The notes under the pieces: model-generated
What the model was told of the DNA's origin: nothing
Seen by the model: only the letters and a program-made list of their open reading frames with translations
The model's database searches: none
Part shown: positions 1 through 64,000 of the stretch, piece by piece
Position numbering within the stretch: position 1 is the stretch's first letter
Layout: each line of letters opens with the position of its first letter
Origin: Roseobacter ponti
GTDB taxonomy: Bacteria; Pseudomonadota; Alphaproteobacteria; Rhodobacterales; Rhodobacteraceae
NCBI RefSeq assembly: GCF_012932215.1
Contig: NZ_CP048788.1
Location: 3,410,001 to 3,474,000 of the forward strand
Length of the DNA stretch: 64,000 nt
Reading direction: 5' to 3'
Made by a program: the position numbers and the translations under genes

Positions 1-771
1 GAACGTCACGCCCCCGACGCCAAGGCGCGAGGCCCATCTGGGCACGATCGCGAGCCCGACGCCGGTGCCCACCAGGCTCACGATGGTCTGTTTTTCTTCG
101 GCGATCTGGGCGACGCGGGCAGTGAGCCCCGCCTCAAGAAAGAGTTTCATCGTCATATCGTGGCTGTGCGGACGCGAGCGTCGGTCCGGCACAATCAGCG
201 GCTCTTCGGCCATATCCTCCACGCGGATCACTTTTCTGGCTGCAAGCCGGTGATTCTGCGGAACGGCTACCACGAGTGTCTCTGAAAAGAGCGGGCGGAA
301 TTCCAGCCGCGCATCGCGGACTTCGGGCGGGCGGACAATCGCAATATCAAGCCGGCCTGTCAGAACCCGCGGCAGCAGGCGGATGGTTTTCTGCTCCATC
401 AGCTCAATGGCAACATCCGGCAGACCGGCTCTGAGACGGGGCAGAATCTGCGGCATCAGCCCCGCTGCGGCACTGTCGATCACCCCGATCCGGAGAACCG
501 CGCTCTGTTCTTTCTGCTGTTCGCGGAAATCAGTGGCGAGCTGTTCGGCACGCTCCACGATTTCGCGCGCGGCTTCAACGAAATCACGGCCCGCATCGGT
601 GAGCGAGACGCTGCGTGTTGTCCGCACGAGCAGCCGCCCGCCGAGGCTCTCCTCCAGAAGTCGGATATGACGGCCCAGCGAGGCCGGCAGCATGTTCAGA
701 CGCTGTGCCGCCCGGCCGAAATGCAGCGTATCCGCAACGGCGATCAGGCACCGCAACTGTCTGAGTTCCAT
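1..771 (-). CDS. LysR-family transcriptional regulator (C-terminus cut by window edge)
   Basis: The reverse strand opens with an ATG at 771 and reads without a stop to base 1, so about 257 residues are present and the last part lies outside the window. Residues 3-61 form a typical LysR winged helix-turn-helix (MELRQLRCLIAVADTLHFGR, then AAQRLN). The following residues match the periplasmic-binding-protein-like effector domain (VLRIGVIDSAAAG, LDIAIVRPPE). It is divergent from the tartrate-dehydrogenase-type operon starting at 927, with an AT-rich dyad between them, so it probably controls that operon and itself. The effector is unknown; a dicarboxylate or tartrate-like acid is an inference from the neighbours. 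Confidence 0.88.
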   Translation of the reverse strand, partial: MELRQLRCLIAVADTLHFGRAAQRLNMLPASLGRHIRLLEESLGGRLLVRTTRSVSLTDAGRDFVEAAREIVERAEQLATDFREQQKEQSAVLRIGVIDSAAAGLMPQILPRLRAGLPDVAIELMEQKTIRLLPRVLTGRLDIAIVRPPEVRDARLEFRPLFSETLVVAVPQNHRLAARKVIRVEDMAEEPLIVPDRRSRPHSHDMTMKLFLEAGLTARVAQIAEEKQTIVSLVGTGVGLAIVPRWASRLGVGGVTF

Positions 772-792
772 GGAGAGCCTGCATATTATTTA

Positions 793-812
793 AGAATTAA
801 ATATAATATTCT
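793..812. promoter_or_regulatory. AT-rich dyad, candidate LysR operator
   Basis: AGAAT and ATTCT form a perfect inverted repeat around a 10-bp AT-only centre in the gap between the divergent LysR gene and the dehydrogenase operon. LysR proteins usually bind an imperfect dyad with a T-N11-A core between divergent genes, and this is the most symmetric element in the gap. Binding is inferred. Confidence 0.45.
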
Positions 813-926
813 TTCATTGCACTCACCTCGTCAAGTCGCAGATACAGGGACAAACCCGGGCAGCACCGGCACACAGACAGCCCCATCACTTACGCCGGTG
901 CCCCCTTCACTTAGCAGGAACCAGCT

Positions 927-2027
927 ATGAAAACCTACAGGATTGCCGCCATCCCCGCCGACGGGATCGGCCCCGAAGTCATCGACGCAGGCAACGAAGT
1001 GCTGGCCGCACTCGCGGAGCAGGAAGGCGATATCGCGTTTGATGTGACCACGTTTGACTGGGGATCGGACTATTACAGAAAGCACGGCGTGATGATGCCT
1101 GAAGACGGGCTGGAGCAGCTCAAACCCTTTGACGCGATCTATTTCGGAGCGGTCGGCGCGCCGGATGTGCCCGATCACGTGACGCTCTGGGGGCTGCGAT
1201 TGCCGATCTGTCAGGGCTTTGATCAGTACGCCAATGTGCGGCCCACAAAGATCATCCCCGGAGTGCAGTCGCCGCTGCGCAATGTGAAGGTCGGCGACCT
1301 CGACTGGGTCATTGTGCGCGAAAACTCCGAAGGCGAGTATTCCGGCCATGGCGGACGCGCGCACAAAGGCATGCCCGAAGAGGTTGGCACTGAGGTTGCG
1401 ATTTTCACCCGCGCCGGTGTCACGCGGATCATGCGTTACGCCTTTTCCCTCGCGCGGCAGCGACCGCGCAAGCTGCTGACCGTGGTGACGAAATCCAACG
1501 CGCAGCGCCATGGGATGGTGATGTGGGATGAAATCGCAGCTGAGGTCTCGAAAGAGTTTCCGGATGTGACATGGGATAAGATGCTGGTCGATGCGATGAC
1601 CGTACGCATGACACTGAAACCCCAAAGCATCGACACAGTCGTGGCCACCAATCTGCATGCCGATATTCTCTCGGATCTGGCCGGCGCGCTGGCGGGCAGT
1701 CTTGGCGTGGCACCCACCGCGAACATTGACCCCGAAGGCCGGTATCCGTCCATGTTCGAACCTATTCACGGATCAGCTTTCGACATCACCGGTCAGGGCA
1801 TCGCAAACCCGGTCGCGACCTTCTGGACCGCTGTACAGATGCTGGAGCATCTGGGCCAGCCGCAGGCAGGCGAGCGGCTGATGAGCGCGGTTGAGCGTGT
1901 CTGTGCCGCCGGAATCATGACGCCGGATGTGGGCGGCACAGCCACCACACGCGAGGTCACGGATGCGGTGATCGAGGCGATCCGGGGCCGCAACACCCTT
2001 GCCACGGTTGAGACAGCCACAGACTGA
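927..2027 (+). CDS. Tartrate/D-malate dehydrogenase-type decarboxylating oxidoreductase (copy 1)
   Basis: This 366-residue protein belongs to the isocitrate/isopropylmalate dehydrogenase superfamily, cytosolic NAD(P)-dependent enzymes that oxidise and decarboxylate 2-hydroxyacids. The length matches tartrate dehydrogenase (about 360). Visible family features are the N-terminal AAIPADGIGPEV, the substrate-binding VRENSEGEYSG (Arg131, Tyr138), Lys189 in the TKSN motif, the metal aspartates in NLHADILSD (Asp246, Asp250) and the cofactor-site EPIHGSAFDITGQGIANP. It is followed after 59 bp by a second copy of the same family. Tartrate, D-malate or isopropylmalate cannot be separated from sequence alone, but there is no leuCD nearby, so a catabolic role is favoured. 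Confidence 0.82.
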   Translation: MKTYRIAAIPADGIGPEVIDAGNEVLAALAEQEGDIAFDVTTFDWGSDYYRKHGVMMPEDGLEQLKPFDAIYFGAVGAPDVPDHVTLWGLRLPICQGFDQYANVRPTKIIPGVQSPLRNVKVGDLDWVIVRENSEGEYSGHGGRAHKGMPEEVGTEVAIFTRAGVTRIMRYAFSLARQRPRKLLTVVTKSNAQRHGMVMWDEIAAEVSKEFPDVTWDKMLVDAMTVRMTLKPQSIDTVVATNLHADILSDLAGALAGSLGVAPTANIDPEGRYPSMFEPIHGSAFDITGQGIANPVATFWTAVQMLEHLGQPQAGERLMSAVERVCAAGIMTPDVGGTATTREVTDAVIEAIRGRNTLATVETATD

Positions 2028-2086
2028 ACCCGCCTGTCCGGCCGCTGCGCCGACTGGCCGAAAATTCCACCCGAAAGGCAAACGAT

Positions 2087-3172
2087 ATGACCGAAAACAC
2101 CCTGAAAATCGCCGTGATCCCCGGAGACGGTATCGGCAGGGAAACCGTGCCCGAGGGCCTGCGGGTGCTGGAGGCCACGGCAAAGCGGTTCAGTCTCGGG
2201 CTGGAATTCGGGATGCATGATTTCTCCTCTGCTGACTATTACGAAGCGCATGGCGAGATGATGCCGCCGGACTGGAAAGACAGGGTGGGCGGCAGTGACG
2301 CGATCTTTTTCGGAGCGGTGGGCTGGCCGGAAAAGATCCCCGATCACATCTCTCTCTGGGGTTCGCTGCTGCAGTTTCGCCGCGAGTTCGACCAGTACGT
2401 CAGCCTGCGCCCGGCGCGCGCAATGCCGGGCGTACCGCTGCCGCTGGCGGGGCGGGCGCCTGGTGATATCGACATGATGATCGTACGCGAAAACACCGAA
2501 GGCGAGTATTCGTCGATCGGCGGTCGCATGTTTCCCGGCACCGACCGCGAGGTGGTGATCCAGGAGACGGTGATGAGCCGGATCGGGGTCGACCGCATTC
2601 TGAAGTATGCCTTTGATCTTGCGGAGAAACGCAGCGGGCATCTGACATCCGCCACGAAATCGAACGGCATTTCAATCACCATGCCTTACTGGGACGAACG
2701 GGTAGAGGAGATGGCGAAAGGCTATCCTGACGTGCGCGTCGATAAGTTTCACATTGATATTCTGACAGCACAGTTTGTGCTGCACCCCGACTGGTTTGAT
2801 GTGGTCGTGGCCTCGAACCTCTTTGGTGACATCCTGTCCGATCTGGGGCCCGCATGCACAGGGACAATCGGCATAGCGCCTTCGGGAAACATCAACCCGG
2901 AGGGGCGGTTTCCGTCGCTTTTCGAGCCGGTACACGGCTCCGCACCGGATATTGCGGGCAAGGGCATCGCCAATCCGATCGGACAGATCTGGGCCGGAGC
3001 GATGATGCTGGAGCACCTTGGCCATATCGACGCCGCGCGCGCCATGGTTGCTGCCATTGAGACGGTGCTCGCTGAGAAAGCGCTGCGCACGCCTGATCTG
3101 GGCGGGGCCGCCGATACAAAGACCTGTGGCGAGGCGGTGGTGGACGCGGTTCTGGATGGTGCTTCCGGGTGA
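2087..3172 (+). CDS. Tartrate/D-malate dehydrogenase-type oxidoreductase (copy 2)
   Basis: This second member of the isocitrate/isopropylmalate dehydrogenase superfamily has 361 residues. It keeps the catalytic set: VRENTEGEYSS (Arg134, Tyr141), Lys191 in ATKSN, and metal aspartates 248 and 252 in SNLFGDILSD. The block after it (GPACTGTIGIAPSGNINPEG) is closer to classical tartrate dehydrogenase than copy 1 is. The two copies are clearly divergent, so they may use different stereoisomers or substrates, or form a hetero-oligomer; both are inference. Its TGA overlaps the GTG start of the downstream hydrolase by 4 bp (GTGA), which implies translational coupling. Confidence 0.82.
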   Translation: MTENTLKIAVIPGDGIGRETVPEGLRVLEATAKRFSLGLEFGMHDFSSADYYEAHGEMMPPDWKDRVGGSDAIFFGAVGWPEKIPDHISLWGSLLQFRREFDQYVSLRPARAMPGVPLPLAGRAPGDIDMMIVRENTEGEYSSIGGRMFPGTDREVVIQETVMSRIGVDRILKYAFDLAEKRSGHLTSATKSNGISITMPYWDERVEEMAKGYPDVRVDKFHIDILTAQFVLHPDWFDVVVASNLFGDILSDLGPACTGTIGIAPSGNINPEGRFPSLFEPVHGSAPDIAGKGIANPIGQIWAGAMMLEHLGHIDAARAMVAAIETVLAEKALRTPDLGGAADTKTCGEAVVDAVLDGASG

Positions 3173-4059
3173 CCGCATCACGGCATATGCCGGGGTTTGC
3201 GATGCACCGGCGCGCGGTAAACGGTGTGACGATCAACTACGCGGTGGCCGGAGAAGGGCCCGGTCTCCTGCTGCTGCACGGGCATCCGCAGACGCATGTC
3301 GCCTGGCGCAAAGTGGCGCCGGATTTCGTCGCGGCAGGGTACCAGGTTGTGGCCGCGGATCTGCGCGGATACGGCGACAGCGACAAACCGGAAAGCGGGC
3401 CACCGCACGCAACCTATTCCAAACGTGCGATGGCGCGTGATCAGGTGGCGCTGATGGCAGAGCTTGGACACAGGCGGTTTTCCGTCATTGGCCATGACCG
3501 CGGCGGGCGGGTGGCGCACCGCATGGCGCTGGACCATCCCGGGGCCGTGGACAGGATGGTCGTCGTCGATATCGCGCCCACGGCGACGATGTATGAACGC
3601 ACGGACAAGGCGTTCGCTACCCGGTATTTCTGGTGGTTCTTTCTCATTCAGCCCGATGGCCTGCCGGAGCGGATGATCGGCGCGGACCCTGCATATTTCC
3701 TGCGCCGGCATATCGACGGGCAGGTCAGAACGCCGGGTGCGGTTTCAGATGAGGTCTTTGCCGAATACCTGCGGTGCTACGGGGATCCGCGCACCATTCA
3801 TGCCATCTGCGAGGATTACCGCGCCGCCGCCGGGATCGATCTGGAGCATGACGCGGCGGATGCCGACCGGAAGATCACTGCCCCCCTGCTCGCGCTCTGG
3901 GGTCGCAAAGGCGTGGTCGGTGAGCTTTACGATGTGCTGCAAACCTGGCGGGAAAAGGCCCGTGAGGTGGAAGGGGAAGCGCTTAACTGCGGACATGCAG
4001 TGCAGGAAGAGGTGCCGGAGGCTTTTTCCCGCAGAGTTCTGGAATTCCTTGGTCGCTGA
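3169..4059 (+). CDS. Alpha/beta hydrolase of the fluoroacetate dehalogenase type
   Basis: This 296-residue alpha/beta hydrolase resembles haloacetate/fluoroacetate dehalogenases. The nucleophile Asp110 lies in GHDRGGR with carboxylate-binding Arg111 and Arg114, the acid is Asp134, and the His is 276 (NCGHAV). Trp156 and Tyr217 (CEDYR) match two of the three halide-pocket residues. The third, normally His155, is Trp155 here (YFWWFF), so fluoride stabilisation may be altered and the substrate may not be a haloacid. The GTG start at 3169 overlaps the upstream stop; ATG codons at 3187 and 3202 are alternatives. The operon position suggests that it processes the same acid substrates as the two dehydrogenases. 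Confidence 0.75.
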   Translation: MTASRHMPGFAMHRRAVNGVTINYAVAGEGPGLLLLHGHPQTHVAWRKVAPDFVAAGYQVVAADLRGYGDSDKPESGPPHATYSKRAMARDQVALMAELGHRRFSVIGHDRGGRVAHRMALDHPGAVDRMVVVDIAPTATMYERTDKAFATRYFWWFFLIQPDGLPERMIGADPAYFLRRHIDGQVRTPGAVSDEVFAEYLRCYGDPRTIHAICEDYRAAAGIDLEHDAADADRKITAPLLALWGRKGVVGELYDVLQTWREKAREVEGEALNCGHAVQEEVPEAFSRRVLEFLGR

Positions 4060-4314
4060 GGTGACGCAGGAGGGCGGCTGCGCGGGCCCCCACATCACCC
4101 ATCACGCCCGGCACTGCAAAAACTGAGTGGCCCGGCTTGCGAAGTGCCGCGCTGAATGTGACGCTGCAGGCGGGTGGCGCAGATCCTCAGCGCTGAGAGT
4201 TTCGCACACCGCCCGCACGGGAGGCTGTCCTCAGAGGCAGTCGCCAGAATGATTTACCGGCACCGGCGCGCTCCGCGTCTGTGGCCGGTGCAGCTGCCCT
4301 GGGAAAGGTGACAT

Positions 4315-6636
4315 ATGTCCGAAACGATGCCTGAAATGACCCCGCCCGAGATCAACAACGGCGCACTGCGCGCGCCGGTGGACCCGGGCCTGCTGGGCAC
4401 GGCTGTGCTGGATAAACCAGGTGCTTATGAGGCTGGCAGCTTTCAGAGCTTTACGCTGACCTATACCTGCGGACGGTTCGGCATCGACGACAGCGGCAGC
4501 CTGCGGGTGGCTTTCCGCTTTGCCACCGATCAGACAAACCCGCAGTTTGACGACCCGCAGGCGCCCGGATTTACCGAAGTCACGGCCTCCAACAATGCGG
4601 TGCTGCAGACGCGGTTTGATCCCAAGGGTAACATCCGCCCCTGGGACAGGACCCTGCAGATCAAGGTCGTGAAGGGTTTCATGAAGGAAGGCGACACGAT
4701 CACCATACGCTTCGGCGTCACCGATCAGGGCGGGCCCGGCATGCGGCTGCAGACCTTCTGCGAGAGCCGCTATGAATTCCGCGTGCTGGTTGACCCGATC
4801 GCAACTTATAATTTCCAGACGCTGCCGGTGCAGCCGGCGATTTCCATCGTGCCCGGCCCACCGGAAACCTGGGTGGCCGTGGTGCCCTCGACCATTGTGC
4901 CGGGAGAGCCCTTTACACTGAAAATCAAGGGAGAGGACCGCTGGGGCAACCCGTCGGATCAGGTAGACAAACGCCTGACTGTGCGCGCCAGCCAGACGCT
5001 GAGCGGGCTGCCTGACGTCATCGGGATGACGCCGGGCCGCTTTGCCACCGAGGTCGCGGGGCTGACGGCAGACGCGGAAGGTCCGCTGGCGATCACCCTT
5101 CATGACAGCGACGGCACGCCGCTGACAAGCTGCAACCCGGCGGAAGTTGTGGCGGCACCGGAGCGGCGCAGCTTCTGGGGCGACCTGCATGGCCAGTCCG
5201 ATGAGACGCTGGGCACCAACAGTGCGGCGGATTATTTCGCCTTCGGGCGGGATCGTGCGTTTCTTGATGCCTGCGCGCATCAGGGCAATGATTTTCAGAT
5301 GACGGATACCTTCTGGAAAGACCTCAATAAAGTGACCGCGCATTTTGACGAGCCCGGGCGGTTCGTCACCCTGCCCGGCTATGAATGGTCCGGCAACACA
5401 GCGCTTGGCGGCGACCGGAATGTGTTTTTCCCGGTCGAGGGGCGCACCATGCGGCGCTCGTCACATGCGCTGATCGAGGATCAGAGCGACGCGGGCACTG
5501 ACTGTCATACGGCGGGCGAACTATTTGAAGCCTTTGCCCGTGAAGAAGAATGGGACGTTATCTGTTTTGCCCATTGCGGCGGGCGCTATGCGGATATCAC
5601 GCTCGCTCATGACGGGCGTTTTGAGAAATCGGTTGAGGTCCATTCGGCCTGGGGCACGTTCGAGTGGATCGTTCAGGACGCGTTCAAAAGCGGCTACCGC
5701 GTCGGGATCATCGGTAATTCAGACGGGCACAAGGGCCGCCCGGGTGCGAGCTATCCCGGGGCCGGCTGGTTCGGTGCGGTGGGCGGGCTTACCTGTTTTC
5801 TGATGCCGGAGCTGACCCGCGAGGGGCTCATCGGCTGCATCAACCGGCGCCATCACTATGCCACAACGGGCGGGCCCTCGGGGCGCATGCGGATGGAGCT
5901 TGATGTTACCTTCGCGCAGGACGCCACGCTCTGCATCGATGATCCCGCACTGGTGAGCGATTACCGGAGCGAGACCTGCACCACCGCCATGATGGGCGAT
6001 ATCGTGCACCTGCCCGGCGGCGATGCGCAGCTTGATTTCACGGTATCCGCGGCATCGCCGGTGCGCCGGATCGACATCTTCAACGGGACCGATCACCTTG
6101 AATGCATCCGCTCCTTCACGGATGAGGCACCGGGCAACCGCATCGGCGTGCTCTGGGAAGGTGCCGAATACCGGGGCCGCTTCCGTGCCGTGCCATGGGA
6201 CGGTTCGGCACATTTTGAGGGGTCCACGATCCGCGACGTCGTGCCGGTGAACTTCTTTAACCGCGATAAAACGCTGGATATGCCCGACGCCAGGACATTG
6301 AACTGGCAATCGGTCACGACCGGCAATCTCGCAGGCTTCATTGCGACGCTGGAGGACAGCACCGCAGGCACGCTGGAAATCCGCACAGCCCTCATAAACG
6401 AGACGGTTGCGCTCAGCGACATCGGATATGACGATACCGTGCTCGATGCCTCCGACATCCTGCCGCGTGGAATGAGGCTTTTCCGTCTGCCCGATGAGAA
6501 CTCTCACAGGACGGTCAGCATCACGCGCAGTTTCACACCGCAGGAAGGCCGCGACAATCCGTTCTATATTCGGGTAACGCTTGAGGATGGCACGCAGGGC
6601 TGGACCAGCCCGGTCTATGTGCTCCGGTCGGTCTGA
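4315..6636 (+). CDS. PHP-superfamily metallo-protein (DUF3604-like), 773 aa
   Basis: This is a large cytosolic protein with no signal peptide. The N-terminal 280 residues look like beta-rich domains (KGEDRWGNPSDQV), followed by a PHP-like metal-dependent hydrolase domain. Candidate metal ligands are WGDLHGQSD (Asp290, His292), AHQGNDF, FAHCGGRYAD, EVHSAWG and IGNSDGHKGRPG (Asp470, His472). This motif order resembles DUF3604 proteins, whose substrates are mostly unknown. The C-terminal part is again beta-rich. A Shine-Dalgarno (GGAAAGGTGA) precedes the ATG. The 255-bp gap before it holds no gene, only a 12-bp perfect palindrome at 4186-4197. Hydrolysis of a phosphate or other ester is possible but not shown. 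Confidence 0.7.
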   Translation: MSETMPEMTPPEINNGALRAPVDPGLLGTAVLDKPGAYEAGSFQSFTLTYTCGRFGIDDSGSLRVAFRFATDQTNPQFDDPQAPGFTEVTASNNAVLQTRFDPKGNIRPWDRTLQIKVVKGFMKEGDTITIRFGVTDQGGPGMRLQTFCESRYEFRVLVDPIATYNFQTLPVQPAISIVPGPPETWVAVVPSTIVPGEPFTLKIKGEDRWGNPSDQVDKRLTVRASQTLSGLPDVIGMTPGRFATEVAGLTADAEGPLAITLHDSDGTPLTSCNPAEVVAAPERRSFWGDLHGQSDETLGTNSAADYFAFGRDRAFLDACAHQGNDFQMTDTFWKDLNKVTAHFDEPGRFVTLPGYEWSGNTALGGDRNVFFPVEGRTMRRSSHALIEDQSDAGTDCHTAGELFEAFAREEEWDVICFAHCGGRYADITLAHDGRFEKSVEVHSAWGTFEWIVQDAFKSGYRVGIIGNSDGHKGRPGASYPGAGWFGAVGGLTCFLMPELTREGLIGCINRRHHYATTGGPSGRMRMELDVTFAQDATLCIDDPALVSDYRSETCTTAMMGDIVHLPGGDAQLDFTVSAASPVRRIDIFNGTDHLECIRSFTDEAPGNRIGVLWEGAEYRGRFRAVPWDGSAHFEGSTIRDVVPVNFFNRDKTLDMPDARTLNWQSVTTGNLAGFIATLEDSTAGTLEIRTALINETVALSDIGYDDTVLDASDILPRGMRLFRLPDENSHRTVSITRSFTPQEGRDNPFYIRVTLEDGTQGWTSPVYVLRSV

Positions 6637-6652
6637 CCGCGGCGCAAAGGGC

Positions 6653-7516
6653 TTACATGCCGGCGAGGGTGCTGAGCGCCGGGTGGGCGAAACTGCGCGG
6701 CACCGTCACCGCAAAGAAGGGCTCGGCAATCCCGAGGTCAAAGGGCGCAGTGGCGACCCGGCCTGACGCGATCTCATCCGCAAGCACCACCGCAGGCGCA
6801 ATCGCGAGCCCTGCGTTTTCGCGGGCAAGCAGGCGCACCATCGCCATGTCATCGACGTCGGCAAGGATATGCGGCGTAACCCCGAGCTTTGCGATCAGGT
6901 TCTCAAATCCGGCGCGGATCACATTTTCGGTGGGCAGAATGAGCGGTTCTGTTCTGAGCAGGTCGCGCAGCGTCTCGTAATGCAGCCTGCTCGGATGACC
7001 ATGTATGCCGACCGGCTGCTCTGCGATTTTTTGCGCGGCAAAGGCTGTGCTTTCGCCGGCGGCCGGGATTTCCGTCGTCAGCACGACATCAAGGCTGAGC
7101 GTTTCCAGGTCTGAAAGCAATGTGGCTGTATTGCCGGATTTCAGCACCACCCGGTGACGCGGATTACTGAGCAGCGGGCGGATAAACTGCATCTGAAAAT
7201 TGCGCGAAAGCGTCGAGAGCGCGCCGACCCGCAGAGGCCGGTCAACGTCGCTGCTCAGATCGAGCGTCGCCAGAAGGGCCGCGCCTTCGGTAAAGATCCG
7301 TTCCGCGTGCTCCAGCGCAATCTTTCCGGCTTCGGTCAGCACCAGCCGGCGCCCCACGCGATCAAAGAGCGCATGGCCCAGACGGTCCTCAAGCTGGCGG
7401 ATCTGCATTGACAGGGCGGACTGCGACACATTCAGCCGTTCCGCTGCCCGGCCGAGATGCCCGCCCGTCGCGACTTCGCGGAAATACCGCAGGTGATGAT
7501 AGTTAAGCTGTGCCAT
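6653..7516 (-). CDS. LysR-family transcriptional regulator, divergent from sbtA-like gene
   Basis: This 287-residue protein begins with a LysR helix-turn-helix (MAQLNYHHLRYFREVATGGH, LGRAAERLNVSQSALSMQIR). It continues into the usual effector-binding domain (PLRVGALSTLSRNFQMQFIR). HHLRYF near the start is typical of the NhaR/CbbR-like LysR branch. It is transcribed away from the SbtA-type permease, and a dyad lies directly in front of its start codon. It is therefore the likely regulator of that permease, comparable in arrangement to LysR control of inorganic-carbon uptake in autotrophs; this is inference. Its 3' end lies 16 bp from the end of the convergent PHP gene. Confidence 0.85.
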   Translation of the reverse strand: MAQLNYHHLRYFREVATGGHLGRAAERLNVSQSALSMQIRQLEDRLGHALFDRVGRRLVLTEAGKIALEHAERIFTEGAALLATLDLSSDVDRPLRVGALSTLSRNFQMQFIRPLLSNPRHRVVLKSGNTATLLSDLETLSLDVVLTTEIPAAGESTAFAAQKIAEQPVGIHGHPSRLHYETLRDLLRTEPLILPTENVIRAGFENLIAKLGVTPHILADVDDMAMVRLLARENAGLAIAPAVVLADEIASGRVATAPFDLGIAEPFFAVTVPRSFAHPALSTLAGM

Positions 7517-7517
7517 C

Positions 7518-7534
7518 GTTCACTTATAATGAAC
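7518..7534. promoter_or_regulatory. GTTCA-N7-TGAAC dyad, candidate LysR operator
   Basis: A perfect 5-bp inverted repeat (GTTCA / TGAAC) with an AT-rich 7-bp centre sits immediately upstream of the LysR start codon and 78 bp before the permease gene. The core TTCA...TGAA fits the T-N11-A LysR-box layout. The surrounding gap is strongly AT-rich compared with the rest of the window. Confidence 0.5.
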
Positions 7535-7611
7535 AATATAATATGAAAGATATATTTTTATTTATCCTTTGGCCGCGATACCACCTCTTTGAACACTAAA
7601 AGGGGTCTGAA

Positions 7612-8685
7612 ATGGATATCGTCGTTACAGTTCTGAGCTCACTTGCTGAGCAGCTGCAGAAGCCGACACTGGCTTTTCTGATCGCCGGCATGGTGCTGGC
7701 TGCCATGGGCAGCAAATTCGAAGTGCCCGAGCCGGTGTATAAATTCATCGTCATTCTGCTGCTGCTCAAGGTCGGCATGGGGGCGGGGATCGCCGTGCGC
7801 GATGCCAATTTCCTGGAGCTCTTTGTCCCGGCGCTCGGGGCGGCGTTTGTGGGGATCACCATCGTGCTGCTCGGCAGCCGGACACTGGCCCGCCGCAAAG
7901 GCATCAGCGAGGTTGACGCGCTGGCGACGGTCGGTCTTTTCGGCGCAGTTTCAGCTTCCACGCTGGCTGCCGGCATGGCGATCCTTGATGATGCCGGCAT
8001 GTTCTATGAAGGCTTTATCGGCGCGCTCTACCCCTTCATGGACATCGCGGCACTTGTAACGGCCATTGTCATGGCGCGGATGTCGGCGGCACGGCGCGCC
8101 GCGGGCTCAGTGACCGTAAACGCCGGCGGCACGATGACTGCGGGCGGCGGCAGCGGCATGGGCGGCCCCGGCAAAGGTGTGATCGAAGAGGGTCTGCTGA
8201 AGAACATCCTTGTGGACACCCTGCGCAGCCCTGCGATCTCTGCGCTGCTGGCGGGTCTGGCTCTGGGCCTGCTGTCGGATCCGAAATCGGTTTACGGCAG
8301 CTTTTACGAGCCGCTCTTCCGGGGCCTGCTGTCCATCCTGATGCTGATCATGGGCATGGAAGCCTGGGCGCGGGTCTCTGAGATGCGGAAAGTCGCACAT
8401 GCCTACATCCTGTACGGTGTGACGGCACCTCTGATCCACGGCATGATCGGGTTCGGCGCTGGCCTGATCGCCCATGAACTCACAGGGTTTTCGGCAGGTG
8501 GTGTTGTGCTGCTGGCGGTGATGGCGGCATCAAGCTCGGACATCTCGGGACCGCCGACGATGCGCGGTGCTCTGCCCGATGCCAATCCGTCGGCCTATGT
8601 GGGCACTTCCACAGGCATCGGCACACCGGTCGCGATCCTGTCGATCCCGCTCTTCATTGCCCTCGCGGAAACGTTCATCGGCTGA
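7612..8685 (+). CDS. SbtA-type sodium-dependent bicarbonate permease
   Basis: This 357-residue inner-membrane protein has about ten hydrophobic segments. It matches the SbtA family, which in cyanobacteria imports bicarbonate with sodium. Recognisable blocks are FLIAGMVLAAMGSKFEVPEP near residue 25-45, GLFGAVSASTLAAGMA, and the conserved C-terminal ASSSDISGPPTMRGALPDA followed by YVGTSTGIGTPVAI. A glycine-rich cytosolic linker lies at about residues 170-185. No SbtB (PII-like) gene is adjacent. A divergent LysR gene precedes it and a strong terminator follows, so it is a single-gene transcript. In a heterotroph it may feed anaplerotic carboxylation; the actual ion carried is not proven. Confidence 0.82.
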   Translation: MDIVVTVLSSLAEQLQKPTLAFLIAGMVLAAMGSKFEVPEPVYKFIVILLLLKVGMGAGIAVRDANFLELFVPALGAAFVGITIVLLGSRTLARRKGISEVDALATVGLFGAVSASTLAAGMAILDDAGMFYEGFIGALYPFMDIAALVTAIVMARMSAARRAAGSVTVNAGGTMTAGGGSGMGGPGKGVIEEGLLKNILVDTLRSPAISALLAGLALGLLSDPKSVYGSFYEPLFRGLLSILMLIMGMEAWARVSEMRKVAHAYILYGVTAPLIHGMIGFGAGLIAHELTGFSAGGVVLLAVMAASSSDISGPPTMRGALPDANPSAYVGTSTGIGTPVAILSIPLFIALAETFIG

Positions 8686-8710
8686 GGCGCGGATAAAAGA
8701 CCCTGGCCAG

Positions 8711-8743
8711 GGGGCGGTCTCTTCTGAGGGCCGCCCCTTTTTT
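8711..8743 (+). terminator. Intrinsic terminator after the SbtA-type gene
   Basis: GGGGCGG (8711-8717) pairs with CCGCCCC (8731-8737) and is followed by six T residues. It lies 25 bp after the permease stop codon. Confidence 0.85.
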
Positions 8744-8776
8744 CATGGCGCGGGACAGGGAGCGGACGACAAGGCG

Positions 8777-9391
8777 TCAGGCGGAGATCAGGCGGGCAAA
8801 CGGACCGGTCTGATCGGCCACAGTGGTTTTCAGCACCGCCAGCGACATCTCATCGTCTTTCACAAAATCGATGAAGTTCTGATTGAGGTTGCTGAAAATC
8901 AGCCCGCCCAGCGCCTGCGCATCCAGATCGACTCTTACATCTCCCCTCGACTGCAGGGCGGCGACAAGATCGGTTACCTGGGCTGCCAGTCGCCTGTCCA
9001 GATCATGATAAAGCTGTCCGTTACGCGTGCCCGGGGCCTCGATCGAGAGCGCCATGGCGCTGCGCCACATCTCCTTTGAGAGATACTCCAGCGAGTGGTC
9101 GTAATAGCCATAGATCAGCGACAGAAGTGCCACCTGCACCCCCCCGGGCGGGTTGGCTACGAGTTCGGCCCCGGCCTCGAGCACTTCCTCGACTTCCATG
9201 GCCACCACAGCGATCAGAATATCGCCTTTGGTCTGGTAGTAATTATAGACCGTGCCCACCGAAACGCCGGCCCTGCCCGCGATGTCACCGATTCGCACCG
9301 ACCGGTATCCGCCGGCCCGAAACTGCGAAACGGCGGCCCCGAGAATGCGGCTCCGGCGGTCTGCCTTCTGTTTTTCACGCAATCCGGACAT
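8777..9391 (-). CDS. TetR-family transcriptional regulator
   Basis: This is a TetR-type repressor with an N-terminal helix-turn-helix: KADRRSRILGAAVSQF, then IGDIAGRAGVSVGTVYNYYQ and TKGDIL. The C-terminal all-helical ligand domain is not recognisable further. The start used here is the ATG at 9391 (204 residues), because TetR proteins normally begin close to the KADRRSRIL helix; an in-frame ATG at 9454 would add 21 residues without family support. It is divergent from the PotD-type operon and is its likely local regulator. The ligand is unknown. Confidence 0.82.
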   Translation of the reverse strand: MSGLREKQKADRRSRILGAAVSQFRAGGYRSVRIGDIAGRAGVSVGTVYNYYQTKGDILIAVVAMEVEEVLEAGAELVANPPGGVQVALLSLIYGYYDHSLEYLSKEMWRSAMALSIEAPGTRNGQLYHDLDRRLAAQVTDLVAALQSRGDVRVDLDAQALGGLIFSNLNQNFIDFVKDDEMSLAVLKTTVADQTGPFARLISA

Positions 9392-9428
9392 TTGATCTTT
9401 CGCTTTGGCGGGATATTTACGATTTAGC

Positions 9429-9455
9429 GTTGACGAAATTATGAATGAGTTCAAC
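9429..9455. promoter_or_regulatory. Inverted repeat between TetR gene and Pot-type operon
   Basis: GTTGA (9429-9433) and TCAAC (9451-9455) face each other, with a nested TGAA-N4-TTCA dyad at 9442-9453. The element lies between the divergent genes, 57 bp before the potD-type start, where a TetR operator would be expected. Binding is inferred from position and symmetry only. Confidence 0.35.
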
Positions 9456-9511
9456 TTTTTTCACAGCGGTGCCGGGAAAAGGTGCCACAGTCATAACAAG
9501 GGAGTGAATAA

Positions 9512-10567
9512 ATGAGCCGCATGACAACAATTCTGCTGAGTACTACGGTGCTGGGCCTGAGCGCAGCAGCTGCTGCCGCCGAAGGAGAACTCAATGCCCT
9601 GGTGTGGTGCGACCACACTGATCCCGGGCTGATCGAACCCTTCGAAGAAGAGTTCGGCGTTAAGGTAAACCTGCGCGAATATGAAGGCACAGGGGCCGCA
9701 CTTGCACTGCTGGAGCAATCCCGCCCAGGCGACTGGGACGTGCTGGTGATCGACGGCATCGACGTCTTCCGCGCGGTGGATGCGGGCCTGCTGGCGCCGC
9801 TGCCCGCCGAAGGTCTGCCGACGGCTGATTTCTTCCCCGAGGTGGTGATGGCCGACAATAATGTGGTCGATGGCGTGACCTATGCCGTGACCGAAAAGTT
9901 CGGCTACAACACGATTTCCTATAACTCCGAAAAGGTCGATCCGGCGGATATGGAAAGCCTCGCGACCGTCTGGTCGGACAAATACAGGGGCCGGATCAGC
10001 ATTTATGACTACTACCTGCCGGTCATGGGGCTTGCCGCCATCGCCAACGGGATCGACACTGCGGGCATCGACAGCGGATCGCTTGAGACCATCGGTGGCA
10101 CGCTTTCCACCCTGCGCGGTCAGGCGGCATCGGTTGCCGGCGTTGTGGCGGCCCAGACAGCGCTTGCCACGGGCGAGGTTGATATCGTCGTGGGCGGCGG
10201 CGAGTGGCTGACAGCCGTGCTGGCCGAAGAGCAGCCCGAACTGACCTGGACGATCCCGAAAGAGGGTGCGGTCCGCTGGGCGCAGTCCATCGGGGTGCTG
10301 GAGGCCAGCGAGAACAAGGATATGGCCATGGAGTTCGTGAAATACATCACCGGCCCCGAAGGCCAGGCGCGGCTTGCCACATCGTCGTGTTTCTGGGGCA
10401 TGCCCGCCAATGCCAAAGCAGGTGAGCACCTGAGCGATGACCAGAAAGCCGTTCTGCGCTGGGACAGCCAGGCCGATTATCTGGCCCGCACACAGCTTTA
10501 TCCGGCCCCTGACACCGATCTCGACATCGAGATGCAGGACCTCTGGCTCGATACGCTCCAGCAGTGA
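9512..10567 (+). CDS. ABC transporter substrate-binding protein, PotD-like
   Basis: This 351-residue periplasmic solute-binding protein has a Sec signal peptide (MSRMTTILLSTTVLGLSAAA, cleaved near AAAAAEGE). The mature protein fits the spermidine/putrescine-binding PotD/PotF group: LNALVWCDHTDPGLIEPFEE, GDWDVLVIDG, EKFGYNTISYNSEKV, and the late FVKYITGPEGQARLA. It captures solute for the two permeases and the ATPase that follow, each overlapped by 4 bp. Polyamine is the default guess, but related proteins bind other cationic or carboxylated compounds. GGGAG precedes the ATG. Confidence 0.85.
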   Translation: MSRMTTILLSTTVLGLSAAAAAAEGELNALVWCDHTDPGLIEPFEEEFGVKVNLREYEGTGAALALLEQSRPGDWDVLVIDGIDVFRAVDAGLLAPLPAEGLPTADFFPEVVMADNNVVDGVTYAVTEKFGYNTISYNSEKVDPADMESLATVWSDKYRGRISIYDYYLPVMGLAAIANGIDTAGIDSGSLETIGGTLSTLRGQAASVAGVVAAQTALATGEVDIVVGGGEWLTAVLAEEQPELTWTIPKEGAVRWAQSIGVLEASENKDMAMEFVKYITGPEGQARLATSSCFWGMPANAKAGEHLSDDQKAVLRWDSQADYLARTQLYPAPDTDLDIEMQDLWLDTLQQ

Positions 10568-11415
10568 GCCGGCCTGCTCCACGTTTTAAGGGCGGGGGAT
10601 TTGTCGCCCCTGCCCTGCTGTGGACGCTTGCTTTTTTCGTCGTGCCCTTCCTTGTGATGGGCGCGATGAGCATTGCCACGCTTGAAGGGCGCACTCTTGT
10701 CTGGGGGTTGTCGCTCGCCAATTACATTGAGCTCACTGAAAAAGCCTATCTCTGGCGCGCGATCATGGTCTCGCTTGAGATTACGCTGACCGTGACCGTG
10801 GTTTCCGTAGTGCTGGCCTATCCGCTGGCCTGGATCATCGCCTTTCGCATCCCGCAGCGCTGGCAGCGGCTGGCGCTGTTGCTGGCGATCCTGCCGTTCT
10901 GGACCTCTTATGTGGTCCGCTCCTATGCCTGGCTGCTGGTGCTGGCGCGTGAAGGCGTGGTGAACCAGACGCTGATGACCCTGGGGCTGATCTCTGAGCC
11001 GGTGACCCTCGCCAATACCCGCTTTGCCACGGTCACGGGCTTCGTGCATTTCTTCGTGATGCTGCTGACGCTGACGATCTATGCCAACCTGGTGCAGCTT
11101 TCGCCCAATTACCGGCGTGCCGCGATGGATCTCGGGGCATCCGCGTTCCAGACTTTTCGCCATGTGATCCTGCCGCTCACGCTGCCCGGCATCGTCACCG
11201 GCGCGTTTCTGACCTTTGTCCTGTGCATCGGCGACTATGTCACGCCGCAGATCCTCGGCGGCAATACCGAGCTTACAGTGCCCCAGGTGATCATGGTGCA
11301 GCTCGGACGACGCGCCGATTTCCCGCTGGCCTCTGCGCTGGCGATTGTGCTCATGGCCATCGTCACGCTCGTCTATATCCTGTCGGCACGCTGGCTGAGG
11401 CTTGACCGGATATGA
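10564..11415 (+). CDS. ABC transporter permease, PotB-like
   Basis: This 283-residue inner-membrane permease has about six hydrophobic helices. The BPD_transp_1 EAA loop is visible as YRRAAMDLGASAFQTFRHVI followed by LPLTLPGIVTG. It begins with a GTG that overlaps the TGA of the solute-binding protein (GTGA). It pairs with the next gene to form the transmembrane channel of the Pot-type importer. Confidence 0.87.
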   Translation: MSRPAPRFKGGGFVAPALLWTLAFFVVPFLVMGAMSIATLEGRTLVWGLSLANYIELTEKAYLWRAIMVSLEITLTVTVVSVVLAYPLAWIIAFRIPQRWQRLALLLAILPFWTSYVVRSYAWLLVLAREGVVNQTLMTLGLISEPVTLANTRFATVTGFVHFFVMLLTLTIYANLVQLSPNYRRAAMDLGASAFQTFRHVILPLTLPGIVTGAFLTFVLCIGDYVTPQILGGNTELTVPQVIMVQLGRRADFPLASALAIVLMAIVTLVYILSARWLRLDRI

Positions 11416-12185
11416 TGCGCTTTCTGCCCTGGGTGTACCTCATCATCGCATTCGTTTTCATCTATCTGCCGGTGGCCTCGCTGGTGCTCTTTTCCTTTCA
11501 GGACGGCGGGCTGCCGGTACCGCCCTTTGAGGGGCCATCGCTGCGCTGGTATGCGGATATCCTCAGTGACGGGGATGTCATGGCCGCCCTCGGGAACTCG
11601 CTTCTGGTGGCCGCGGGCTCAGCCGCCCTCGCCTGCGCGCTGGGGTTTCTGGCGGCCTACGGTCTGGCGCGCCACGTCCTGCCGGGGTCCGCACTCATCC
11701 GCGGGCTGCTGATCGCGCCTCTCACCGTGAGCTATCTCATCGTGGGTCTCGGCCTGCTCATTGTGATCCAGCGTACCGGGCTCGGACTGTCGCTGATGAC
11801 TGCGGGCATCGGCCATGTGGTGATCAACCTGCCGCTTTGCTTTGCCATCATCTATGCCTCCATGGGTGCACAGCAGCGGAACGCCGAACGCGCCGCACGT
11901 GATCTGGGGGCTGATGAGTTCCGCGTCATCACGCTTGTCACCATCCCGATGCTGGCTCCGGCCATTGCCGCGGCGTTCTTCTTGTCCGTCACGCTCAGCT
12001 GGGATGAGTTCATCATCTCATTCCTGCTCACCCGCTTTGACGTCACCCTGCCGGTCGAGATCTGGTCGATGCTGCGCTCCGGCCTCTCGCCCCGGCTCAA
12101 TGCCATCGGCAGTCTTGTCTTTCTGGTCTCCGTGACAGCGGTGCTCATCCTCGAAATCTTTGTCTTCAGAAAAAACCGCTCATGA
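11412..12185 (+). CDS. ABC transporter permease, PotC-like
   Basis: This is the second membrane subunit of the importer, 257 residues with about six helices. Its EAA loop reads NAERAARDLGADEFRVITLV then TIPMLAPAI. The ATG overlaps the previous stop by 4 bp (ATGA). It is shorter than PotB, as is usual for PotC proteins. Confidence 0.87.
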   Translation: MMRFLPWVYLIIAFVFIYLPVASLVLFSFQDGGLPVPPFEGPSLRWYADILSDGDVMAALGNSLLVAAGSAALACALGFLAAYGLARHVLPGSALIRGLLIAPLTVSYLIVGLGLLIVIQRTGLGLSLMTAGIGHVVINLPLCFAIIYASMGAQQRNAERAARDLGADEFRVITLVTIPMLAPAIAAAFFLSVTLSWDEFIISFLLTRFDVTLPVEIWSMLRSGLSPRLNAIGSLVFLVSVTAVLILEIFVFRKNRS

Positions 12186-13222
12186 CCGCACCTGTTTCAA
12201 TAAAATCTGTCAGCCACAGTTTCGGTGATTTTCAGGCGCTCACGGATGTCTCGCTCGAAATCGGCAGCGGAGAATACGTGACCCTGCTTGGCCCTTCGGG
12301 CTGCGGGAAAACCACACTTTTGTCCGTGCTCGGCGGTTTCATAGACCCCACCACCGGCGAGGTTCTGATCGACGGGCGCGATATGACCCGCGTGGCGCCG
12401 GCAAAACGCCCCACAACCACGATGTTTCAGGACTACGCGCTTTTTCCGCATATGTCGCTGCGCGATAACGTGGCGTTCGGGCTGCGCATGGCGGGCATGG
12501 GGCGCGCGGCCCGCTACGCCGTGGCGCATGAAATGCTGGATCTTGTGGGTCTTGAGCATGCCGCCGCCACCCGGCCCCATGCGCTTTCCGGCGGGCAGCG
12601 GCAACGGGTGGCGCTGGCCCGCGCACTGGCAGTGAAGCCTGATGTGCTACTGCTGGATGAACCACTTGGCGCGCTCGATCTGAAACTGCGGCGGGCGATG
12701 CAGGACGAGCTCAAATCCATACAGCGCCGCGTTGGCACCACCTTTGTGCATGTGACCCACGACCAGGAGGAAGCGATGGCCATCGCCGACCGGATCGTGG
12801 TGATGAATGCCGGCCGGATTGAGGACGAAGGCCCCCCCGCCCGTATCTACCGCGCCCCTGCCACGCTCTTTGCCGCTGATTTCATGGGCGAGATGAACCA
12901 TTTTCCGGCCCGCTCTGACGGCGCGTCGGTGACAACCGCTTTCGGGGCACTGCCCGGGCTGCAGATGGCCCCCGGCGAGGCTGTGCTCTGCATCCGTCCG
13001 GAGGCCATGCGCACTGGCGACGGCGCGCTGTCGTTCGGTCCGGGAAAGGTCGCCGCCTCTGCGTTCTTCGGCACCCATACCCGGGTGCAGGTCGTGCCCG
13101 AGGCCGCCCCTGATCTGGTGCTGACCGCGCATCTGCCGCCTTCGGAGATGCCCGAGGCCGGCAACCGGCTCACACTCTCGGCGGATGCCTCAGCATTCAG
13201 CCTTTTCCCGGCAGGAGACTGA
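12182..13222 (+). CDS. ABC transporter ATP-binding protein, PotA-like
   Basis: This 346-residue ATPase energises the importer on the cytosolic face of the membrane. It has Walker A GPSGCGKTT (residues 37-45), the Q-loop in MFQDYALFPH, signature LSGGQRQRVALARAL, Walker B VLLLDEPLGALD and the H-loop VTHDQEEAMAIADRI. The last 100 residues form the TOBE regulatory domain (AVLCIRPEAMRTGDG). The ATG overlaps the PotC-type stop by 4 bp. Confidence 0.9.
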   Translation: MTAPVSIKSVSHSFGDFQALTDVSLEIGSGEYVTLLGPSGCGKTTLLSVLGGFIDPTTGEVLIDGRDMTRVAPAKRPTTTMFQDYALFPHMSLRDNVAFGLRMAGMGRAARYAVAHEMLDLVGLEHAAATRPHALSGGQRQRVALARALAVKPDVLLLDEPLGALDLKLRRAMQDELKSIQRRVGTTFVHVTHDQEEAMAIADRIVVMNAGRIEDEGPPARIYRAPATLFAADFMGEMNHFPARSDGASVTTAFGALPGLQMAPGEAVLCIRPEAMRTGDGALSFGPGKVAASAFFGTHTRVQVVPEAAPDLVLTAHLPPSEMPEAGNRLTLSADASAFSLFPAGD

Positions 13223-13225
13223 CCC

Positions 13226-13957
13226 ATGGACCGTGCAGCCCCCGAAGACTGGTACCGTCTCGAACGCAAAAGCGATGATATCACGCTGATCGCGGAGCCG
13301 TTTATTCAGGAGTTTTACCGCTGCAACGTCTGGCATGTACGCGGGCGCGACCGCGATATGCTGGTGGACAGCGGCATGGGCGTTGTATCCCTGCGCGAAT
13401 GGGTGCCGCTGGTCACCGAACGCGCGCTCACAGCTGTCGCCAGCCACACGCATTTCGATCACATCGGCTGCCATCACGAATTTGACGACCGCTGCGTGCA
13501 CCGGCTGGAGGCAGAGATCATGGCCGATCCGACGAATGCCGCCACGCTTGCGGATCCCTACGTGACCGATGACATCTTTGACCGGCTGCCGCCCCTGCCT
13601 TACGCCTCTGCGCAGTACACCGTAACATCCGCCCCGGCCACGCGCCTGCTGGAAGATGGCGATGTCATTGATCTTGGCGACCGGCATTTCGAGGTCATTC
13701 ACACACCCGGCCATTCGCCGGGTGGCATTGCGCTCTGGGAGGCCGCGACGCAGACGCTCTTTTCCGGCGATATCGTCTATGACGGCCCGCTGATCGAAGA
13801 CACTTATCATGCGGATGCAAAAGACTATTACCGCTCAATGGTGCGGCTTTACGATCTGCCGGTGCGGGTCGTGCACGGAGGACATTTCCCGAGCTATGAC
13901 AGCGCGCGCCACCGCACGATCATCCGGGCCTGGCTCGACGAAAAAGACAGCGCCTGA
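13226..13957 (+). CDS. Metallo-beta-lactamase-fold hydrolase in the Pot-type operon
   Basis: This 243-residue MBL-fold enzyme starts 3 bp after the ATPase stop, so it belongs to the transporter operon. The zinc motif HTHFDH is at residues 74-79 (His74, His76, Asp78, His79). Further ligands are in HTPGHSPGG, FSGDIVYDG and the final VVHGGHFPSY. The layout is that of glyoxalase-II/lactonase-like members. It probably acts on the imported compound, for example as an ester or lactone hydrolase, but no substrate can be named. Confidence 0.8.
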   Translation: MDRAAPEDWYRLERKSDDITLIAEPFIQEFYRCNVWHVRGRDRDMLVDSGMGVVSLREWVPLVTERALTAVASHTHFDHIGCHHEFDDRCVHRLEAEIMADPTNAATLADPYVTDDIFDRLPPLPYASAQYTVTSAPATRLLEDGDVIDLGDRHFEVIHTPGHSPGGIALWEAATQTLFSGDIVYDGPLIEDTYHADAKDYYRSMVRLYDLPVRVVHGGHFPSYDSARHRTIIRAWLDEKDSA

Positions 13958-14023
13958 AAAAAACTTCGCAAAAATCACCTGTGCCACCAGGGATTGACCG
14001 CCGGGCTGCGTCAAACGAACGTG

Positions 14024-14569
14024 ATGCGAATGGAAACAAGCGACGAAGACCTCGCTCTGGCAGCGGCAGGCGGCGACAACCGCGCCTTTTCGGCGCTGCT
14101 GGAGCGGCGGTATGATACGGTCTTTCGTCTCGCATTCCGGCTCACAGGTTCGCAGCATGAGGCAGAGGACCTGACCCAGGATGTCTGTGCCGCACTGCCC
14201 GTGAAACTGCGCAGTTTCGCAGGCCAGTCGCGCCTGAGCACCTGGCTCTACCGCGTGGTGGTGAACGCAGCACATGACCGCCGCCGCAGGGCCGCGACCC
14301 GGGCGCGGGCGGCTGATGGATGGGGCGACTGGGAAGTGAACCGGCGCGCAGAGAACGCCGAGACGGCGGCGGAAATTGACTGGCTGACCATCACCATGCG
14401 CGCCCTGCCTGACGATCTGCGCGACACGCTGGCGCTTGTGCTCGATGACGTGACGCACCGCGAGGCGGCGCTTGTTCTGGGCGTCACAGAGGGCACCGTC
14501 AGCTGGCGCGTGTCAGAAGCCAAAAAACGTCTGCGCGCACTGCGGGCAGAGCAGGAGGCATCGCTATGA
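14024..14569 (+). CDS. ECF-type RNA polymerase sigma factor
   Basis: This sigma-70 family protein of the extracytoplasmic-function group has 181 residues from the ATG at 14024; an ATG at 14030 and a TTG at 13994 are alternatives. Region 2 is seen in RRYDTVFRLAFRLTGSQHEA then EDLTQDVCAALP. Region 4 is ALPDDLRDTLALVLDDVTHR then EAALVLGVTEGTVSWRVSEA. Its stop overlaps the start of the VWA-domain protein by 4 bp (ATGA). That coupling suggests that the membrane-anchored partner controls it, as anti-sigma factors usually do. Confidence 0.87.
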   Translation: MRMETSDEDLALAAAGGDNRAFSALLERRYDTVFRLAFRLTGSQHEAEDLTQDVCAALPVKLRSFAGQSRLSTWLYRVVVNAAHDRRRRAATRARAADGWGDWEVNRRAENAETAAEIDWLTITMRALPDDLRDTLALVLDDVTHREAALVLGVTEGTVSWRVSEAKKRLRALRAEQEASL

Positions 14570-16530
14570 GCGACGAATTCGACGACCTCAAAGCGGCGAT
14601 GCGCGCCGCCACCCCGCCCCCTGACCCGGGCAAAAAGGCCGCCGATCTGGCGCTTGCGCAGAAAAATTTCGCAGACCTCCAGGGATCGCAGGATGAGGCA
14701 CGTCTTACTTCCACCAGGGCCGGTCATGGCCTGCTGAACGGAGTAAAGACAATGCTGAATTCACTGACAACACGCGGCGGCCTGACCGCCACCACTGCCC
14801 TCGTGGCTGTCGGCGTCCTGTTTCTGACGCCGCTGGGCGAGGATCTGATGACGCCGCCCTCCCCGGTCACCGATCTGCGCAACCCGGTGCCCGCCGGCGT
14901 CGATTACGCGGATCAGGCTGAAGCGGAAAGCTCCGGGCCTGCGGACGATGCATCATCGCAGGATAACAGTGTCCCCCTTGTGCCACCCGCGCCACAGGTC
15001 TCAGATCGCGCGGCCAAAACATCCGGGCTGCGCGCGCCCACAGCCGAGCTTCAGTCGCTCGCTGAACCGATGGCCGACGCGCCGGTTGTGACCAAAGAGG
15101 TCTTCATCGACCGTCCCGCACCGCCAGAGCGGGACGCCGGCAGTGAAGAGTTTGCAAACGCCGACGCCAGCCCGGTGCAGATCACCGCTGAGACCCCGGT
15201 TTCGACCTTTTCAGTCGATGTGGACACAGCGTCTTACTCCGTGATCCGTAATTCTCTGACCAGCGGGTCTCTGCCCGGCGCCCGCGCGGTGCGGATCGAG
15301 GAAATGATCAACTACTTCACCTATGACTATCCGGCACCCGAGGGTGGAGTACCCTTCCGCCCGACGGTGAGTGTCAGCCCGACGCCATGGAACGCGGACA
15401 CGCAGCTGGTTCAGATCGGCATTCAGGGGGTCCTGCCGGATCTGTCCGACCGTCCGCCGCTCAATCTGGTGTTCCTGATCGACACGTCCGGTTCGATGAA
15501 CCAGCCCGACAAGCTGCCGCTTCTGGTGCAGTCTTTCCGCCTGATGCTGGGTCAGCTGCGCCCCGAAGATCAGGTGGCGATTGTGACCTATGCGGGCAGC
15601 GCGGGCCGGGTGCTGGATCCGACACCGGCGGGCGAGCGTGACGCCATCCTCGCGGCTCTGGAAAACCTCTCGGCGGGCGGCTCGACGGCCGGTCAGGCCG
15701 GGTTGCAGCAGGCCTATCGCACCGCCGCCGCCATGACGGAAGAGGGAGAGGTCAGCCGCGTTGTCCTTGCCACGGACGGTGATTTCAACGTCGGATTGTC
15801 AGATCCCGAGGCGCTGAAAGACTACATCGCCCGCGAGCGCGACAGCGGAACTTACCTTTCGGTGCTCGGCTTTGGCCGCGGCAATCTGGATGATGCAACG
15901 ATGCAGGCCCTGGCGCAGAACGGGAACGGACAGGCCGCCTATATCGACACGCTGGCAGAGGCTCAGAAGGTGCTGGTGGACCAGCTTACCGGCGCGCTCT
16001 TTCCGATCGCCAATGACGTCAAAATCCAGGTGGAGTTCAATCCCGCACAGATCGCGGAATACCGGCTCATCGGCTATGAAACCCGCGCGCTGCGGCGCGA
16101 GGATTTCAACAACGATGCGGTGGACGCGGGCGAGATCGGCGCAGGCCACAGCGTCACGGCGCTTTATGAGATCACGCCGGTGGGCTCGCCGGCACAGCTC
16201 AGCGACCCGCTGCGCTATGCCCCTGCCGCCGATGCGCCGCAGCTCGATGAGCTGGGCTTTCTGCGGCTGCGGTATAAAGAGCCCGGCAGCGACAGCAGTC
16301 AGCTCATCGAACTGCCCCTGACCGAGGATTCCGGTGCGCCGGGCGACAATGGTTTTGCTGCTGCTATGGCGGGTTTCGGACAGCTGCTCACCGGTGCCAC
16401 CTATACCGGCGATTGGGGCTGGGATGAGGCCATCGCTGCGGCCATTGCCACCCGCGGCGAGGACCCGTTCGGTTACCGCACCGAAGCCGTGCAGCTCATG
16501 CGTCTTGCGCAGAGTCTCAGCACCCGCTGA
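14566..16530 (+). CDS. Membrane-anchored von Willebrand factor A protein (YfbK-like)
   Basis: This 654-residue protein has a short cytosolic N-terminus (1-60), one hydrophobic segment near residues 70-90 (GGLTATTALVAVGVLFLTPL), a Pro/Ala-rich linker, a vWF N-terminal region (VSTFSVDVDTASYSVIRNSL, IEEMINYFTYDYPAP), a VWA domain and a C-terminal DUF3520-like region. The MIDAS metal site is intact: DTSGS at residues 306-310, with ATDGDFNVG later. The order matches YfbK-type proteins. The cytosolic tail lies where an anti-sigma domain would be, and the gene overlaps an ECF sigma gene, so envelope-stress signalling is plausible; this is inference. Confidence 0.82.
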   Translation: MSDEFDDLKAAMRAATPPPDPGKKAADLALAQKNFADLQGSQDEARLTSTRAGHGLLNGVKTMLNSLTTRGGLTATTALVAVGVLFLTPLGEDLMTPPSPVTDLRNPVPAGVDYADQAEAESSGPADDASSQDNSVPLVPPAPQVSDRAAKTSGLRAPTAELQSLAEPMADAPVVTKEVFIDRPAPPERDAGSEEFANADASPVQITAETPVSTFSVDVDTASYSVIRNSLTSGSLPGARAVRIEEMINYFTYDYPAPEGGVPFRPTVSVSPTPWNADTQLVQIGIQGVLPDLSDRPPLNLVFLIDTSGSMNQPDKLPLLVQSFRLMLGQLRPEDQVAIVTYAGSAGRVLDPTPAGERDAILAALENLSAGGSTAGQAGLQQAYRTAAAMTEEGEVSRVVLATDGDFNVGLSDPEALKDYIARERDSGTYLSVLGFGRGNLDDATMQALAQNGNGQAAYIDTLAEAQKVLVDQLTGALFPIANDVKIQVEFNPAQIAEYRLIGYETRALRREDFNNDAVDAGEIGAGHSVTALYEITPVGSPAQLSDPLRYAPAADAPQLDELGFLRLRYKEPGSDSSQLIELPLTEDSGAPGDNGFAAAMAGFGQLLTGATYTGDWGWDEAIAAAIATRGEDPFGYRTEAVQLMRLAQSLSTR

Positions 16531-16550
16531 GGCCCGGTGGCGCGAATCTG

Positions 16551-16580
16551 TTGACGCAGCCCGGGCTTTGCGCCTAGCGT
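16551..16580 (+). promoter_or_regulatory. Promoter of the DMGDH-like / mttB-like operon
   Basis: TTGACG (16551-16556) is separated by 18 bp from TAGCGT (16575-16580), close to the sigma-70 promoter pattern of alphaproteobacteria. Transcription would begin at about 16587, inside the left arm of the inverted repeat that follows. Confidence 0.5.
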
Positions 16581-16581
16581 C

Positions 16582-16617
16582 CCGGTGATACTGGACAGTT
16601 GTGTACAGTATCACCGG
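16582..16617. promoter_or_regulatory. Perfect 12-bp inverted repeat at the expected transcription start
   Basis: CCGGTGATACTG (16582-16593) and CAGTATCACCGG (16606-16617) are perfectly complementary, with a 12-bp centre. The right side includes TGTACAGTATCAC. No T-run follows, so it is not a normal terminator. Its place over the predicted start of transcription fits an operator for a dimeric repressor, or a 5'-leader hairpin. Confidence 0.6.
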
Positions 16618-16639
16618 CAGGCTGTTCAGGAGATCGGGC

Positions 16640-19057
16640 ATGAAATCGCATTACCGCGTGGTCGTCATCGGGGGAGGCGTCGTCGGTGCGTCGGTTCTTT
16701 ATCACCTGGCAAAGCTTGGCTGGACCGATGTCTGCCTCATTGAGCGCTCTGTGCTGACCGCCGGCTCCAGCTGGCACGCCGCAGGCGGCATCCACGCGCT
16801 GAACGCAGACCCCAACATTGCCGGGCTGCAGGCCTATACCATCGATCTGCTGAGCGAAATCGAAGCCGAAAGTGGCCAGAACATCGGGCTTCACATGACC
16901 GGCGGGCTTACGATGGCCGGTACGCCGGACCGCTGGGAATGGCTGCAATCGGCCTACCGCACCTTCCAGTCCATCGGCATCGAAGACTGTCGCCTTGTGA
17001 GCACCGAAGAGGCCGTGGCGCTCAATCCGATCATGTCGGGCGAGGGTCTTCTGGGCGGCATGTGGGCCGACCGCGAAGGCTATATCGACACCACCGGCAC
17101 GGTGCATGCCTATGCGGGCGCTGCCAGAAAGCGCGGTGCGGAAGTGATCGAGCGCAACCGGGTGCTGGAACTGAACCAGACGCTGCAGGGCTGGGAAGTT
17201 GTCACCGAAAAGGGCACGGTGTCCTGCGAACATGTGGTCAATGCAGCCGGCCTCTGGGCCAAGCAGGTCGGGCGCATGGCGGGCATCGAACTGCCGGTGA
17301 GCCCCCTCAACCACCACTATCTGATCTCTGACACGATCCCGCAGCTGGAAGAGCTGGACTTCGAGGTTCCGATGACCGTCGATCTGGAAGGTTTCACCTA
17401 TCTGCGGCAGGATCAGAAAGGGGTGTTGCTGGGCATCTATGAGATCAACCACCAGCACTGGATGATGGACGGCGCGCCCTGGGAATACGGCTTTGAGCTG
17501 CAGCAGGAAGACCCTGACCGGATCGAGCATGAGCTGACCCTGGGGTTCAACCGATACCCCTGCCTGCAGGAGGTCGGCGTGAAGACCTGGGTCAATGGTG
17601 CCTTCACTTTCTCGCCGGACGGCAATCCGCTTGTGGGACCGGTACGCGGCAAGCGGGGCTACTGGTCGGCCTGTGCCGTGATGGCGGGTTTCCTGCAGGG
17701 CGGCGGCGTCGGCAAAAGCCTTGCTGAATGGATGATCCACGGCACGCCCGAGGCCGATGTTTATGGCATGGATATCGCGCGCTATGGCATCTGGGCAGAG
17801 AACAAACAGTATATCAAAGAGACCACCGGCCAGTTCTATACCCGCCGGTTCGTAATGACCTATCCCAACGAACAGCTGCCCGCGGGCCGGGTGCTGAAAA
17901 CGCCGGGCGCTTACGCGGATATGACCGCGGCGGGCTGTCAGTGGGGGCAGAGCTGGGATCTCGAAGTGCCGCTCTACTTCGCTGAGACCGGTTTTGAGGA
18001 AACGCCCGCGCTCAAACGCTCCAATGCCTTTCCGATCGTCGCCGATGAGTGCCGGGCAGTGCGCGAAGGCGTGGGCCTGCTGGATATCTCCGGGTTTTCC
18101 CGCTTTGAGGTGACGGGGCCGGGAGCGGAGAAGTGGCTCGACAGAATTATGGCGTCAAAACTTCCAGGACCCGGGCGCGCGCGGCTGGCACCGATGCTGG
18201 CCGAAGACGGCCGGCTCAAGGGTGATCTGACCGTGTTTAACTGGGGCCCGGACCCGGACGGACAAACCACATGGTGGATCATGGGCAGCTACTACCTGCG
18301 CGCCTGGCACCTACGGTGGTTTGATGATCACATAGACGAGGGGGTTCAGGTTCGCGATCTGGGCGATGATACTGCCGGCTTCTCTCTTTCAGGTCCGAAA
18401 TCGCGCGCGGTGATTGAAAAGCTGACCGACGGGCCGGTGGGCGATCTGCCCTTTATGGGCTGCGGGAGTTTCGATATCGGGTTGCTGCGCTGTAAAGTCG
18501 GGCGGCTCTCGGTCACGGGTGAGCTTGGCTATGAGATCCATTGCCGCGCGGGCGATCACGCCACCCTGCGGCGGATCCTGCTGAAGGCCGGGGCGGATGC
18601 GGGTATCCGCGAAGTCGGGTTCAACGCCCTGCTGAGCCTGCGGCTGGAGAAAAGCTTTGGCATCTGGAATGCGGAATTTACCCAGGGATACACCGCTGGC
18701 ATGACCGGCATGGACCGCTGGATCGACTGGAACAAGGACTTCACCGGCAAAGCGGCGGCCCTTGCGGAACGCGACGGCAACGGACCCGCGCGCCGCCTTG
18801 TGACGCTGGAAATTGCGGCGGATGAAGCGGATGCCAGCGGCTATGAGCCGGTCTGGGCGGGGGCCGAAAAAGTTGGCTTCGTCACCTCAGGCGGCTACGG
18901 GCACACAACCGGCAAATCGCTGGCCATGGCGCTCGTGGATGTGGCGCATTGCGCAGAAGGCTCAGACCTGTCGGTGCATGTGGTCGGCGTGGAAAAGAAC
19001 GCCAAAGTCATCGCGCCTTCGCCTTATGACCCGGCGGGACAGGCCATGCGGACGTGA
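16640..19057 (+). CDS. FAD-dependent dimethylglycine/sarcosine dehydrogenase-like protein with GcvT domain
   Basis: This is an 805-residue protein of the dimethylglycine/sarcosine dehydrogenase group. It oxidises N-methyl groups with FAD and passes the carbon to tetrahydrofolate. Residues 5-27 carry the dinucleotide fold (VVVIGGGVVGASVLYHLAKL). SSWHAAGG holds the His that binds FAD covalently in relatives. The C-terminal half is an aminomethyltransferase (GcvT) domain (CRAVREGVGLLDISGFSRFE, VTGELGYEIHC, SLRLEKSFGIW). The ATG at 16640 with GGAG in front is preferred to an upstream GTG at 16601. Its stop overlaps the mttB-like start (GTGA). Confidence 0.83.
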   Translation: MKSHYRVVVIGGGVVGASVLYHLAKLGWTDVCLIERSVLTAGSSWHAAGGIHALNADPNIAGLQAYTIDLLSEIEAESGQNIGLHMTGGLTMAGTPDRWEWLQSAYRTFQSIGIEDCRLVSTEEAVALNPIMSGEGLLGGMWADREGYIDTTGTVHAYAGAARKRGAEVIERNRVLELNQTLQGWEVVTEKGTVSCEHVVNAAGLWAKQVGRMAGIELPVSPLNHHYLISDTIPQLEELDFEVPMTVDLEGFTYLRQDQKGVLLGIYEINHQHWMMDGAPWEYGFELQQEDPDRIEHELTLGFNRYPCLQEVGVKTWVNGAFTFSPDGNPLVGPVRGKRGYWSACAVMAGFLQGGGVGKSLAEWMIHGTPEADVYGMDIARYGIWAENKQYIKETTGQFYTRRFVMTYPNEQLPAGRVLKTPGAYADMTAAGCQWGQSWDLEVPLYFAETGFEETPALKRSNAFPIVADECRAVREGVGLLDISGFSRFEVTGPGAEKWLDRIMASKLPGPGRARLAPMLAEDGRLKGDLTVFNWGPDPDGQTTWWIMGSYYLRAWHLRWFDDHIDEGVQVRDLGDDTAGFSLSGPKSRAVIEKLTDGPVGDLPFMGCGSFDIGLLRCKVGRLSVTGELGYEIHCRAGDHATLRRILLKAGADAGIREVGFNALLSLRLEKSFGIWNAEFTQGYTAGMTGMDRWIDWNKDFTGKAAALAERDGNGPARRLVTLEIAADEADASGYEPVWAGAEKVGFVTSGGYGHTTGKSLAMALVDVAHCAEGSDLSVHVVGVEKNAKVIAPSPYDPAGQAMRT

Positions 19058-20595
19058 CCATCGCGGAGAATAAAGGGCGACGCCGCACCCGGCGTGGCGG
19101 CAGCACGCCCGCACCGGCGCGCGACATCAACTACCGCAGTCTGCGCAACCCCTTCCCGCCGGCCCGTGTCTTCACTGACGACCGGATTGCCGCGATCCAC
19201 GAGGCCGCTCTTTCTGTTCTGGAAGACCTCGGGCTCAAAGTTCTGCTTCCCGAGGCGCGCACCCTCTTCGCCAGAGCCGGCGCGCGCGTTGATGACAGCA
19301 CAGAGATGGTGCGGATCGGGCGCGAGATCATCGACGCCGCGCTTGTCACCGCACCGAAATCGGTGACCGTGCGCGGTGGTGCCCGGCCACGCGACGTGTT
19401 GCTGGAACAGGGATCACTGGTGTTTCAGCCCGGTGCCGGTGCGCCGCATGCCACCGATCTGGTGCGCGGCAGACGGCCCGGCCGGGGGCAGGATTTTGCT
19501 GAACTGGTGAAACTGACGCAGTATTTTGACGTGCTGCATATGATGCCGCCGCTTGTTGAGCCGCAGGACGTGCCCATGCATCTGCGCCACTATATGACCA
19601 TGGAAACGATGATGGCACAGTCTGACAAGGTGCCCTTCATCTTTGCGCGCGGCACGCCGCAGACCGAACAAAGCTTTGAAATGCTGCAGGATTTTCGGGG
19701 GCTTTCGGATGAAGAATTCCGAGCGGAGAGCCATTCCTATACGATCATAAACACCAATTCGCCGCGCCAGATCGACATCCCCATGGCGCGCGGTCTGATC
19801 GATTTCGCACGCGCCGGACAGATCAGCATCGTGACCCCTTTTACGCTGATGGGCGCGATGGCGCCTGTCACGGTCGCCGGCGCCATGACGCTGAGCCACG
19901 CCGAAGCGCTGGCCGCCATCGCGCTGACGCAGCTTGTGCGCCCCGGCGCGCCGGTCTGCTATGGTACGTTCACCTCAAACGTGGATATGAAATCGGGCGC
20001 GCCCGCTTTCGGCACGCCCGAACATTTCACGGCGAGCGTCGTGGCGGGCCAGCTTGCCGGGCGCACCGGGCTGCCCTGGCGCTGCGCTACCGGCTCGGCT
20101 GCCAACCTCAGCGATGTTCAGGCGGCACAGGAAACGCAGTTCGGCCTCTGGGGCTGTCTTCTGTCGGGCGCCACGGTAGTTCTGCATGCGGCGGGCTGGC
20201 TGGAGGGCGGGCTGACCGTTTCCTATGAAAAGCTGATCACCGATGTTGAGGTGCTGCAGATGGTGGCCGAGCTTTGTGCCGGCACCAGTGCGGAAGACGC
20301 CGATATCGCCCTTGATGCGCTGGCCGAAGTGCAGCCGGGCGGGCATTTCTTTGGCGCGCAGCACACGATGGAACGCTACCAGACTGCCTTTTACGAACCG
20401 CTGATCGGTGATCTGTCGAATTACGGTACCTGGTCGGAACGGGGTGCGGTGGATACCACAACCCGGGCCTCTGATCTGTGGCAGAAAATCCTGAATGAAG
20501 CGCCCGGCCCCAGGGTCGACCCCGAGGCTCTGGCACGGCTGCAGGAATATGTCGCTGTGAAATCGCAGGCCGGCGGCGCGCCCCCGGAAAGCTGA
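19054..20595 (+). CDS. Trimethylamine methyltransferase (MttB) superfamily protein, non-pyrrolysine type
   Basis: This 513-residue TIM-barrel protein belongs to the MttB superfamily. The reading frame has no internal UAG, so it is a non-pyrrolysine member; characterised ones demethylate glycine betaine, proline betaine or carnitine onto a corrinoid protein. Typical blocks are AALSVLEDLGLKVLLPEARTLF, FQPGAGAPHATD, ITVAGAMTLSHAEA-like (VTVAGAMTLSHAEALAAIAL) and CATGSAANLSDVQAAQE. The GTG start overlaps the upstream dehydrogenase-like gene. No corrinoid protein or reactivator is next to it, so the methyl acceptor is unclear. A joint role in methylated-amine breakdown is inferred. Confidence 0.82.
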   Translation: MTIAENKGRRRTRRGGSTPAPARDINYRSLRNPFPPARVFTDDRIAAIHEAALSVLEDLGLKVLLPEARTLFARAGARVDDSTEMVRIGREIIDAALVTAPKSVTVRGGARPRDVLLEQGSLVFQPGAGAPHATDLVRGRRPGRGQDFAELVKLTQYFDVLHMMPPLVEPQDVPMHLRHYMTMETMMAQSDKVPFIFARGTPQTEQSFEMLQDFRGLSDEEFRAESHSYTIINTNSPRQIDIPMARGLIDFARAGQISIVTPFTLMGAMAPVTVAGAMTLSHAEALAAIALTQLVRPGAPVCYGTFTSNVDMKSGAPAFGTPEHFTASVVAGQLAGRTGLPWRCATGSAANLSDVQAAQETQFGLWGCLLSGATVVLHAAGWLEGGLTVSYEKLITDVEVLQMVAELCAGTSAEDADIALDALAEVQPGGHFFGAQHTMERYQTAFYEPLIGDLSNYGTWSERGAVDTTTRASDLWQKILNEAPGPRVDPEALARLQEYVAVKSQAGGAPPES

Positions 20596-20732
20596 GCGGA
20601 CCGCTGAAACAATAGTCATCTGACGCCATTGTGTTACACTCCCGGCGACGGATCGGATATATCCTTTGAATTCAGCCGAAAAACGCTAGGTCTGTACTGT
20701 CTCTGAAACAACTTTTCCCAAAGGGCTTCCCG

Positions 20733-21860
20733 ATGATGCGCCTTCCCGATCCCGTCCGGGCCTTTGCCATTACCGCAATGCTGATCTTTGCCGCGGGCGG
20801 CCCACCTGCCCTTGCACAGGGGCGGGCCGCCGCCGTCGGCGTGGAAACCGTTGAGACCCGCAGCATTGCCGAGACCATTCCGCTTTTTGCAGAGGTCGTC
20901 ACATCGCGCGAGGGTACCATCGCCAGCCGCATCTCCGGCACCATCGACAGAGTTCTCGTGCTCGAAGGCGTACTGGTGGCCCAGGGCGAGGTTCTGGCCG
21001 AGCTCGACACCGAACTGCTGAGCATCCTCAACCGCCAGGCCGAGGCCCGCCGTGCGGAAGCCAGTGCCGGCATCGCCACGGCAGAGGCGCGCACCGAACG
21101 CGCGCTGAATGCGCTCAACCGTATCGAGGGCCTGCGCGATACCACTTCTTTCTCCACCAGCCGTTTTGACGAGGCTCAGGGCAATTACTTCGAGGCACAG
21201 GGTCAGCTTGCCGAAGCCGAGGCCCGGGTGCAAAGCGCCGAAGCAGCCCTTGCCGAGACCCGGTACCAGCTTGAACGCGCCCGCATTACCGCGCCTTTCA
21301 CCGGCATCGTGCTCGACGTGCACACCAACCCCGGCGAATTTATCAGCTCGGGCGCTCCGGTTGTCTCCCTGCTGGATATCTCCGCCTTTGAGGTCGAAGC
21401 GAGCGTGCCGGCGCGCTACATCAGCGTGCTGAAAACCGGGCTGGCGGTCAAAGGCACCACCGAAACCGGCGAAAAGCTCGACATGACGGTGCGCGTCCTG
21501 CTGCCCGTAGAGGACCCCTCCACCCGCACCCGGCCTGTGCGCTTTACCTCACCGCGTCTGCTGGAAATGCCCGGCACTGCCATCGGGCAGTCGCTCACCG
21601 TCTCGATCCCCATCAGCAAACCTCGCGACGTGCTCTCGGTGCCCAAAGACGCGCTGGTTCAGGCGCGTGGCGGCTGGACCGTTTTCGTCAGCGAGGACGG
21701 CAAGGCTCAGCCGCGCATGGTGCAGATCGGAGTGGCCCTTGGCGACCGTTTCGAGGTGCTTGACGGGCTGGCCGAAGGCGACGTGGTCGTCACCCGCGGC
21801 AACGAACGCCTGCGCCCGGGCCAGGATATCGCGCCTATGGGCGGCGCGGATCAGGGGTAG
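20733..21860 (+). CDS. RND efflux periplasmic adaptor (membrane-fusion protein)
   Basis: This 375-residue HlyD/AcrA-type adaptor has an N-terminal signal-like segment (FAITAMLIFAAGGPPALAQG). A biotinyl-lipoyl/coiled-coil hairpin follows (REGTIASRISGTIDRVLVLE; alpha-hairpin about residues 95-175). Beta-barrel and membrane-proximal domains end the protein (DALVQARGGWTVFVSEDGKA). It bridges the inner-membrane pump encoded 6 bp downstream to an outer-membrane channel, which is not encoded here. ATG at 20733 and 20736 are both possible starts. The 137 bp upstream hold no gene and no clear regulator. Confidence 0.87.
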   Translation: MMRLPDPVRAFAITAMLIFAAGGPPALAQGRAAAVGVETVETRSIAETIPLFAEVVTSREGTIASRISGTIDRVLVLEGVLVAQGEVLAELDTELLSILNRQAEARRAEASAGIATAEARTERALNALNRIEGLRDTTSFSTSRFDEAQGNYFEAQGQLAEAEARVQSAEAALAETRYQLERARITAPFTGIVLDVHTNPGEFISSGAPVVSLLDISAFEVEASVPARYISVLKTGLAVKGTTETGEKLDMTVRVLLPVEDPSTRTRPVRFTSPRLLEMPGTAIGQSLTVSIPISKPRDVLSVPKDALVQARGGWTVFVSEDGKAQPRMVQIGVALGDRFEVLDGLAEGDVVVTRGNERLRPGQDIAPMGGADQG

Positions 21861-21866
21861 CGCCGC

Positions 21867-24800
21867 ATGGATATCATCCGCTTTGCAATCGAGCGCCCGG
21901 TCGCTGTTATTGCCGCCGTGATCATGGCGGTGCTTTTTGGCATCATCGCGGTCAGCCGCATCCCGATCCAGCTGGCACCCGACGTGCGCAAACCGATTGT
22001 GGTGATCGAAACCGTCTGGCCGGGTGCCGCGCCCTCCGAGGTCGAGCGCGAGATCATCAACCCGCAGGAAGAAGCACTGCGCGGGCTCGACGGGCTCGAC
22101 ATTATGACCTCCAGCGCGCGCACGGGGCAGGCCGAGATCACCCTGGAGTTCGGCATCGGCACCGATATGAGCCAGTCCCTGCTGCTGGTCTCCAACCGCC
22201 TCGACCGCGTGGGCGATTACCCCGACGAGGCCGGGGAGCCCTCGCTCGACACATCGGGTGCTGATGACAGTCCTATTGCGTGGGTGCTGCTGACGGCGCT
22301 GGAGGGTAATAACCGCGTCATGGCAACCTTCGGCGACTTCGTCGAGGATGTGATCAAAGACCGTGTTGAACGCATCGAAGGGGTCTCCGCCGTTAACGTC
22401 TTTGGCGGGGTCACGCAGGAACTGCAGGTGGTGGTCGATCCGCGCCGTCTGTCGCGCTTTGATCTGACCGTGCCGGAAGTCGTGCGGGTGCTGCGCAGTG
22501 AAAACATCTCACTGTCCGCGGGCGATGTCGAAGAAGGCAAGCGGCGTTATATCGTGCGGGCCGAAGGCAATCTGAACACAGTCGAGGCGATCCGCTCGGT
22601 CGTGCTGCGCTCTGATATCAGCGCCGGCGGATCGGGCCGGGTGCGCGTAGGCGACGTGGCCGATGTGAGCTTTGCCTATGAGGATCCCACGGCGCGCCTG
22701 CGCTTTCGTGGTGAGCCCGGGCTGGCCTTCAATATCGTGCGCGAGCCAGGCGCCAATGTCATCGAAACCATGGAAGCCGTGCGCGAGGTTCTGACCGAAC
22801 TTAACGACGGACCGGTCACCGATGCCGGGCTCAGAATGCGCCAGGTCTATGACGAGACGGTCTATATCAACGGCGCGATCAGTCTGGTGACACAGAACAT
22901 CTGGATCGGCGGCGGACTTGCCGCGCTGGTTCTGCTGATGTTCCTGCGCAGCCCGCGGGCGACACTGGTGGTCTCGCTCGCGATCCCGGTCAGTATCGTC
23001 GCGACATTTGTGGCCATGGCCGCCACAGGGCGGACGCTGAACGTCATTTCGCTCGCGGGTATCGCCTTTGCCGTGGGCATGATCGTGGATGCGGCCATCG
23101 TGGTGCTGGAAAACATCTACCGGCTGCGCGAACAGGGTAAATCAAGGCGCGAGGCGGCTTATATCGGGGCGCGTCAGGTCTGGGGTGCTATCCTTGTGTC
23201 GGCACTGACCACGGTGCTGGTCTTTGTGCCCATTCTGATCATGCAGCTTGAAGCGGGTCAGCTTTTCCGTGACATCGCGGTGGCTATTTCGGTTTCGGTC
23301 CTGCTGTCGCTGGTGGTTGCCGTCACGGTGATCCCGGCGCTCGCAAGCCGGCTGCTGAAACGTGGGACGCAGAGCACAATGCGAATCTGGGGTCTGGATC
23401 ATCTGGCCGGCGCCTTTCATGGCCTTGTGATGGCCTATGTGCGTCTCACCGTGCGGTTCCGGGCCATCGGCCTGATGATGGTTGTGCTGATAGCGGGGGG
23501 CGCGGGCGTGGCCAGCATCGCCTTTCTGCCGCGACTGGAATACCTGCCCGAAGGCAACCGGAACCTCGTGTTCGGCCTGATTATTCCGCCGCCCGGGTAC
23601 AATCTCGACACCACGGAAACCATCGCACAGCGCATCGAGGCCGTGGCCCGCCCGCTCTGGGAGGCCGCCCCCGAAACCGAAACCGCCGAGGGCACACCGA
23701 CGATCGAGAACTTCTTCTTTGTTGCCCGACCGGGCGCGAGCTTTGTCGGCGCTGCCGCCGTCGATGGCAGCCGCGCGAGCGAGCTTATCCCGGTTCTTTC
23801 AGGTCCGATTTTCGCCGAACCCGGCACTTTCGGCTTTATGACACAGCCATCGCTCTTTGGCCGTGGCGTGGGCGGCGGGCGCACCATTGAGCTCAATATC
23901 TCCGGTCAGGATCTCGACGAGATCCTCGGTGTTGCAGGTCAGGCCGCGGGCATCATCTCGGGCCTGCTGCCGCGCTCTGAAGGGCACCAGTTCCGCCCCA
24001 TCCCCGGCCTTGAGCTTGGCGCGCCCGAAGTCCGGCTGGTGCCCGACCGGCTGCGCCTTGCCGATGCGGGGCTCAGCAGTTCCGATCTGGCGACCACCGT
24101 TGATGCCTTCAACGACGGGCTGCGCGTGGCAGAGATTACCGTGGGTGCCGAGCGGATCAACCTGATGCTCAAAGGCGATCCGGGTCTGCAGACCGCACAG
24201 CGCACCCAGGACATCGGCAATTATCCGGTGGTCACCCCCGGCGGAGAGATCGTGCCCGTCTCGGCGCTGGCCGAGGTGGTGGTCACCGCCGGCCCGACCG
24301 AGATCCGGCACCGTGACCGGTTGCGCACTGTCACGCTCGAGGTCCGGCCCTCAGACGCCCTGCCCCTTGAGGCCGCGGTTGAACTGCTGGAGGCAGAGGT
24401 TGTCAGCGTGCTGACGGAACGCGGCCTGCCCGATGGCATCCGCGTGAGCGTTTCCGGCACCGCCGATCAGCTCAGCCAGACCTGGGACGCCATTCAGATC
24501 AACCTCGCCGTGGCGCTGGTGATCGTCTTTCTGGTCATGGCGATCCTCTTTGAAAGCTTCGTGCTGCCACTGGTTATTCTGATCTCGGTGCCTGTTGCGG
24601 CTGCGGGCGGCGTGGGCGGGCTGGCGCTGCTCAATACCTTCCAGACGCAGCCACTGGATATGCTGACCCTGCTGGGGTTCATCATTCTGGTCGGTATCGT
24701 GGTCAACAATGCCATCCTGATCGTGCATCAGACGCTTTATCACCTGCGCGACGAGGGCATGCCGCCCATCGAGGCCATCGAAGAGGCCACGCGCAACCGC

Positions 24801-25031
24801 ATCCGTCCGATCTTTATGTCCACGCTGACGTCCGTTTTCGGCATGCTGCCGCTGGTCGTCTTCCCGGGCGAGGGGTCGGAGCTTTACCGCGGCCTCGGTG
24901 CTGTGGTTGTCGGCGGTCTGTCGATGTCGGCGTTTCTGACGCTGCTGACGGTGCCACCGCTGCTGCGGCTCTGCGTGCGGGCGCCTGCGCGCGACGATGA
25001 AGAGGCGCTCTCGCCGACCCCGGCGGAATAA
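21867..25031 (+). CDS. RND-family efflux pump permease
   Basis: This 1054-residue inner-membrane pump has the AcrB/MexF-type layout of twelve helices and two large periplasmic loops. It starts MDIIRFAIERPVAVIAAVIM. The proton-relay helix 4 reads GMIVDAAIVVLENIY: Asp408 matches AcrB Asp407, but the second Asp is Ala. In helix 10 the AcrB Lys940 position is Asn (GIVVNNAILIV). These changes occur in some RND subgroups and suggest a different proton-relay layout. With the adaptor it should export hydrophobic or amphiphilic compounds; no substrate can be assigned and no regulator is adjacent. Confidence 0.87.
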   Translation: MDIIRFAIERPVAVIAAVIMAVLFGIIAVSRIPIQLAPDVRKPIVVIETVWPGAAPSEVEREIINPQEEALRGLDGLDIMTSSARTGQAEITLEFGIGTDMSQSLLLVSNRLDRVGDYPDEAGEPSLDTSGADDSPIAWVLLTALEGNNRVMATFGDFVEDVIKDRVERIEGVSAVNVFGGVTQELQVVVDPRRLSRFDLTVPEVVRVLRSENISLSAGDVEEGKRRYIVRAEGNLNTVEAIRSVVLRSDISAGGSGRVRVGDVADVSFAYEDPTARLRFRGEPGLAFNIVREPGANVIETMEAVREVLTELNDGPVTDAGLRMRQVYDETVYINGAISLVTQNIWIGGGLAALVLLMFLRSPRATLVVSLAIPVSIVATFVAMAATGRTLNVISLAGIAFAVGMIVDAAIVVLENIYRLREQGKSRREAAYIGARQVWGAILVSALTTVLVFVPILIMQLEAGQLFRDIAVAISVSVLLSLVVAVTVIPALASRLLKRGTQSTMRIWGLDHLAGAFHGLVMAYVRLTVRFRAIGLMMVVLIAGGAGVASIAFLPRLEYLPEGNRNLVFGLIIPPPGYNLDTTETIAQRIEAVARPLWEAAPETETAEGTPTIENFFFVARPGASFVGAAAVDGSRASELIPVLSGPIFAEPGTFGFMTQPSLFGRGVGGGRTIELNISGQDLDEILGVAGQAAGIISGLLPRSEGHQFRPIPGLELGAPEVRLVPDRLRLADAGLSSSDLATTVDAFNDGLRVAEITVGAERINLMLKGDPGLQTAQRTQDIGNYPVVTPGGEIVPVSALAEVVVTAGPTEIRHRDRLRTVTLEVRPSDALPLEAAVELLEAEVVSVLTERGLPDGIRVSVSGTADQLSQTWDAIQINLAVALVIVFLVMAILFESFVLPLVILISVPVAAAGGVGGLALLNTFQTQPLDMLTLLGFIILVGIVVNNAILIVHQTLYHLRDEGMPPIEAIEEATRNRIRPIFMSTLTSVFGMLPLVVFPGEGSELYRGLGAVVVGGLSMSAFLTLLTVPPLLRLCVRAPARDDEEALSPTPAE

Positions 25032-25032
25032 C

Positions 25033-25269
25033 CTATCTGCGCCAGTGAAACGGCACGATGATCAGCGCACCGACTGAGGCGAGGATGGCGTTCATGCCCG
25101 GGCTTCTGAAGCCGATCCCGAACATCAGCGTGATGAAATAAAACACAAACGCCCCGCCCACGCAGATGATGATGCTCTGCAGGATACCGTTACGGGTAAA
25201 ACCTGAGCGCTCGGAGAGGTATCCGACGATGCCCGCGATCACGATTGTGCCGATCAGGGTTGGAAACAT
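25033..25269 (-). CDS. Small membrane protein, GlsB/YeaQ/YmgE-like
   Basis: This 78-residue protein has three hydrophobic segments (TLIGTIVIAGIVGYLSERSG, then IIICVGGAFVFYFITLMFGI, then a C-terminal helix). Its length and the start IGTIVIAGIVGYLSERSG resemble GlsB/YeaQ/YmgE-type proteins, whose function is poorly defined. It lies 11 bp downstream of fmt on the same strand, so it may be the last gene of the deformylase/fmt operon. Its end nearly touches the convergent RND gene. Confidence 0.6.
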   Translation of the reverse strand: MFPTLIGTIVIAGIVGYLSERSGFTRNGILQSIIICVGGAFVFYFITLMFGIGFRSPGMNAILASVGALIIVPFHWRR

Positions 25270-25280
25270 GCGTTTTCTCC

Positions 25281-26186
25281 TCAGAGGACCGTGCCGGGGG
25301 CCAGCAGCCGGCCCCGCAGGAATTCATCAGCGTTCTGTGCGCTGCCGCCGGCGCGTTGCAGCCGCATGAGTTCAACCGCACCCTCGCCACAGGCGACCCG
25401 CAGCGGATCATGCAGCACGGTACCCGGCGCGCCCCCGCCCTCCGCCGGTTTTGAGGCCAGCAGTTTGATGCGGGTCTCTCCCTGCGTCGTCCAGGCGCCG
25501 GGAAACGGCGAGAGCCCGCGGATCCGGCGGTCGGTTTCTTCTGCCGGGCGGGTCCAGTCGATACGCGCCTCGGCTTTGTCGATCTTGGCCGCATAGCTCA
25601 CCCCGGTCTCAGGCTGCGGTTGCGGCACCAGCGTCGGCAGATGCTCAAGCGCTCGGGTGATCAGCGCCGCCCCCATCGCGCTCAGCCGGTCGTGCAGCGC
25701 GCCTGTGGTCTCTTCCGCACCGATCGGCGTGGCCTCGCGCAGGAGCACCGGGCCGGTATCGAGGCCGGCCTCCATCTGCATGATGCAGACACCGGTTTCC
25801 GCGTCCCCGGCCATGATCGCGCGGTGGATGGGTGCCGCCCCGCGCCAGCGCGGCAACAGGCTTGCATGGATGTTCAGACAGCCCTGCGCGGGGGCATCCA
25901 GCACCGCCTGCGGCAGGATCAGACCATAGGCAACGACAACCGCCACATCCGCGTTCAAAGCCGCAAAGTCGGTCTGCGCCTCTTCGGATTTCAGCGAGAC
26001 CGGGTGGCGCACCTCCAGCCCCATGTCGCGGGCGCGTGCCTCAACCGGCACCGGGCGTTCTTTCTTACCACGGCCCGCAGGGCGCGGCGGCTGACAATAG
26101 ACGCAGGCAATCTCATGACCGGCAGCGACCAGCGCTTCCAGTACCGGCACGGAAAACTCCGGCGTTCCCATGAATATCACGCGCAT
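25281..26186 (-). CDS. fmt: Methionyl-tRNA formyltransferase
   Basis: This 301-residue enzyme formylates initiator Met-tRNA with 10-formyl-tetrahydrofolate. The N-terminal transferase domain starts [19 protein letters not shown] and contains the formyl-transfer motif [16 protein letters not shown]. The C-terminal OB-like domain ([18 protein letters not shown]) binds the tRNA. It is 17 bp downstream of three peptide deformylase genes, which remove the formyl group again; the fmt-def pairing is classical. Confidence 0.95.
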
Positions 26187-26203
26187 GATCCGTCCCCCGT
26201 TTC

Positions 26204-26701
26204 TCAGCTCTGCAGTTTGCGTGCCCTGCGCAGCAGCATATCCCGTTTCACTTTGCTCAGCCGGTCGAAATACATTCTGCCGTTCAGGTGATCAATCTGA
26301 TGCTGCACGCTGGTGGCTTCCAGCCCGACGAAATCGCGCCGGGTCAACGCGCCGGTTTCATCCAGGAACCGCACCGCAACGCCGCGCGGTCGTCTGATCA
26401 CCGCACTGAAGCCCGGCAGGTTCGGACTCGCCTCATCGTGCTCGTGGAAAACCGATGAGGCATCAATAATCTCAGGATTGGCCAGCCGGATGCGGCGGTT
26501 GCGCGCATCCGAGGCATCGATCACGGCCACCCGCAGCATGACGCCGATCTGCGGGGCGGCCAGACCCACGCCGGGCATCGCGTCCATTGTCTCGATCATA
26601 TCGTCCCAGAGGGTGCGGATCTCATCCGTGACGGCGCCAACCGGTTCCGCCACAGTGCGCAGACGCGGATCGGGCCACATCACAAAAGCGCGCTGTGTCA
26701 T
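26204..26701 (-). CDS. Peptide deformylase-like protein lacking catalytic residues
   Basis: This 165-residue protein has the deformylase fold but altered active-site motifs. Motif 1 is normal (GVGLAAPQ, 44-51). In motif 2, EGCLS is replaced by EASPN (90-94), so the metal-binding Cys becomes Ser92. In motif 3, HEXXH becomes HQIDH (134-138), with the catalytic Glu replaced by Gln135. Both histidines remain. It should be inactive or strongly changed as a deformylase. It is the third of three consecutive deformylase genes and overlaps the previous one by 4 bp, so it is co-translated. A regulatory or structural role is possible. Confidence 0.85.
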
Positions 26702-27201
26702 GTCAGTGCCGTGTCCCGTGTGCTCAGCAGCTCCGCCCTGACCGGTTCACTCAGATGATCCAGAGTGACAATGCCGTTCAGATGATCAAGCTCATGCTGC
26801 ACACAGGCCGCCTCAAATCCCTCAAACCATGCGCGCTGCTCCGCGCCCTGAAGATCGGTCCAGGCCGTTTCGACCCGCGCCGGACGCGTCACCCCTGCCA
26901 GAATACCGGGGATCGACAGGCACCCTTCATCGCGTGTCACTTCATCCTCTGAGACCGCAATCAGCACCGGGTTGATAAAGACAAGGGGCGCGGGCTCCGC
27001 GTCTTTCCAGCAGGCGTCCATCACAAAGATACGCTGCATCACGCCCACCTGCGGGGCAGCAAGGCCGCGCCCGGGTGCGGCATACATCGTCTCAAGCATA
27101 TCCGCGGCAAGGCGCGCGATATCAGGTGTGACGGCAGGGATATCCGTGCAGACCCGGGCCAGCCGCGGATCCGGCCACTGCAGGATCGGCAGGACGCTCA
27201 T
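26698..27201 (-). CDS. def: Peptide deformylase (copy 2)
   Basis: This 167-residue metalloenzyme should remove N-formyl groups from new proteins. Its three motifs are GRGLAAPQVG (44-53), EGCLS with Cys94, and HELDH (136-140) with Glu137. Only the motif 1 Arg45 is unusual; most family members have a small or aliphatic residue there. The start is the ATG at 27201, which overlaps the stop of the first deformylase gene; a longer upstream reading frame lies inside that gene and is not used. Confidence 0.88.
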   Translation of the reverse strand: MSVLPILQWPDPRLARVCTDIPAVTPDIARLAADMLETMYAAPGRGLAAPQVGVMQRIFVMDACWKDAEPAPLVFINPVLIAVSEDEVTRDEGCLSIPGILAGVTRPARVETAWTDLQGAEQRAWFEGFEAACVQHELDHLNGIVTLDHLSEPVRAELLSTRDTALT

Positions 27202-27716
27202 GCGCGCGCCAGTTCGCGTTTCAGTTTGACCATTTTGCGGGTGATCATCTGGCGCCGGAGCGGCTTGAGATAATCGATAAAGAGTTTGCCATCGAGGTGG
27301 TCGATTTCGTGCTGGGCACAGGTGGCCCAGAGCCCGGTAAACGTTTCCTGCTGCTCTCTGCCATCGCGGTCGGTCCAGCGCACGTCCACTTCCGCCGGGC
27401 GGGTGACATCGGCAAACTGTTCCGGGATCGACAGGCACCCTTCCTCATAGACGCTGGTCTCGTCCGAGGCCGCGATGATTTCCGGATTGAACATAATGAG
27501 CGGGCGGGGTTTTTCGTTCTCGCCTTTCACGCAATCGAGTACAATCAGGCGCTCGGGAACGCCGACCTGAGGAGCCGCGAGCCCGATGCCCGGTGCATCA
27601 TACATCGTCTCCAGCATATCATCGGCCAGAGCGCGCAGTTCATCGCTGAGATCAGCAACGGGGGCGGCGGTCTTTTTCAGCCGCGGGTCGGGATGCAGAA
27701 GGATGTTGCGTTTCAT
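27198..27716 (-). CDS. def: Peptide deformylase (copy 1, canonical)
   Basis: This is the first gene of the deformylase-fmt operon and the most canonical copy: GIGLAAPQVG, EEGCLSIP with Cys94, and QHEIDH with Glu137 (numbering from the ATG at 27716, 172 residues). An in-frame ATG at 27725 adds three residues. Three adjacent deformylase-family genes are more than the usual one or two, so one housekeeping enzyme plus specialised paralogs is likely. Confidence 0.9.
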   Translation of the reverse strand: MKRNILLHPDPRLKKTAAPVADLSDELRALADDMLETMYDAPGIGLAAPQVGVPERLIVLDCVKGENEKPRPLIMFNPEIIAASDETSVYEEGCLSIPEQFADVTRPAEVDVRWTDRDGREQQETFTGLWATCAQHEIDHLDGKLFIDYLKPLRRQMITRKMVKLKRELARA

Positions 27717-27826
27717 GGCCTTCATTTAGGCGAGGAATGGCCGCGCTGCAACACAGAGAGCGCAACCGCCCCTTGCAGCGGACCGTAAACCGGTTAGCTA
27801 TGCAGCACCATGTTCAGGAGATAACC

Positions 27827-29023
27827 ATGACCGTCCAGCCCGTTGCCGACCCGCGCTTTGATACCATGACTGACCGTCGCGGCACTCACAGTGGCAAATG
27901 GGATTACATGGAGCGTCTTTACGGGGTGTCGCCGGATGACGGGATTGCGATGTGGACCGCCGACAGCGACTGGCCCACAGCACCCTGCGTGACTGATGCG
28001 CTGCGGCGCGCGGCGGATCACGGGATTTTCGGATATGTGCCGGCCTATGATGAATACCACGCCGCAATTCAGTGGTGGATGAAGAACCGGCACGGCTGGG
28101 AGATTGAGCAGAACTGGATTCTGACGGCACAGGGGCTGGGCAACGCAATCGCCGTGGTGCTCGATGTCTGCAGCGCGCCCGGAGACCATGTGGCGACATT
28201 CACACCCGTCTATCACGAATTCAGGATGAAGATTAACCGCGCAGGGCGGCACGTGACCGAATGTCCGCTGAAACGTGACGGCGACCGCTATGAGCTTGAT
28301 ATGGAGGACGCGCAGAACCGGCTTACCGGCAGGGAGACCGTTCTGCTCTGGTGCTCGCCGCAGAACCCCTCGGGGCGGGTCTGGACGGCGGATGAGCTGC
28401 GCGAAGTGGCTGACTTTGCGCGCCGCAATGATCTTATTCTCGTGTCTGACGAGGTGCATCAGGATCTTGTCTATCCGGGCAACCGGTTCGTGCCGATGCA
28501 TGTGGCAGCGCCCGACATCACCGACAGGCTCATCGTGGCCACGGCTGCATCCAAGACCTTTAACATTGCGGGTCAGCGGACGGGCAACATGATCATCCCC
28601 GATATTACCCTGCGCAAGCGTATTGCGTCACGTCTCAGCGCGCTTGATTACAAACCTTCGTCACTCGGACTTACGATGATTGAAGCGGCCTATTCCGAAG
28701 AAGGTGCCGAATGGGCGGACGCCCAGGTGCGGTATCTGTCGGAAAACGTGGCGCTCTTCAATTCGGCGATGGATGCCATTCCGGGCGTGCACGCGCTTCC
28801 GCTGGAAGCCACCTATCTGGCCTGGGTCGATTTTTCCGGCACCGGTATGAGCTATGAGGAGATCTCGGAGCGGGTTCTGAAAACGGCCCGTATCGCACCA
28901 AGCGCGGGCCCGGATTTCGGAACCGGCGGCGAAAGCTTTCTGCGCTTTAATCTGGCCACGCCGCGGGCACGGGTCCAGGAGGCCTGTGACCGGCTGACGG
29001 CCGCGTTCAGCGACCTGCAGTAG
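27827..29023 (+). CDS. PLP-dependent aminotransferase, MalY/PatB cystathionine beta-lyase type
   Basis: This 398-residue fold-type I PLP enzyme starts at the ATG after CAGGAG. It resembles PatB/MalY C-S lyases, which cleave cystathionine or cysteine conjugates to pyruvate, ammonia and a thiol. Signs are WTADSDWPTAPCVTDALRRA, WCSPQNPSGRVW, the PLP-phosphate and Asp region LILVSDEVHQDLVY, and the Schiff-base lysine in ATAASKTFNIAGQ. The C-terminus reads RIAPSAGPDFGTGGESFLRF. In roseobacters such lyases also act on sulfur metabolites, which is inference here. Its last 17 bp overlap the convergent small gene. Confidence 0.82.
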   Translation: MTVQPVADPRFDTMTDRRGTHSGKWDYMERLYGVSPDDGIAMWTADSDWPTAPCVTDALRRAADHGIFGYVPAYDEYHAAIQWWMKNRHGWEIEQNWILTAQGLGNAIAVVLDVCSAPGDHVATFTPVYHEFRMKINRAGRHVTECPLKRDGDRYELDMEDAQNRLTGRETVLLWCSPQNPSGRVWTADELREVADFARRNDLILVSDEVHQDLVYPGNRFVPMHVAAPDITDRLIVATAASKTFNIAGQRTGNMIIPDITLRKRIASRLSALDYKPSSLGLTMIEAAYSEEGAEWADAQVRYLSENVALFNSAMDAIPGVHALPLEATYLAWVDFSGTGMSYEEISERVLKTARIAPSAGPDFGTGGESFLRFNLATPRARVQEACDRLTAAFSDLQ

Positions 29024-29381
29024 GCTCGGGCTGCCGTCCGTCGGCAATCAGGCCGACAGGGGCATCATCGGCACGTTCGAAATCAAGCGCTGCTTTACCT
29101 GTAACGGCTGTGGCGCGTTTGAACTCGTACTGCATCTCGCCAGCTTCTTCTTCGGTCGCAACGATCAGACACTGAAAAAGGTGGACGCTCCCGTCATAAA
29201 GATCGACGAGACCGCGCAGAGAGGGGCCCCCGGCCTGCGTCGTGAAGCCGGATTTCCACATGCGCAGTACGGGTGTGAGGTCTCCGTCCACATCAACCCT
29301 CAGACGGGTGGATTTACGCAAAGCCGCGAGCCGTGCTTCGTTCAGGCCGTCCTGAATTTCTTTGGAAAAGATCGCTTCCAT
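29007..29381 (-). CDS. Conserved hypothetical protein, 124 aa
   Basis: This is a 124-residue soluble protein with no signal peptide and no family I can name. The ATG at 29381 with GGAG about 9 bp upstream is preferred to an upstream start at 29402. It has mixed alpha/beta character with a central LVDLYDGSVHLFQCLIVATE and an acidic stretch after it. Codon use resembles the neighbours, so it is probably real. The 3' end overlaps the patB-like gene by 17 bp in convergent orientation. Confidence 0.6.
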   Translation of the reverse strand: MEAIFSKEIQDGLNEARLAALRKSTRLRVDVDGDLTPVLRMWKSGFTTQAGGPSLRGLVDLYDGSVHLFQCLIVATEEEAGEMQYEFKRATAVTGKAALDFERADDAPVGLIADGRQPEPTAGR

Positions 29382-29558
29382 ACCGGTGCACTCCGTTAAC
29401 ATACGGCTTCAGGTTGGCGTCTGATGTACAAAAATCAAGTAAAGATTTCATAGTTTTGCCACAGTTATGTGCGCGTCTGCCGCCCCTCCTGCGCATTTCT
29501 GCCGGTATGTCCTCCCGACCCGCAGGGCTAAGTTCATCAGCAAAATAAGGAGTTCAGC

Positions 29559-30533
29559 ATGGGTCTTCTCGTTGACGGGGTGTGGCACGACAAATGGTAT
29601 GACACAGGGTCCACCGGTGGAAAATTCAAACGCGCGGATGCAAAATTCCGGAACTGGGTCACGGCTGACGGTGCGCCGGGGCCGTCCGGCGACGGGGGCT
29701 TTGCCGCCGATTCGGGGCGTTATCACCTCTATGTCAGCTATGCCTGCCCATGGGCCCATCGCGCCCTGATCTTTCGCAGGCTCAAAGGGCTGGAGCCGCA
29801 TATCGAGGTATCGGCGGTCCATCCCGACATGCTGGGGGATGGCTGGACCTTCCGGACGGATGCGTATGGCGCGACAGGTGACCGGCTCTATGGCCTGCCC
29901 TTCGCCCGCGATATCTACACCCGCGCAGATCCGGTGTTTTCCGGGCGCGTTACGGTGCCTGTTCTGTGGGACAAAGAGCGCGAAACGATCGTGTCAAATG
30001 AGAGCTCCGAGATCATCAGGATGTTCAATTCCGCTTTTGACGGGGTGACAGGGAACACCGACGATTACTGGCCTGCCGATCTGCGCGATGCAATCGCGCC
30101 GGTGAATGACCGGATCTATGACACGCTCAACAACGGCGTTTACAAATGCGGCTTTGCCACCAGCCAGGAGGCTTATGACGGCGCGGTGCATCCGCTCTTT
30201 GACACACTGGACTGGCTTGAGGCGCGTCTCACGGACAACCGCTATCTGATGGGCGACCGTCTGACCGAGGCGGACTGGCGCCTTTTCACGACGCTGATCC
30301 GGTTTGATCAGGTGTATCACCTGCATTTCAAATGCAACCGGCGGCGGATCATTGATTACCCGGCGATCCGGGGCTATCTGCGCGAGCTTTATCAGATGCC
30401 CGGTATCGCAGAGACTGTGAACTTTGATCACATCGTCCGGCATTATCACTACAGCCACGAGACGATCAATCCGTACCGGATTATCCCGATCAACCCTGTG
30501 CCGGATTTTAACGCGCCGCACGGGCGCGGCTGA
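29559..30533 (+). CDS. Glutathionyl-hydroquinone reductase (Xi-class GST-like)
   Basis: This 324-residue protein matches the YqjG/PcpF group, which reduces glutathionyl-hydroquinones using glutathione. The catalytic Cys lies in YACPWAHRAL, and the family-typical ETIVSNESSEIIRMFNSAF and YKCGFATSQEAYDGAV follow. The C-terminal helical GST domain contains RLTEADWRLFTTLIRFDQVY and ends with HPTRI-like NPYRIIPINP. The length is standard for the class. It appears to be a single-gene unit with AAGGAG before the ATG, and probably protects against quinones. Confidence 0.88.
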   Translation: MGLLVDGVWHDKWYDTGSTGGKFKRADAKFRNWVTADGAPGPSGDGGFAADSGRYHLYVSYACPWAHRALIFRRLKGLEPHIEVSAVHPDMLGDGWTFRTDAYGATGDRLYGLPFARDIYTRADPVFSGRVTVPVLWDKERETIVSNESSEIIRMFNSAFDGVTGNTDDYWPADLRDAIAPVNDRIYDTLNNGVYKCGFATSQEAYDGAVHPLFDTLDWLEARLTDNRYLMGDRLTEADWRLFTTLIRFDQVYHLHFKCNRRRIIDYPAIRGYLRELYQMPGIAETVNFDHIVRHYHYSHETINPYRIIPINPVPDFNAPHGRG

Positions 30534-30541
30534 TATCCGGT

Positions 30542-30928
30542 TCAGGCCGGCGCGGGCCCCATGTGTTCGTCCTTGTGCCCGTGATGCTCCACCATGGCTG
30601 TCAGGTCGTCAGGGGGCGTGCGTGTCGGCAGGAATGCACAGGCATTTGAGGCCACGGAAAAGATCGATCCGTCGGAGAAAAACGACGTGTTGGTGACAAA
30701 AATGATCCGCGCATCGGGGTGTCGATAGCTGGCATAATCCGCAATAGCGAGCGCCGAGCCTTCGCCGATGACAAGGTTCATGATGATCACATCGACGTCG
30801 AACGAACTCAGATAAGCGATCGCCCGCCCCTGATCGGCCACGCGCGACACGACCATGCCGGCACGCTCAAGATGTCCCTGCCAGAGACCACCGAGATTAT
30901 TGTCGCATTCGACGATGAGAACTTTCAC
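30542..30928 (-). CDS. Atypical (pseudo-)receiver domain protein, 128 aa
   Basis: This is a single-domain response-regulator fold without an output domain. The N-terminus MKVLIVECDNN keeps part of the acidic pocket (Glu7, Asp9), but the phosphoacceptor position is Asn51 (VIIMNLVIGEG) rather than Asp. The conserved Lys near the end is missing (AFLPTRTPPDD). It is therefore unlikely to be phosphorylated in the normal way and may act as a fixed protein-binding module. The GTG at 30928 fits the fold; a TTG at 30943 would add five residues. A perfect CtrA-type site lies 58 bp upstream. Confidence 0.75.
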   Translation of the reverse strand: MKVLIVECDNNLGGLWQGHLERAGMVVSRVADQGRAIAYLSSFDVDVIIMNLVIGEGSALAIADYASYRHPDARIIFVTNTSFFSDGSIFSVASNACAFLPTRTPPDDLTAMVEHHGHKDEHMGPAPA

Positions 30929-30985
30929 GAAAATACCTATCAAACTACTAATTTTAACGCGTGCAACTGTGGTCGGCGCGAAAGG

Positions 30986-31000
30986 TTAACAAATAATTAA
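30986..31000 (-). promoter_or_regulatory. CtrA-type binding site TTAA-N7-TTAA
   Basis: On the reverse strand the sequence reads TTAA TTATTTG TTAAC, an exact match to the alphaproteobacterial CtrA consensus TTAA-N7-TTAAC. It is 58 bp upstream of the GTG of the receiver-like gene, a normal promoter distance. CtrA binding is inferred from the motif. Confidence 0.65.
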
Positions 31001-31102
31001 TTTGCCGGGGCCGATACAAATACGCAGCGTCCGGCTTGCGCCAGTGGCCATAATCCGCTTTCTGAAAACCTGCGACGCGCGGATTCATGCCTGGAAATTC
31101 AC

Positions 31103-31139
31103 TCAACTCAAAGGTGAATATTATTTCATTCAACTCAAA
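31103..31139. repeat. Direct repeat TCAACTCAAA x2
   Basis: Two identical decamers lie at 31103-31112 and 31130-31139, a 27-bp period, each preceded by ATTCA-like bases. They may be regulator sites for cobD or for the divergent receiver gene; there is no direct evidence. Confidence 0.4.
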
Positions 31140-31252
31140 CTGGCAAGTCTGCGCATGTGAGTCGTTCCGGGTCCCGGGCCTGACCGGAGTTTCAGCATGA
31201 TATCAGTCACCTGCAGCCCGGCCATCCCCTGCCCGGGGTCCGGAGACCCCTC

Positions 31253-32161
31253 TTGAGCCTCGCCGCCCTGCTCATATTTGCGCTTTTGCTGGACGCGCTT
31301 TTTGGCGAACCGGCATGGCTCTGGTCACGCCTGCCACATCCTGCCGTGCTGATGGGACGGCTGGTCGGCGCGCTCGACCGCCGCCTGAATACCGGAGACA
31401 GTCGCGGGGCTGCCGGGGCCCTCGCCGTGGTAATCCTCGTGGTCAGCGGACTTGGCGCAGGGTTTCTGCTGTCACTGGCGGGACCGCTTGCCGAAGTTAT
31501 CATCGCAGCCATTCTCCTCGCACAGCGCTCCCTGGTCCAGCACGTAAGCGCGGTGTCTGCGGCTCTGCGGTCATCCCGCGATGAAGGCCGCGCCGCCGTG
31601 TCGATGATCGTCAGCCGGGACACATCTGCGATGGATGACAGCGCCATCGCCCGGTCCGCAATTGAAAGTGCGGCAGAGAACCTCTCGGACGGGGTGATAG
31701 CACCCGCGTTCTGGTTCCTGATCGGCGGGCTGCCCGGCATTGTCACATACAAGCTTATCAATACGGCAGACAGCATGATCGGCTACCGCACTGAGAAATA
31801 CGAGGCGTTCGGGCGGGCCGCCGCACGGCTTGATGATCTGATGAACCTGATCCCGGCCCGTCTCACAGCGCTCCTGCTCGCTCTGGCGGGGCGCGTCACC
31901 GATCTGCACGGTGTGCGCGCGGATGCCGGGCTGCACCGCTCGCCCAATGCGGGCTGGCCCGAGGCCGCCCTGTCGCGCGCGCTCGGGATCGCGCTCTCGG
32001 GGCCCCGCACCTATGACGGCAGGATGCAGGATTTTGCCTTCGTCAATGAAAACGGCCGGCGCGCGCTCTCTGATGTGGACATTGACGCGGCCATCGCCAT
32101 GCTGTGGCGAGCCTGGGGCCTCTTTCTGGCCCTGTGTTTTGTTTTTGTCATCTTGTTCTGA
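31253..32161 (+). CDS. cobD: Adenosylcobinamide-phosphate synthase
   Basis: This 302-residue inner-membrane enzyme (CbiB in the anaerobic pathway) attaches the aminopropanol side chain to adenosylcobyric acid late in B12 synthesis. Family blocks are [52 protein letters not shown] and [17 protein letters not shown], with several hydrophobic helices. The TTG start with GGAG upstream is the only start that fits the N-terminus. No other cob gene is in the window. The following transglycosylase begins 13 bp later and is probably co-transcribed. Confidence 0.92.
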
Positions 32162-32174
32162 ACGGAGTTCCGCG

Positions 32175-33344
32175 ATGCGCCCTGCTTCACTCATCCTCGC
32201 CCTGACCCTTGCCGCAGCCCCGCCTGCAGCACAGGCCTGTGGCGGTTCATTTTCCGGTTTCGTCGCGGATCTGGAACGCGAGGCAGTGTCACGCGGCCAT
32301 GATCCGGCGGCGGCGAGGCGCTTTTTCTCCGGCATCCGGCAAAGCCCGTCTGTGCTCAAAGCAGACCGCGCTCAGGGCGTGTTTCAGAAACCCTTCATCG
32401 ATTTTGCCCGCAATCTCATCTCGGCCTCCCGTCTGAAACAGGGTCAGGCCAAGAGCGGCCAGTATGATGCGGTGTTCGACCGGATTGAGCGTACATACGG
32501 GGTGAACCGCGGTGTCCTGCTGGCCTTCTGGGCGTTCGAAACCGATTACGGCGGCTTTCAGGGAAACTTCAACACCGCCAACGCGCTGGTGACGCTGTCA
32601 CACGATTGCCGGCGGCCGGAGCTTTTCCGGCCCCAGGTCTTTGCCGCCCTTGAGCTTTACGAGCGCGGTGCTTTTGATCCGGCCACCACCACAGGTGCCT
32701 GGGCCGGTGAGATCGGCATGGTGCAGATGCTGCCCCGCGACATCATCGAAAGCGGTGTGGATGCCGACGGGGACGGTCGTGTCTCGCTGAAAACATCTGC
32801 GCCGGATGCGCTGACCTCCGGGGCTGCGATGCTCAGCAGCTTTGGCTGGCGGGCCGGTGAGCCATGGCTTCAGGAAGTGCGCGTGCCGGCCGGCATGGAC
32901 TGGTCACAAAGCGGCGTCGACGTGTCAAAGCCGGTCCGCGACTGGGAAGCCATGGGCGTTTCCGCACGCTCCGGGAACCTGTCACACGGGCTCACCGCCT
33001 CGCTCATCCTGCCACAGGGGCATAAGGGGCCGGCCTTTCTCGCCTATCCGAATTTCAACGTGTATTTCGACTGGAATCAGAGCTTCACCTATGTGCTGAC
33101 AGCCGCCTATTTCGCCACCCGCCTCGAAGGGGCACCGGTCTTTGACGCGCGCGCTCCGGAGACCGGCCTGTCGGGCGCAGACATGAAGTCCCTGCAGCGC
33201 AGGCTTCAGGCGCGCGGCCATGATGTTGGCAAAATCGATGGCATCCTTGGAGCGGGGACGCGGGCCGCGGTACAGAAAGAACAGGCGCGGCTTGGTCTGC
33301 CGGCGGATGCCTGGCCCACACCCGCGCTGCTGTCGCGTCTCTGA
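32175..33344 (+). CDS. Lytic murein transglycosylase, MltB type with peptidoglycan-binding domain
   Basis: This 389-residue periplasmic enzyme cleaves the glycan strand of peptidoglycan to give 1,6-anhydro ends. It has a signal peptide (MRPASLILALTLAAAPPAAQ; a Cys follows in AQACGG, so lipidation is possible but the lipobox is weak). The SLT-type catalytic domain contains FWAFETDYGGFQGNFNTANA with the expected catalytic Glu, and AGEIGMVQMLPRDIIESG. A C-terminal PG_binding_1 domain covers the last 60 residues (MKSLQRRLQARGHDVGKIDG). The ATG at 32175 is preferred; longer frames run inside cobD. Confidence 0.9.
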   Translation: MRPASLILALTLAAAPPAAQACGGSFSGFVADLEREAVSRGHDPAAARRFFSGIRQSPSVLKADRAQGVFQKPFIDFARNLISASRLKQGQAKSGQYDAVFDRIERTYGVNRGVLLAFWAFETDYGGFQGNFNTANALVTLSHDCRRPELFRPQVFAALELYERGAFDPATTTGAWAGEIGMVQMLPRDIIESGVDADGDGRVSLKTSAPDALTSGAAMLSSFGWRAGEPWLQEVRVPAGMDWSQSGVDVSKPVRDWEAMGVSARSGNLSHGLTASLILPQGHKGPAFLAYPNFNVYFDWNQSFTYVLTAAYFATRLEGAPVFDARAPETGLSGADMKSLQRRLQARGHDVGKIDGILGAGTRAAVQKEQARLGLPADAWPTPALLSRL

Positions 33345-33427
33345 CGTACAGACCGTTAACGTCTTTTTAGCCGCTTTTGTCTAAAACCTTACGCGAAACA
33401 ATCATTCAGGTTTGTTTTCTACCTTCC

Positions 33428-33466
33428 GACCCTGTCCGGGCCAGCCCCGGCAGGGTCATTATTTTT
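33428..33466 (+). terminator. Intrinsic terminator after the cobD-transglycosylase unit
   Basis: GACCCTG (33428-33434) pairs with CAGGGTC (33451-33457), with an inner CCGGG/CCCGG stem, followed by ATTATTTTT. It overlaps the end of the convergent small gene. Confidence 0.75.
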
Positions 33467-33824
33467 GGGCGGGCCGGACAGGATATCGTTCGCCGTCTTC
33501 GGTGAGCAGCACAATACGCCCGGCACTCTCCACATACCTGTCACATCGTGAAAAACCATTCAGATACGCGATACAGACCGTCCCGTCAGCGGCGATACTG
33601 TAGCGGCCAGGCGCGGACTGACCGCCTGCATAGGTGTAAGAATAGGTATCCCCCGGTCCGTAAGCCGAGCGACCGTCATCGTAAAAGACAAGCGTCCGGC
33701 CAGCGGTAAGGGTATCGACCTCATCGGCCGACAGGGTTCGGTCGCTGTCGCGCAGTGCCCAGTCCTGAGACAGCGCAGGCCCCGCGAAAACAAACACTGA
33801 GATAAAGAGCGCCAGATGTTTCAT
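33459..33824 (-). CDS. Secreted hypothetical protein, 121 aa
   Basis: The N-terminus is a clear Sec signal peptide (MKHLALFISVFVFAGPALSQ). The mature part of about 100 residues is beta-rich with many Tyr and Gly (YGPGDTYSYTYAGGQSAPGR). Two Cys residues (VCIAYLNGFSRCDRY) could form a disulfide in the periplasm. I recognise no family and propose no function. It stands alone between the transglycosylase and smc. Confidence 0.65.
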   Translation of the reverse strand: MKHLALFISVFVFAGPALSQDWALRDSDRTLSADEVDTLTAGRTLVFYDDGRSAYGPGDTYSYTYAGGQSAPGRYSIAADGTVCIAYLNGFSRCDRYVESAGRIVLLTEDGERYPVRPAQK

Positions 33825-33874
33825 CGTGCGAGGCTCGCACAGAAACCGGCCCGTGCTGATACAAGTTCAGGTGA

Positions 33875-36800
33875 TCAGGCAACCATCGTTTCGGCTTTTT
33901 TGAGATCCACAGACACAAGCTGGCTCACGCCCTGCTCGGCCATCGTCACACCAAAGAGCCGGTCCATCCGTGCCATCGTCACCGCGTGGTGGGTAATGAT
34001 CAGGAACCGCGTATCGGTCTGGCGGCACATCTCATCAAGCAGATCGCAGAAGCGCGTGACATTGGCGTCATCGAGCGGCGCGTCCACCTCGTCGAGCACA
34101 CAGATCGGCGCGGGATTGGCCAGAAACACCGCAAAGATCAGCGCCATGGCCGTCAGCGTCTGCTCACCGCCCGACAGCAGGCTCAGCGTGCTCAGTTTCT
34201 TGCCCGGCGGCTGGCACATGATCTCAAGGCCGGCCTCCAGCGGATCATCGCTTTCGACCATCACCAGATTGGCCTCACCGCCCCCGAAGAGGTGTTTGAA
34301 GAGCATCGAGAAATTCGTGTTTACCTGCTCAAACGCCGTCAGCAGACGCTCGCGTCCTTCTTTGTTAAGTCCGGCGATGCCGCTGCGCAGGGCCCGGATG
34401 GCCTCTTCAAGATCGGCCTTTTCACCGGTGAGCGTGTCATGCTCGACCTGCACTTCTCTGGCGTCTTCTTCAGCGCGCAGATTGACCGCGCCCAGGGCAT
34501 CCCGCTGGCGTTTCAGGCGGTTCACATCTGCCTCAAGCGCGTGCACGTCGGGCATGTCATCGGGTGTCGCATCAAGCTGGCCCAGAAGCTGAGAGGGGGT
34601 GACCTGCGCGTCATCCGCGATGCGTTCCGCCGCCATGGCGACGGTTTCGCGGGCGGCCTCGCTGCGCGCTTCTGCACCGGCACGGGCCTCACGCGCCTCA
34701 GAGGCGAGGCGTCCGGCCTCGCGCTCGGCATGGGTCGCCTCGCGCAGTGACGCTTCGGCCTTTGACAGCGTATCCGAACTTTCTGCTTTGCGCACCTCTG
34801 CGGTTGCGATGGCCGCGCTCAGTTCTTCGCGTTGCGTTGCCAGAGCGGCAGGGACGGCCCCGGCTTCCCCGAGCTCTGCTTCGGCACCTGCCTTGCGTTC
34901 GGCCAGTTCAGCCGTGCGTTTCTCCGCCGTCTCAAGACGGTGACGCCAGCCGCTGATTTCCTTTGTGACTTCCTGTGCCCGCCGGGTGCGCGCCTCGCCT
35001 TCGCGACGCAGCTCGTCATGGGCCGACCGGCGCGACATCATCGTGATGCGGGCGGCCTCTACGGCGATCCGTACAGCCTCCACCGCCGCGCGCGCTTCGG
35101 TCAGATCGCCCAGTTCCTCCAGCGCGCGTTCGGCCTCTTTCAGCCGGGTGCGGGCGGCCATCGCCTCTTCTTCATGGCGCGTCACGGCAAGGCCCAGCGA
35201 TTCCAGTTTACCCTCTGCGAGGTTGCGGTCAGCTTCTGCGCGGCTCAGCGCCCGGCCTGCCTCGGCCACGAGCCGGTCGGCATCACGGCGCGCCTGGCGG
35301 GCCATCTGATCGGCCCTCGTGAGCTCTGCCAGCTGTGCCGTCAGACGGTCATGCGCGCCCTTTGCGCCTTCGGCCTTCTGCGTCGCTGTCTCAAGCCCCT
35401 GTTTGAGCTCCTCAAGCCGGTTGAGCTGCTGCAGACGCAGCGCCGCTGCCGATGGTGCATCCTCCGCCCAGGCCCGGAACCCGTCCCAGCGCCAGAGGTC
35501 GCCTTCGGTCGAGACCAGCCGCTGACCAGGGGCCAGATCGCGTTGCAGACGGGGCCCGTCATCCGCATCCACAAGGCCGATCTGAGACATGCGGCGCGCC
35601 AGAACGCCGGGCACAGTGACAAAGAGAGAGAGCGGCTGCGTGCCCGCAGGCAAAGCCTGATGCGCGTCATACGCGGGCAGCACGGCCCAGCCCGACGGGC
35701 CGTCATCGGCCACCTCGGGCGCGCGCAGATCATCCGCAAGTGCTGCCCCCAGCGCCTTTTCATAACCTGGTTTGACCTGGACATGATCAAGCACCTGACC
35801 ACCCTCGGCCGTATCCCGCGCCACCAGCTTGGCCAGTGCGCCCGCTTCTGCACGCAGGGCATTTGCCTCGCCCTCGGCCTCGGAGCGGTGCGCCCTGGCA
35901 TCTGCCTCACGGGCCTGCGTCTCTGCCCTGGCGTCTTCGGCCTCCTGCAGGGCACTGTCGGCATCGGCGGCGGTCTTCACTGCCTGCTCTTCTGCGGCTC
36001 TGGCGGTGGCGTAATCACTGCCGGCTTTCTCCAGCGCGGCCTGGCTCACGGCAACCGCCTCGCGCGCCCGCGCGGCCTCGCCCCCGGCGCGGCTTTCGGT
36101 CTTGCGGCTGTCTTCCAGCAGGCGCTGCGCGGACTGATGGCGGGCCGCCAGCCGCGCCATATCCTCTGTCTGCTCAGACATCTCGCTCTCGCGGGTCTGA
36201 AGTACGGCGGCCGCCTCGCTGGCCACACCCGCAGCCTCACTCAGCTTGTCCTCATGGCCCAGGGCGGCCTTCTCCAGCTCGCGCGCTTCCCATTCCAGCC
36301 GCCCGATGGTTTCGCCCGCATCCCTGTTCAGACCGCCCTCGCGCTCAATATCGCGGGTCAGCTGGGCAATCCGCCCGGTGAGCGTTTCGATCAGCTGTTC
36401 GGCGCGTGCCTCCTGATCGCTCAGGGTGTCACGCTGCACGGCAAGTCGCTGCAGGACCGCAGCCGCAATCGCCTCCTCCTCGCGCAGCGGCGGCAGAGCA
36501 GCCTCCGCCCCTTCGCGCGCCTTCGCGGCCTGCCGGACGGCGCTTTCAGCCTGCGCGGCTTCGGTGACTTTCACGCGCAGCGCGTCTTCGGCACGGCTGC
36601 GGGCTTCGTCGGCTTCGCGCCAGCGGCGATAAAGCAGCATGCCCTCGCTGCGGCGCAACTCATTGCCGATTTCGCGGTAGCGCGCCGCCTGACGCGCCTG
36701 ACGGGCCAGTTGTGCCAGCTGTGCCGCCAGCTGCTCGATCACATCATCTACGCGCGCGAGATTGGTCTCGGCACCTTTCAGCTTCAGCTCCGCCTCATGC

Positions 36801-37330
36801 CGGCGCTGATAAAGACCGCTGATCCCGGCGGCTTCCTCAAGGATCCGCCGGCGGCTTTTCGGCTTGGCGTTGATCAGCTCTGCAATCTGCCCCTGCCGGA
36901 CCAGCGCGGGGCTGTGCGCCCCCGTCGAGGCATCCGCGAACAGCATCTGCACATCACGGGCCCGAACGTCTTTAACACCGACTTTATAGGCGCTGCCAAC
37001 GTCGCGGGTGATGCGCCGCACAATCTCCAGCGTGTCGTTTTCATTAAAACCTGCCGGCGCCAGACGCTCGGAATTGTCGATATGCAGCGCCACTTCAGCA
37101 AAATTGCGCGCCGGACGCGTCGCCGCCCCGGCAAAGATCACATCCTCCATGCCACCGCCACGCATCGCCGTGGGGCGGTTTTCGCCCATCACCCAGCGCA
37201 ACGCCTCCAGCAGGTTGGACTTGCCACAGCCATTGGGGCCCACAACGCCGGTCAGCCCGTCCGCGATGATCAGATCGGTCGGATCGACAAAGCTTTTGAA
37301 GCCGGTCAGTCTGAGTTTCGAAAAGCGCAA
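33875..37330 (-). CDS. smc: Chromosome segregation protein SMC
   Basis: This 1151-residue ATPase organises and segregates the chromosome with ScpA/ScpB, which are not in this window. The N-terminal head has Walker A GPNGCGKSN (residues 31-39). Long coiled coils surround a hinge at about residues 500-660 (GGQVLDHVQVKPGYEKALGA, then LVSTEGDLWRWDGFRAWA). The C-terminal head has the signature LLSGGEQTL and Walker B ICVLDEVDAPLDDANV. The TTG at 37330 with CAGGGA upstream fits the conserved N-terminus FSKLRLTGFKSFVDPT; an ATG at 37462 would add 44 unsupported residues. Confidence 0.95.
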   Translation of the reverse strand: MRFSKLRLTGFKSFVDPTDLIIADGLTGVVGPNGCGKSNLLEALRWVMGENRPTAMRGGGMEDVIFAGAATRPARNFAEVALHIDNSERLAPAGFNENDTLEIVRRITRDVGSAYKVGVKDVRARDVQMLFADASTGAHSPALVRQGQIAELINAKPKSRRRILEEAAGISGLYQRRHEAELKLKGAETNLARVDDVIEQLAAQLAQLARQARQAARYREIGNELRRSEGMLLYRRWREADEARSRAEDALRVKVTEAAQAESAVRQAAKAREGAEAALPPLREEEAIAAAVLQRLAVQRDTLSDQEARAEQLIETLTGRIAQLTRDIEREGGLNRDAGETIGRLEWEARELEKAALGHEDKLSEAAGVASEAAAVLQTRESEMSEQTEDMARLAARHQSAQRLLEDSRKTESRAGGEAARAREAVAVSQAALEKAGSDYATARAAEEQAVKTAADADSALQEAEDARAETQAREADARAHRSEAEGEANALRAEAGALAKLVARDTAEGGQVLDHVQVKPGYEKALGAALADDLRAPEVADDGPSGWAVLPAYDAHQALPAGTQPLSLFVTVPGVLARRMSQIGLVDADDGPRLQRDLAPGQRLVSTEGDLWRWDGFRAWAEDAPSAAALRLQQLNRLEELKQGLETATQKAEGAKGAHDRLTAQLAELTRADQMARQARRDADRLVAEAGRALSRAEADRNLAEGKLESLGLAVTRHEEEAMAARTRLKEAERALEELGDLTEARAAVEAVRIAVEAARITMMSRRSAHDELRREGEARTRRAQEVTKEISGWRHRLETAEKRTAELAERKAGAEAELGEAGAVPAALATQREELSAAIATAEVRKAESSDTLSKAEASLREATHAEREAGRLASEAREARAGAEARSEAARETVAMAAERIADDAQVTPSQLLGQLDATPDDMPDVHALEADVNRLKRQRDALGAVNLRAEEDAREVQVEHDTLTGEKADLEEAIRALRSGIAGLNKEGRERLLTAFEQVNTNFSMLFKHLFGGGEANLVMVESDDPLEAGLEIMCQPPGKKLSTLSLLSGGEQTLTAMALIFAVFLANPAPICVLDEVDAPLDDANVTRFCDLLDEMCRQTDTRFLIITHHAVTMARMDRLFGVTMAEQGVSQLVSVDLKKAETMVA

Positions 37331-37534
37331 GGCAGTCCCTGTGATGTGATTCCGTTTCTGCCCTGCAGCCTGGCGTCCGGAGGGGACGCAAGTCAACCTA
37401 AAGCCACCACCGGCTGCGGTTCGCGGGCACTTATCCACAACATATTGAGGCATTCCCGGCAAAACTCTGCCAGTTGATTGACAATCCCGGCCGCAAACGG
37501 TCCGATGGGGCGGACCTTTCCTGTGGATCTGCGG

Positions 37535-38146
37535 ATGCGCCTTGCAGCCCTTCTTTTCTTTGTGATGACGGCGTCACCTGCCCTTGCTCTGGTGGCCGGT
37601 ACGGGCGTGCCGACAGAGACCGTTGGCTATGGGATTATGAAGGGGCTTGCCCATCCGGTAGCCGGCTTTGAGCACCTGCTCTTTGTGCTGGCTGCGGGGG
37701 CGGCTGCGGCGCTTGCGGGCCAGGCTTTGCCGGGTATTCTCAGCTGGGTTGCCGGGATGACGGCTGCGTCACTGGTAATCCTGCAGAGCGGCGATCTGCC
37801 GGTGCAGCAGGTACTGGGCGGCGGCGCGCTTGTGCTCATCGGCGGGCTCATCGCTTCGGGGCGACGACCCTCTGTTCCGCGTCTGGCGATCGTTTTCTTT
37901 CTGGGCGGGGTGCTGCAGGGCGCCATCTTCAGCGCGGGCATACTCGGGCCGCTGACCACACCGGGGCCTGCGGGACTTGCCGGGTATCTCGCGGGTTTTG
38001 CTGCCACCCAGGCCCTGATCGCCTGCACGGCGGCTCTGCTGGCCGCGGGCGTGCGACCGCTCTCGGTACGCCTGGCCAGTGCGGCAATGCTGAGCGCCGG
38101 GGTGCTCTTGTGCTTTGAAATGGCCGAGGCGGCTCTGGCCGGTTAA
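37535..38146 (+). CDS. HupE/UreJ-family membrane protein
   Basis: This polytopic inner-membrane protein has about 203 residues and six or so hydrophobic helices. The motif GLAHPVAGFEHLLFVLAAG matches the HupE/UreJ signature GxxHPxxGxDHLLF, with Glu in place of the Asp. HupE/UreJ proteins are thought to move nickel or cobalt. No urease or hydrogenase gene is nearby; cobD is 5 kb away. The start is uncertain: ATG 37535 gives a signal-like MRLAALLFFVMTASPALALV, while GTG 37523 and ATG 37505 are alternatives. Confidence 0.75.
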   Translation: MRLAALLFFVMTASPALALVAGTGVPTETVGYGIMKGLAHPVAGFEHLLFVLAAGAAAALAGQALPGILSWVAGMTAASLVILQSGDLPVQQVLGGGALVLIGGLIASGRRPSVPRLAIVFFLGGVLQGAIFSAGILGPLTTPGPAGLAGYLAGFAATQALIACTAALLAAGVRPLSVRLASAAMLSAGVLLCFEMAEAALAG

Positions 38147-38181
38147 GGCCTGTCACGAAATGAATTGCTGCGCGTCTGATC

Positions 38182-38200
38182 TGGTCATATAATTTGACCA
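38182..38200. promoter_or_regulatory. FadR/PdhR-type operator TGGTCA-N7-TGACCA
   Basis: A perfect 6-bp inverted repeat lies 14 bp before the ATG of the GntR-family gene. The TGGTC...GACCA form is typical for FadR-subfamily regulators, so autoregulation is likely. Confidence 0.7.
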
Positions 38201-38213
38201 ATCAGGAGTTTTC

Positions 38214-38984
38214 ATGCCCTTCCGACCCGTCCAGTCCGAGAAACTATCGACCGCCGTGGTGCGCCAGATCGAAGAGCTGATCCTGCGCGGCATCCTGCGT
38301 CCGGGTGAGCGTCTGCCCTCCGAACGCGAGCTTGCAGAACGGCTGCAGGTCTCCCGGCCCAGCCTGCGCGATGCTATCGGCGCGCTGCAGGATCAGGGGC
38401 TGCTCAGCACCCGGGCCGGTGCCGGCGTCTATGTGGCAGAGGTGCTTGGCTCCGCCTTTGCGCCCGCCCTCGTAGAGCTTTTTGCGCGCCATGATGAGGC
38501 GGTCTTTGACTACATCTCCTTCCGGCGCGACATGGAGGGTCTGGCGGCAGAACGCGCAGCCCGCCTTGCCTCTGCGACCGACCTGGAAGTGGTGCAGACC
38601 GTCTTTGATAAAATGGAAGCCGCCCACAGCAAGCGCAGCGCCGAGGACGAGGCACGCCTCGATGCGCAGTTCCACATGGCCATCATCGAGGCCAGCCACA
38701 ACGTTGTCATGCTGCATATGATGCGCTCAATGTATGATCTGCTGCGCGGCGGCGTCTTCTACAACCGCCAGATGATGTTTCGCCAGAAATCGACGCGCTC
38801 TGAACTGCTCGACCAGCACCGCGCAATCAATGCCGCACTGCAGGCGCGGGACCCCAAAGGCGCGCGCGCCGCTGTCGAAAGCCACCTGAATTATGTTGAA
38901 GCCGCGCTGCGCGATCTGGCCCGCACCCTGCGCAATGAAGAGGTCGCGCGCCAGCGGCTGGATCACGAAACAGCACAGACCTGA
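38214..38984 (+). CDS. GntR/FadR-subfamily transcriptional regulator (PdhR-like)
   Basis: This 256-residue regulator has an N-terminal winged helix (LRPGERLPSERELAERLQVS, RPSLRDAIGALQDQGLLSTR) and an all-helical FadR C-terminal domain. The latter has likely metal/ligand histidines (DAQFHMAIIEASHN, HRAINAALQARD). PdhR, LldR and GlcC are relatives, and they respond to pyruvate, lactate or glycolate. No target operon is adjacent apart from itself; the next gene is the convergent ATP synthase operon. The upstream dyad suggests autoregulation. Confidence 0.85.
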   Translation: MPFRPVQSEKLSTAVVRQIEELILRGILRPGERLPSERELAERLQVSRPSLRDAIGALQDQGLLSTRAGAGVYVAEVLGSAFAPALVELFARHDEAVFDYISFRRDMEGLAAERAARLASATDLEVVQTVFDKMEAAHSKRSAEDEARLDAQFHMAIIEASHNVVMLHMMRSMYDLLRGGVFYNRQMMFRQKSTRSELLDQHRAINAALQARDPKGARAAVESHLNYVEAALRDLARTLRNEEVARQRLDHETAQT

Positions 38985-39000
38985 CCCCGTCAGGGCAAAG

Positions 39001-39031
39001 AAAAGCCCCGGCCACATTGCTGTGCCGGGGC
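39001..39031 (-). terminator. Intrinsic terminator of the ATP synthase F0 operon
   Basis: GCCCCGGC (39005-39012) pairs with GCCGGGGC (39024-39031). Read on the reverse strand, the hairpin is followed by TTTTCTTT, and it lies 40 bp after the atpF stop. Confidence 0.85.
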
Positions 39032-39071
39032 CTGTTGAAAGCGCGCGGGATACCCCGCAAACCATTCCGGA

Positions 39072-39641
39072 TCAGTGCAGTTTTTTCTCGACCTGCCCTA
39101 TGGCGTCATCGATGAGTGCATTGGCATCTGATGCTGAGAGCTGTTTGGCAATCACTTCGCGGGCAGCAGCGATCGCGATGGCCACCGACTGGTCGCGCAC
39201 GTCTTTGATTGCGGCGGCCTGAGCGTTTGCGATCTGCTCTTCCGCCGCTGTCATGCGTCGCTGCAGTGACACTTCGAGATCGGCGCGGGCCTGCTCTGCG
39301 GCGAGCTTTGCGTCTTCTCTGGCAGAGGCCACGATACGGTCCGCCTGATCCTGCACTTCGCGCTGTTTGCGCTCGTAGCTGGCCAGCAGGGCCTGTGCTT
39401 CGTCGCGCAGCGCACGGGCCTCATCAAGCTCGGACTGAATGCCTTCGGCGCGCTTGTCCAGCATACCGGCGATCAGCGTCGGCACGTTGAAGTAAAAGAG
39501 CACCGCGATGAACAGAAGGAATGCCAGCAGCACCACAAAATCGGTATTGGCGAGCGAGAAGAACACATCCCCCGCCGCAAAGGCCGGCGTGGCAACCGCA
39601 AGGGCGGCACCGAATGTCGTCAGGCTGGTCAGAAAACGCAT
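39072..39641 (-). CDS. atpF: ATP synthase F0 subunit b
   Basis: This 189-residue peripheral-stalk subunit has one hydrophobic segment ([20 protein letters not shown], about 30-50) followed by a long charged helix to the C-terminus. The first 22 residues look signal-like ([20 protein letters not shown]), a common feature of the b subunit in this order. It pairs with the b' subunit encoded 4 bp upstream. It is the last gene of atpI-B-E-F'-F, followed by a terminator. The F1 genes are not in this window, which is normal for the group. Confidence 0.93.
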
Positions 39642-39645
39642 GATT

Positions 39646-40182
39646 TTATCCTTTCAGCCGGCTGTCCACGGCGGAGGTAATGGCCTGATCGTCTGCCTTG
39701 CCCCCCAGAGCCGTCACCAGTTCTCTGGCCGTGTCTGCAGCAACCACTTTGACCGCGTCGAGCGCACCTTCGCGGATCTCTGCGATGGCCTTTTCAGACT
39801 CGGCACTTTTCGCTGCGATCTCTTCGTCGGCTTTTGCAATCGCCGCGTCGAGATCAGCCTGAATTTCTGCTTTGGTCTCGGCCACGATGCGCTGTGCCTC
39901 AGCACGGGCATCCGCCAGCGCCTTGTCATAGGCGGCCTCGGCCTCCTGCGCTTTGACCTTCAGGTCTTCGGCAGCAGCAATATCGTTGGTAATGGTGCCC
40001 TGACGTTCCGACAGGACAGAGGCGATGCGGGGCAGCGCCACGCGCGACAGCACGAAATAGATCGCCAGCAACGCCAGGATCAGCCAGAAGATCTGGTTTC
40101 CCCATGTGGAGAAATCGAGTTGCGGCATCCCCGGGGCGGCCCCGGTCGTTCCCGCAGTTTCTGTTGCGACTTCTGTTGCCAT
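39646..40182 (-). CDS. ATP synthase F0 subunit b'
   Basis: This 178-residue second b-type subunit has one membrane helix ([20 protein letters not shown]) and an Ala/Glu/Lys-rich coiled coil ([20 protein letters not shown]). Split b/b' subunits are characteristic of phototrophic and related alphaproteobacteria. The start is the ATG at 40182 with GGAGG in front; an upstream start at 40194 is less likely. Symbols atpG, atpF2 or atpX are used for it elsewhere. Confidence 0.93.
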
Positions 40183-40268
40183 GTCGGCCTCCAAATCGTC
40201 AGTCAGCAGCCGGGCCGCGCAGGAAATCCCGCGCCGCCCGGTCGGTAAGGAGTGTCGTCGTCGTTATA

Positions 40269-40493
40269 TCAGACGGCAAACATCAGCAGCAGGGCGACGA
40301 GGAACGCGAAGATCCCGAGCGCTTCTGCAAAAGCGATACCGATGAAAAGTGTTGCTGTCTGCGATGCGGCCGCAGAGGGGTTGCGCAGAGCGCCTGCCAG
40401 GTAGTTGCCTGCAACGTTACCAACACCGATGGCTGCTGCCCCGGAACCGATTGCTGCCAGACCTGCGCCGATGTGTGCGAGTTCGCCTTCCAT
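40269..40493 (-). CDS. atpE: ATP synthase F0 subunit c
   Basis: This 74-residue proteolipid forms the rotating ring. It has two hydrophobic helices with the polar loop RNPSA between them. The proton-binding carboxylate is the Glu in [15 protein letters not shown] in helix 2. The Gly/Ala-rich first helix ([20 protein letters not shown]) is typical. No sodium-binding signature is evident, so proton coupling is expected. Confidence 0.95.
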
Positions 40494-40548
40494 GTGAATT
40501 CTCCTTACGATTGGAAGTTGAGTATTTGAACGGGCGTTTCCGTCCGGA

Positions 40549-41295
40549 TTAGTGATGCGGGTGAAGCGCGTCTTTGAGATAAACGCACGTCAGAATGGTG
40601 AAGACATAGGCCTGGATAAAGGACACCAGCACCTCAAGCCCGTACATCGCGGTGATCGCCACAACCGAGACCGGGCTGACCAGCGTGATAACGGCAAAGC
40701 CTGCGAAAACCTTGATCACCGCGTGGCCGGCCATGACGTTGCCTGCCAGACGAATGGAGTGGCTGACAGGGCGCACGAAATAAGAGATCAGTTCAATGAT
40801 CGCGAGGATCGGCCGCAGGGCCAGCGGCGCTGATGAGACCCAGAACAGGCTCAGGAACCCGGCACCGTTTTTGACGAAACCCAGAATGGTCACGGTCAGA
40901 AACACGGCCAGCGCCAGCAGAACGGTCACGGCAAAATGCGATGTCGGCGTAAAGGCCGTGGGGATGAGACCCAGAAAGTTCGCACAGACGATGAACATGA
41001 ACAGCGTCATGATGTAGGGGAAGTATTTCAGCCCCTCCTTGCCGCAGATATCCTCGACCATTTTGTAGACGAAACCGTAGGCAAGTTCGGCCACCGACTG
41101 ACCGCGCGAAGGCACAACCGCACGTTTAGAGCTGCCAACGACCATCAGGAGGATCACTGCGATGACCGCAAAGCCCATCCAGAGTGCTGCGTTCGTGGGC
41201 GTGTACCAGGAGATGTCGCCGCCAAACAGAGGTTTGATGATGAACTGGTCCATCGGGTGGAATACCAGGCCGCCTTCTTCCGCATTTTCCGCCAT
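40549..41295 (-). CDS. atpB: ATP synthase F0 subunit a
   Basis: This 248-residue channel subunit has about five or six membrane helices. The essential Arg is in [16 protein letters not shown], the helix that faces the c ring. The C-terminus [20 protein letters not shown] is also typical. It lies 2 bp after atpI and 55 bp before atpE in the reverse-strand operon. Confidence 0.95.
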
Positions 41296-41297
41296 TC

Positions 41298-41630
41298 TCA
41301 GGCTCCCTCGTCTTTCTCACCGGCCTCTTCGGCCATTTTCTTCTCCTGGATCTCTCTGGCGGAGCGAAGCATCGTTTTCACCCCGGCCGCGAGGCCCAGC
41401 ATCACAAACACGACCATGAACAGGGGCAGTGTGCCAAGGAGCACGTCGAGCCCGTATCCGATGCCGAAACCGATCCCGAGACCGGCCACCAGTTCGATCA
41501 CCATCCGCCAGGCGAGCTGTGCCTGAGAATAGTGTTCATCCGCCCGGGGCTTTGGCGCCTGCGCCGTTTTCGCGGCGTTGATCCGGGCCTCAAGCTGCGC
41601 CATCTGCTGCTTATGATCCGGGTCTGTCAT
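41298..41630 (-). CDS. atpI: ATP synthase protein I
   Basis: This 110-residue protein with two hydrophobic helices ([20 protein letters not shown] and [20 protein letters not shown]) matches AtpI/AtpZ-type accessory proteins that help assemble the c ring. The start is the ATG at 41630, since family members begin shortly before the first charged stretch; an upstream ATG at 41723 is not supported. It is the first gene of the F0 operon. Confidence 0.88.
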
Positions 41631-41733
41631 GCGTCCGTCACCCCCTGCTGGAGTTGCCTCTGTGCTATTGCGCCCGCGCGGGTGAGTCAACGGGGCTCCG
41701 GTAGCTCCCTCGACCACTTTCAAGCCTTTGTTT

Positions 41734-41763
41734 ATATTACATATTAAGAGGCTCCGCTGTCGC
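41734..41763 (-). promoter_or_regulatory. Possible promoter of the F0 operon
   Basis: On the reverse strand GCGACA (41763-41758) is 18 bp before TAATAT (41739-41734), in an AT-rich patch about 105 bp upstream of the atpI start. The -35 match is partial. Confidence 0.4.
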
Positions 41764-41834
41764 CCGGCGCCACCTTGTCGCAGCCGCGAAGCTGCCGTTG
41801 AGCGGTTTTTGTTTATTCAACCATCCGGTTGATT

Positions 41835-42734
41835 TTACGCGGCAGGCTCTGCGGGACGGAAGGGACGCGTCACCTCCAGAAGCCAGTCGCGCAGGGCGCG
41901 TACGGCGGCGCGACGCCGGCTGCGGCTGCCGGACACCAGATAGAATGCCCCGTCGCGGATGCCGGTGTCAAAGCAGCGCACAAGACGCCCGGTCGCAATA
42001 TCGTGCGAGGCACATTCGGTCGATCCCAGATAGACCCCGAGCCCGTGCAGACCCGCCTCATAGGCCAGCGGCGATTTCAGCCGCCAGGCATTTTCAGGCA
42101 GCTGCACATCAGTCACCCCGGTTGCGGCAAACCAGTCGTTCCAGCTGTTGTTGGACCGGTCGCGCAGCAACGGCAGGCTGAGCAGATCACGTGGTTCCCG
42201 GATGTTTTCCCGTGCAATCAGCTCCGGCGCGGCATGGGGGTAAATCGCTGACGCACTGAGCAGATCGGCCGGTTCATCCAGCCGCCCCGTGCGGGCAAAC
42301 CGGATCGCGATATCCGCCTCATAGCGCTCGACATCCGCCAGCATCGGTGACGCCTCCAGCCGGACGACGATCTGCGGATGGGCCGCCTGAAAGCTGCGCA
42401 GCCGTGGCAGGATAAAGCGCTCGGCAAAGAGCGGCTCGCTGTTCACTGTGACCTGCCCGCGCGGCACATCGGCAAGATCCTCGGTGGCACGCGCAATCAT
42501 GTCGAGGGCAGGCAGCACCTGTTCGAGATAATTCTGTCCGGCGGCGGTCAGTTCAACACCACGCGGCAGATCGCGGAACAGCTGCACCCCCAGACGCGCC
42601 TCAAGACCACGCACATGACGGCTGACCGCAGAGTGGCTCACACCAAGCTCGCCGGCGGCGCGGCTGAAGCTCTGGTGGCGGCCTGCGGCATCAAAAGCCC
42701 GCAGCGCATTGAGAGGAGGCAGATTGCGCGACAT
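41835..42734 (-). CDS. LysR-family regulator, GcvA-like
   Basis: This 299-residue regulator starts MSRNLPPLNALRAFDAAGRH, the common opening of GcvA/TrpI-type LysR proteins. The helix-turn-helix is FSRAAGELGVSHSAVSRHVR and the effector domain begins at about residue 92. The ATG at 42734 matches family starts; the frame extends to 42770 without support. It is divergent from a DUF1127 gene, with an ATTAC-N17-GTAAT dyad (42739-42765) between them. The target and inducer are unknown. Confidence 0.85.
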   Translation of the reverse strand: MSRNLPPLNALRAFDAAGRHQSFSRAAGELGVSHSAVSRHVRGLEARLGVQLFRDLPRGVELTAAGQNYLEQVLPALDMIARATEDLADVPRGQVTVNSEPLFAERFILPRLRSFQAAHPQIVVRLEASPMLADVERYEADIAIRFARTGRLDEPADLLSASAIYPHAAPELIARENIREPRDLLSLPLLRDRSNNSWNDWFAATGVTDVQLPENAWRLKSPLAYEAGLHGLGVYLGSTECASHDIATGRLVRCFDTGIRDGAFYLVSGSRSRRRAAVRALRDWLLEVTRPFRPAEPAA

Positions 42735-42838
42735 GGAGATTACGTGACTTTTCTGCACGTGTAATGTCAAGCATCGGCGTTTGATTGATCATCGCGCAGC
42801 GGTCAGAATGACGCCGAGACACATCAAACAGGTGAGAA

Positions 42839-43069
42839 ATGGCTGATATTCAGACGAACGCGCTTCGGCGCGCAGGAGCATTGCGTGCCAAAATCCGCCA
42901 TATCATTCAAAAAGCGGGGCTGGCCGTCACCTTTTTCCGGCGCGACCCGCGCCACAACCTGCCTGATCTCGACGACCGCATGGCGCGGGACGCAGGGATT
43001 GACCGGTCGGATCTGGAATGGCGCAGGCTGAAGCTGCCGTCACAGCACAGCCACCATCCGCGCGGATGA
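42839..43069 (+). CDS. DUF1127-containing small protein
   Basis: This is a 76-residue basic protein with a C-terminal DUF1127-like segment (LPDLDDRMARDAGIDRSDLE, then WRR). Short DUF1127 proteins are frequent in alphaproteobacteria, and some bind RNA or affect phosphate and stress responses; this member's role is unknown. Its TGA overlaps an ATG of the ArsR-type gene (ATGA at 43066), suggesting co-expression. Confidence 0.72.
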   Translation: MADIQTNALRRAGALRAKIRHIIQKAGLAVTFFRRDPRHNLPDLDDRMARDAGIDRSDLEWRRLKLPSQHSHHPRG

Positions 43070-43461
43070 AGGGCTTTGCGATCGCCCCTGCGGCAGGTAT
43101 GACGGGGGCTATGACACGCCATCTCGATCAGGTCTTTGCAGCGCTCGCCGACCCGACCCGTCGGGAAATTCTCAATATGTTGCTGGAAGACGATATGGCC
43201 GTCACGGATGTGGCTGAGCCGTTCACGATGTCGCTGGCGGCGATTTCAAAGCATCTCGGGGTGCTCACGACCGCCGGACTTATCTCTCAGGACAAGCGCG
43301 GCAGGGTCAAATGGTGCAGGCTGGAGCCGGACGCCCTGCGCGCTGCATCCGTATGGATGCAGGGTTTCGGACAGTTTGAACCGGTAAATCTGGACGCGTT
43401 TGAGAGGTTCCTCGCCGCCGAGCTGCCCGGAGCGCCCGGCAGCGGGACTCAAACTGAGTAA
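43066..43461 (+). CDS. ArsR-family transcriptional regulator
   Basis: This is a winged-helix regulator of the ArsR type with the conserved LDQVFAALADPTRREILNML and the recognition helix MSLAAISKHLGVLTTAGLIS. No metal-binding CxC motif is present, so it belongs to the non-metal SdpR-like branch. The ATG at 43066 overlaps the DUF1127 stop; ATG 43111, four residues before the conserved domain, is an equally reasonable start. Such regulators often pair with SRPBCC proteins, but none is adjacent here. Confidence 0.8.
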   Translation: MKGFAIAPAAGMTGAMTRHLDQVFAALADPTRREILNMLLEDDMAVTDVAEPFTMSLAAISKHLGVLTTAGLISQDKRGRVKWCRLEPDALRAASVWMQGFGQFEPVNLDAFERFLAAELPGAPGSGTQTE

Positions 43462-43467
43462 ATCGCT

Positions 43468-43542
43468 TTACACAAGGCCAACCAGACTCAGAACCGCCAG
43501 TACGACCACGATCAGTCCGATGATGTAAATTACGTTTCGCAT
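43468..43542 (-). CDS. 24-aa single-pass membrane protein
   Basis: The reverse strand reads ATG at 43542 to TAA at 43468 and encodes MRNVIYIIGLIVVVLAVLSL followed by VGLV. Almost the whole chain is one hydrophobic helix. AAGGAG stands 7-8 bp before the ATG, one of the best ribosome-binding sites in the window. Very short proteins with this YIIG...VLSLxGL pattern recur in alphaproteobacterial genomes, as far as I recall, without known function. It lies between the convergent ArsR gene and the DMT transporter. Confidence 0.65.
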   Translation of the reverse strand: MRNVIYIIGLIVVVLAVLSLVGLV

Positions 43543-43573
43543 TTGAGTACTCCTTAATTCATCTTGCGGGAAG

Positions 43574-44491
43574 TTAACTCGTCGAAACGCTTTGTGGTTC
43601 CCTGGCAGGTTTTTCATCGTCTCTGAGCAGCAGCGCCAGAGCCAGGATGGTTAGCAGAACACCACCCGTCACCACAAGGCCCGGCGCGCCATTGCCGAGC
43701 ATGATTTCCCAGCCGATGACCCAGGAGGGGGTCAGATAGGTATAGGCCATCACCTTGGCGCTCGGCAGACGCAGGGTCGCATACTGCAGCAGCACGAATG
43801 TCGCCGATGAGGCGAAAAATGCCGTGTAAATAATGGTGATCCAGACGATCCCCGGCAGCGACGCCCAGGGGGTTGCCACCAGATCACGCCAGCCCCAGAG
43901 CGTGAGCAGCACGGCCCCCGCCACCAGCATGCCAAAGGTAAAAACAACAGCAGGTTCGCCCCGGTTCAGTTTGCGCACCATCGGCGTATAGAGCGCATGC
44001 GCCACACAGCCGACAAAATAAATCACCTCGCCGCGCCCGACCTCAAAAGCGCGAAGTGCCGCGACATCGGCGCGAAAGATGACCCAGAGCGCGCCCGCTG
44101 CCCCGATACAGAGCGCCAGCGCCATGCGCGGTGTCGTGATCTGGCGCAACAAAAGCCAGCCGAACCCCGCCGCGACCACCGGTGTCAGGGTAAATACCGC
44201 AGCCGCACTGACCGGTGGCGCGGTTTTCAGCCCCTCAAACATCAGCACGAAATAGATGCTGAAAAGCCCGCCCAGCACGGCATAGCGCCAGGGCGCACGA
44301 AATGCCCCTGCGGGAACCCCTGTGGTGGCCATCATCGCCGCCCCGATCACCGCACCCGCCAGGATGAACCGCACGGCGTTGAGTGCCGCAGGTGCGATCT
44401 CATTGGCCGCCATAGATCCCAGCGAAAACGACCCTGCCACCAGTGCGGAGAAGAGCAGCATGGCGGCATGCCCTCTGAGCGCCGGGGTCAC
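43574..44491 (-). CDS. DMT-superfamily transporter (EamA domains)
   Basis: This 305-residue inner-membrane protein has ten predicted helices in two EamA repeats (first about residues 10-140, second about 155-285). Conserved parts are NAVRFILAGAVIGA, RYAVLGGLFSIYFVLMFEGL and YTYLTPSWVIGWEIMLGNG. Members export amino acids, metabolites or drugs; the substrate is not predictable. It begins 4 bp downstream of the LysR gene on the same strand, so the two may share a transcript. Confidence 0.82.
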   Translation of the reverse strand: MTPALRGHAAMLLFSALVAGSFSLGSMAANEIAPAALNAVRFILAGAVIGAAMMATTGVPAGAFRAPWRYAVLGGLFSIYFVLMFEGLKTAPPVSAAAVFTLTPVVAAGFGWLLLRQITTPRMALALCIGAAGALWVIFRADVAALRAFEVGRGEVIYFVGCVAHALYTPMVRKLNRGEPAVVFTFGMLVAGAVLLTLWGWRDLVATPWASLPGIVWITIIYTAFFASSATFVLLQYATLRLPSAKVMAYTYLTPSWVIGWEIMLGNGAPGLVVTGGVLLTILALALLLRDDEKPAREPQSVSTS

Positions 44492-44495
44492 GGCG

Positions 44496-45374
44496 TCATA
44501 CTTTCCAGTCTTTCGACTGCTCTTTGAGAAAGGTCAGAAAGCTCTGCACTTTGGTTGTGCGGTGCAGATCGACATGCGTGACCAGCCAGAGCGGGCCGGA
44601 CCATTCTTCCTGTCGCGGATGCACTTCGATCAGGTTGCCGGCGGCTTCGGCACCGTAAACCGGCATGAACCCGATGCCGGCACCCGCCATGATCGCCGAT
44701 TCCAGCGCCCGCGTATCCGAGCTGCGAAAGGTCAGCGCCGCAGCCGGCACGACGTCCCGCAGCCAGCGTTCAAAGGGGGCGCGGGTGTCGTCCGCATCGA
44801 CCGCGACAAAGCGGTGATGCACAAAGCTGTCGGTGCCGTCGGGCATGCCGTTCGCCTCGATGTAGTCTTTGCTGGCGTAAAGACCCATTTTCTGAACGTG
44901 GAATTTCTGTACCACATTGTCGGGCTGATCGGGCGCCGTGCCCGCGCGGATCGCCACATGGGCCTCGCCGTATTCCAGCCGGAAAAGCCGCGTGCCGGTC
45001 AGATAGCGCACAATCACATCAGGATGCAGACGCTGAAAATCCGCCAGCAGCGGCGCCATTCTGGGCGCGATGCTGATCAGCGAGGTCACGACAAGCTCGC
45101 CCGAAACATCATTGCCGCGCCCTTTGATACGTCCCACAAGCTGGCTGAACTGATCATCAGTGGCCTGGGCCACGCGCAGCAGGTCCTGGCCCGCTTCGGT
45201 GGCCGTGTATCCCCGGGCGTGGCGCTGAAAAAGTTTAACGCCGAGCCGCCCCTCCAGCGCATCAATGTGGCGGATAACCGTCGCGTGATGCACGCCGAGC
45301 ACTTCTGCCGCACCGCTGACCGTGCCCATTCTGGCAACCTGAAAAGCGGTTCTGATCTCGTCCCAGTTGTCCAT
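44496..45374 (-). CDS. LysR-family regulator, divergent from azoR
   Basis: This 292-residue regulator begins MDNWDEIRTAFQVARMGTVS and has the helix-turn-helix AAEVLGVHHATVIRHIDALE. The effector domain starts near residue 90. The ATG at 45374 has AGGGTAAT in front; a GTG at 45389 is possible. It is divergent from the azoreductase gene, a common LysR-azoR arrangement. The 238-bp gap has two AATTGCA copies (45433, 45516) that could be its sites, and it also precedes the DMT exporter on its own strand. Confidence 0.85.
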   Translation of the reverse strand: MDNWDEIRTAFQVARMGTVSGAAEVLGVHHATVIRHIDALEGRLGVKLFQRHARGYTATEAGQDLLRVAQATDDQFSQLVGRIKGRGNDVSGELVVTSLISIAPRMAPLLADFQRLHPDVIVRYLTGTRLFRLEYGEAHVAIRAGTAPDQPDNVVQKFHVQKMGLYASKDYIEANGMPDGTDSFVHHRFVAVDADDTRAPFERWLRDVVPAAALTFRSSDTRALESAIMAGAGIGFMPVYGAEAAGNLIEVHPRQEEWSGPLWLVTHVDLHRTTKVQSFLTFLKEQSKDWKV

Positions 45375-45612
45375 ATTACCCTGCACCACCGACCGTTCCG
45401 ACTGTGCGCTCAGCGTTTAACGATCTGTGCAGAATTGCAAGTCTCATTTCTCGACATGCCCGTTTCTGCTCAGTGGCGCAGGGCTGTCAGTGCCCTGCCG
45501 GAGTATCTGTTCAAAATTGCACATGAGATGTGCCCTGATCCGGATTGTGTGCGCCCAGCGATACCTTAGATCAGAGGTGCAACGACAAACTTTTCCAGCA
45601 AGGAAACCCGAC

Positions 45613-46191
45613 ATGACACAGAAAATTCTCCACATCGACGCTTCTGCCCGGCTTAACGGGTCTGTCTCCCGCCAGCTCAGCGCCGAGGTTGTTGACCGCC
45701 TCGGTGGTGATGTCACCCATCGTGATCTGGCTGAGGGTATTCCCCAGATCACCGAGGCATGGGTCAGTGCCACCTTCACCCCCGCCGATCAGCGCACCGA
45801 CGACCAGCGCAACGCCCTGAGTTTTTCTGATGAACTCGTTGGCGAGATCATGGAGGCGGATGTGCTGGTGATCGGGACGCCGGTCTATAACTTTGCGCCG
45901 CCCGCCGCGCTCAAAGCCTGGATTGACCAGATCGCCCGCGCCGGTGTGACCTTCAGATACACCGAAAACGGCCCCGTCGGCCTTCTGGAAGGCAAGCGCG
46001 CCGTAATCGTTCTGGCCACCGGCGGCACCGCAATCGGCTCAGAAATCGACTTTGCTTCCGGCTATCTGCGCCACATGATGGGTTTTATCGGCATCCATGA
46101 CGTAGAGATCATCGCCGCTGACCGGCTGATGGCTGATGCGGACACCGCCCTTTCCTCAGCGAAAAAACAGATCAGAGATCTGGCGGCCTGA
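45613..46191 (+). CDS. azoR: FMN-dependent NADH:quinone oxidoreductase / azoreductase
   Basis: This 192-residue flavodoxin-like enzyme reduces quinones and azo compounds with NADH. It starts MTQKILHIDASARLNGSVSR, the FMN phosphate loop. Other family blocks are VLVIGTPVYNFAPPAALKAW and VLATGG with SEIDFASGYLRHMMGFIG. The ATG at 45613 with AAGGA in front is chosen over a longer frame. The divergent LysR gene probably controls it in response to quinone or electrophile stress. Confidence 0.9.
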   Translation: MTQKILHIDASARLNGSVSRQLSAEVVDRLGGDVTHRDLAEGIPQITEAWVSATFTPADQRTDDQRNALSFSDELVGEIMEADVLVIGTPVYNFAPPAALKAWIDQIARAGVTFRYTENGPVGLLEGKRAVIVLATGGTAIGSEIDFASGYLRHMMGFIGIHDVEIIAADRLMADADTALSSAKKQIRDLAA

Positions 46192-46212
46192 TCCCTCCCC
46201 TTCCCTCCCCTT

Positions 46213-46240
46213 ACGGCGTGCCCCCGGGCGCGCCGTTTTG
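46213..46240 (+). terminator. Possible terminator after azoR
   Basis: ACGGCG (46213-46218) pairs with CGCCGT (46231-46236), followed by a short T tract. The T-run is only four residues, so the call is moderate. Confidence 0.45.
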
Positions 46241-46291
46241 CGTCCCGCCCCTGTCATATCTTTGCCGGAATGATCCGCCACACCGGCCTGC

Positions 46292-46783
46292 ATGAAGATC
46301 ATCGAAGACACGCCCGACCGTCTGGTGTTCGAAAGCCGGCCGGTTCTGTTCGCCTTTATGGCGGCAGCGATGGCCCTTGCTCTGACGGCGGCTGCCATTG
46401 GCCTGTTCACATCCGGTGCGCCGGGCAGGGGGCTGCTTCTCACCGCATGTCTCGTCCTGCTTGCCGTGCCGATGATCTTTGTGACCTTCGAGCGTGTGCG
46501 GGTCATTTTTGACGCGCGCGAGGGGATTTGCACGCTGAGGCGGCGCAATCTGCGCGGCGACGGCACCCGCACCCACAAGCTCAGCACGGTCATCCGCGCG
46601 ATGGTGCAGACGAGAAAAGGCGACGGCGAAAGCAGTGATGCGCACCGCATAGCCCTGGTGATCGGTGCCGATACCGCAGCCAACCGCCATCCGCTCACCC
46701 GCTTTCATGTCAGCGGCCCGGCAGCAGAAACGGCGACCGACCGCATCAACGCCTGGCTGCGCGCAACGCGCAGTGACGGTTGA
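46292..46783 (+). CDS. Two-helix membrane protein, paralog of the next gene
   Basis: This 163-residue protein begins MKIIEDTPDRLVFESRPVLF. Two hydrophobic helices follow (residues 18-42 and 50-68), then a soluble C-terminal domain ending TATDRINAWLRATRSDG. Its first residues and ending closely parallel the gene directly downstream (MKIVSDTPEKLVIEARHGFW ... VAINRWLAARRDAL), so the two are tandem paralogs. No named family is recognised with confidence; the helix pair followed by a beta-rich tail is PH-like. The function is unknown. Confidence 0.65.
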   Translation: MKIIEDTPDRLVFESRPVLFAFMAAAMALALTAAAIGLFTSGAPGRGLLLTACLVLLAVPMIFVTFERVRVIFDAREGICTLRRRNLRGDGTRTHKLSTVIRAMVQTRKGDGESSDAHRIALVIGADTAANRHPLTRFHVSGPAAETATDRINAWLRATRSDG

Positions 46784-46815
46784 CAACGGATGCAGGTCAC
46801 GGTCCGCTGTGCGGC

Positions 46816-47286
46816 ATGAAAATCGTCTCTGATACGCCCGAAAAGCTGGTCATCGAAGCCCGGCACGGCTTCTGGCTCTTTGTCGTCCTGATCTTCGGTC
46901 TTCTGCTGATCAAATCCGGGCTCACCTCCTTTATGGCGGCGCCCGGGGTGCTGACCGGGCTCTGGCTCGCCGCGTTCACGGCGGTGGCCGTTGGCGCGCT
47001 CCGGATGCTGAGCGAGAGGGTCACGCTGACGCTGGAGCCTGATGAACTGCAGATCAGAACGCGCAGGCTCGGGCCGGCGCGCACCCAAAGCCTGCCTCTG
47101 GCACAACTTACTGAGGCGCGCGTCGCGGAGGGCACCGGTAAAAAAGGCGTGCTTGAGCTCGTCCTGCGCGACGACAGCGGCGCCGAGACCCTGATCCGAC
47201 CGGGCAGCGCCCCGCGGCCCCCCGGCGCTCAGGAGGCCGCCGTGGCCATCAACCGCTGGCTTGCCGCACGCCGCGACGCGCTCTGA
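46816..47286 (+). CDS. Two-helix membrane protein, tandem paralog
   Basis: This 156-residue protein has the same plan as its upstream neighbour: a DTPEKLVIE start, two hydrophobic helices (about 18-36 and 43-62), then a beta-rich cytosolic domain (LTLEPDELQIRTRRLGPART). The ATG at 46816 is chosen because it aligns with the paralog's start; the frame is open to a TTG at 46780 that overlaps the previous stop. The function is unknown. Confidence 0.65.
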   Translation: MKIVSDTPEKLVIEARHGFWLFVVLIFGLLLIKSGLTSFMAAPGVLTGLWLAAFTAVAVGALRMLSERVTLTLEPDELQIRTRRLGPARTQSLPLAQLTEARVAEGTGKKGVLELVLRDDSGAETLIRPGSAPRPPGAQEAAVAINRWLAARRDAL

Positions 47287-47316
47287 GCCGTCCCGCCCCG
47301 CCGGCACGCCCGGCGC

Positions 47317-47345
47317 TTGACACGGCCCGTCCCGCAGCCTAAACG
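47317..47345 (+). promoter_or_regulatory. Promoter of ffh
   Basis: A perfect TTGACA (47317-47322) is 17 bp before TAAACG (47340-47345). It would produce a leader of about 220 nt before the ffh start codon. Confidence 0.55.
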
Positions 47346-47356
47346 GGCGCAAACCT

Positions 47357-47540
47357 CCGGAAGCGTCAGACTTCCGGTCCCGGGTCCGTCCGGGATCGCC
47401 CCCCACCAGCGAGTTTCGCCCGTGGGGGCAAACCTGTTTGGCGCACCACCCTGCTCTCTGACGCAGGACCGCAGAACAAGCCGCCGACCGCAATGGCCGG
47501 CCCGATTGAGAATGACCCGCGGCGCCCCTAAATCAGGGGT
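47357..47540 (+). promoter_or_regulatory. Structured 5' leader of ffh
   Basis: Three hairpins can form between the promoter and the ribosome-binding site. CCGGAAG/CTTCCGG is at 47357-47377. A long stem CCCCCAC...GTGGGGG at 47400-47428 has an inner GCGA/TCGC pair. CCCCT/AGGGG at 47525-47539 lies just before the Shine-Dalgarno. The octamer GCAAACCT occurs twice (about 47349 and 47428). No known leader class is recognised. Confidence 0.45.
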
Positions 47541-47572
47541 ATCCCGCAACCGACCGAAAGGGGCATCTGCCC

Positions 47573-49072
47573 ATGTTTGAAAACCTCAGCGAACGCCTTT
47601 CCGGTGTCTTTGACCGCCTCACCAAACAGGGCGCGCTCTCTGATGAGGATGTGAAAACGGCCCTGCGCGAAGTCCGCGTGGCGCTGCTTGAGGCCGACGT
47701 CTCGCTGCCCGTGGCCCGCGATTTCGTCAAAGCTGTGCAGGACAAGGCAACCGGTCAGGCGGTCACGAAATCGGTCACCCCCGGCCAGCAGGTCGTCAAG
47801 ATCGTGCACGATGCACTCATTGACGTGCTGCGCGGCGAGGGCGAGCCCGGCCACCTCAAAGTCGACAACCCGCCCGCGCCCATCCTGATGGTGGGCCTGC
47901 AGGGCGGCGGTAAAACCACCACAACCGCCAAACTCGCCAAACGCCTCAAAGAAAAAGACGGCAAGCGCGTTCTGATGGCATCGCTCGACGTCAATCGCCC
48001 CGCGGCGATGGAACAGCTCGCGATTCTCGGGCTCCAGATCGGCGTCGACACTCTGCCCATCGTTAAGGGAGAAGACCCTGTCGCCATCGCCAAACGCGCC
48101 AAAACGCAGGCCGGTCTGGGTGGCTACGACGTCTATATGCTCGACACCGCCGGCCGGCTCTCCATCGACGAAGAGCTGATGTCCCAGGTCGAGGCCGTGC
48201 GCAACGTGGCAAACCCGCGTGAGACGCTGCTGGTCGTTGACGGCCTCACGGGTCAGGACGCGGTACACACCGCCGAGAACTTCGACGAACGTATCGGCAT
48301 CACCGGCGTCGTGCTGACCCGGATGGACGGCGACGGTCGCGGCGGTGCAGCGCTTTCGATGCGCGCGGTCACCGGCAAACCGATCAGATACGTGGGCCTT
48401 GGCGAAAAGATGGACGCGCTCGAAACCTTTGAGCCCGACCGCATCGCAGGCCGCATCCTCGGCATGGGCGATATCGTCTCGCTCGTGGAAAAGGCGCAGG
48501 AAACGCTCGAGCTTGAGCAGTCCGAAAAGATGGTCAAACGCATGATGAAGGGTCAGTTCTCAATGAACGACCTTCGCATGCAGCTTGAGCAGATGCAGAA
48601 AATGGGCGGCATGCAGGGGATGATGGGCATGATGCCCGGCATGGGCAAAATGGCCAGACAGGTCGAGGACGCAGGGCTTGATGACAGCATCCTCAAACGC
48701 CAGATCGCCCTCATCCAGTCGATGACCAGACGCGAACGCGCCAATCCGCAGATCCTCCAGGCCAGCCGCAAAAAGCGTATCGCGCGCGGCGCCGGTCTCG
48801 AGGTTTCCGAACTCAATAAACTTCTCAAAATGCACCGCCAGATGGGCGACATGATGAAGAAGATGGGCAAAATGGGCAAAGGCGGCATGCTGAAACAGGC
48901 GATGAAAGGCATGTTCGGCAAAGGCGGCCCCTCGCCCGAAGAAATGGCTGCCGGCATGGACCCCAAAGCGCTTGAAGCAGCAGCCAGACAGATGGGCGGC
49001 AAGCTGCCCGGCGGTATGGGCGGCGGCGCAGGCCTGCCCCCCGGCCTCTCCGGCTTTGGCAAAAAGAAATGA
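47573..49072 (+). CDS. ffh: Signal recognition particle protein Ffh
   Basis: This 499-residue GTPase binds signal sequences on ribosomes together with 4.5S RNA and docks with FtsY. The N domain starts MFENLSERLSGVFDRLTKQG. The G domain has G1 GLQGGGKTTT (residues 108-117), DTAGRLSIDEEL and the TRMDGDGRGGAALS block. The methionine-rich M domain starts after residue 320 (MGGMQGMMGMMPGMGKM) and has the RNA-binding basic helix QSMTRRERANPQ. Its C-terminus is a Gly/Met-rich tail ending GFGKKK. GAAAGGGG precedes the ATG. Confidence 0.96.
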   Translation: MFENLSERLSGVFDRLTKQGALSDEDVKTALREVRVALLEADVSLPVARDFVKAVQDKATGQAVTKSVTPGQQVVKIVHDALIDVLRGEGEPGHLKVDNPPAPILMVGLQGGGKTTTTAKLAKRLKEKDGKRVLMASLDVNRPAAMEQLAILGLQIGVDTLPIVKGEDPVAIAKRAKTQAGLGGYDVYMLDTAGRLSIDEELMSQVEAVRNVANPRETLLVVDGLTGQDAVHTAENFDERIGITGVVLTRMDGDGRGGAALSMRAVTGKPIRYVGLGEKMDALETFEPDRIAGRILGMGDIVSLVEKAQETLELEQSEKMVKRMMKGQFSMNDLRMQLEQMQKMGGMQGMMGMMPGMGKMARQVEDAGLDDSILKRQIALIQSMTRRERANPQILQASRKKRIARGAGLEVSELNKLLKMHRQMGDMMKKMGKMGKGGMLKQAMKGMFGKGGPSPEEMAAGMDPKALEAAARQMGGKLPGGMGGGAGLPPGLSGFGKKK

Positions 49073-49641
49073 CACCACGCTGCACACATATCCCGACCGG
49101 CCTGCCGGCGGAACGCGCGATGGCCATCTCGGCCGGCGTCCCTGAGCTGCGCACCGACCGGCTGCGCCTGCGGGCAGCGAGGCTCGCCGACCTGCCGGCG
49201 TGGAACGAACTGCTGGTGCCGGACACCGCCGGACACCTCGGCGGCCCGCACGATGCCGAAGACGCCTGGAACGCCTTCTGCGTCTATGTGGCCGGCTGGG
49301 CTCTGCACGGGCACGGCCTCTGGGCCGTGGATCAGCGCGACACCGGTGAAACTCTCGGATTTGTTCATGTGGGCCTCGAATGGGGCGACGCCGAGCCCGA
49401 ACTCGGCTGGATGTTCCTGCCAGGTGCCCGCGGTCAGGGCTACGCGACCGAGGCCGCGCGCGCAGCCCGCGACTGGGCCTTTGATGAAGGCGGTCTGCAG
49501 ACGCTGGTGAGCTATGTGCACCCCGACAATACCGCCTCCGCCGCACTGGCCCGCCGCCTTGGTGCCGCACCGGACGCGCAAAACCATTACGATCTTCCCG
49601 GCGCCATCGCCTTCACCCACCGCCCGGAGGCGCTGCAATGA
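49069..49641 (+). CDS. GNAT-family acetyltransferase (1 of 3)
   Basis: This 190-residue GNAT enzyme of the RimJ/RimL-like group transfers acetyl from acetyl-CoA. It has LRTDRLRLRAARLADLPAWN, the CoA-binding GARGQGYATEAARAARDWAF and the late HPDNTASAALARRLGAA. Its ATG overlaps the ffh stop by 4 bp, so expression is linked to ffh. An ATG at 49120 is a possible shorter start. The substrate could be an N-terminal amine or a small molecule. Confidence 0.83.
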   Translation: MTPRCTHIPTGLPAERAMAISAGVPELRTDRLRLRAARLADLPAWNELLVPDTAGHLGGPHDAEDAWNAFCVYVAGWALHGHGLWAVDQRDTGETLGFVHVGLEWGDAEPELGWMFLPGARGQGYATEAARAARDWAFDEGGLQTLVSYVHPDNTASAALARRLGAAPDAQNHYDLPGAIAFTHRPEALQ

Positions 49642-49720
49642 CCTGCGCTTCTCTGGCTCACAAATATCCCCGCCGGAGGCTCCCGCAGCCCGCCGCACAC
49701 AAACCGTCAGAGGATGCGCG

Positions 49721-50245
49721 ATGACGGACGTGCTGATCCCGACCCTCGAGACGGACCGGCTCGTCCTGCGCGCCCCCGTGCCCGCAGATGTCGCACCCTT
49801 CGCTGCCTTCTACGCCAGCGATGCCGCGAAATACGTCGGCGGCCCGCTGCGCGATTTCCAGGTCTGGCGCTACACCGCCGAGGTCATCGGCCACTGGCAG
49901 CTGCGCGGCTTCGGCCGCTGGATGGTCGAACGCAAAGACGCCCCCGGGGCCATCGGCCTGATCGGCCTGCACGCTCCGCCCGACTGGCCCGAGCCCGAGG
50001 TTGGCTGGATGCTCTGGGACGGCAACGGCAAAGGCTACGCTGCCGAGGCGGCCCGCGCCGCCCGCGATTATGCCTGGAATACACTTGGCCTCACCACGCT
50101 GATCAGCTCCATCGCCCCCGAAAACGCGGCCTCCATCCGGGTGGCCGAAGGCATGGGCGCGCGCCGTGAGGCGCAGGGCTTCGAGCACCCGCTCTTCGGC
50201 ACCATGGCCGTCTGGCGCCACCCGGCACCGGAGGCGCTGTCATGA
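49721..50245 (+). CDS. GNAT-family acetyltransferase (2 of 3)
   Basis: This 174-residue GNAT enzyme is homologous to its two neighbours: LETDRLVLRAPVPADVAPFA, a CoA loop in GNGKGYAAEAARAARDYAWN and PENAASIRVAEGMGARR. The ATG at 49721 has AGAGGA in front and matches the alignment with the other copies; the frame is open further upstream but that part lies within the previous gene. The end overlaps the third copy (ATGA). Confidence 0.84.
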   Translation: MTDVLIPTLETDRLVLRAPVPADVAPFAAFYASDAAKYVGGPLRDFQVWRYTAEVIGHWQLRGFGRWMVERKDAPGAIGLIGLHAPPDWPEPEVGWMLWDGNGKGYAAEAARAARDYAWNTLGLTTLISSIAPENAASIRVAEGMGARREAQGFEHPLFGTMAVWRHPAPEALS

Positions 50246-50844
50246 ACACAACAATCCCCGTGATTGAGACCCGGCGGCTGGTGCTGCGCGGTCCTGAGCC
50301 GCAGGACTATCCGGATTTCAAAGCAACCTTCACCAGCTACCGCGCGCGTTTCATGGGCGGGCCGCTGAATGCCTATGAGGCCTGGATGCTCTATTCGGCC
50401 GAAATCGGTCACTGGGAGATCCGCGGCTATGGCATGTGGATGATCCACGACCGCCAGACCGACGAGACTTATGGCATGGCCGGCGGCTGGAAGCCGGCGA
50501 AATGGCCCGAGGCAGAGATCGCCTGGGTGATCTGGCCTGACAGGGGCGGCCACGGCTATGCGCTCGAGGCCACCCACGCCGTGCGCGACTACCTCTACCG
50601 CGAGGGCGGCTGGGAAACCGCCGTCAGCTACATCGATCCCAAGAACCTGGACAGCATCCGCCTCGCGGAACGTCTCGGCGCCGTAAAAGATGCCGAAGCG
50701 GCCACCATCGACGGCAATGACGCGGTCTGGCGCCACCCCGCGCCAGCGGCCCTCAACGGCACGCAGCTTGCACACGGGATCGACATGGAGATCAGCCACT
50801 ACGCCGATCCGCTCTTCAGACCGAAAGGATGGGCCCTTGACTGA
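50242..50844 (+). CDS. GNAT-family acetyltransferase (3 of 3)
   Basis: This 200-residue member of the GNAT triplet has IETRRLVLRGPEPQDYPDFK, GGHGYALEATHAVRDYLYRE and DPKNLDSIRLAERLGAVKDA. The CoA-binding loop RGGHGYA differs slightly from the usual RGxGxA. Residues after 160 extend beyond the domain and may shape a specific acceptor site. It is translationally coupled to copy 2. Confidence 0.83.
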   Translation: MNTTIPVIETRRLVLRGPEPQDYPDFKATFTSYRARFMGGPLNAYEAWMLYSAEIGHWEIRGYGMWMIHDRQTDETYGMAGGWKPAKWPEAEIAWVIWPDRGGHGYALEATHAVRDYLYREGGWETAVSYIDPKNLDSIRLAERLGAVKDAEAATIDGNDAVWRHPAPAALNGTQLAHGIDMEISHYADPLFRPKGWALD

Positions 50845-50879
50845 TCCCGCCACACGCAGCATCTGCATGCACCGCTCCG

Positions 50880-50918
50880 GTGCACAGCCTGTGCACACTC
50901 TGTGTACGCCCGGTGCAC
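50880..50918. repeat. Four GTG(C/T)AC hexamers at exact 11-bp spacing
   Basis: GTGCAC begins at 50880, 50891 and 50913, and GTGTAC at 50902. All four are hexamer palindromes (GTGCAC, GTGTAC is nearly so) with starts exactly 11 bp apart, about one helical turn. A further ATGCAC lies at 50867. The array is 29 bp before the chorismate mutase ATG. The phasing suggests cooperative binding of a regulator on one face of DNA. Confidence 0.75.
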
Positions 50919-50946
50919 ATGCGTTTCTGACCTTCGGAGGTCATCA

Positions 50947-51243
50947 ATGACCGACCCCGTGACCCTTGCCGCGCAGGTGCTCAAAGAGCACCGGGCCAGC
51001 ATCGACCGCCTCGATGCGATCCTCGTCTATACGCTTGGCGAGCGGTTCAAACACACACAGGCTGTGGGGAAACTCAAAGCCACTCACGACCTTCCCCCGT
51101 CCGATCCGTCGCGTGAAGCGGCCCAGATCGAACGGCTCGAAGATTTGGCGCGTCAGGCCGATCTGGACCCTGAATTCGCCAGGAAGTTTCTCAACTTCAT
51201 CATCGCTGAAGTTATTCAGCACCACCGTAAACATCAGGAATAG
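50947..51243 (+). CDS. Chorismate mutase, AroQ type
   Basis: This 98-residue all-helical protein fits the AroQ chorismate mutase domain, which converts chorismate to prephenate for Phe and Tyr synthesis. Visible family residues are IDRLDAILVYTLGERFKHTQ (first helix with Arg/Lys ligands), VGKLKATHDLPP and the helix RKFLNFIIAEVIQHHRKHQE. The ATG has GGAGG in front. It is between the acetyltransferases and rpsP. It carries no prephenate dehydratase domain. Confidence 0.85.
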   Translation: MTDPVTLAAQVLKEHRASIDRLDAILVYTLGERFKHTQAVGKLKATHDLPPSDPSREAAQIERLEDLARQADLDPEFARKFLNFIIAEVIQHHRKHQE

Positions 51244-51315
51244 CACCACTCAGGTGCCTCACGACATCAAACACTCCGGGCAACAGGCCCGACATTCAAA
51301 AAGGAAGACAAGACC

Positions 51316-51732
51316 ATGGCTATGAAAATTCGTCTCGCCCGCGGCGGCTCCAAAAAGCGCCCCTTCTACCGTATCGTTGCCGCCGACAGCCGGATGCCGC
51401 GCGACGGCCGCTTTATCGAAAAGCTGGGCACCTATAACCCGCTGCTGCCCAAAGACAGCGAAGAGCGCGTGAAGATGGACGTCGAGCGCGTTCAGCACTG
51501 GATCGCGCAGGGCGCCCAGCCCACAGACCGTGTTGCCCGTATGCTGGAAGCCGCTGGTGCGACCGAGAAAACCGAGCGGAACAACCCCAACAAAGGCACC
51601 CCCGGCAAGAAAGCCCAGGAGCGCGCTCAGGAGAAAGCCGACAAGGCCGCAGCCGCAGCAGAAGCCGCAGCCGCCCCTGCTGAAGCGCCCGCCGAAGAGC
51701 CAGCAGCAGAAGAAGCCGCGGCAGAAGAGTAA
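51316..51732 (+). CDS. rpsP: 30S ribosomal protein S16
   Basis: This 138-residue small-subunit protein has its core at residues 1-80: [20 protein letters not shown] and [20 protein letters not shown] then NPL. The remaining 55 residues form an Ala/Glu/Lys/Pro-rich low-complexity tail; many alphaproteobacterial S16 proteins are extended like this. It opens the rpsP-rimM-trmD block. Confidence 0.96.
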
Positions 51733-51836
51733 GCCGCGCGTGCCGGCTGTCCCCCCGGGGACAGCCGCTGCCTCACAAGACCGGCACCGCCCCCGCATCG
51801 CCCGGGGCGGGCCACATTACATGAGCCGGACAACGC

Positions 51837-51980
51837 ATGTTCAGACCCATCCGTTCGCTGATGCTGATCCTTTTCGCCTTTCTGGCGGGGATCTTTTTCG
51901 AGCGCGCCGGCTCATCGGACCGCTGCCTTGATCGGGGCGGCGCAATGTCCGAAGGTCTGTGCATCGGAGTGGACGAATGA
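51837..51980 (+). CDS. 47-aa membrane protein between rpsP and rimM
   Basis: A 47-residue frame starts [20 protein letters not shown] and ends [10 protein letters not shown]. It has one N-terminal hydrophobic helix (about 8-21) and a short polar tail with two Cys (RCLDRGG, LCIG). Its TGA overlaps the rimM ATG by 4 bp (ATGA at 51977), so it is probably translated and coupled to rimM. No family is recognised. It is too short for ordinary gene calling, so it may be absent from annotations. Confidence 0.65.
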
Positions 51981-52483
51981 GCGGTGACAAAATCTGTGTC
52001 GGTGCCATCGGCGGCGCTTACGGCGTGCGCGGCGAACTGCGCGTGAAAAGCTTCTGCGCCGTGCCTGAAGACCTCGAAAGCTATTCTCCGCTGACGTCCG
52101 GGGACGGAAGCCGCGCCTTTCACCTGGCACTCGTGCGCCCGGTGAAAAACGGCTTTGTGGCGCGGATCGTCGAGGTGGCCAGCAAGGAAGAGGCCGACGC
52201 GCTCAAAGGTGTGCAGCTTTTTGCGGACCGCGACCAGTTGCCCTCTCTGCCCGACGATGAATACTATCACACCGATCTGATGGGGCTTGATGTGCTGGAC
52301 ACCGGCGGCACACTGTTGGGCACCGTGAAACAGGTGCTCGATCACGGCGCCGGCGATCTGCTGGAAGTGCAGCGGCCGGGCTCGTCCGAGACGGTGCTGC
52401 TGCCCTTTACGCTGGCGGCCGTGCCGACGGTGGATCTGGCGACAGGACGTATAATCGCTGACCCGCCCGAGGGGCTCTTCTGA
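51977..52483 (+). CDS. rimM: Ribosome maturation factor RimM
   Basis: This 168-residue 30S assembly factor binds S19 and the 3' domain of 16S rRNA. It starts [20 protein letters not shown] (RimM N-terminal beta-barrel). The C-terminal PRC-barrel begins at [20 protein letters not shown] and ends [20 protein letters not shown]. The ATG at 51977, overlapping the small membrane-protein gene, is favoured over an in-frame start at 51959. Confidence 0.94.
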
Positions 52484-52484
52484 G

Positions 52485-53276
52485 ATGGGTGACGCGCCCC
52501 GCAGCCACGGCCGCAAGACAATCCGGCAGGCGCTGAAACCGCGCTCTCTGATGGAGGGGGACGAGGAACTCGCCGGTGTCTGGCAGGCGCGGATCGTGAC
52601 GCTCTTCCCCGATGCTTTTCCCGGCGTTCTCGGGCTCTCTCTCACGGGCAGGGCGCTGAGCGAAGGGCGCTGGCAGCTGCACACCCATGATCTGCGTGAT
52701 TTCGGCATCGGAAAACACCGCAACGTGGACGACACGCCCGCGGGCGGCGGCGCCGGTATGGTGCTGCGCGCGGATGTGGTTGGGCCGGCCATCGAGGCCG
52801 CACAGGCCCATGCCCGTGGCCGCTGGCCCGTGCTTTACATGTCGCCCCGCGGGCGGCCCTTTGATCAGGCCATGGCCCGCGATCTGGCGCGCTCAGACGG
52901 GGTCACGATGCTTTGTGGCCGCTTTGAAGGCGTGGATGAGAGGGTGCTGGAGCACTACGGCGTGACCGAGGTGTCGCTGGGTGATTTCGTAATGACCGGG
53001 GGTGAACCTGCCGCACAGGCGATGCTGGATGCGACCGTGCGTCTGCTGCCCGGTGTTCTGGGCAATGCCGAGAGCACTGTGGAGGAAAGCCATTCGGCGG
53101 GTCTGCTGGAGCATCCGCAATACACCCGACCGGCAAGCTGGGAAGGCCGGGAGATCCCGCCCGTTCTGATGTCCGGCAACCACGGCGAGATCGAAAAATG
53201 GCGCCGCGCGCAGGCCGAAGAGCTGACCCGCACCCGCCGTCCGGATATGTGGACGCGGCGCGATCAGTCGTCGTAG
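52485..53276 (+). CDS. trmD: tRNA (guanine37-N1)-methyltransferase
   Basis: This 263-residue SPOUT methyltransferase modifies G37 of tRNAs and prevents frameshifting. Its core starts at ARIVTLFPDAFPGVLGLSLT, preceded by about 34 extra N-terminal residues. The knot region that binds S-adenosylmethionine includes LCGRFEGVDERVLEHYG and VSLGDFVMTGGEPAAQAM. The ATG lies one base after the rimM stop. The N-terminal extension is unusual compared with E. coli TrmD. Confidence 0.94.
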   Translation: MGDAPRSHGRKTIRQALKPRSLMEGDEELAGVWQARIVTLFPDAFPGVLGLSLTGRALSEGRWQLHTHDLRDFGIGKHRNVDDTPAGGGAGMVLRADVVGPAIEAAQAHARGRWPVLYMSPRGRPFDQAMARDLARSDGVTMLCGRFEGVDERVLEHYGVTEVSLGDFVMTGGEPAAQAMLDATVRLLPGVLGNAESTVEESHSAGLLEHPQYTRPASWEGREIPPVLMSGNHGEIEKWRRAQAEELTRTRRPDMWTRRDQSS

Positions 53277-53323
53277 GGTACCCTCTGTGGCGGCCCGTCG
53301 CGCCGCATCTGCAGGAGCCTGAA

Positions 53324-53929
53324 ATGTCCCGGATGACCCCCGTCTTTTTCTGTATCGCACTGGCCGGCCCCGGCGTTGCGGCCCCTTCTTTTGACTGTGC
53401 CAAAGCCTCGGGCGCGGTGGAGGAGCTGATCTGTGCCGATGCGGATCTGGCGGCACTCGACCAGGTTCTCGCCGGTCGCTACAGCGCCGCACGAGAGGTG
53501 ACACGCGGGCTCGATGCGGGAGCGGCGGAGGCGGAAAACACCCTCAAAGCCGAACAGCGCGGATGGATAAAGGGCCGCGATGACTGCTGGAAAGCCGGTG
53601 ATCTGCGCGCCTGTGTCGAGGCCGCTTATCTTATGCGCGAGGGTCATCTCGTCGCGCGCTGGATGCTGGAGGCGCCGTTTGCGACCACCTTCTGGACCTG
53701 CGGAACGCCGGCAAACGAGCTGGTGACGATGTTCTTTGATACGCCCCTGCCCTCTGTTCGGTTCGAGCGCGGCGACACGGTGGATACCGGCACGCTTACT
53801 CCGACAGCCTCAGGCAGCAGATACGAAGGCAGTTTCGGGCGGTCCCTCTGGATCAAAGGCGATGAGGCCACCTGGCGCGAAGCGGATCCCGACGGCACGA
53901 CAGTCACCTGCACGGCGGCCGGCAGCTGA
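53324..53929 (+). CDS. Lysozyme-inhibitor-type protein: LprI domain fused to MliC-like domain
   Basis: This 201-residue secreted protein has a signal-like N-terminus (MSRMTPVFFCIALAGPGVAA). Residues 22-110 form an LprI/DUF1311-type region (FDCAKASGAVEELICADADL, KAEQRGWIKGRDDCW) with four Cys. The C-terminal part (FWTCGTPANELVTMFFDTPL ... VTCTAA) matches the MliC/PliC lysozyme-inhibitor fold with two Cys. Both domains are associated with lysozyme inhibition, so it may protect the cell wall in the periplasm. GCAGGAG precedes the ATG. It sits inside the translation block. Confidence 0.7.
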   Translation: MSRMTPVFFCIALAGPGVAAPSFDCAKASGAVEELICADADLAALDQVLAGRYSAAREVTRGLDAGAAEAENTLKAEQRGWIKGRDDCWKAGDLRACVEAAYLMREGHLVARWMLEAPFATTFWTCGTPANELVTMFFDTPLPSVRFERGDTVDTGTLTPTASGSRYEGSFGRSLWIKGDEATWREADPDGTTVTCTAAGS

Positions 53930-54088
53930 ACGACTGCACGCTGCGGGCCACAGAGCGCATCTGCGAACATTCCAGACAGGGCGGCAAAACCGCGGCACAG
54001 CCAGACATTTGCGCTGCACGCCTCCGGGCGGCCGGGCCGGGCCGGTGCCTGCACTGCCCGGACGGCTGCGAATGCGCAGGCCGGACCT

Positions 54089-54649
54089 TTACCCGGCCCC
54101 CCCTTCGCCCCCGTCGCGCTCATGGCCCACCTGCACCGCATCGATCTCGCGCGGGCGCAGGATGTAGGATTTCGGCCGGTTGCGGGTGCTGATGTCACAG
54201 GCGGGTGGCGCGCCGAACTGCTGCAGCTTTCCGTCCTGACCGGAAAAGGCCCAGCGCCCGGCAACAAGCTGATAGGTGCGCGTTTCGTTGCCTTCGTCGT
54301 CCTGGAAAAACTGTTTGCGCCAGGACCCTTTGATCTGCACCGGCAGGCGCATGAACTCCACCGGTGGTACCGGTCGCTTTGACGCCACCGCCGCCTGACG
54401 GACGCGGCCGTCGACCCAGCGCAGATGCGCCTCAAGCGGGCCCGTTTCGCGCGCACGGCGGCCTGCGAAAACCACGGCAATCTCGGTTTCTTTCTCGAAA
54501 AAGCCACGTACGATCAGGTTAGTGGCTGACAAACGGTTAAGCTGTGGGATGAGCTCCACTGCGACAGGTCCCCCGTAGGTCCGGAAAAGACCGCGGTCCT
54601 CCAGTTCCGGAGAGATATCATCAGCGGCAATTTCGCCCGTGCGCGGCAT
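54089..54649 (-). CDS. Conserved hypothetical protein, 186 aa
   Basis: This 186-residue soluble protein has many basic residues, a central WVDGRVRQAAVASKRPVPPV and a C-terminal GRWAFSGQDGKLQQFGAPPA. The Arg-rich tail ends REIDAVQVGHERDGGEGGAG. I recognise no family. The ATG at 54649 with GGTAGGG in front is preferred to an upstream start at 54823. It is the only reverse-strand gene inside the rpsP-rpmE block. Confidence 0.6.
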   Translation of the reverse strand: MPRTGEIAADDISPELEDRGLFRTYGGPVAVELIPQLNRLSATNLIVRGFFEKETEIAVVFAGRRARETGPLEAHLRWVDGRVRQAAVASKRPVPPVEFMRLPVQIKGSWRKQFFQDDEGNETRTYQLVAGRWAFSGQDGKLQQFGAPPACDISTRNRPKSYILRPREIDAVQVGHERDGGEGGAG

Positions 54650-54993
54650 AAACCCTACCTGTTCCACAGCCCCTTCACCCTGCCCTGCGCAGGCCGCAGG
54701 GAAAGCCTTTCCGGCATACACCCCCGGCCTTAAGGAAACCTTTAACGCGTGCGGCACCGATGTGGCGCAGCCGCCGCCCGCAAGCCCCTTGATCCGGGCC
54801 ACGTTCCCGCCTATACCGCGCAAATCCGGAATCGCTCATGGCTCTTCCGGTATGTTCTGCTGTGGCGGAACATGAACCAAGGAATGATGTTTGTATCCTC
54901 CCGGCGGGCGCCCAGGGCGCACCCGATACACCCCGGAGCTCTGAAACGCGCAAAACTTCGCGGAACAACCGCGAGCAGATAGGAGACGATCAG
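54650..54993. other. 344-bp intergenic region upstream of rplS
   Basis: This gap separates the divergent hypothetical gene from rplS and contains no supported gene. It holds the rplS promoter (54789-54817), an ATGTTC...GAACAT hairpin near 54855-54875 in the leader, and a TTAA-N8-TTAAC near miss to the CtrA consensus at 54730-54746. The presumed rplS leader of about 170 nt may be structured. Confidence 0.5.
54789..54817 (+). promoter_or_regulatory. Promoter of rplS-rpmE
   Basis: TTGATC (54789-54794) is 17 bp before TATACC (54812-54817), a good sigma-70 match, about 175 bp upstream of the rplS ATG. Confidence 0.55.
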
Positions 54994-55377
54994 ATGGATC
55001 TGATTGCAGAGATTGAAGCGGAACAGATTGCCGCTCTGGGGAAAGAAATCCCCGATTTCCGTGCCGGCGACACCGTGCGCGTGGGTTTCAAAGTAACCGA
55101 AGGCACACGCACCCGTGTGCAGAACTACGAAGGTGTGTGCATCGCGCGCAACAACGGCAAAGGCATCGCCGGCTCCTTCACCGTTCGCAAGATTTCCTTT
55201 GGTGAGGGCGTGGAGCGTGTGTTCCCGCTGCATTCCACCAATATCGACAACATCACCGTTGTCCGCCGTGGCCGTGTGCGTCGCGCCAAGCTTTACTATC
55301 TGCGCTCGCGCCGTGGTAAATCCGCACGGATCACCGAAAACTCCAACTACAAGCCCCGCTCGGGCGCTGAAGCGTAA
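54994..55377 (+). CDS. rplS: 50S ribosomal protein L19
   Basis: This 127-residue large-subunit protein lies at the 30S-50S interface. Family blocks are [60 protein letters not shown] and [19 protein letters not shown]. The ATG at 54994 follows AGGAGACGATCAG; upstream codons in frame are not L19. It is followed 11 bp later by rpmE. Confidence 0.96.
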
Positions 55378-55388
55378 AGGCCGGACCG

Positions 55389-55610
55389 ATGAAAGCAGAT
55401 ACACATCCCGACTACCACATGATCGACGTCAAAATGACCGATGGCACCGTGGTGCAGATGAAATCCACCTGGGGCAAAGAGGGCGACCAGCTGTCACTCG
55501 ACATCGACCCTTCAGTGCACCCGGCATGGACCGGCGGCTCCTCACGCCTGATGGATACCGGCGGCCGCGTGTCCAAGTTCAAGAACAAATACGCAGGTCT
55601 CGGCTTCTGA
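55389..55610 (+). CDS. rpmE: 50S ribosomal protein L31
   Basis: This 73-residue ribosomal protein contains [20 protein letters not shown] and [20 protein letters not shown]. The four zinc-binding Cys of the classical L31 are absent, as in zinc-independent C- forms. It is followed by a strong terminator that closes the rplS-rpmE transcript. Confidence 0.95.
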
Positions 55611-55636
55611 GCCACGCCATCTTCGGATGACTGCAG

Positions 55637-55668
55637 GGGCCTCTCAGGAAACTGAGGGGCCCTTTTTT
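55637..55668 (+). terminator. Intrinsic terminator after rpmE
   Basis: An 11-bp stem with one G-T pair (55637-55647 with 55652-55662), a GAAA loop and six T residues follow the rpmE stop by 26 bp. Confidence 0.92.
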
Positions 55669-55704
55669 CATTCTGGTCTGGGCCCGCACGGCCGGACCGC
55701 CCGT

Positions 55705-57192
55705 TCAGATTTTCGAGAACACCCAGGCATTATCTTTGCGCCACTTTGCGTCGTCCAGCAGTTTATCAGAGATCCCGAGGTCGGGATTGAGCTGGTCACT
55801 GGTATCGGTTCCGAACATCTTTTTCGGAACACCGTTTCCGGCAATAATCGCGTCGTGCCAGCGCGGCGGGCGCGTGCCGCTCCCCAGATCGCAGAACTGA
55901 TCGCCGATGAAGATTTGTGAATAATAAAGGCTGCCGCAGCTCTTTTCAGAAGCCGAGCCCAGTTTGTAAGTCTTTTTATCAAACTTGCGTTTGCGCGCCT
56001 TTTTGGTTTTGACGGAATTCGATACTACCCCCCATCTCTGGATTGAATAGGCGGTGTGTTTTGACTCCAGCCTGCTCTTGAGGGCGATCAGGACCCGGAA
56101 GGCTTCGTAGTGAAATCCCAGGGCATGCGCTCTGCGGATATCGTCGAGCTTGTTCGGCCACCGGATATCTCCGGACTCGCGCAGCACAGAGAAGGCCTCA
56201 AGGTTGCCCCAGTCGTTGCATATCGCGTCATGCACCTCTTCGAGCCGCAACACCGCATCGATAAAGGCCGCGTCGACTTTGAGCCCGAGGTCTTTTATCG
56301 CCGCGCTGATCCTGCCGGACGGATCGCCCATGTTCGATTTTGTGTGATCCCACAAAAAACCCATCATCATGCCCAGCATTGCGCCTTGCGGGCCTGCTTT
56401 ACCGGCTGCCGTCTTCAGCAGCTTCATCGCGAGGTCCATGAAAAACACCGCTTTGGTATCTACTTTCTCAACGAGACGGTATTTGTCGTTAACCGTGTCC
56501 AGAAAGTGGTGATCGAACACCTTCTCGTCGCGGTACATGTTCCGCAGATGCCCGCCGTCGCCGAACCAGTCCTTCGCGTAGGTGAAAAAGGTCACTTCCC
56601 TTTCAAGATGTTTCAGAACGCTTTCCCAGGCCGCTTTCTTTTTCGCGGGTCGGCGGGGCGGCTTGATGTCGCTGATCATCTTCGGTGTCAGCCGGTCACC
56701 CTGATCATCCATCGGCGCGATGCCCAGTTGCCGTACAATGGCGTCATAGGCGTCTTTTTCCAGACCCTCATAGGCCAGCTCCGGAAATGTCTCTCCACTG
56801 GGCTTACAGGTCATCACCCGGTCCAGCACATCCGCGACAGGCGATGCGAGCGCCGTAAGCGGCGCACCATCGTTCATCCACGCGAGATCGTCAGGCACCT
56901 CCGGAACGGCTTCTTCTTCCGGCTCAGCGGTGGTGACAGGACGCAGTGTGATGCTCCCGTCGGTCAGCTCAAATGCCGGATCGCCGATATCCTGCACGGC
57001 GGCCCGGATCGCGGCATGTTCTGTCTCATCTGCCTCGCTGATACACACAACCAGGCGCGGGATGCGTGCTCCGGCCGGTGCGACATCCAGGATTTCCGTC
57101 CGCCCCGTCAGCTCTGCGGGCACCCGCTTCTGCAGCGCGTGCAGATACTCCACAGCGTCACCTTCACCCATCTGTGCGATTGCCAGTTTCAA
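55705..57192 (-). CDS. Orphan hypothetical protein, 495 aa
   Basis: This is a 495-residue protein with no signal peptide, membrane helix or recognised family. Residues 1-90 look like a compact alpha/beta domain (MKLAIAQMGEGDAVEYLHAL). Residues 90-130 are an acidic Pro/Glu linker. A Lys-rich segment (KPPRRPAKKKAAWESVLKHL) and a long helical region follow, with a met-rich turn (GAMLGMMMGFLWDHTKSN). The C-terminus is basic, then Gly/Asp-rich (SVKTKKARKRKFDKKTYKLG). Its composition is lower in GC and richer in Lys than neighbours, which hints at horizontal origin. Its function cannot be named. Confidence 0.65.
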   Translation of the reverse strand: MKLAIAQMGEGDAVEYLHALQKRVPAELTGRTEILDVAPAGARIPRLVVCISEADETEHAAIRAAVQDIGDPAFELTDGSITLRPVTTAEPEEEAVPEVPDDLAWMNDGAPLTALASPVADVLDRVMTCKPSGETFPELAYEGLEKDAYDAIVRQLGIAPMDDQGDRLTPKMISDIKPPRRPAKKKAAWESVLKHLEREVTFFTYAKDWFGDGGHLRNMYRDEKVFDHHFLDTVNDKYRLVEKVDTKAVFFMDLAMKLLKTAAGKAGPQGAMLGMMMGFLWDHTKSNMGDPSGRISAAIKDLGLKVDAAFIDAVLRLEEVHDAICNDWGNLEAFSVLRESGDIRWPNKLDDIRRAHALGFHYEAFRVLIALKSRLESKHTAYSIQRWGVVSNSVKTKKARKRKFDKKTYKLGSASEKSCGSLYYSQIFIGDQFCDLGSGTRPPRWHDAIIAGNGVPKKMFGTDTSDQLNPDLGISDKLLDDAKWRKDNAWVFSKI

Positions 57193-57320
57193 ATGATTTC
57201 TCCCGGAAATGTTTCACCCTCAAAGGTTGAAGGCTAACGCAGGGTAATCCGTCTGACAATCCGGGTGATCTTCAGGATTTCAGATTTCCGGTCGGGCGCC
57301 TTTTCTGAGCGCAGAGCCGG

Positions 57321-58190
57321 TCAGACCTGCGCCTGCTGCAACCAGGTGGCAATCGCGCGTCCGATCTCAGGCCCTGAGTCTTCCTGAATGAAATGGCTGC
57401 CGGCGACCTGCACTTCGGTCTGGTTGCGCCATGTACGGCAGAAATCCCGCGGCGCGCCTGTCAGTATGGCACCAGGTTCTGCAGTGACGAACAGCTTTGG
57501 CAGATCGTTACCGGCCATCCATTCCGCGTAAGCGGCGACCCGCGCCGCCACATCCGCCGGCTCTCCGCCAACCGGGATCTGGCGCGGCCAGATCAGCGTG
57601 GGCCAGCGGTCGTCGCGCGCTGCAAAGGGGCTACGGTAAATCTCCATCTCCTCCTCTGTCAGATCGCGCAGCACCGAGCCTGGCAGAACGCGCTCGACAA
57701 AGGTGTTTCTGCCGAGGATCAGATCCTCACCCGCCTCCGAGCGGAAGGCCTGAAAGAGCGGCGTGGCAGCGGGCGAGAACTCTTCCCAGCCGGCCAGTGG
57801 CCGCACGATTGCTTCCATATAGACGATGCCTGCCACCGCATCCGGATGTGTGCGGGCCCAGTCGAACCCCAGCGCCGAGCCCCAGTCATGGATCACCAGG
57901 ACCACTTCTTCTGTCAGCCCCAGCGCCGCCATGAATCCGGCCAGATACCGGCTGTGCACATCGAAGGTATAGGTGTCCGGCCCGGGATCCGGCAGCTTGT
58001 CACTGTTGCCCATCCCAATGAGATCGGGCGCGATGAGCCGCCCCTGTCCGGCAAGTTCCGGCATCACATCTCGCCAGAGATACGACGAGGTCGGGTTGCC
58101 GTGCAGGAACACGATGGGCCGCCCGCTGCCGGTGTCGGCATATGCCATCCCGGCGCCATGCACGGTGACACGTTTGTCCGCGATGCTCAC
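57321..58190 (-). CDS. Haloalkane dehalogenase-type alpha/beta hydrolase
   Basis: This 289-residue alpha/beta hydrolase matches haloalkane dehalogenases of the DhaA/LinB type. The nucleophile Asp102 and halide-binding Trp103 lie in VIHDWGSALGF, halide-binding Asn32 in HGNPTSSYLW, acid Glu126 in YMEAIVRP and His266 in GSHFIQED. The Asp-Glu-His triad with the Asn/Trp halide site is complete, which supports carbon-halogen hydrolysis. It is 15 bp downstream of the CurA-type reductase on the same strand. Confidence 0.85.
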   Translation of the reverse strand: MSIADKRVTVHGAGMAYADTGSGRPIVFLHGNPTSSYLWRDVMPELAGQGRLIAPDLIGMGNSDKLPDPGPDTYTFDVHSRYLAGFMAALGLTEEVVLVIHDWGSALGFDWARTHPDAVAGIVYMEAIVRPLAGWEEFSPAATPLFQAFRSEAGEDLILGRNTFVERVLPGSVLRDLTEEEMEIYRSPFAARDDRWPTLIWPRQIPVGGEPADVAARVAAYAEWMAGNDLPKLFVTAEPGAILTGAPRDFCRTWRNQTEVQVAGSHFIQEDSGPEIGRAIATWLQQAQV

Positions 58191-58205
58191 AGCGCTTCCT
58201 CCCGG

Positions 58206-59237
58206 TTATCCGACCCTGACGACGACCTTGCCAAAGCTGCGCCCTTCAAGCACGTCATTGAGAGCTGCAGGCGCGTTTTCCAGCCCTTCAACCACCTGTT
58301 CGCGATATTCGATCAGCCCCTGATCCAGCCAGTCTTTCATATCCCTGCGGAAGTCTTTGTAGGTCGAGGCCGGAAAGCTGTCGAAGATGATGAAACCCTG
58401 CAGCTTCACTTTCATCTTCAGCACCGTGCTCATGATCATCGGCCCGTAATCCGGTCCGTCGGGCAGGCCATCAAGGTTATACCACCCGGCCACGCCACAG
58501 ACAGGCACGCGCGCAAAAGCATTGAGCAGCGGCAGAACGCCATAGAGCACCTTGCCGCCCACATTCTCGAAATAGACGTCGATGCCATCCGGGCAGGCGG
58601 CGGCCAGTTGCTCTTTGAAATCCTCCGCGCGGTGATCGATGCAGGCGTCAAAGCCGAGGTTCTCGACCACATGCGCGCATTTCTCCGGCCCGCGTGCCAC
58701 GCCCACGACGCGGCAGCCTTTGATCTTTGCGATCTGGCCCACCGTGGCGCCCACCGGCCCAGAAGCGGCGGCGACCACGACCGTCTCGCCCTCTTTCGGC
58801 TCGCCGATCAGCAAAAGCCCCGCCCAGGCGGTGTAGCCGGGCATGCCGAGGAGCCCGAGCGACCATGAAGGGTTCTCCGGGTCCGGCCCGAGGTTCATCA
58901 CGCCCTCACCATCCGAGAGCGCATAATCCTGCCAGCCGCTGCCATTGAGGACCATATCTCCCGGCGCAAAGCCATCGACGTTCGAGGTGATCACCTCGCC
59001 CACGACCTGGCCGGTCATCTCCTCGCCGATCTTGACCGGTTCGGCATAGGATTTCGCGTCATTCATGCGCCCGCGCATGTATGGATCAAGCGAGAGATAC
59101 ACAGTGCGCACCAGCATCTGCCCCGGTCCGGGCTCCGGCACGGCACTGGTTTCCAGGCGCAGCGTGTTGTCATCGGGCATCCCGCGCGGGCGTTCGGCAA
59201 GGACAATGCGGCGGTTGGCGTCTGATGTCTGGGGCAT
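58206..59237 (-). CDS. NADPH-dependent medium-chain reductase, CurA/leukotriene-B4-dehydrogenase type
   Basis: This 343-residue zinc-free oxidoreductase reduces activated double bonds with NADPH. It starts MPQTSDANRRIVLAERPRGM. It has the cofactor loop VVVAAASGPVGATVGQIAKI and the family region DVYFENVGGKVLYGVLPLLN. The ATG at 59237 with AAGGAG in front is preferred to an upstream start at 59291. The haloalkane dehalogenase gene follows, so it may be co-transcribed. Confidence 0.85.
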   Translation of the reverse strand: MPQTSDANRRIVLAERPRGMPDDNTLRLETSAVPEPGPGQMLVRTVYLSLDPYMRGRMNDAKSYAEPVKIGEEMTGQVVGEVITSNVDGFAPGDMVLNGSGWQDYALSDGEGVMNLGPDPENPSWSLGLLGMPGYTAWAGLLLIGEPKEGETVVVAAASGPVGATVGQIAKIKGCRVVGVARGPEKCAHVVENLGFDACIDHRAEDFKEQLAAACPDGIDVYFENVGGKVLYGVLPLLNAFARVPVCGVAGWYNLDGLPDGPDYGPMIMSTVLKMKVKLQGFIIFDSFPASTYKDFRRDMKDWLDQGLIEYREQVVEGLENAPAALNDVLEGRSFGKVVVRVG

Positions 59238-59448
59238 GGCGATCTCCTTAAAGTGCATTCCGACCGTGCCTGTCCCGCCCGCCGGGTGCAATGGCTTTCA
59301 GGGCGCGGGCCCGGGTGCCACACTCTGCTCAAATTCGTACAAATCAGAGACTGATACAGGCCATCGCGGCTTCCCAAATGACTACACCCCACATATAGTG
59401 CGGCCAATACAAAGCCGCGCAAAGCGGCAGGGGCAAAGGATCGGGTAC

Positions 59449-60258
59449 ATGGCGCATATAATCGTCGTCGGAAACGAAAAAGGCGGCGCGGGCAAATCCA
59501 CCGTGTCGATGCATGTCGCGACCGCACTGGCGCGTATGGGTCACAAGGTCAGCGCGCTGGATCTCGATCTGCGGCAACGCACCATGGGGCGCTATGTTGA
59601 AAACCGACAGGCGTTTCTGGCCAATGCAGGGCTGAACCTGCCGGGGCCACGGGTGCATGAGCTGCCCGAGATTGCCGCAGAGACACTGAAACCCGGCGAG
59701 AACATTTATGACCACCGGTTGTCGGCTGCGGTGGCCGAGCTCGAGCCCGATAATGATTTTATCCTGATCGACTGCCCCGGATCACACACCCGCCTGAGCC
59801 AGGTGGCGCACAGCCTTGCGGATACGCTGATCACGCCCCTGAATGACAGCTTCGTCGATTTCGATCTGCTCGCGCGCACCGATCCGACGGGCGAGGAAAT
59901 TCTCGGACCGTCGGTCTATTCGGAGATGGTCTGGAACGCGCGGCAGCTGCGCGCGCAGGCGGGCCTTACCCCCATCGACTGGATCGTCGTACGCAATCGC
60001 ATGGGCGCACAGCGGATGGTCAACAAGGAAAAGATGGAGCGCGCGATCAGCAATCTCAGCCGCCGCATCGGGTTCCGCATTGCACCGGGCTTTTCCGAGC
60101 GGGTCGTGTTCCGGGAGCTTTTCCCGCGCGGGCTGACGCTGCTCGATCTGAAGGACATCGGTGTCAAACAGCTCAATATCTCCAACGTGGCCGCCCGTCA
60201 GGAACTGCGCGATCTGGTGAAATCCCTCAACCTGCCAGGCGTCACGGTCGATTTCTGA
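59449..60258 (+). CDS. mipZ: Cell division site-positioning ATPase MipZ
   Basis: This 269-residue ParA/MinD-type ATPase forms gradients from the poles and inhibits FtsZ assembly away from midcell. The N-terminus MAHIIVVGNEKGGAGKSTVS holds the deviant Walker A with Lys11 and Lys16. Walker-B-like FILIDCPGSHTRLSQVAHSL and VVRNRMGAQRMVNKEKMERA fit MipZ. The ATG at 59449 is preferred because it opens the domain; the frame is open well upstream. Its last 17 bp overlap the convergent DMT gene. Confidence 0.93.
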   Translation: MAHIIVVGNEKGGAGKSTVSMHVATALARMGHKVSALDLDLRQRTMGRYVENRQAFLANAGLNLPGPRVHELPEIAAETLKPGENIYDHRLSAAVAELEPDNDFILIDCPGSHTRLSQVAHSLADTLITPLNDSFVDFDLLARTDPTGEEILGPSVYSEMVWNARQLRAQAGLTPIDWIVVRNRMGAQRMVNKEKMERAISNLSRRIGFRIAPGFSERVVFRELFPRGLTLLDLKDIGVKQLNISNVAARQELRDLVKSLNLPGVTVDF

Positions 60259-61114
60259 TCCGGCGGTGCCTGAGCGCCCGTAAATTTGACACAAAGAGCG
60301 CGCCAACCACAATGCTGCCGCCGGCCAGCGCCCAGGGGCCCGGGTTTTCGCCCACCACGGCCCAGACCAGCAACGGCGCCAGAACGCTCTCCAGCAGCAC
60401 CAGCAGGCCCACCTCGGCCGACGTGATATAACGCGGCCCCAGCGCCAGAAGCGCGGAACTGCCCAGAATGAACCCGCCGTGCATCAGAACCAGCGGTGCC
60501 TGCTCAGAAGCCACTGAAAGCGGCGCGGCAAAGGGCAGTATGACAAGAGCGGCCGCGAGGTAACTCATTGCAGCCCCCGGCACCATCGAGACCTGTCGCA
60601 CATGACGCGCCGCTGTGAGTGCTGCGGCAAAAAGCGCCGACACCGCAAGCGCCAGGGCATCGCCGGACCAGTGCGCGTTTGCTGGTTCGCCGGAGCCACG
60701 CGCAATGATCGCAAGACCGGTGATCACCGCCACCATCGTCAGCACCATACGCGCACTGACCGGCTCGTCCAGAAAGACCCGGCTGAAGAGGGCTGCGAAA
60801 ACCGGCAGGGAGGCGATGATAAAGACCACATTGGCCACAGACGTCAGGCTCACGGCGAGCACAAAGAGCACACCACTGCTGCCCACGCCGAGCATATAGA
60901 TCGCGCCGTATCGTCCGGCGCTGAGTACAGCGCGGAATGGTTTTGTGCCCTGCACCAGCAGGATCCCGCCACTGAGCATGCCGCCTGCGAGGGCCAGCCG
61001 CCAGAAGGCGATCGTCAAAGGCTCTGCCGCGATCAGACGCACAAAAAGCGCGTCCGGCACAACCAGGAGCACGCCAAGCGTCGTGATGCAGAGACCTTTT
61101 TGGTGATCATTCAT
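60242..61114 (-). CDS. DMT-superfamily transporter (EamA domains)
   Basis: This is a 290-residue inner-membrane protein with about ten helices in two EamA repeats (GLCITTLGVLLVVPDALFVR, TSVANVVFIIASLPVFAALF, and the second repeat from about residue 145). Substrate unknown. The ATG at 61114 fits family starts better than the upstream in-frame start at 61144. It ends 17 bp inside the mipZ 3' end. Confidence 0.82.
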   Translation of the reverse strand: MNDHQKGLCITTLGVLLVVPDALFVRLIAAEPLTIAFWRLALAGGMLSGGILLVQGTKPFRAVLSAGRYGAIYMLGVGSSGVLFVLAVSLTSVANVVFIIASLPVFAALFSRVFLDEPVSARMVLTMVAVITGLAIIARGSGEPANAHWSGDALALAVSALFAAALTAARHVRQVSMVPGAAMSYLAAALVILPFAAPLSVASEQAPLVLMHGGFILGSSALLALGPRYITSAEVGLLVLLESVLAPLLVWAVVGENPGPWALAGGSIVVGALFVSNLRALRHRRIRNRP

Positions 61115-61246
61115 GGGTACCGGTCGTGACGACTTTGCGTGCACAAGTAAAGACGCCCGGTCCTCTGATCTGCAACGGGCTTGATCCGGCGCAGGCTCAC
61201 GCCATACTCTTTCTCAGAGCACAGCATCAGGGAGGTTGCGGCGCCT

Positions 61247-61462
61247 ATGAGCAAATACGGCCCGTCCCGCAGGGATCTGAGGTATCGCGCAGGCTTTGCC
61301 ATCGCCGGGTTGAGCATGACCGCAGGCGCGCTGGCCTATCGCGGCTGGCCCACCGGCCCGGGCGGCTGGGAGGCCATCGGCATAGCACTTGTTTTCTTTG
61401 GTGGCACGCTGATCTGGGCGATGCGGAAACTCATCCGGCAGGACTATCCGGACGAGACCTGA
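61247..61462 (+). CDS. Small two-helix membrane protein, 71 aa
   Basis: This 71-residue protein has two hydrophobic helices (YRAGFAIAGLSMTAGALAYR and GIALVFFGGTLIWAMRKLIR) separated by a Gly/Pro-rich turn. The ATG at 61247 has GGAGG upstream; a longer frame starts at 61181. No family is recognised. It lies between the DMT transporter and a RidA gene, alone on its strand. Confidence 0.62.
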   Translation: MSKYGPSRRDLRYRAGFAIAGLSMTAGALAYRGWPTGPGGWEAIGIALVFFGGTLIWAMRKLIRQDYPDET

Positions 61463-61468
61463 GACCGC

Positions 61469-61858
61469 TCAGGGGGCCGCCGCCCAGACCTCGACCTCGA
61501 CGACAAACTCCGGGCGGGTAAAGCCCGAGACGATCAGAAGGGTAGAAGTGGGCAGCACGCTGACACTTTCCAGAAACGCATCCCGCGCGATCATATACCC
61601 CGCCATATGCGCACGGTCGGTGACATATGCCGTCACGTGGCAGACATCACCCGCCCCCATATCAGCCTCCGCCAGGATCTTCGCGATATTGTCAAAACAC
61701 ATCCGCGCCTGGGCCTCTGATCCTTCGGGCACAGAGCCGTCGGCTCCGATCGCAAGCTGGCCGGCCGTGCGCACCCAGCGCAGACCAGCGGGCAGTTCGA
61801 CCCCGTGCGAATACCGGGCGACAGGGGCGGAAATACCGGACGGGGCAAGCGGTTTCAT
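61469..61858 (-). CDS. RidA-family protein
   Basis: This 129-residue protein is of the RidA/YjgF/Rid family, whose archetype deaminates reactive 2-aminoacrylate imines. The key Arg is kept in SGFTRPEFVVEVEVWA near the C-terminus, and the trimer-interface blocks SHGVELPAGLRWVRTAGQ and AYVTDRAHMAGY are recognisable. It is convergent with the small membrane gene and divergent from the amidohydrolase operon. RidA paralogs often sit near amine catabolic genes, which fits the context. Confidence 0.83.
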   Translation of the reverse strand: MKPLAPSGISAPVARYSHGVELPAGLRWVRTAGQLAIGADGSVPEGSEAQARMCFDNIAKILAEADMGAGDVCHVTAYVTDRAHMAGYMIARDAFLESVSVLPTSTLLIVSGFTRPEFVVEVEVWAAAP

Positions 61859-61989
61859 GGCGTATCTCCTGATCTCATGTCAGATCATTCTTGCGCAGAG
61901 CTGAGAAATTTGAAACGGTAAGTGCACATCTCTGGCACAGATTAATTTCTCAAGGGCCGCAGTGAAGATTTCCTTTGAAGGAGGGAGAT

Positions 61990-63213
61990 ATGAATGCGCC
62001 TGTCGATGCCGTTCTGCATGACATTCTAATTCCACGTGCGCTGCTGCGCGATGACGCGGGCTTTGGCGGCACGCCTGCGGGCGACTGTCTGCGCGGCGAT
62101 CTGCTGATCCGCGACGGCAGGGCCCGCAGGCTGCAACCCGGGACGCCCGGTGACGCGCCCCGCATCGTGCTGCCTGCCCTCACCGAGGCGCACTGCCATC
62201 TGGATAAGTGCCACACCATCGCACGTCTCGGCACTGTGGGCGGCGATCTGATCGCGGCCATTGCGGCACAGAAAGAGGACAAGGCAAACTGGAGCGAAGC
62301 CGACCTGTCCCGCCGCGCCCGTATCGGGCTGGCCGAAGCACAGGCCGCCGGCTGCATCGCGCTGCGTACCCATGTGGACTGGGGCGATACGGTGGAGGCG
62401 CCGCTGAACTGGTCGGTGCTGACAGGTCTCGCGCAGGAGACTTCCGGTCTGACACTGCAATGCGCGGCCCTGACCGGGATTGATCAGCTCGCAGAGGATG
62501 GTTTCTGTGATCAGGTGGCGCGCCGCCTGGCACAGGACGGCGGTGTTCTGGGAGCCTTTGTGCTCGGGCATAAGCGTGTGCAGGACGGGCTGACTGCGAT
62601 GATCACGTCTGCTGACAAATACGGTCTCGCGCTGGATTTTCACGTCGATGAGGGCCTCGGCGACTACAACGGGCTGGAAACCATCTGCGACGCACTCATT
62701 GCTGCACGGTTCGCGGGGCCAGTGCTCTGCGGCCATGCGGTCAGCCTGATGGACCGGCATGGTGATGACCTCACCCGCATTCTCGACAAACTGGCGCGGG
62801 CGCAGGTGTCGGTCTGCGCGCTGCCCACCACAAACCTCTATCTGCAGGACCGGCGGAGCGGTACACCGGACCGGCGCGGTCTGACGCGGCTGCGCGAAAT
62901 GCAGGCAGCGGGTGTGCCGGTTGTGGTCGGCTCCGACAATGTCGCCGATGCTTTCTGCCCGATGGGCCAGCATGACCCGATGGCAGCCCTGCATCTCGCG
63001 GCGCTGACGGGCCACCTTGATCCACCTATGGGTCGCTGGCTGCGGTCGGTGACGGTGGATGCCGCCACAGCACTTGGCCTTGATCCTGTCTTCGTCGATG
63101 GCGCGCGCGCAGACGATCTGCGCCTGAGCACGGCCCCCGATCTCGCCGGTCTTGTTGCCGGCCGCGCCCCTCTTCTTAAGCTGACCGATGTATTGCAGGA
63201 GACTGTTCAATGA
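61990..63213 (+). CDS. Amidohydrolase, cytosine deaminase-like
   Basis: This 407-residue metal-dependent hydrolase matches the cytosine deaminase/amidohydrolase superfamily. Metal ligands and catalytic residues are His68 and His70 with Asp72 (HCHLDK), His218 and Glu221 (FHVDEG), His249 (CGHAV) and Asp316 (GSDNV). The ATG with GAAGGAGGGAG in front is preferred to the start at 61975. It overlaps the FAD-linked oxidase by 4 bp (ATGA), so the two form an operon for degrading a nitrogen heterocycle or cyclic amide; the substrate is unknown. Confidence 0.84.
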   Translation: MNAPVDAVLHDILIPRALLRDDAGFGGTPAGDCLRGDLLIRDGRARRLQPGTPGDAPRIVLPALTEAHCHLDKCHTIARLGTVGGDLIAAIAAQKEDKANWSEADLSRRARIGLAEAQAAGCIALRTHVDWGDTVEAPLNWSVLTGLAQETSGLTLQCAALTGIDQLAEDGFCDQVARRLAQDGGVLGAFVLGHKRVQDGLTAMITSADKYGLALDFHVDEGLGDYNGLETICDALIAARFAGPVLCGHAVSLMDRHGDDLTRILDKLARAQVSVCALPTTNLYLQDRRSGTPDRRGLTRLREMQAAGVPVVVGSDNVADAFCPMGQHDPMAALHLAALTGHLDPPMGRWLRSVTVDAATALGLDPVFVDGARADDLRLSTAPDLAGLVAGRAPLLKLTDVLQETVQ

Positions 63214-64000
63214 CCTCCATTTCCGGAAAAACCGATATCGACTGGACCGCCTTTGCCGCTGATCTCGCCCCCGTCGAGGTGATCAGCGAAACGGTGCTGG
63301 TGAAAAAGCGCAGCCGGGATTTCTTCTGGTACAGCCCGGTGCTAAATGCCGAGCTGAAAAAATGCTTTGGCGATCTGGTGGCCCGACCGAAAACGCCCGA
63401 AGAAATGCGCCACTGCCTTGCTGTGGCGTGGAAATACAAAAGCCCCGTGGTGCTGCGCGGTGGAGGTACCGGCAATTACGGGCAGAGCGTGCCGATGGAC
63501 GGCGGGCTGATCATCGAAACCACAGCCATGAACCGCATCCTTGAGACCGGGGATAATTTCGTGCGGGTCGAGGCCGGGGCGCTCATGGCGGACATCAACG
63601 CCGCCCTGACCCCCCGGGGCCGGGAGATGGCGATGTTCCCCTCCACCCAGGATATCGCGACCGTCGGAGGCTTTGTGGCAGGCGGGTCGGCAGGCATCGG
63701 GTCGGTCGCAAACGGCGCGCTGCGCGACCCCGGCAACCTCATCGCACTCCGGGCGCAGTCGGTGGAAAAGGTCCCGCAGGAGCATGTGTTCGAAGGCGAA
63801 GACGTTCTGCAGATTCACCACGCCTGGGGTCTCAACGGGGTGATCACCGAAGTGACCCTGCGCACGGTGCCGGCGCGTGACTGGGTCGGCTGCCTTGCAA
63901 CCTTTGAGACTTATGAGGCGGCCTATGCCGCAGGGTATCAGCTCGCACAGGCCACCGATATTGGGCGCAAGCTGGTCACCACGGTCGATGCACGCATCTG
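63210..64000 (+). CDS. FAD-binding oxidase, GlcD/PCMH type (C-terminus cut by window edge)
   Basis: The frame opens with an ATG overlapping the amidohydrolase stop and runs off the window after about 263 codons. It has a PCMH FAD-binding domain with RGGGTGNYGQ at residues 83-92, then ALTPRGREMAMFP and QDIATVGGFVAGGSAGIGSV. This matches GlcD-like FAD-linked oxidases. It probably oxidises the amidohydrolase product or a related hydroxyacid. The C-terminal cap is outside the window. Confidence 0.82.
   Translation, partial: MTSISGKTDIDWTAFAADLAPVEVISETVLVKKRSRDFFWYSPVLNAELKKCFGDLVARPKTPEEMRHCLAVAWKYKSPVVLRGGGTGNYGQSVPMDGGLIIETTAMNRILETGDNFVRVEAGALMADINAALTPRGREMAMFPSTQDIATVGGFVAGGSAGIGSVANGALRDPGNLIALRAQSVEKVPQEHVFEGEDVLQIHHAWGLNGVITEVTLRTVPARDWVGCLATFETYEAAYAAGYQLAQATDIGRKLVTTVDARI

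What the first reader, a model, noticed from the sequence alone, without database searches (positions are those of the whole stretch)
50880..50918. Four GTG(C/T)AC palindromes phased at exactly 11 bp upstream of chorismate mutase
The hexamers start at 50880, 50891, 50902 (GTGTAC) and 50913. Identical 11-bp spacing puts all four on nearly the same DNA face, which is very unlikely by chance in a 40-bp stretch and fits a cooperative oligomeric regulator. They end 29 bp before the chorismate mutase ATG, so control of aromatic synthesis, or of rpsP further on, is possible. I know of no described element of this form.
Basis: seen in the sequence. Interest (0 to 1): 0.72.

Follow-up and report, generated by a model that had tools for sequence, protein, structure and literature searches.

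The report
Replication-oriented DNA arrays read by ribbon-helix-helix protein
The four evenly spaced short DNA words near a chorismate mutase gene are one of a dozen such arrays on this marine bacterium's chromosome; relatives spell the word differently, apparently matched to their own version of a fast-changing DNA-binding protein, and the arrays mostly point the way the DNA is copied.

Summary
In detail: four GTGYAC hexamers at exact 11-bp spacing, far beyond chance. It is not mainly an aroQ operator. The genome holds 12 such arrays (reversed-pattern control 0) beside unrelated genes, without promoter preference. Linkers make the array directional; its direction follows local GC skew at 12 of 12 own sites (one near-tie), 74 of 91 other loci, and 41 of 53 arrays with non-palindromic words in four genomes. 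The aroQ site carries an 11-bp array in 19 of 90 genomes read (own site missed by that test), with other words: GTCGGT, GTACAC, ATGCAC, GTATGAC, GTATGG, GTTCATGC. Words tested genome-wide recur in their own genome and are mostly absent from others. The likely reader is a BrnA-antitoxin-like ribbon-helix-helix (RHH) protein: strong hits in 22 of 29 chosen genomes, an 11-bp array just upstream in 15 of 22 (two of these seeded the search), none at 6 weak paralogs. The gene's array word matches the aroQ array's in those 15 (0 of 20,000 permutations). Binding is inferred. Best guess: a self-regulated chromosomal landmark.

The parts
50880..50918 (-). Array of four 11-bp-phased hexamers (GTGCAC, GTGCAC, GTGTAC, GTGCAC on the + strand). 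By its linkers it reads on the - strand, which is the G-rich strand here.
   Evidence: orientation margin 23.7 for the - strand from linkers alone, agreeing with local GC skew
50880..50885 (.). unit 4 in array direction, GTGCAC; on the - strand followed by CG, the usual end of such arrays
50891..50896 (.). unit 3 in array direction, GTGCAC
50902..50907 (.). unit 2 in array direction, GTGTAC on + (GTACAC on -, the commonest word of congener G016)
50913..50918 (.). unit 1 in array direction, GTGCAC
50242..50844 (+). GNAT acetyltransferase gene, left flank
   Evidence: PF13302 E=8.4e-27
50947..51243 (+). aroQ, chorismate mutase type II, right flank; used as anchor to find the orthologous site in relatives
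   Evidence: PF01817 E=8.2e-20; found in 89 of 90 family genomes
51316..51732 (+). rpsP, downstream gene; not specifically tied to the array

Best explanation
The array is a multi-unit binding site for an RHH protein with the Pfam BrnA_antitoxin domain, encoded outside the window at G000:C1:3584641-3585006. One RHH dimer is taken to bind each 11-bp turn, and 3-5 neighbouring dimers to bind cooperatively on one face of the DNA. The protein controls its own gene through an array about 80 bp upstream. The other arrays, 12 in this genome and from a few to several tens in relatives, are mostly not operators: they are chromosomal landmarks, mostly intergenic, mostly pointing the way replication runs, as for a centromere or nucleoid-organising protein. 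Shown by computation: arrays, polarity, positional conservation, near-exclusive words in the genomes tested, gene-array linkage, word match. Inferred: binding, cooperativity, autoregulation, landmark function.
For: Twelve phased arrays in the own chromosome, reversed-pattern control 0; allowing 2 mismatches adds only one further array. Orientation from linkers alone agrees with local GC skew at 12/12 own sites (one margin only 0.1) and 74/91 other loci; non-palindromic words: G010 8/10, G012 9/10, G016 14/20, G091 10/13, total 41/53, p=8e-5. No promoter preference in 119 loci. Orthologous positions hold arrays in several genera and words: aroQ, sucB-lpd, valS, gltB/gltD, gyrB and others. aroQ site of 90 genomes: exact 6-mer x3 at period 11 in 14, 0 at every other period from 6 to 21, 1 at 22. 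Words genome-wide: ACCGAC (control 0), GTGYAY (control 0), CATAY (control not usable). Reader: matches in 24/29 chosen genomes at E<=0.001, 22 of them strong; array just upstream in 15/22, with 0/22 at periods 8-10 and 12-14, and 0/6 at weak BrnA-like hits. G000 and G012 were among the seeds picked beside arrays, so 13/20 is the independent count. Beta-strand residue 56: R in 11/11 GTRCAC readers, Y in 4/4 GTCGGT readers, S/A in 2/2 ATGCAC readers. Two supported reader clades within the genus match two words (99/96 and 100/98).
Against: No binding data. G006 and G122 gave no reader although they have ACCGAC arrays; G001, a 90% complete MAG, has one GTGCAC array and no reader hit. 7 of 22 reader genes have only imperfect or doubtful upstream repeats. 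Residue 56 is also R in readers of GTATGA, GTTCTT and one GTCGG word, so it is no simple code; the column test ignores phylogeny and other columns score as high. Two GTGCAC readers, L070 and L084, fall outside the main GTGCAC clade. Polarity has exceptions (17 of 91; 12 of 53); in the own genome 2 of 12 arrays disagree with their arm and two local skews are under 0.01. Skew was sampled coarsely; orthologous loci and shared MAGs inflate p-values. The AlphaFold monomer (pLDDT 70.6, pTM 0.42) shows the two RHH helices but no strand; PDB searches found nothing. NCBIfam gives a weak sub-threshold match to the segregation protein PrgO for one of five readers only. RHH dimers are two-fold symmetric (recalled), so polarity is not explained by one dimer.
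Confidence: 0.6

Rival explanations
1. Global transcription factor: the RHH protein is an autoregulated regulator and the arrays are its operators, including one for aroQ-rpsP.
For: By naming from memory of sequences printed, several neighbours look like amino-acid metabolism genes (gltBD, leuC-leuD, cimA, carA, cysS).
Against: Arrays lie between convergent genes (23) more than divergent ones (14), inside genes (8 of 119, valS among them), and often hundreds of bases from starts. Replication polarity is not expected of operators.
Confidence: 0.25
2. Polar replication-fork barrier (works like Tus-Ter): the arrays let forks from ori pass and stop forks running the wrong way.
For: Orientation follows replication; small number per genome.
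Against: In this genome no array lies between 1.42 and 2.37 Mb, around the skew flip near 1.9 Mb; a trap would be expected close to the terminus. A two-fold symmetric RHH dimer is an odd polar block.
Confidence: 0.1
3. Remnant of a mobile or toxin-antitoxin module: arrays are copies of an antitoxin operator spread by insertion, or decoys for an orphan antitoxin.
Against: Among one ORF per side printed for 20 reader loci only G029 showed a toxin-like gene, by eye. Linkers differ between arrays of one genome while hexamers hold, so arrays are not recent copies. Positions are shared between genera.
Confidence: 0.12
4. Chance or compositional artefact.
For: Single GTGYAC hexamers are at background level.
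Against: Controls of 0 for reversed GTGYAC, GTGCAC, GTGYAY and ACCGAC patterns and near 0 for other periods; 15 genomes with matched words.
Confidence: 0.01

Closest known systems
ParR-parC (type II plasmid partition; recalled from general knowledge)
   Same: RHH protein binding tandem 11-bp direct repeats, with autoregulation
   Different: parC is one cluster on a plasmid beside parM; here many 3-5-unit arrays on a chromosome, replication-oriented; no parM homologue was searched for
BrnT-BrnA toxin-antitoxin (Pfam PF14384)
   Same: reader carries the BrnA_antitoxin domain; antitoxin-like autoregulation is inferred
   Different: added N- and C-terminal helices in the model; no toxin-like neighbour noticed by eye in 19 of 20 loci; 6 of 6 weak BrnA-like hits lack arrays
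Dispersed-site nucleoid proteins: Noc, SlmA, MatP, RacA (recalled)
   Same: tens of chromosomal sites of one protein, not tied to promoters
   Different: other protein folds, mostly single palindromic sites without known replication polarity; here phased polar arrays with changing words
KOPS / AIMS polar octamers (FtsK; recalled, start of the AIMS abstract seen)
   Same: orientation follows replication
   Different: KOPS are 8 bp and very numerous towards dif; arrays here are about 40 bp and few to several tens per genome

Membership tests
BrnA antitoxin family (PF14384) | match to the Pfam domain above its curated cutoff | tested here: met
   10 of 10 readers tested, E 2.3e-7 to 1.7e-16, all above the 26.1-bit cutoff
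BrnT-BrnA toxin-antitoxin system | adjacent toxin gene | tested here: inconclusive
   one ORF per side of 20 reader loci read by eye; toxin-like only in G029, a PIN_3 domain; the other ORFs were not run against a family library
Type II partition (ParMRC) | 11-bp direct repeats linked to an RHH gene | tested here: met
   15 of 22 reader genes, 13 of 20 without the two seeds
Type II partition (ParMRC) | linked actin-like ParM ATPase | not tested
   no ParM search was made
RHH fold | short strand followed by two helices, dimeric | tested here: inconclusive
   helices 59-66 and 72-89 predicted after an unassigned segment; a monomer model cannot show the dimeric ribbon; no PDB hit
Tus-Ter-like fork trap | polar sites around the terminus, permissive for forks from ori | tested here: inconclusive
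   orientation fits but in G000 no array lies in 1.42-2.37 Mb around the skew flip; no fork data
Promoter operator regulon | sites preferentially upstream of genes | tested here: not met
   co-directional 65, convergent 23, divergent 14, inside genes 8, contig edge 9 of 119
Site bound by the RHH protein | direct binding in vitro or in vivo | not testable with these tools
   needs EMSA, DAP-seq or ChIP-seq

The most novel reading that the evidence does not exclude
Probability: 0.5. Interest if true: 0.92.

Novelty: new variant of a known kind. Interest (0 to 1): 0.82.

Why it matters
If right, this is a chromosome-wide protein-DNA system in many genera of Rhodobacteraceae, a common marine group, and it may be undescribed: nothing on it appeared in the titles and abstract starts listed by the ten paper searches made here, several of which listed only part of their hits. 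It would also be a natural experiment in how a DNA-binding protein and its many sites change specificity together, with matched protein-word pairs that could be swapped and tested. It gives a concrete handle on chromosome organisation in roseobacters.

Tried and rejected
aroQ or rpsP operator: set aside as the main role because arrays sit at unrelated loci without promoter preference. RNA element: Rfam (10 loci) and tRNA scans (11 loci) found only one tRNA, 3.6 kb away. PhaR/AniA, whose motif table lists TGCAC-rich sites (PMC12542648, passages only), MhpR (PMC8222616, one passage) and a plasmid oriT (PMC3832669, one passage): none shows 11-bp phased arrays in what I saw. PMC9836097 (passages) concerns GTA genes and GC skew. 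Structure search of the monomer model and PDB sequence search: uninformative.

Limits of the counts. 15 loci whose titles or flanks looked non-rhodobacterial or like plain repeats, loci with too little flank, and duplicates were dropped before the orientation matrix (leaving 118, 11 of them own). 16 of 107 foreign loci were too short for the skew test. In some searches I set the window's orientation by hand; one search recomputed it from linkers and agreed. Array strands and merged positions were entered by hand. Of 89 family genomes with aroQ, 17 upstream regions were not read. The reversed-pattern control is not usable, because CATAC reads the same backwards (it gave 18/12 in G113, 4/5 in G091 and 0-2 in others). 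The parS search had 3/3 control hits at up to 2 mismatches, against 2/2 exact matches. G018 was left out of alignment A2 for an in-frame stop; the L056 row starts after an upstream stop. One search used chosen genomes, most of them with known words.

Full report
The finding is real. Four GTGYAC hexamers lie at exact 11-bp steps at 50880-50918, between the GNAT stop and the aroQ start. Shuffled windows give 0.01 such triple matches on average, and 0 of 100 reach what is seen.

It is one of many. The own genome has 12 arrays of three or more GTGYAC at 11 bp, all on the main contig; allowing two mismatches adds one weak case; the reversed control pattern gives 0. In about 600 kb of own sequence, which includes the array-centred loci, 11 is the only period with a clear excess. 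Neighbours identified by Pfam are unrelated: an ABC permease, a photolyase-related protein, gyrase B, valyl-tRNA synthetase (array inside the gene), a KaiC/RadA-like ATPase, a response regulator, a GH36 enzyme, a short-chain dehydrogenase. Of 119 loci in this and other genomes, 65 lie between co-directional genes, 23 convergent, 14 divergent, 8 inside genes and 9 at an edge. That is not the placement of promoter operators.

The array is directional. Aligning 118 loci gives a unit of the form (C/T)GTGCAC(A/C)(A/G)N(C/G)(C/T), usually preceded by GGTGA(N)ATGC-like sequence and ending GTGCACCG. Orientation called from linkers alone agrees with local GC skew at 12 of 12 own sites (one margin of 0.1, two skews under 0.01) and 74 of 91 other loci; by chromosome arm it is 10 of 12. 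For non-palindromic words the strand needs no model, and the direction expected follows from the own array's orientation to aroQ: 41 of 53 arrays in four genomes fit the sampled skew (G010 8/10, G012 9/10, G016 14/20, G091 10/13). Skew was sampled every 100-450 kb, with no sample beyond 3.41 Mb in the 4.13-Mb contig of G010. The origin side of G000 is suggested by two exact parS-like sites at 81 and 83 kb (control 3 hits at up to two mismatches) and a skew flip near 1.9 Mb. No array lies between 1.42 and 2.37 Mb.

The word changes while the architecture stays. In the genus, the site upstream of aroQ carries GTGCAC or GTGTAC arrays in four genomes including this one and ACCGAC arrays in four others; several congeners show none. 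ACCGAC arrays then proved genome-wide in G010 and G012 and absent from G000, G004 and G016. Of 19 genomes of the genus, 10 have ACCGAC array hits, from 1 to 101, and 5 besides this one have GTGCAC or GTGTAC hits. G007 and G011 have both words. On the leading strand ACCGAC reads GTCGGT, in the same frame as GTGCAC. In 90 genomes with the aroQ site read, an exact 6-mer three times at period 11 occurs in 14, in none at other periods from 6 to 21, and in 1 at period 22. A looser test finds 19 at 11, one each at 6 and 12, and 3 at 22; the own site escapes it because of its GTGTAC unit. Further words include GTATGAC, GTATGG, ATGCAC, CATATG and GTTCATGC. Genome-wide tests in 15 genomes gave CATAY arrays in 6 (control not usable, CATAC reads the same backwards) and GTGYAY arrays in 6 (control 0); G105 and G126 show both classes, the other eight only one. 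Not every word was tested genome-wide. Outside the family none of 187 genomes of the class has exact GTGCAC arrays (190 searched, three in the family); other words were not tested there.

Positions are shared. Flanking proteins group the same site across genera and words, for aroQ, sucB-lpd, valS, gltB/gltD, gyrB and others. Some of these gene names are read from sequence by recall.

The candidate reader came from one such group: a small gene beside the array at G000:C1:3585086 (L015), which matches Pfam BrnA_antitoxin. Seven homologs found beside arrays made a profile, which matched in 24 of 29 chosen genomes. Of these 22 are strong; G028 and G004 have only weak hits; G006, G001, G002, G122 and G097 have none. 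An 11-bp array lies just upstream of the gene in 15 of the 22, with none at periods 8-10 or 12-14 in any, and none at six weak BrnA-like hits. Two of the 15, G000 and G012, were seeds, so the independent count is 13 of 20. The word next to the gene matches the word at aroQ in the same genome: scores 0.81-1.00, mean 0.958 against 0.649 when shuffled, 0 of 20,000 shuffles as high. The 15 include relatives with the same word, so they are fewer than 15 independent cases.

The protein tree has two well-supported clades within the genus: GTGCAC/GTACAC readers (G000, G005, G007, G016, with G115, Leisingera and Lentibacter) and GTCGGT readers (G009-G012, with G106 and G077 of other genera). Two more GTGCAC readers, L070 and L084, branch elsewhere. 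In the predicted DNA-facing strand, residue 54 is T in 25 of 26, residue 52 is R or K (Q once), and residue 56 varies with the word. This is suggestive, not a code, and relatedness was not controlled for.

AlphaFold gives an N-terminal helix, the two helices expected of an RHH protein and a C-terminal helix at moderate confidence; nothing similar was found in the PDB. One of five readers has a weak, sub-threshold match to the segregation protein PrgO.

Interpretation. That the RHH protein reads the arrays rests on linkage, matching words and known RHH behaviour at 11-bp repeats (recalled), and I hold it at 0.85. Replication polarity, lack of promoter preference and shared positions point to chromosome organisation or segregation; I hold this at 0.5. 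The ten paper searches listed nothing describing it, as far as titles and abstract starts show. The genus is probably Roseobacter: congener G001 has its one GTGCAC array at the same contig position as the record titled Roseobacter sp. Ww482.

Noticed in passing
   Followed up: partly
L593 (genome G029): A PIN-domain gene follows the RHH reader by 15 bp on the same strand, like a toxin-antitoxin pair.
   Followed up: partly
L541 and L542 (virus contigs): GTCATAC repeats at 11 bp; in L542 they lie next to a DnaA-box-like sequence, possibly phage or plasmid iterons.
   Followed up: no
G011 and G009: Far more ACCGAC array hits (101 and 77) than in the other 17 genomes of the genus (0-15).
   Followed up: no
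G007:C3:22808 and G006:C16:529553: Five-unit ACCGAC arrays that read the same in two congeners, one of which otherwise uses GTGCAC; possible horizontal transfer or a shared old site.
   Followed up: no
L008:5141 (valS): The array lies inside the valS coding sequence, and loci grouped with it in other genomes carry arrays with other words.
   Followed up: partly
G000:C1 about 3.0-3.8 Mb: GC skew is near zero or mixed over much of the left arm, suggesting past inversions; the two arrays that disagree with the arm agree with local skew, one of them weakly.
   Followed up: partly
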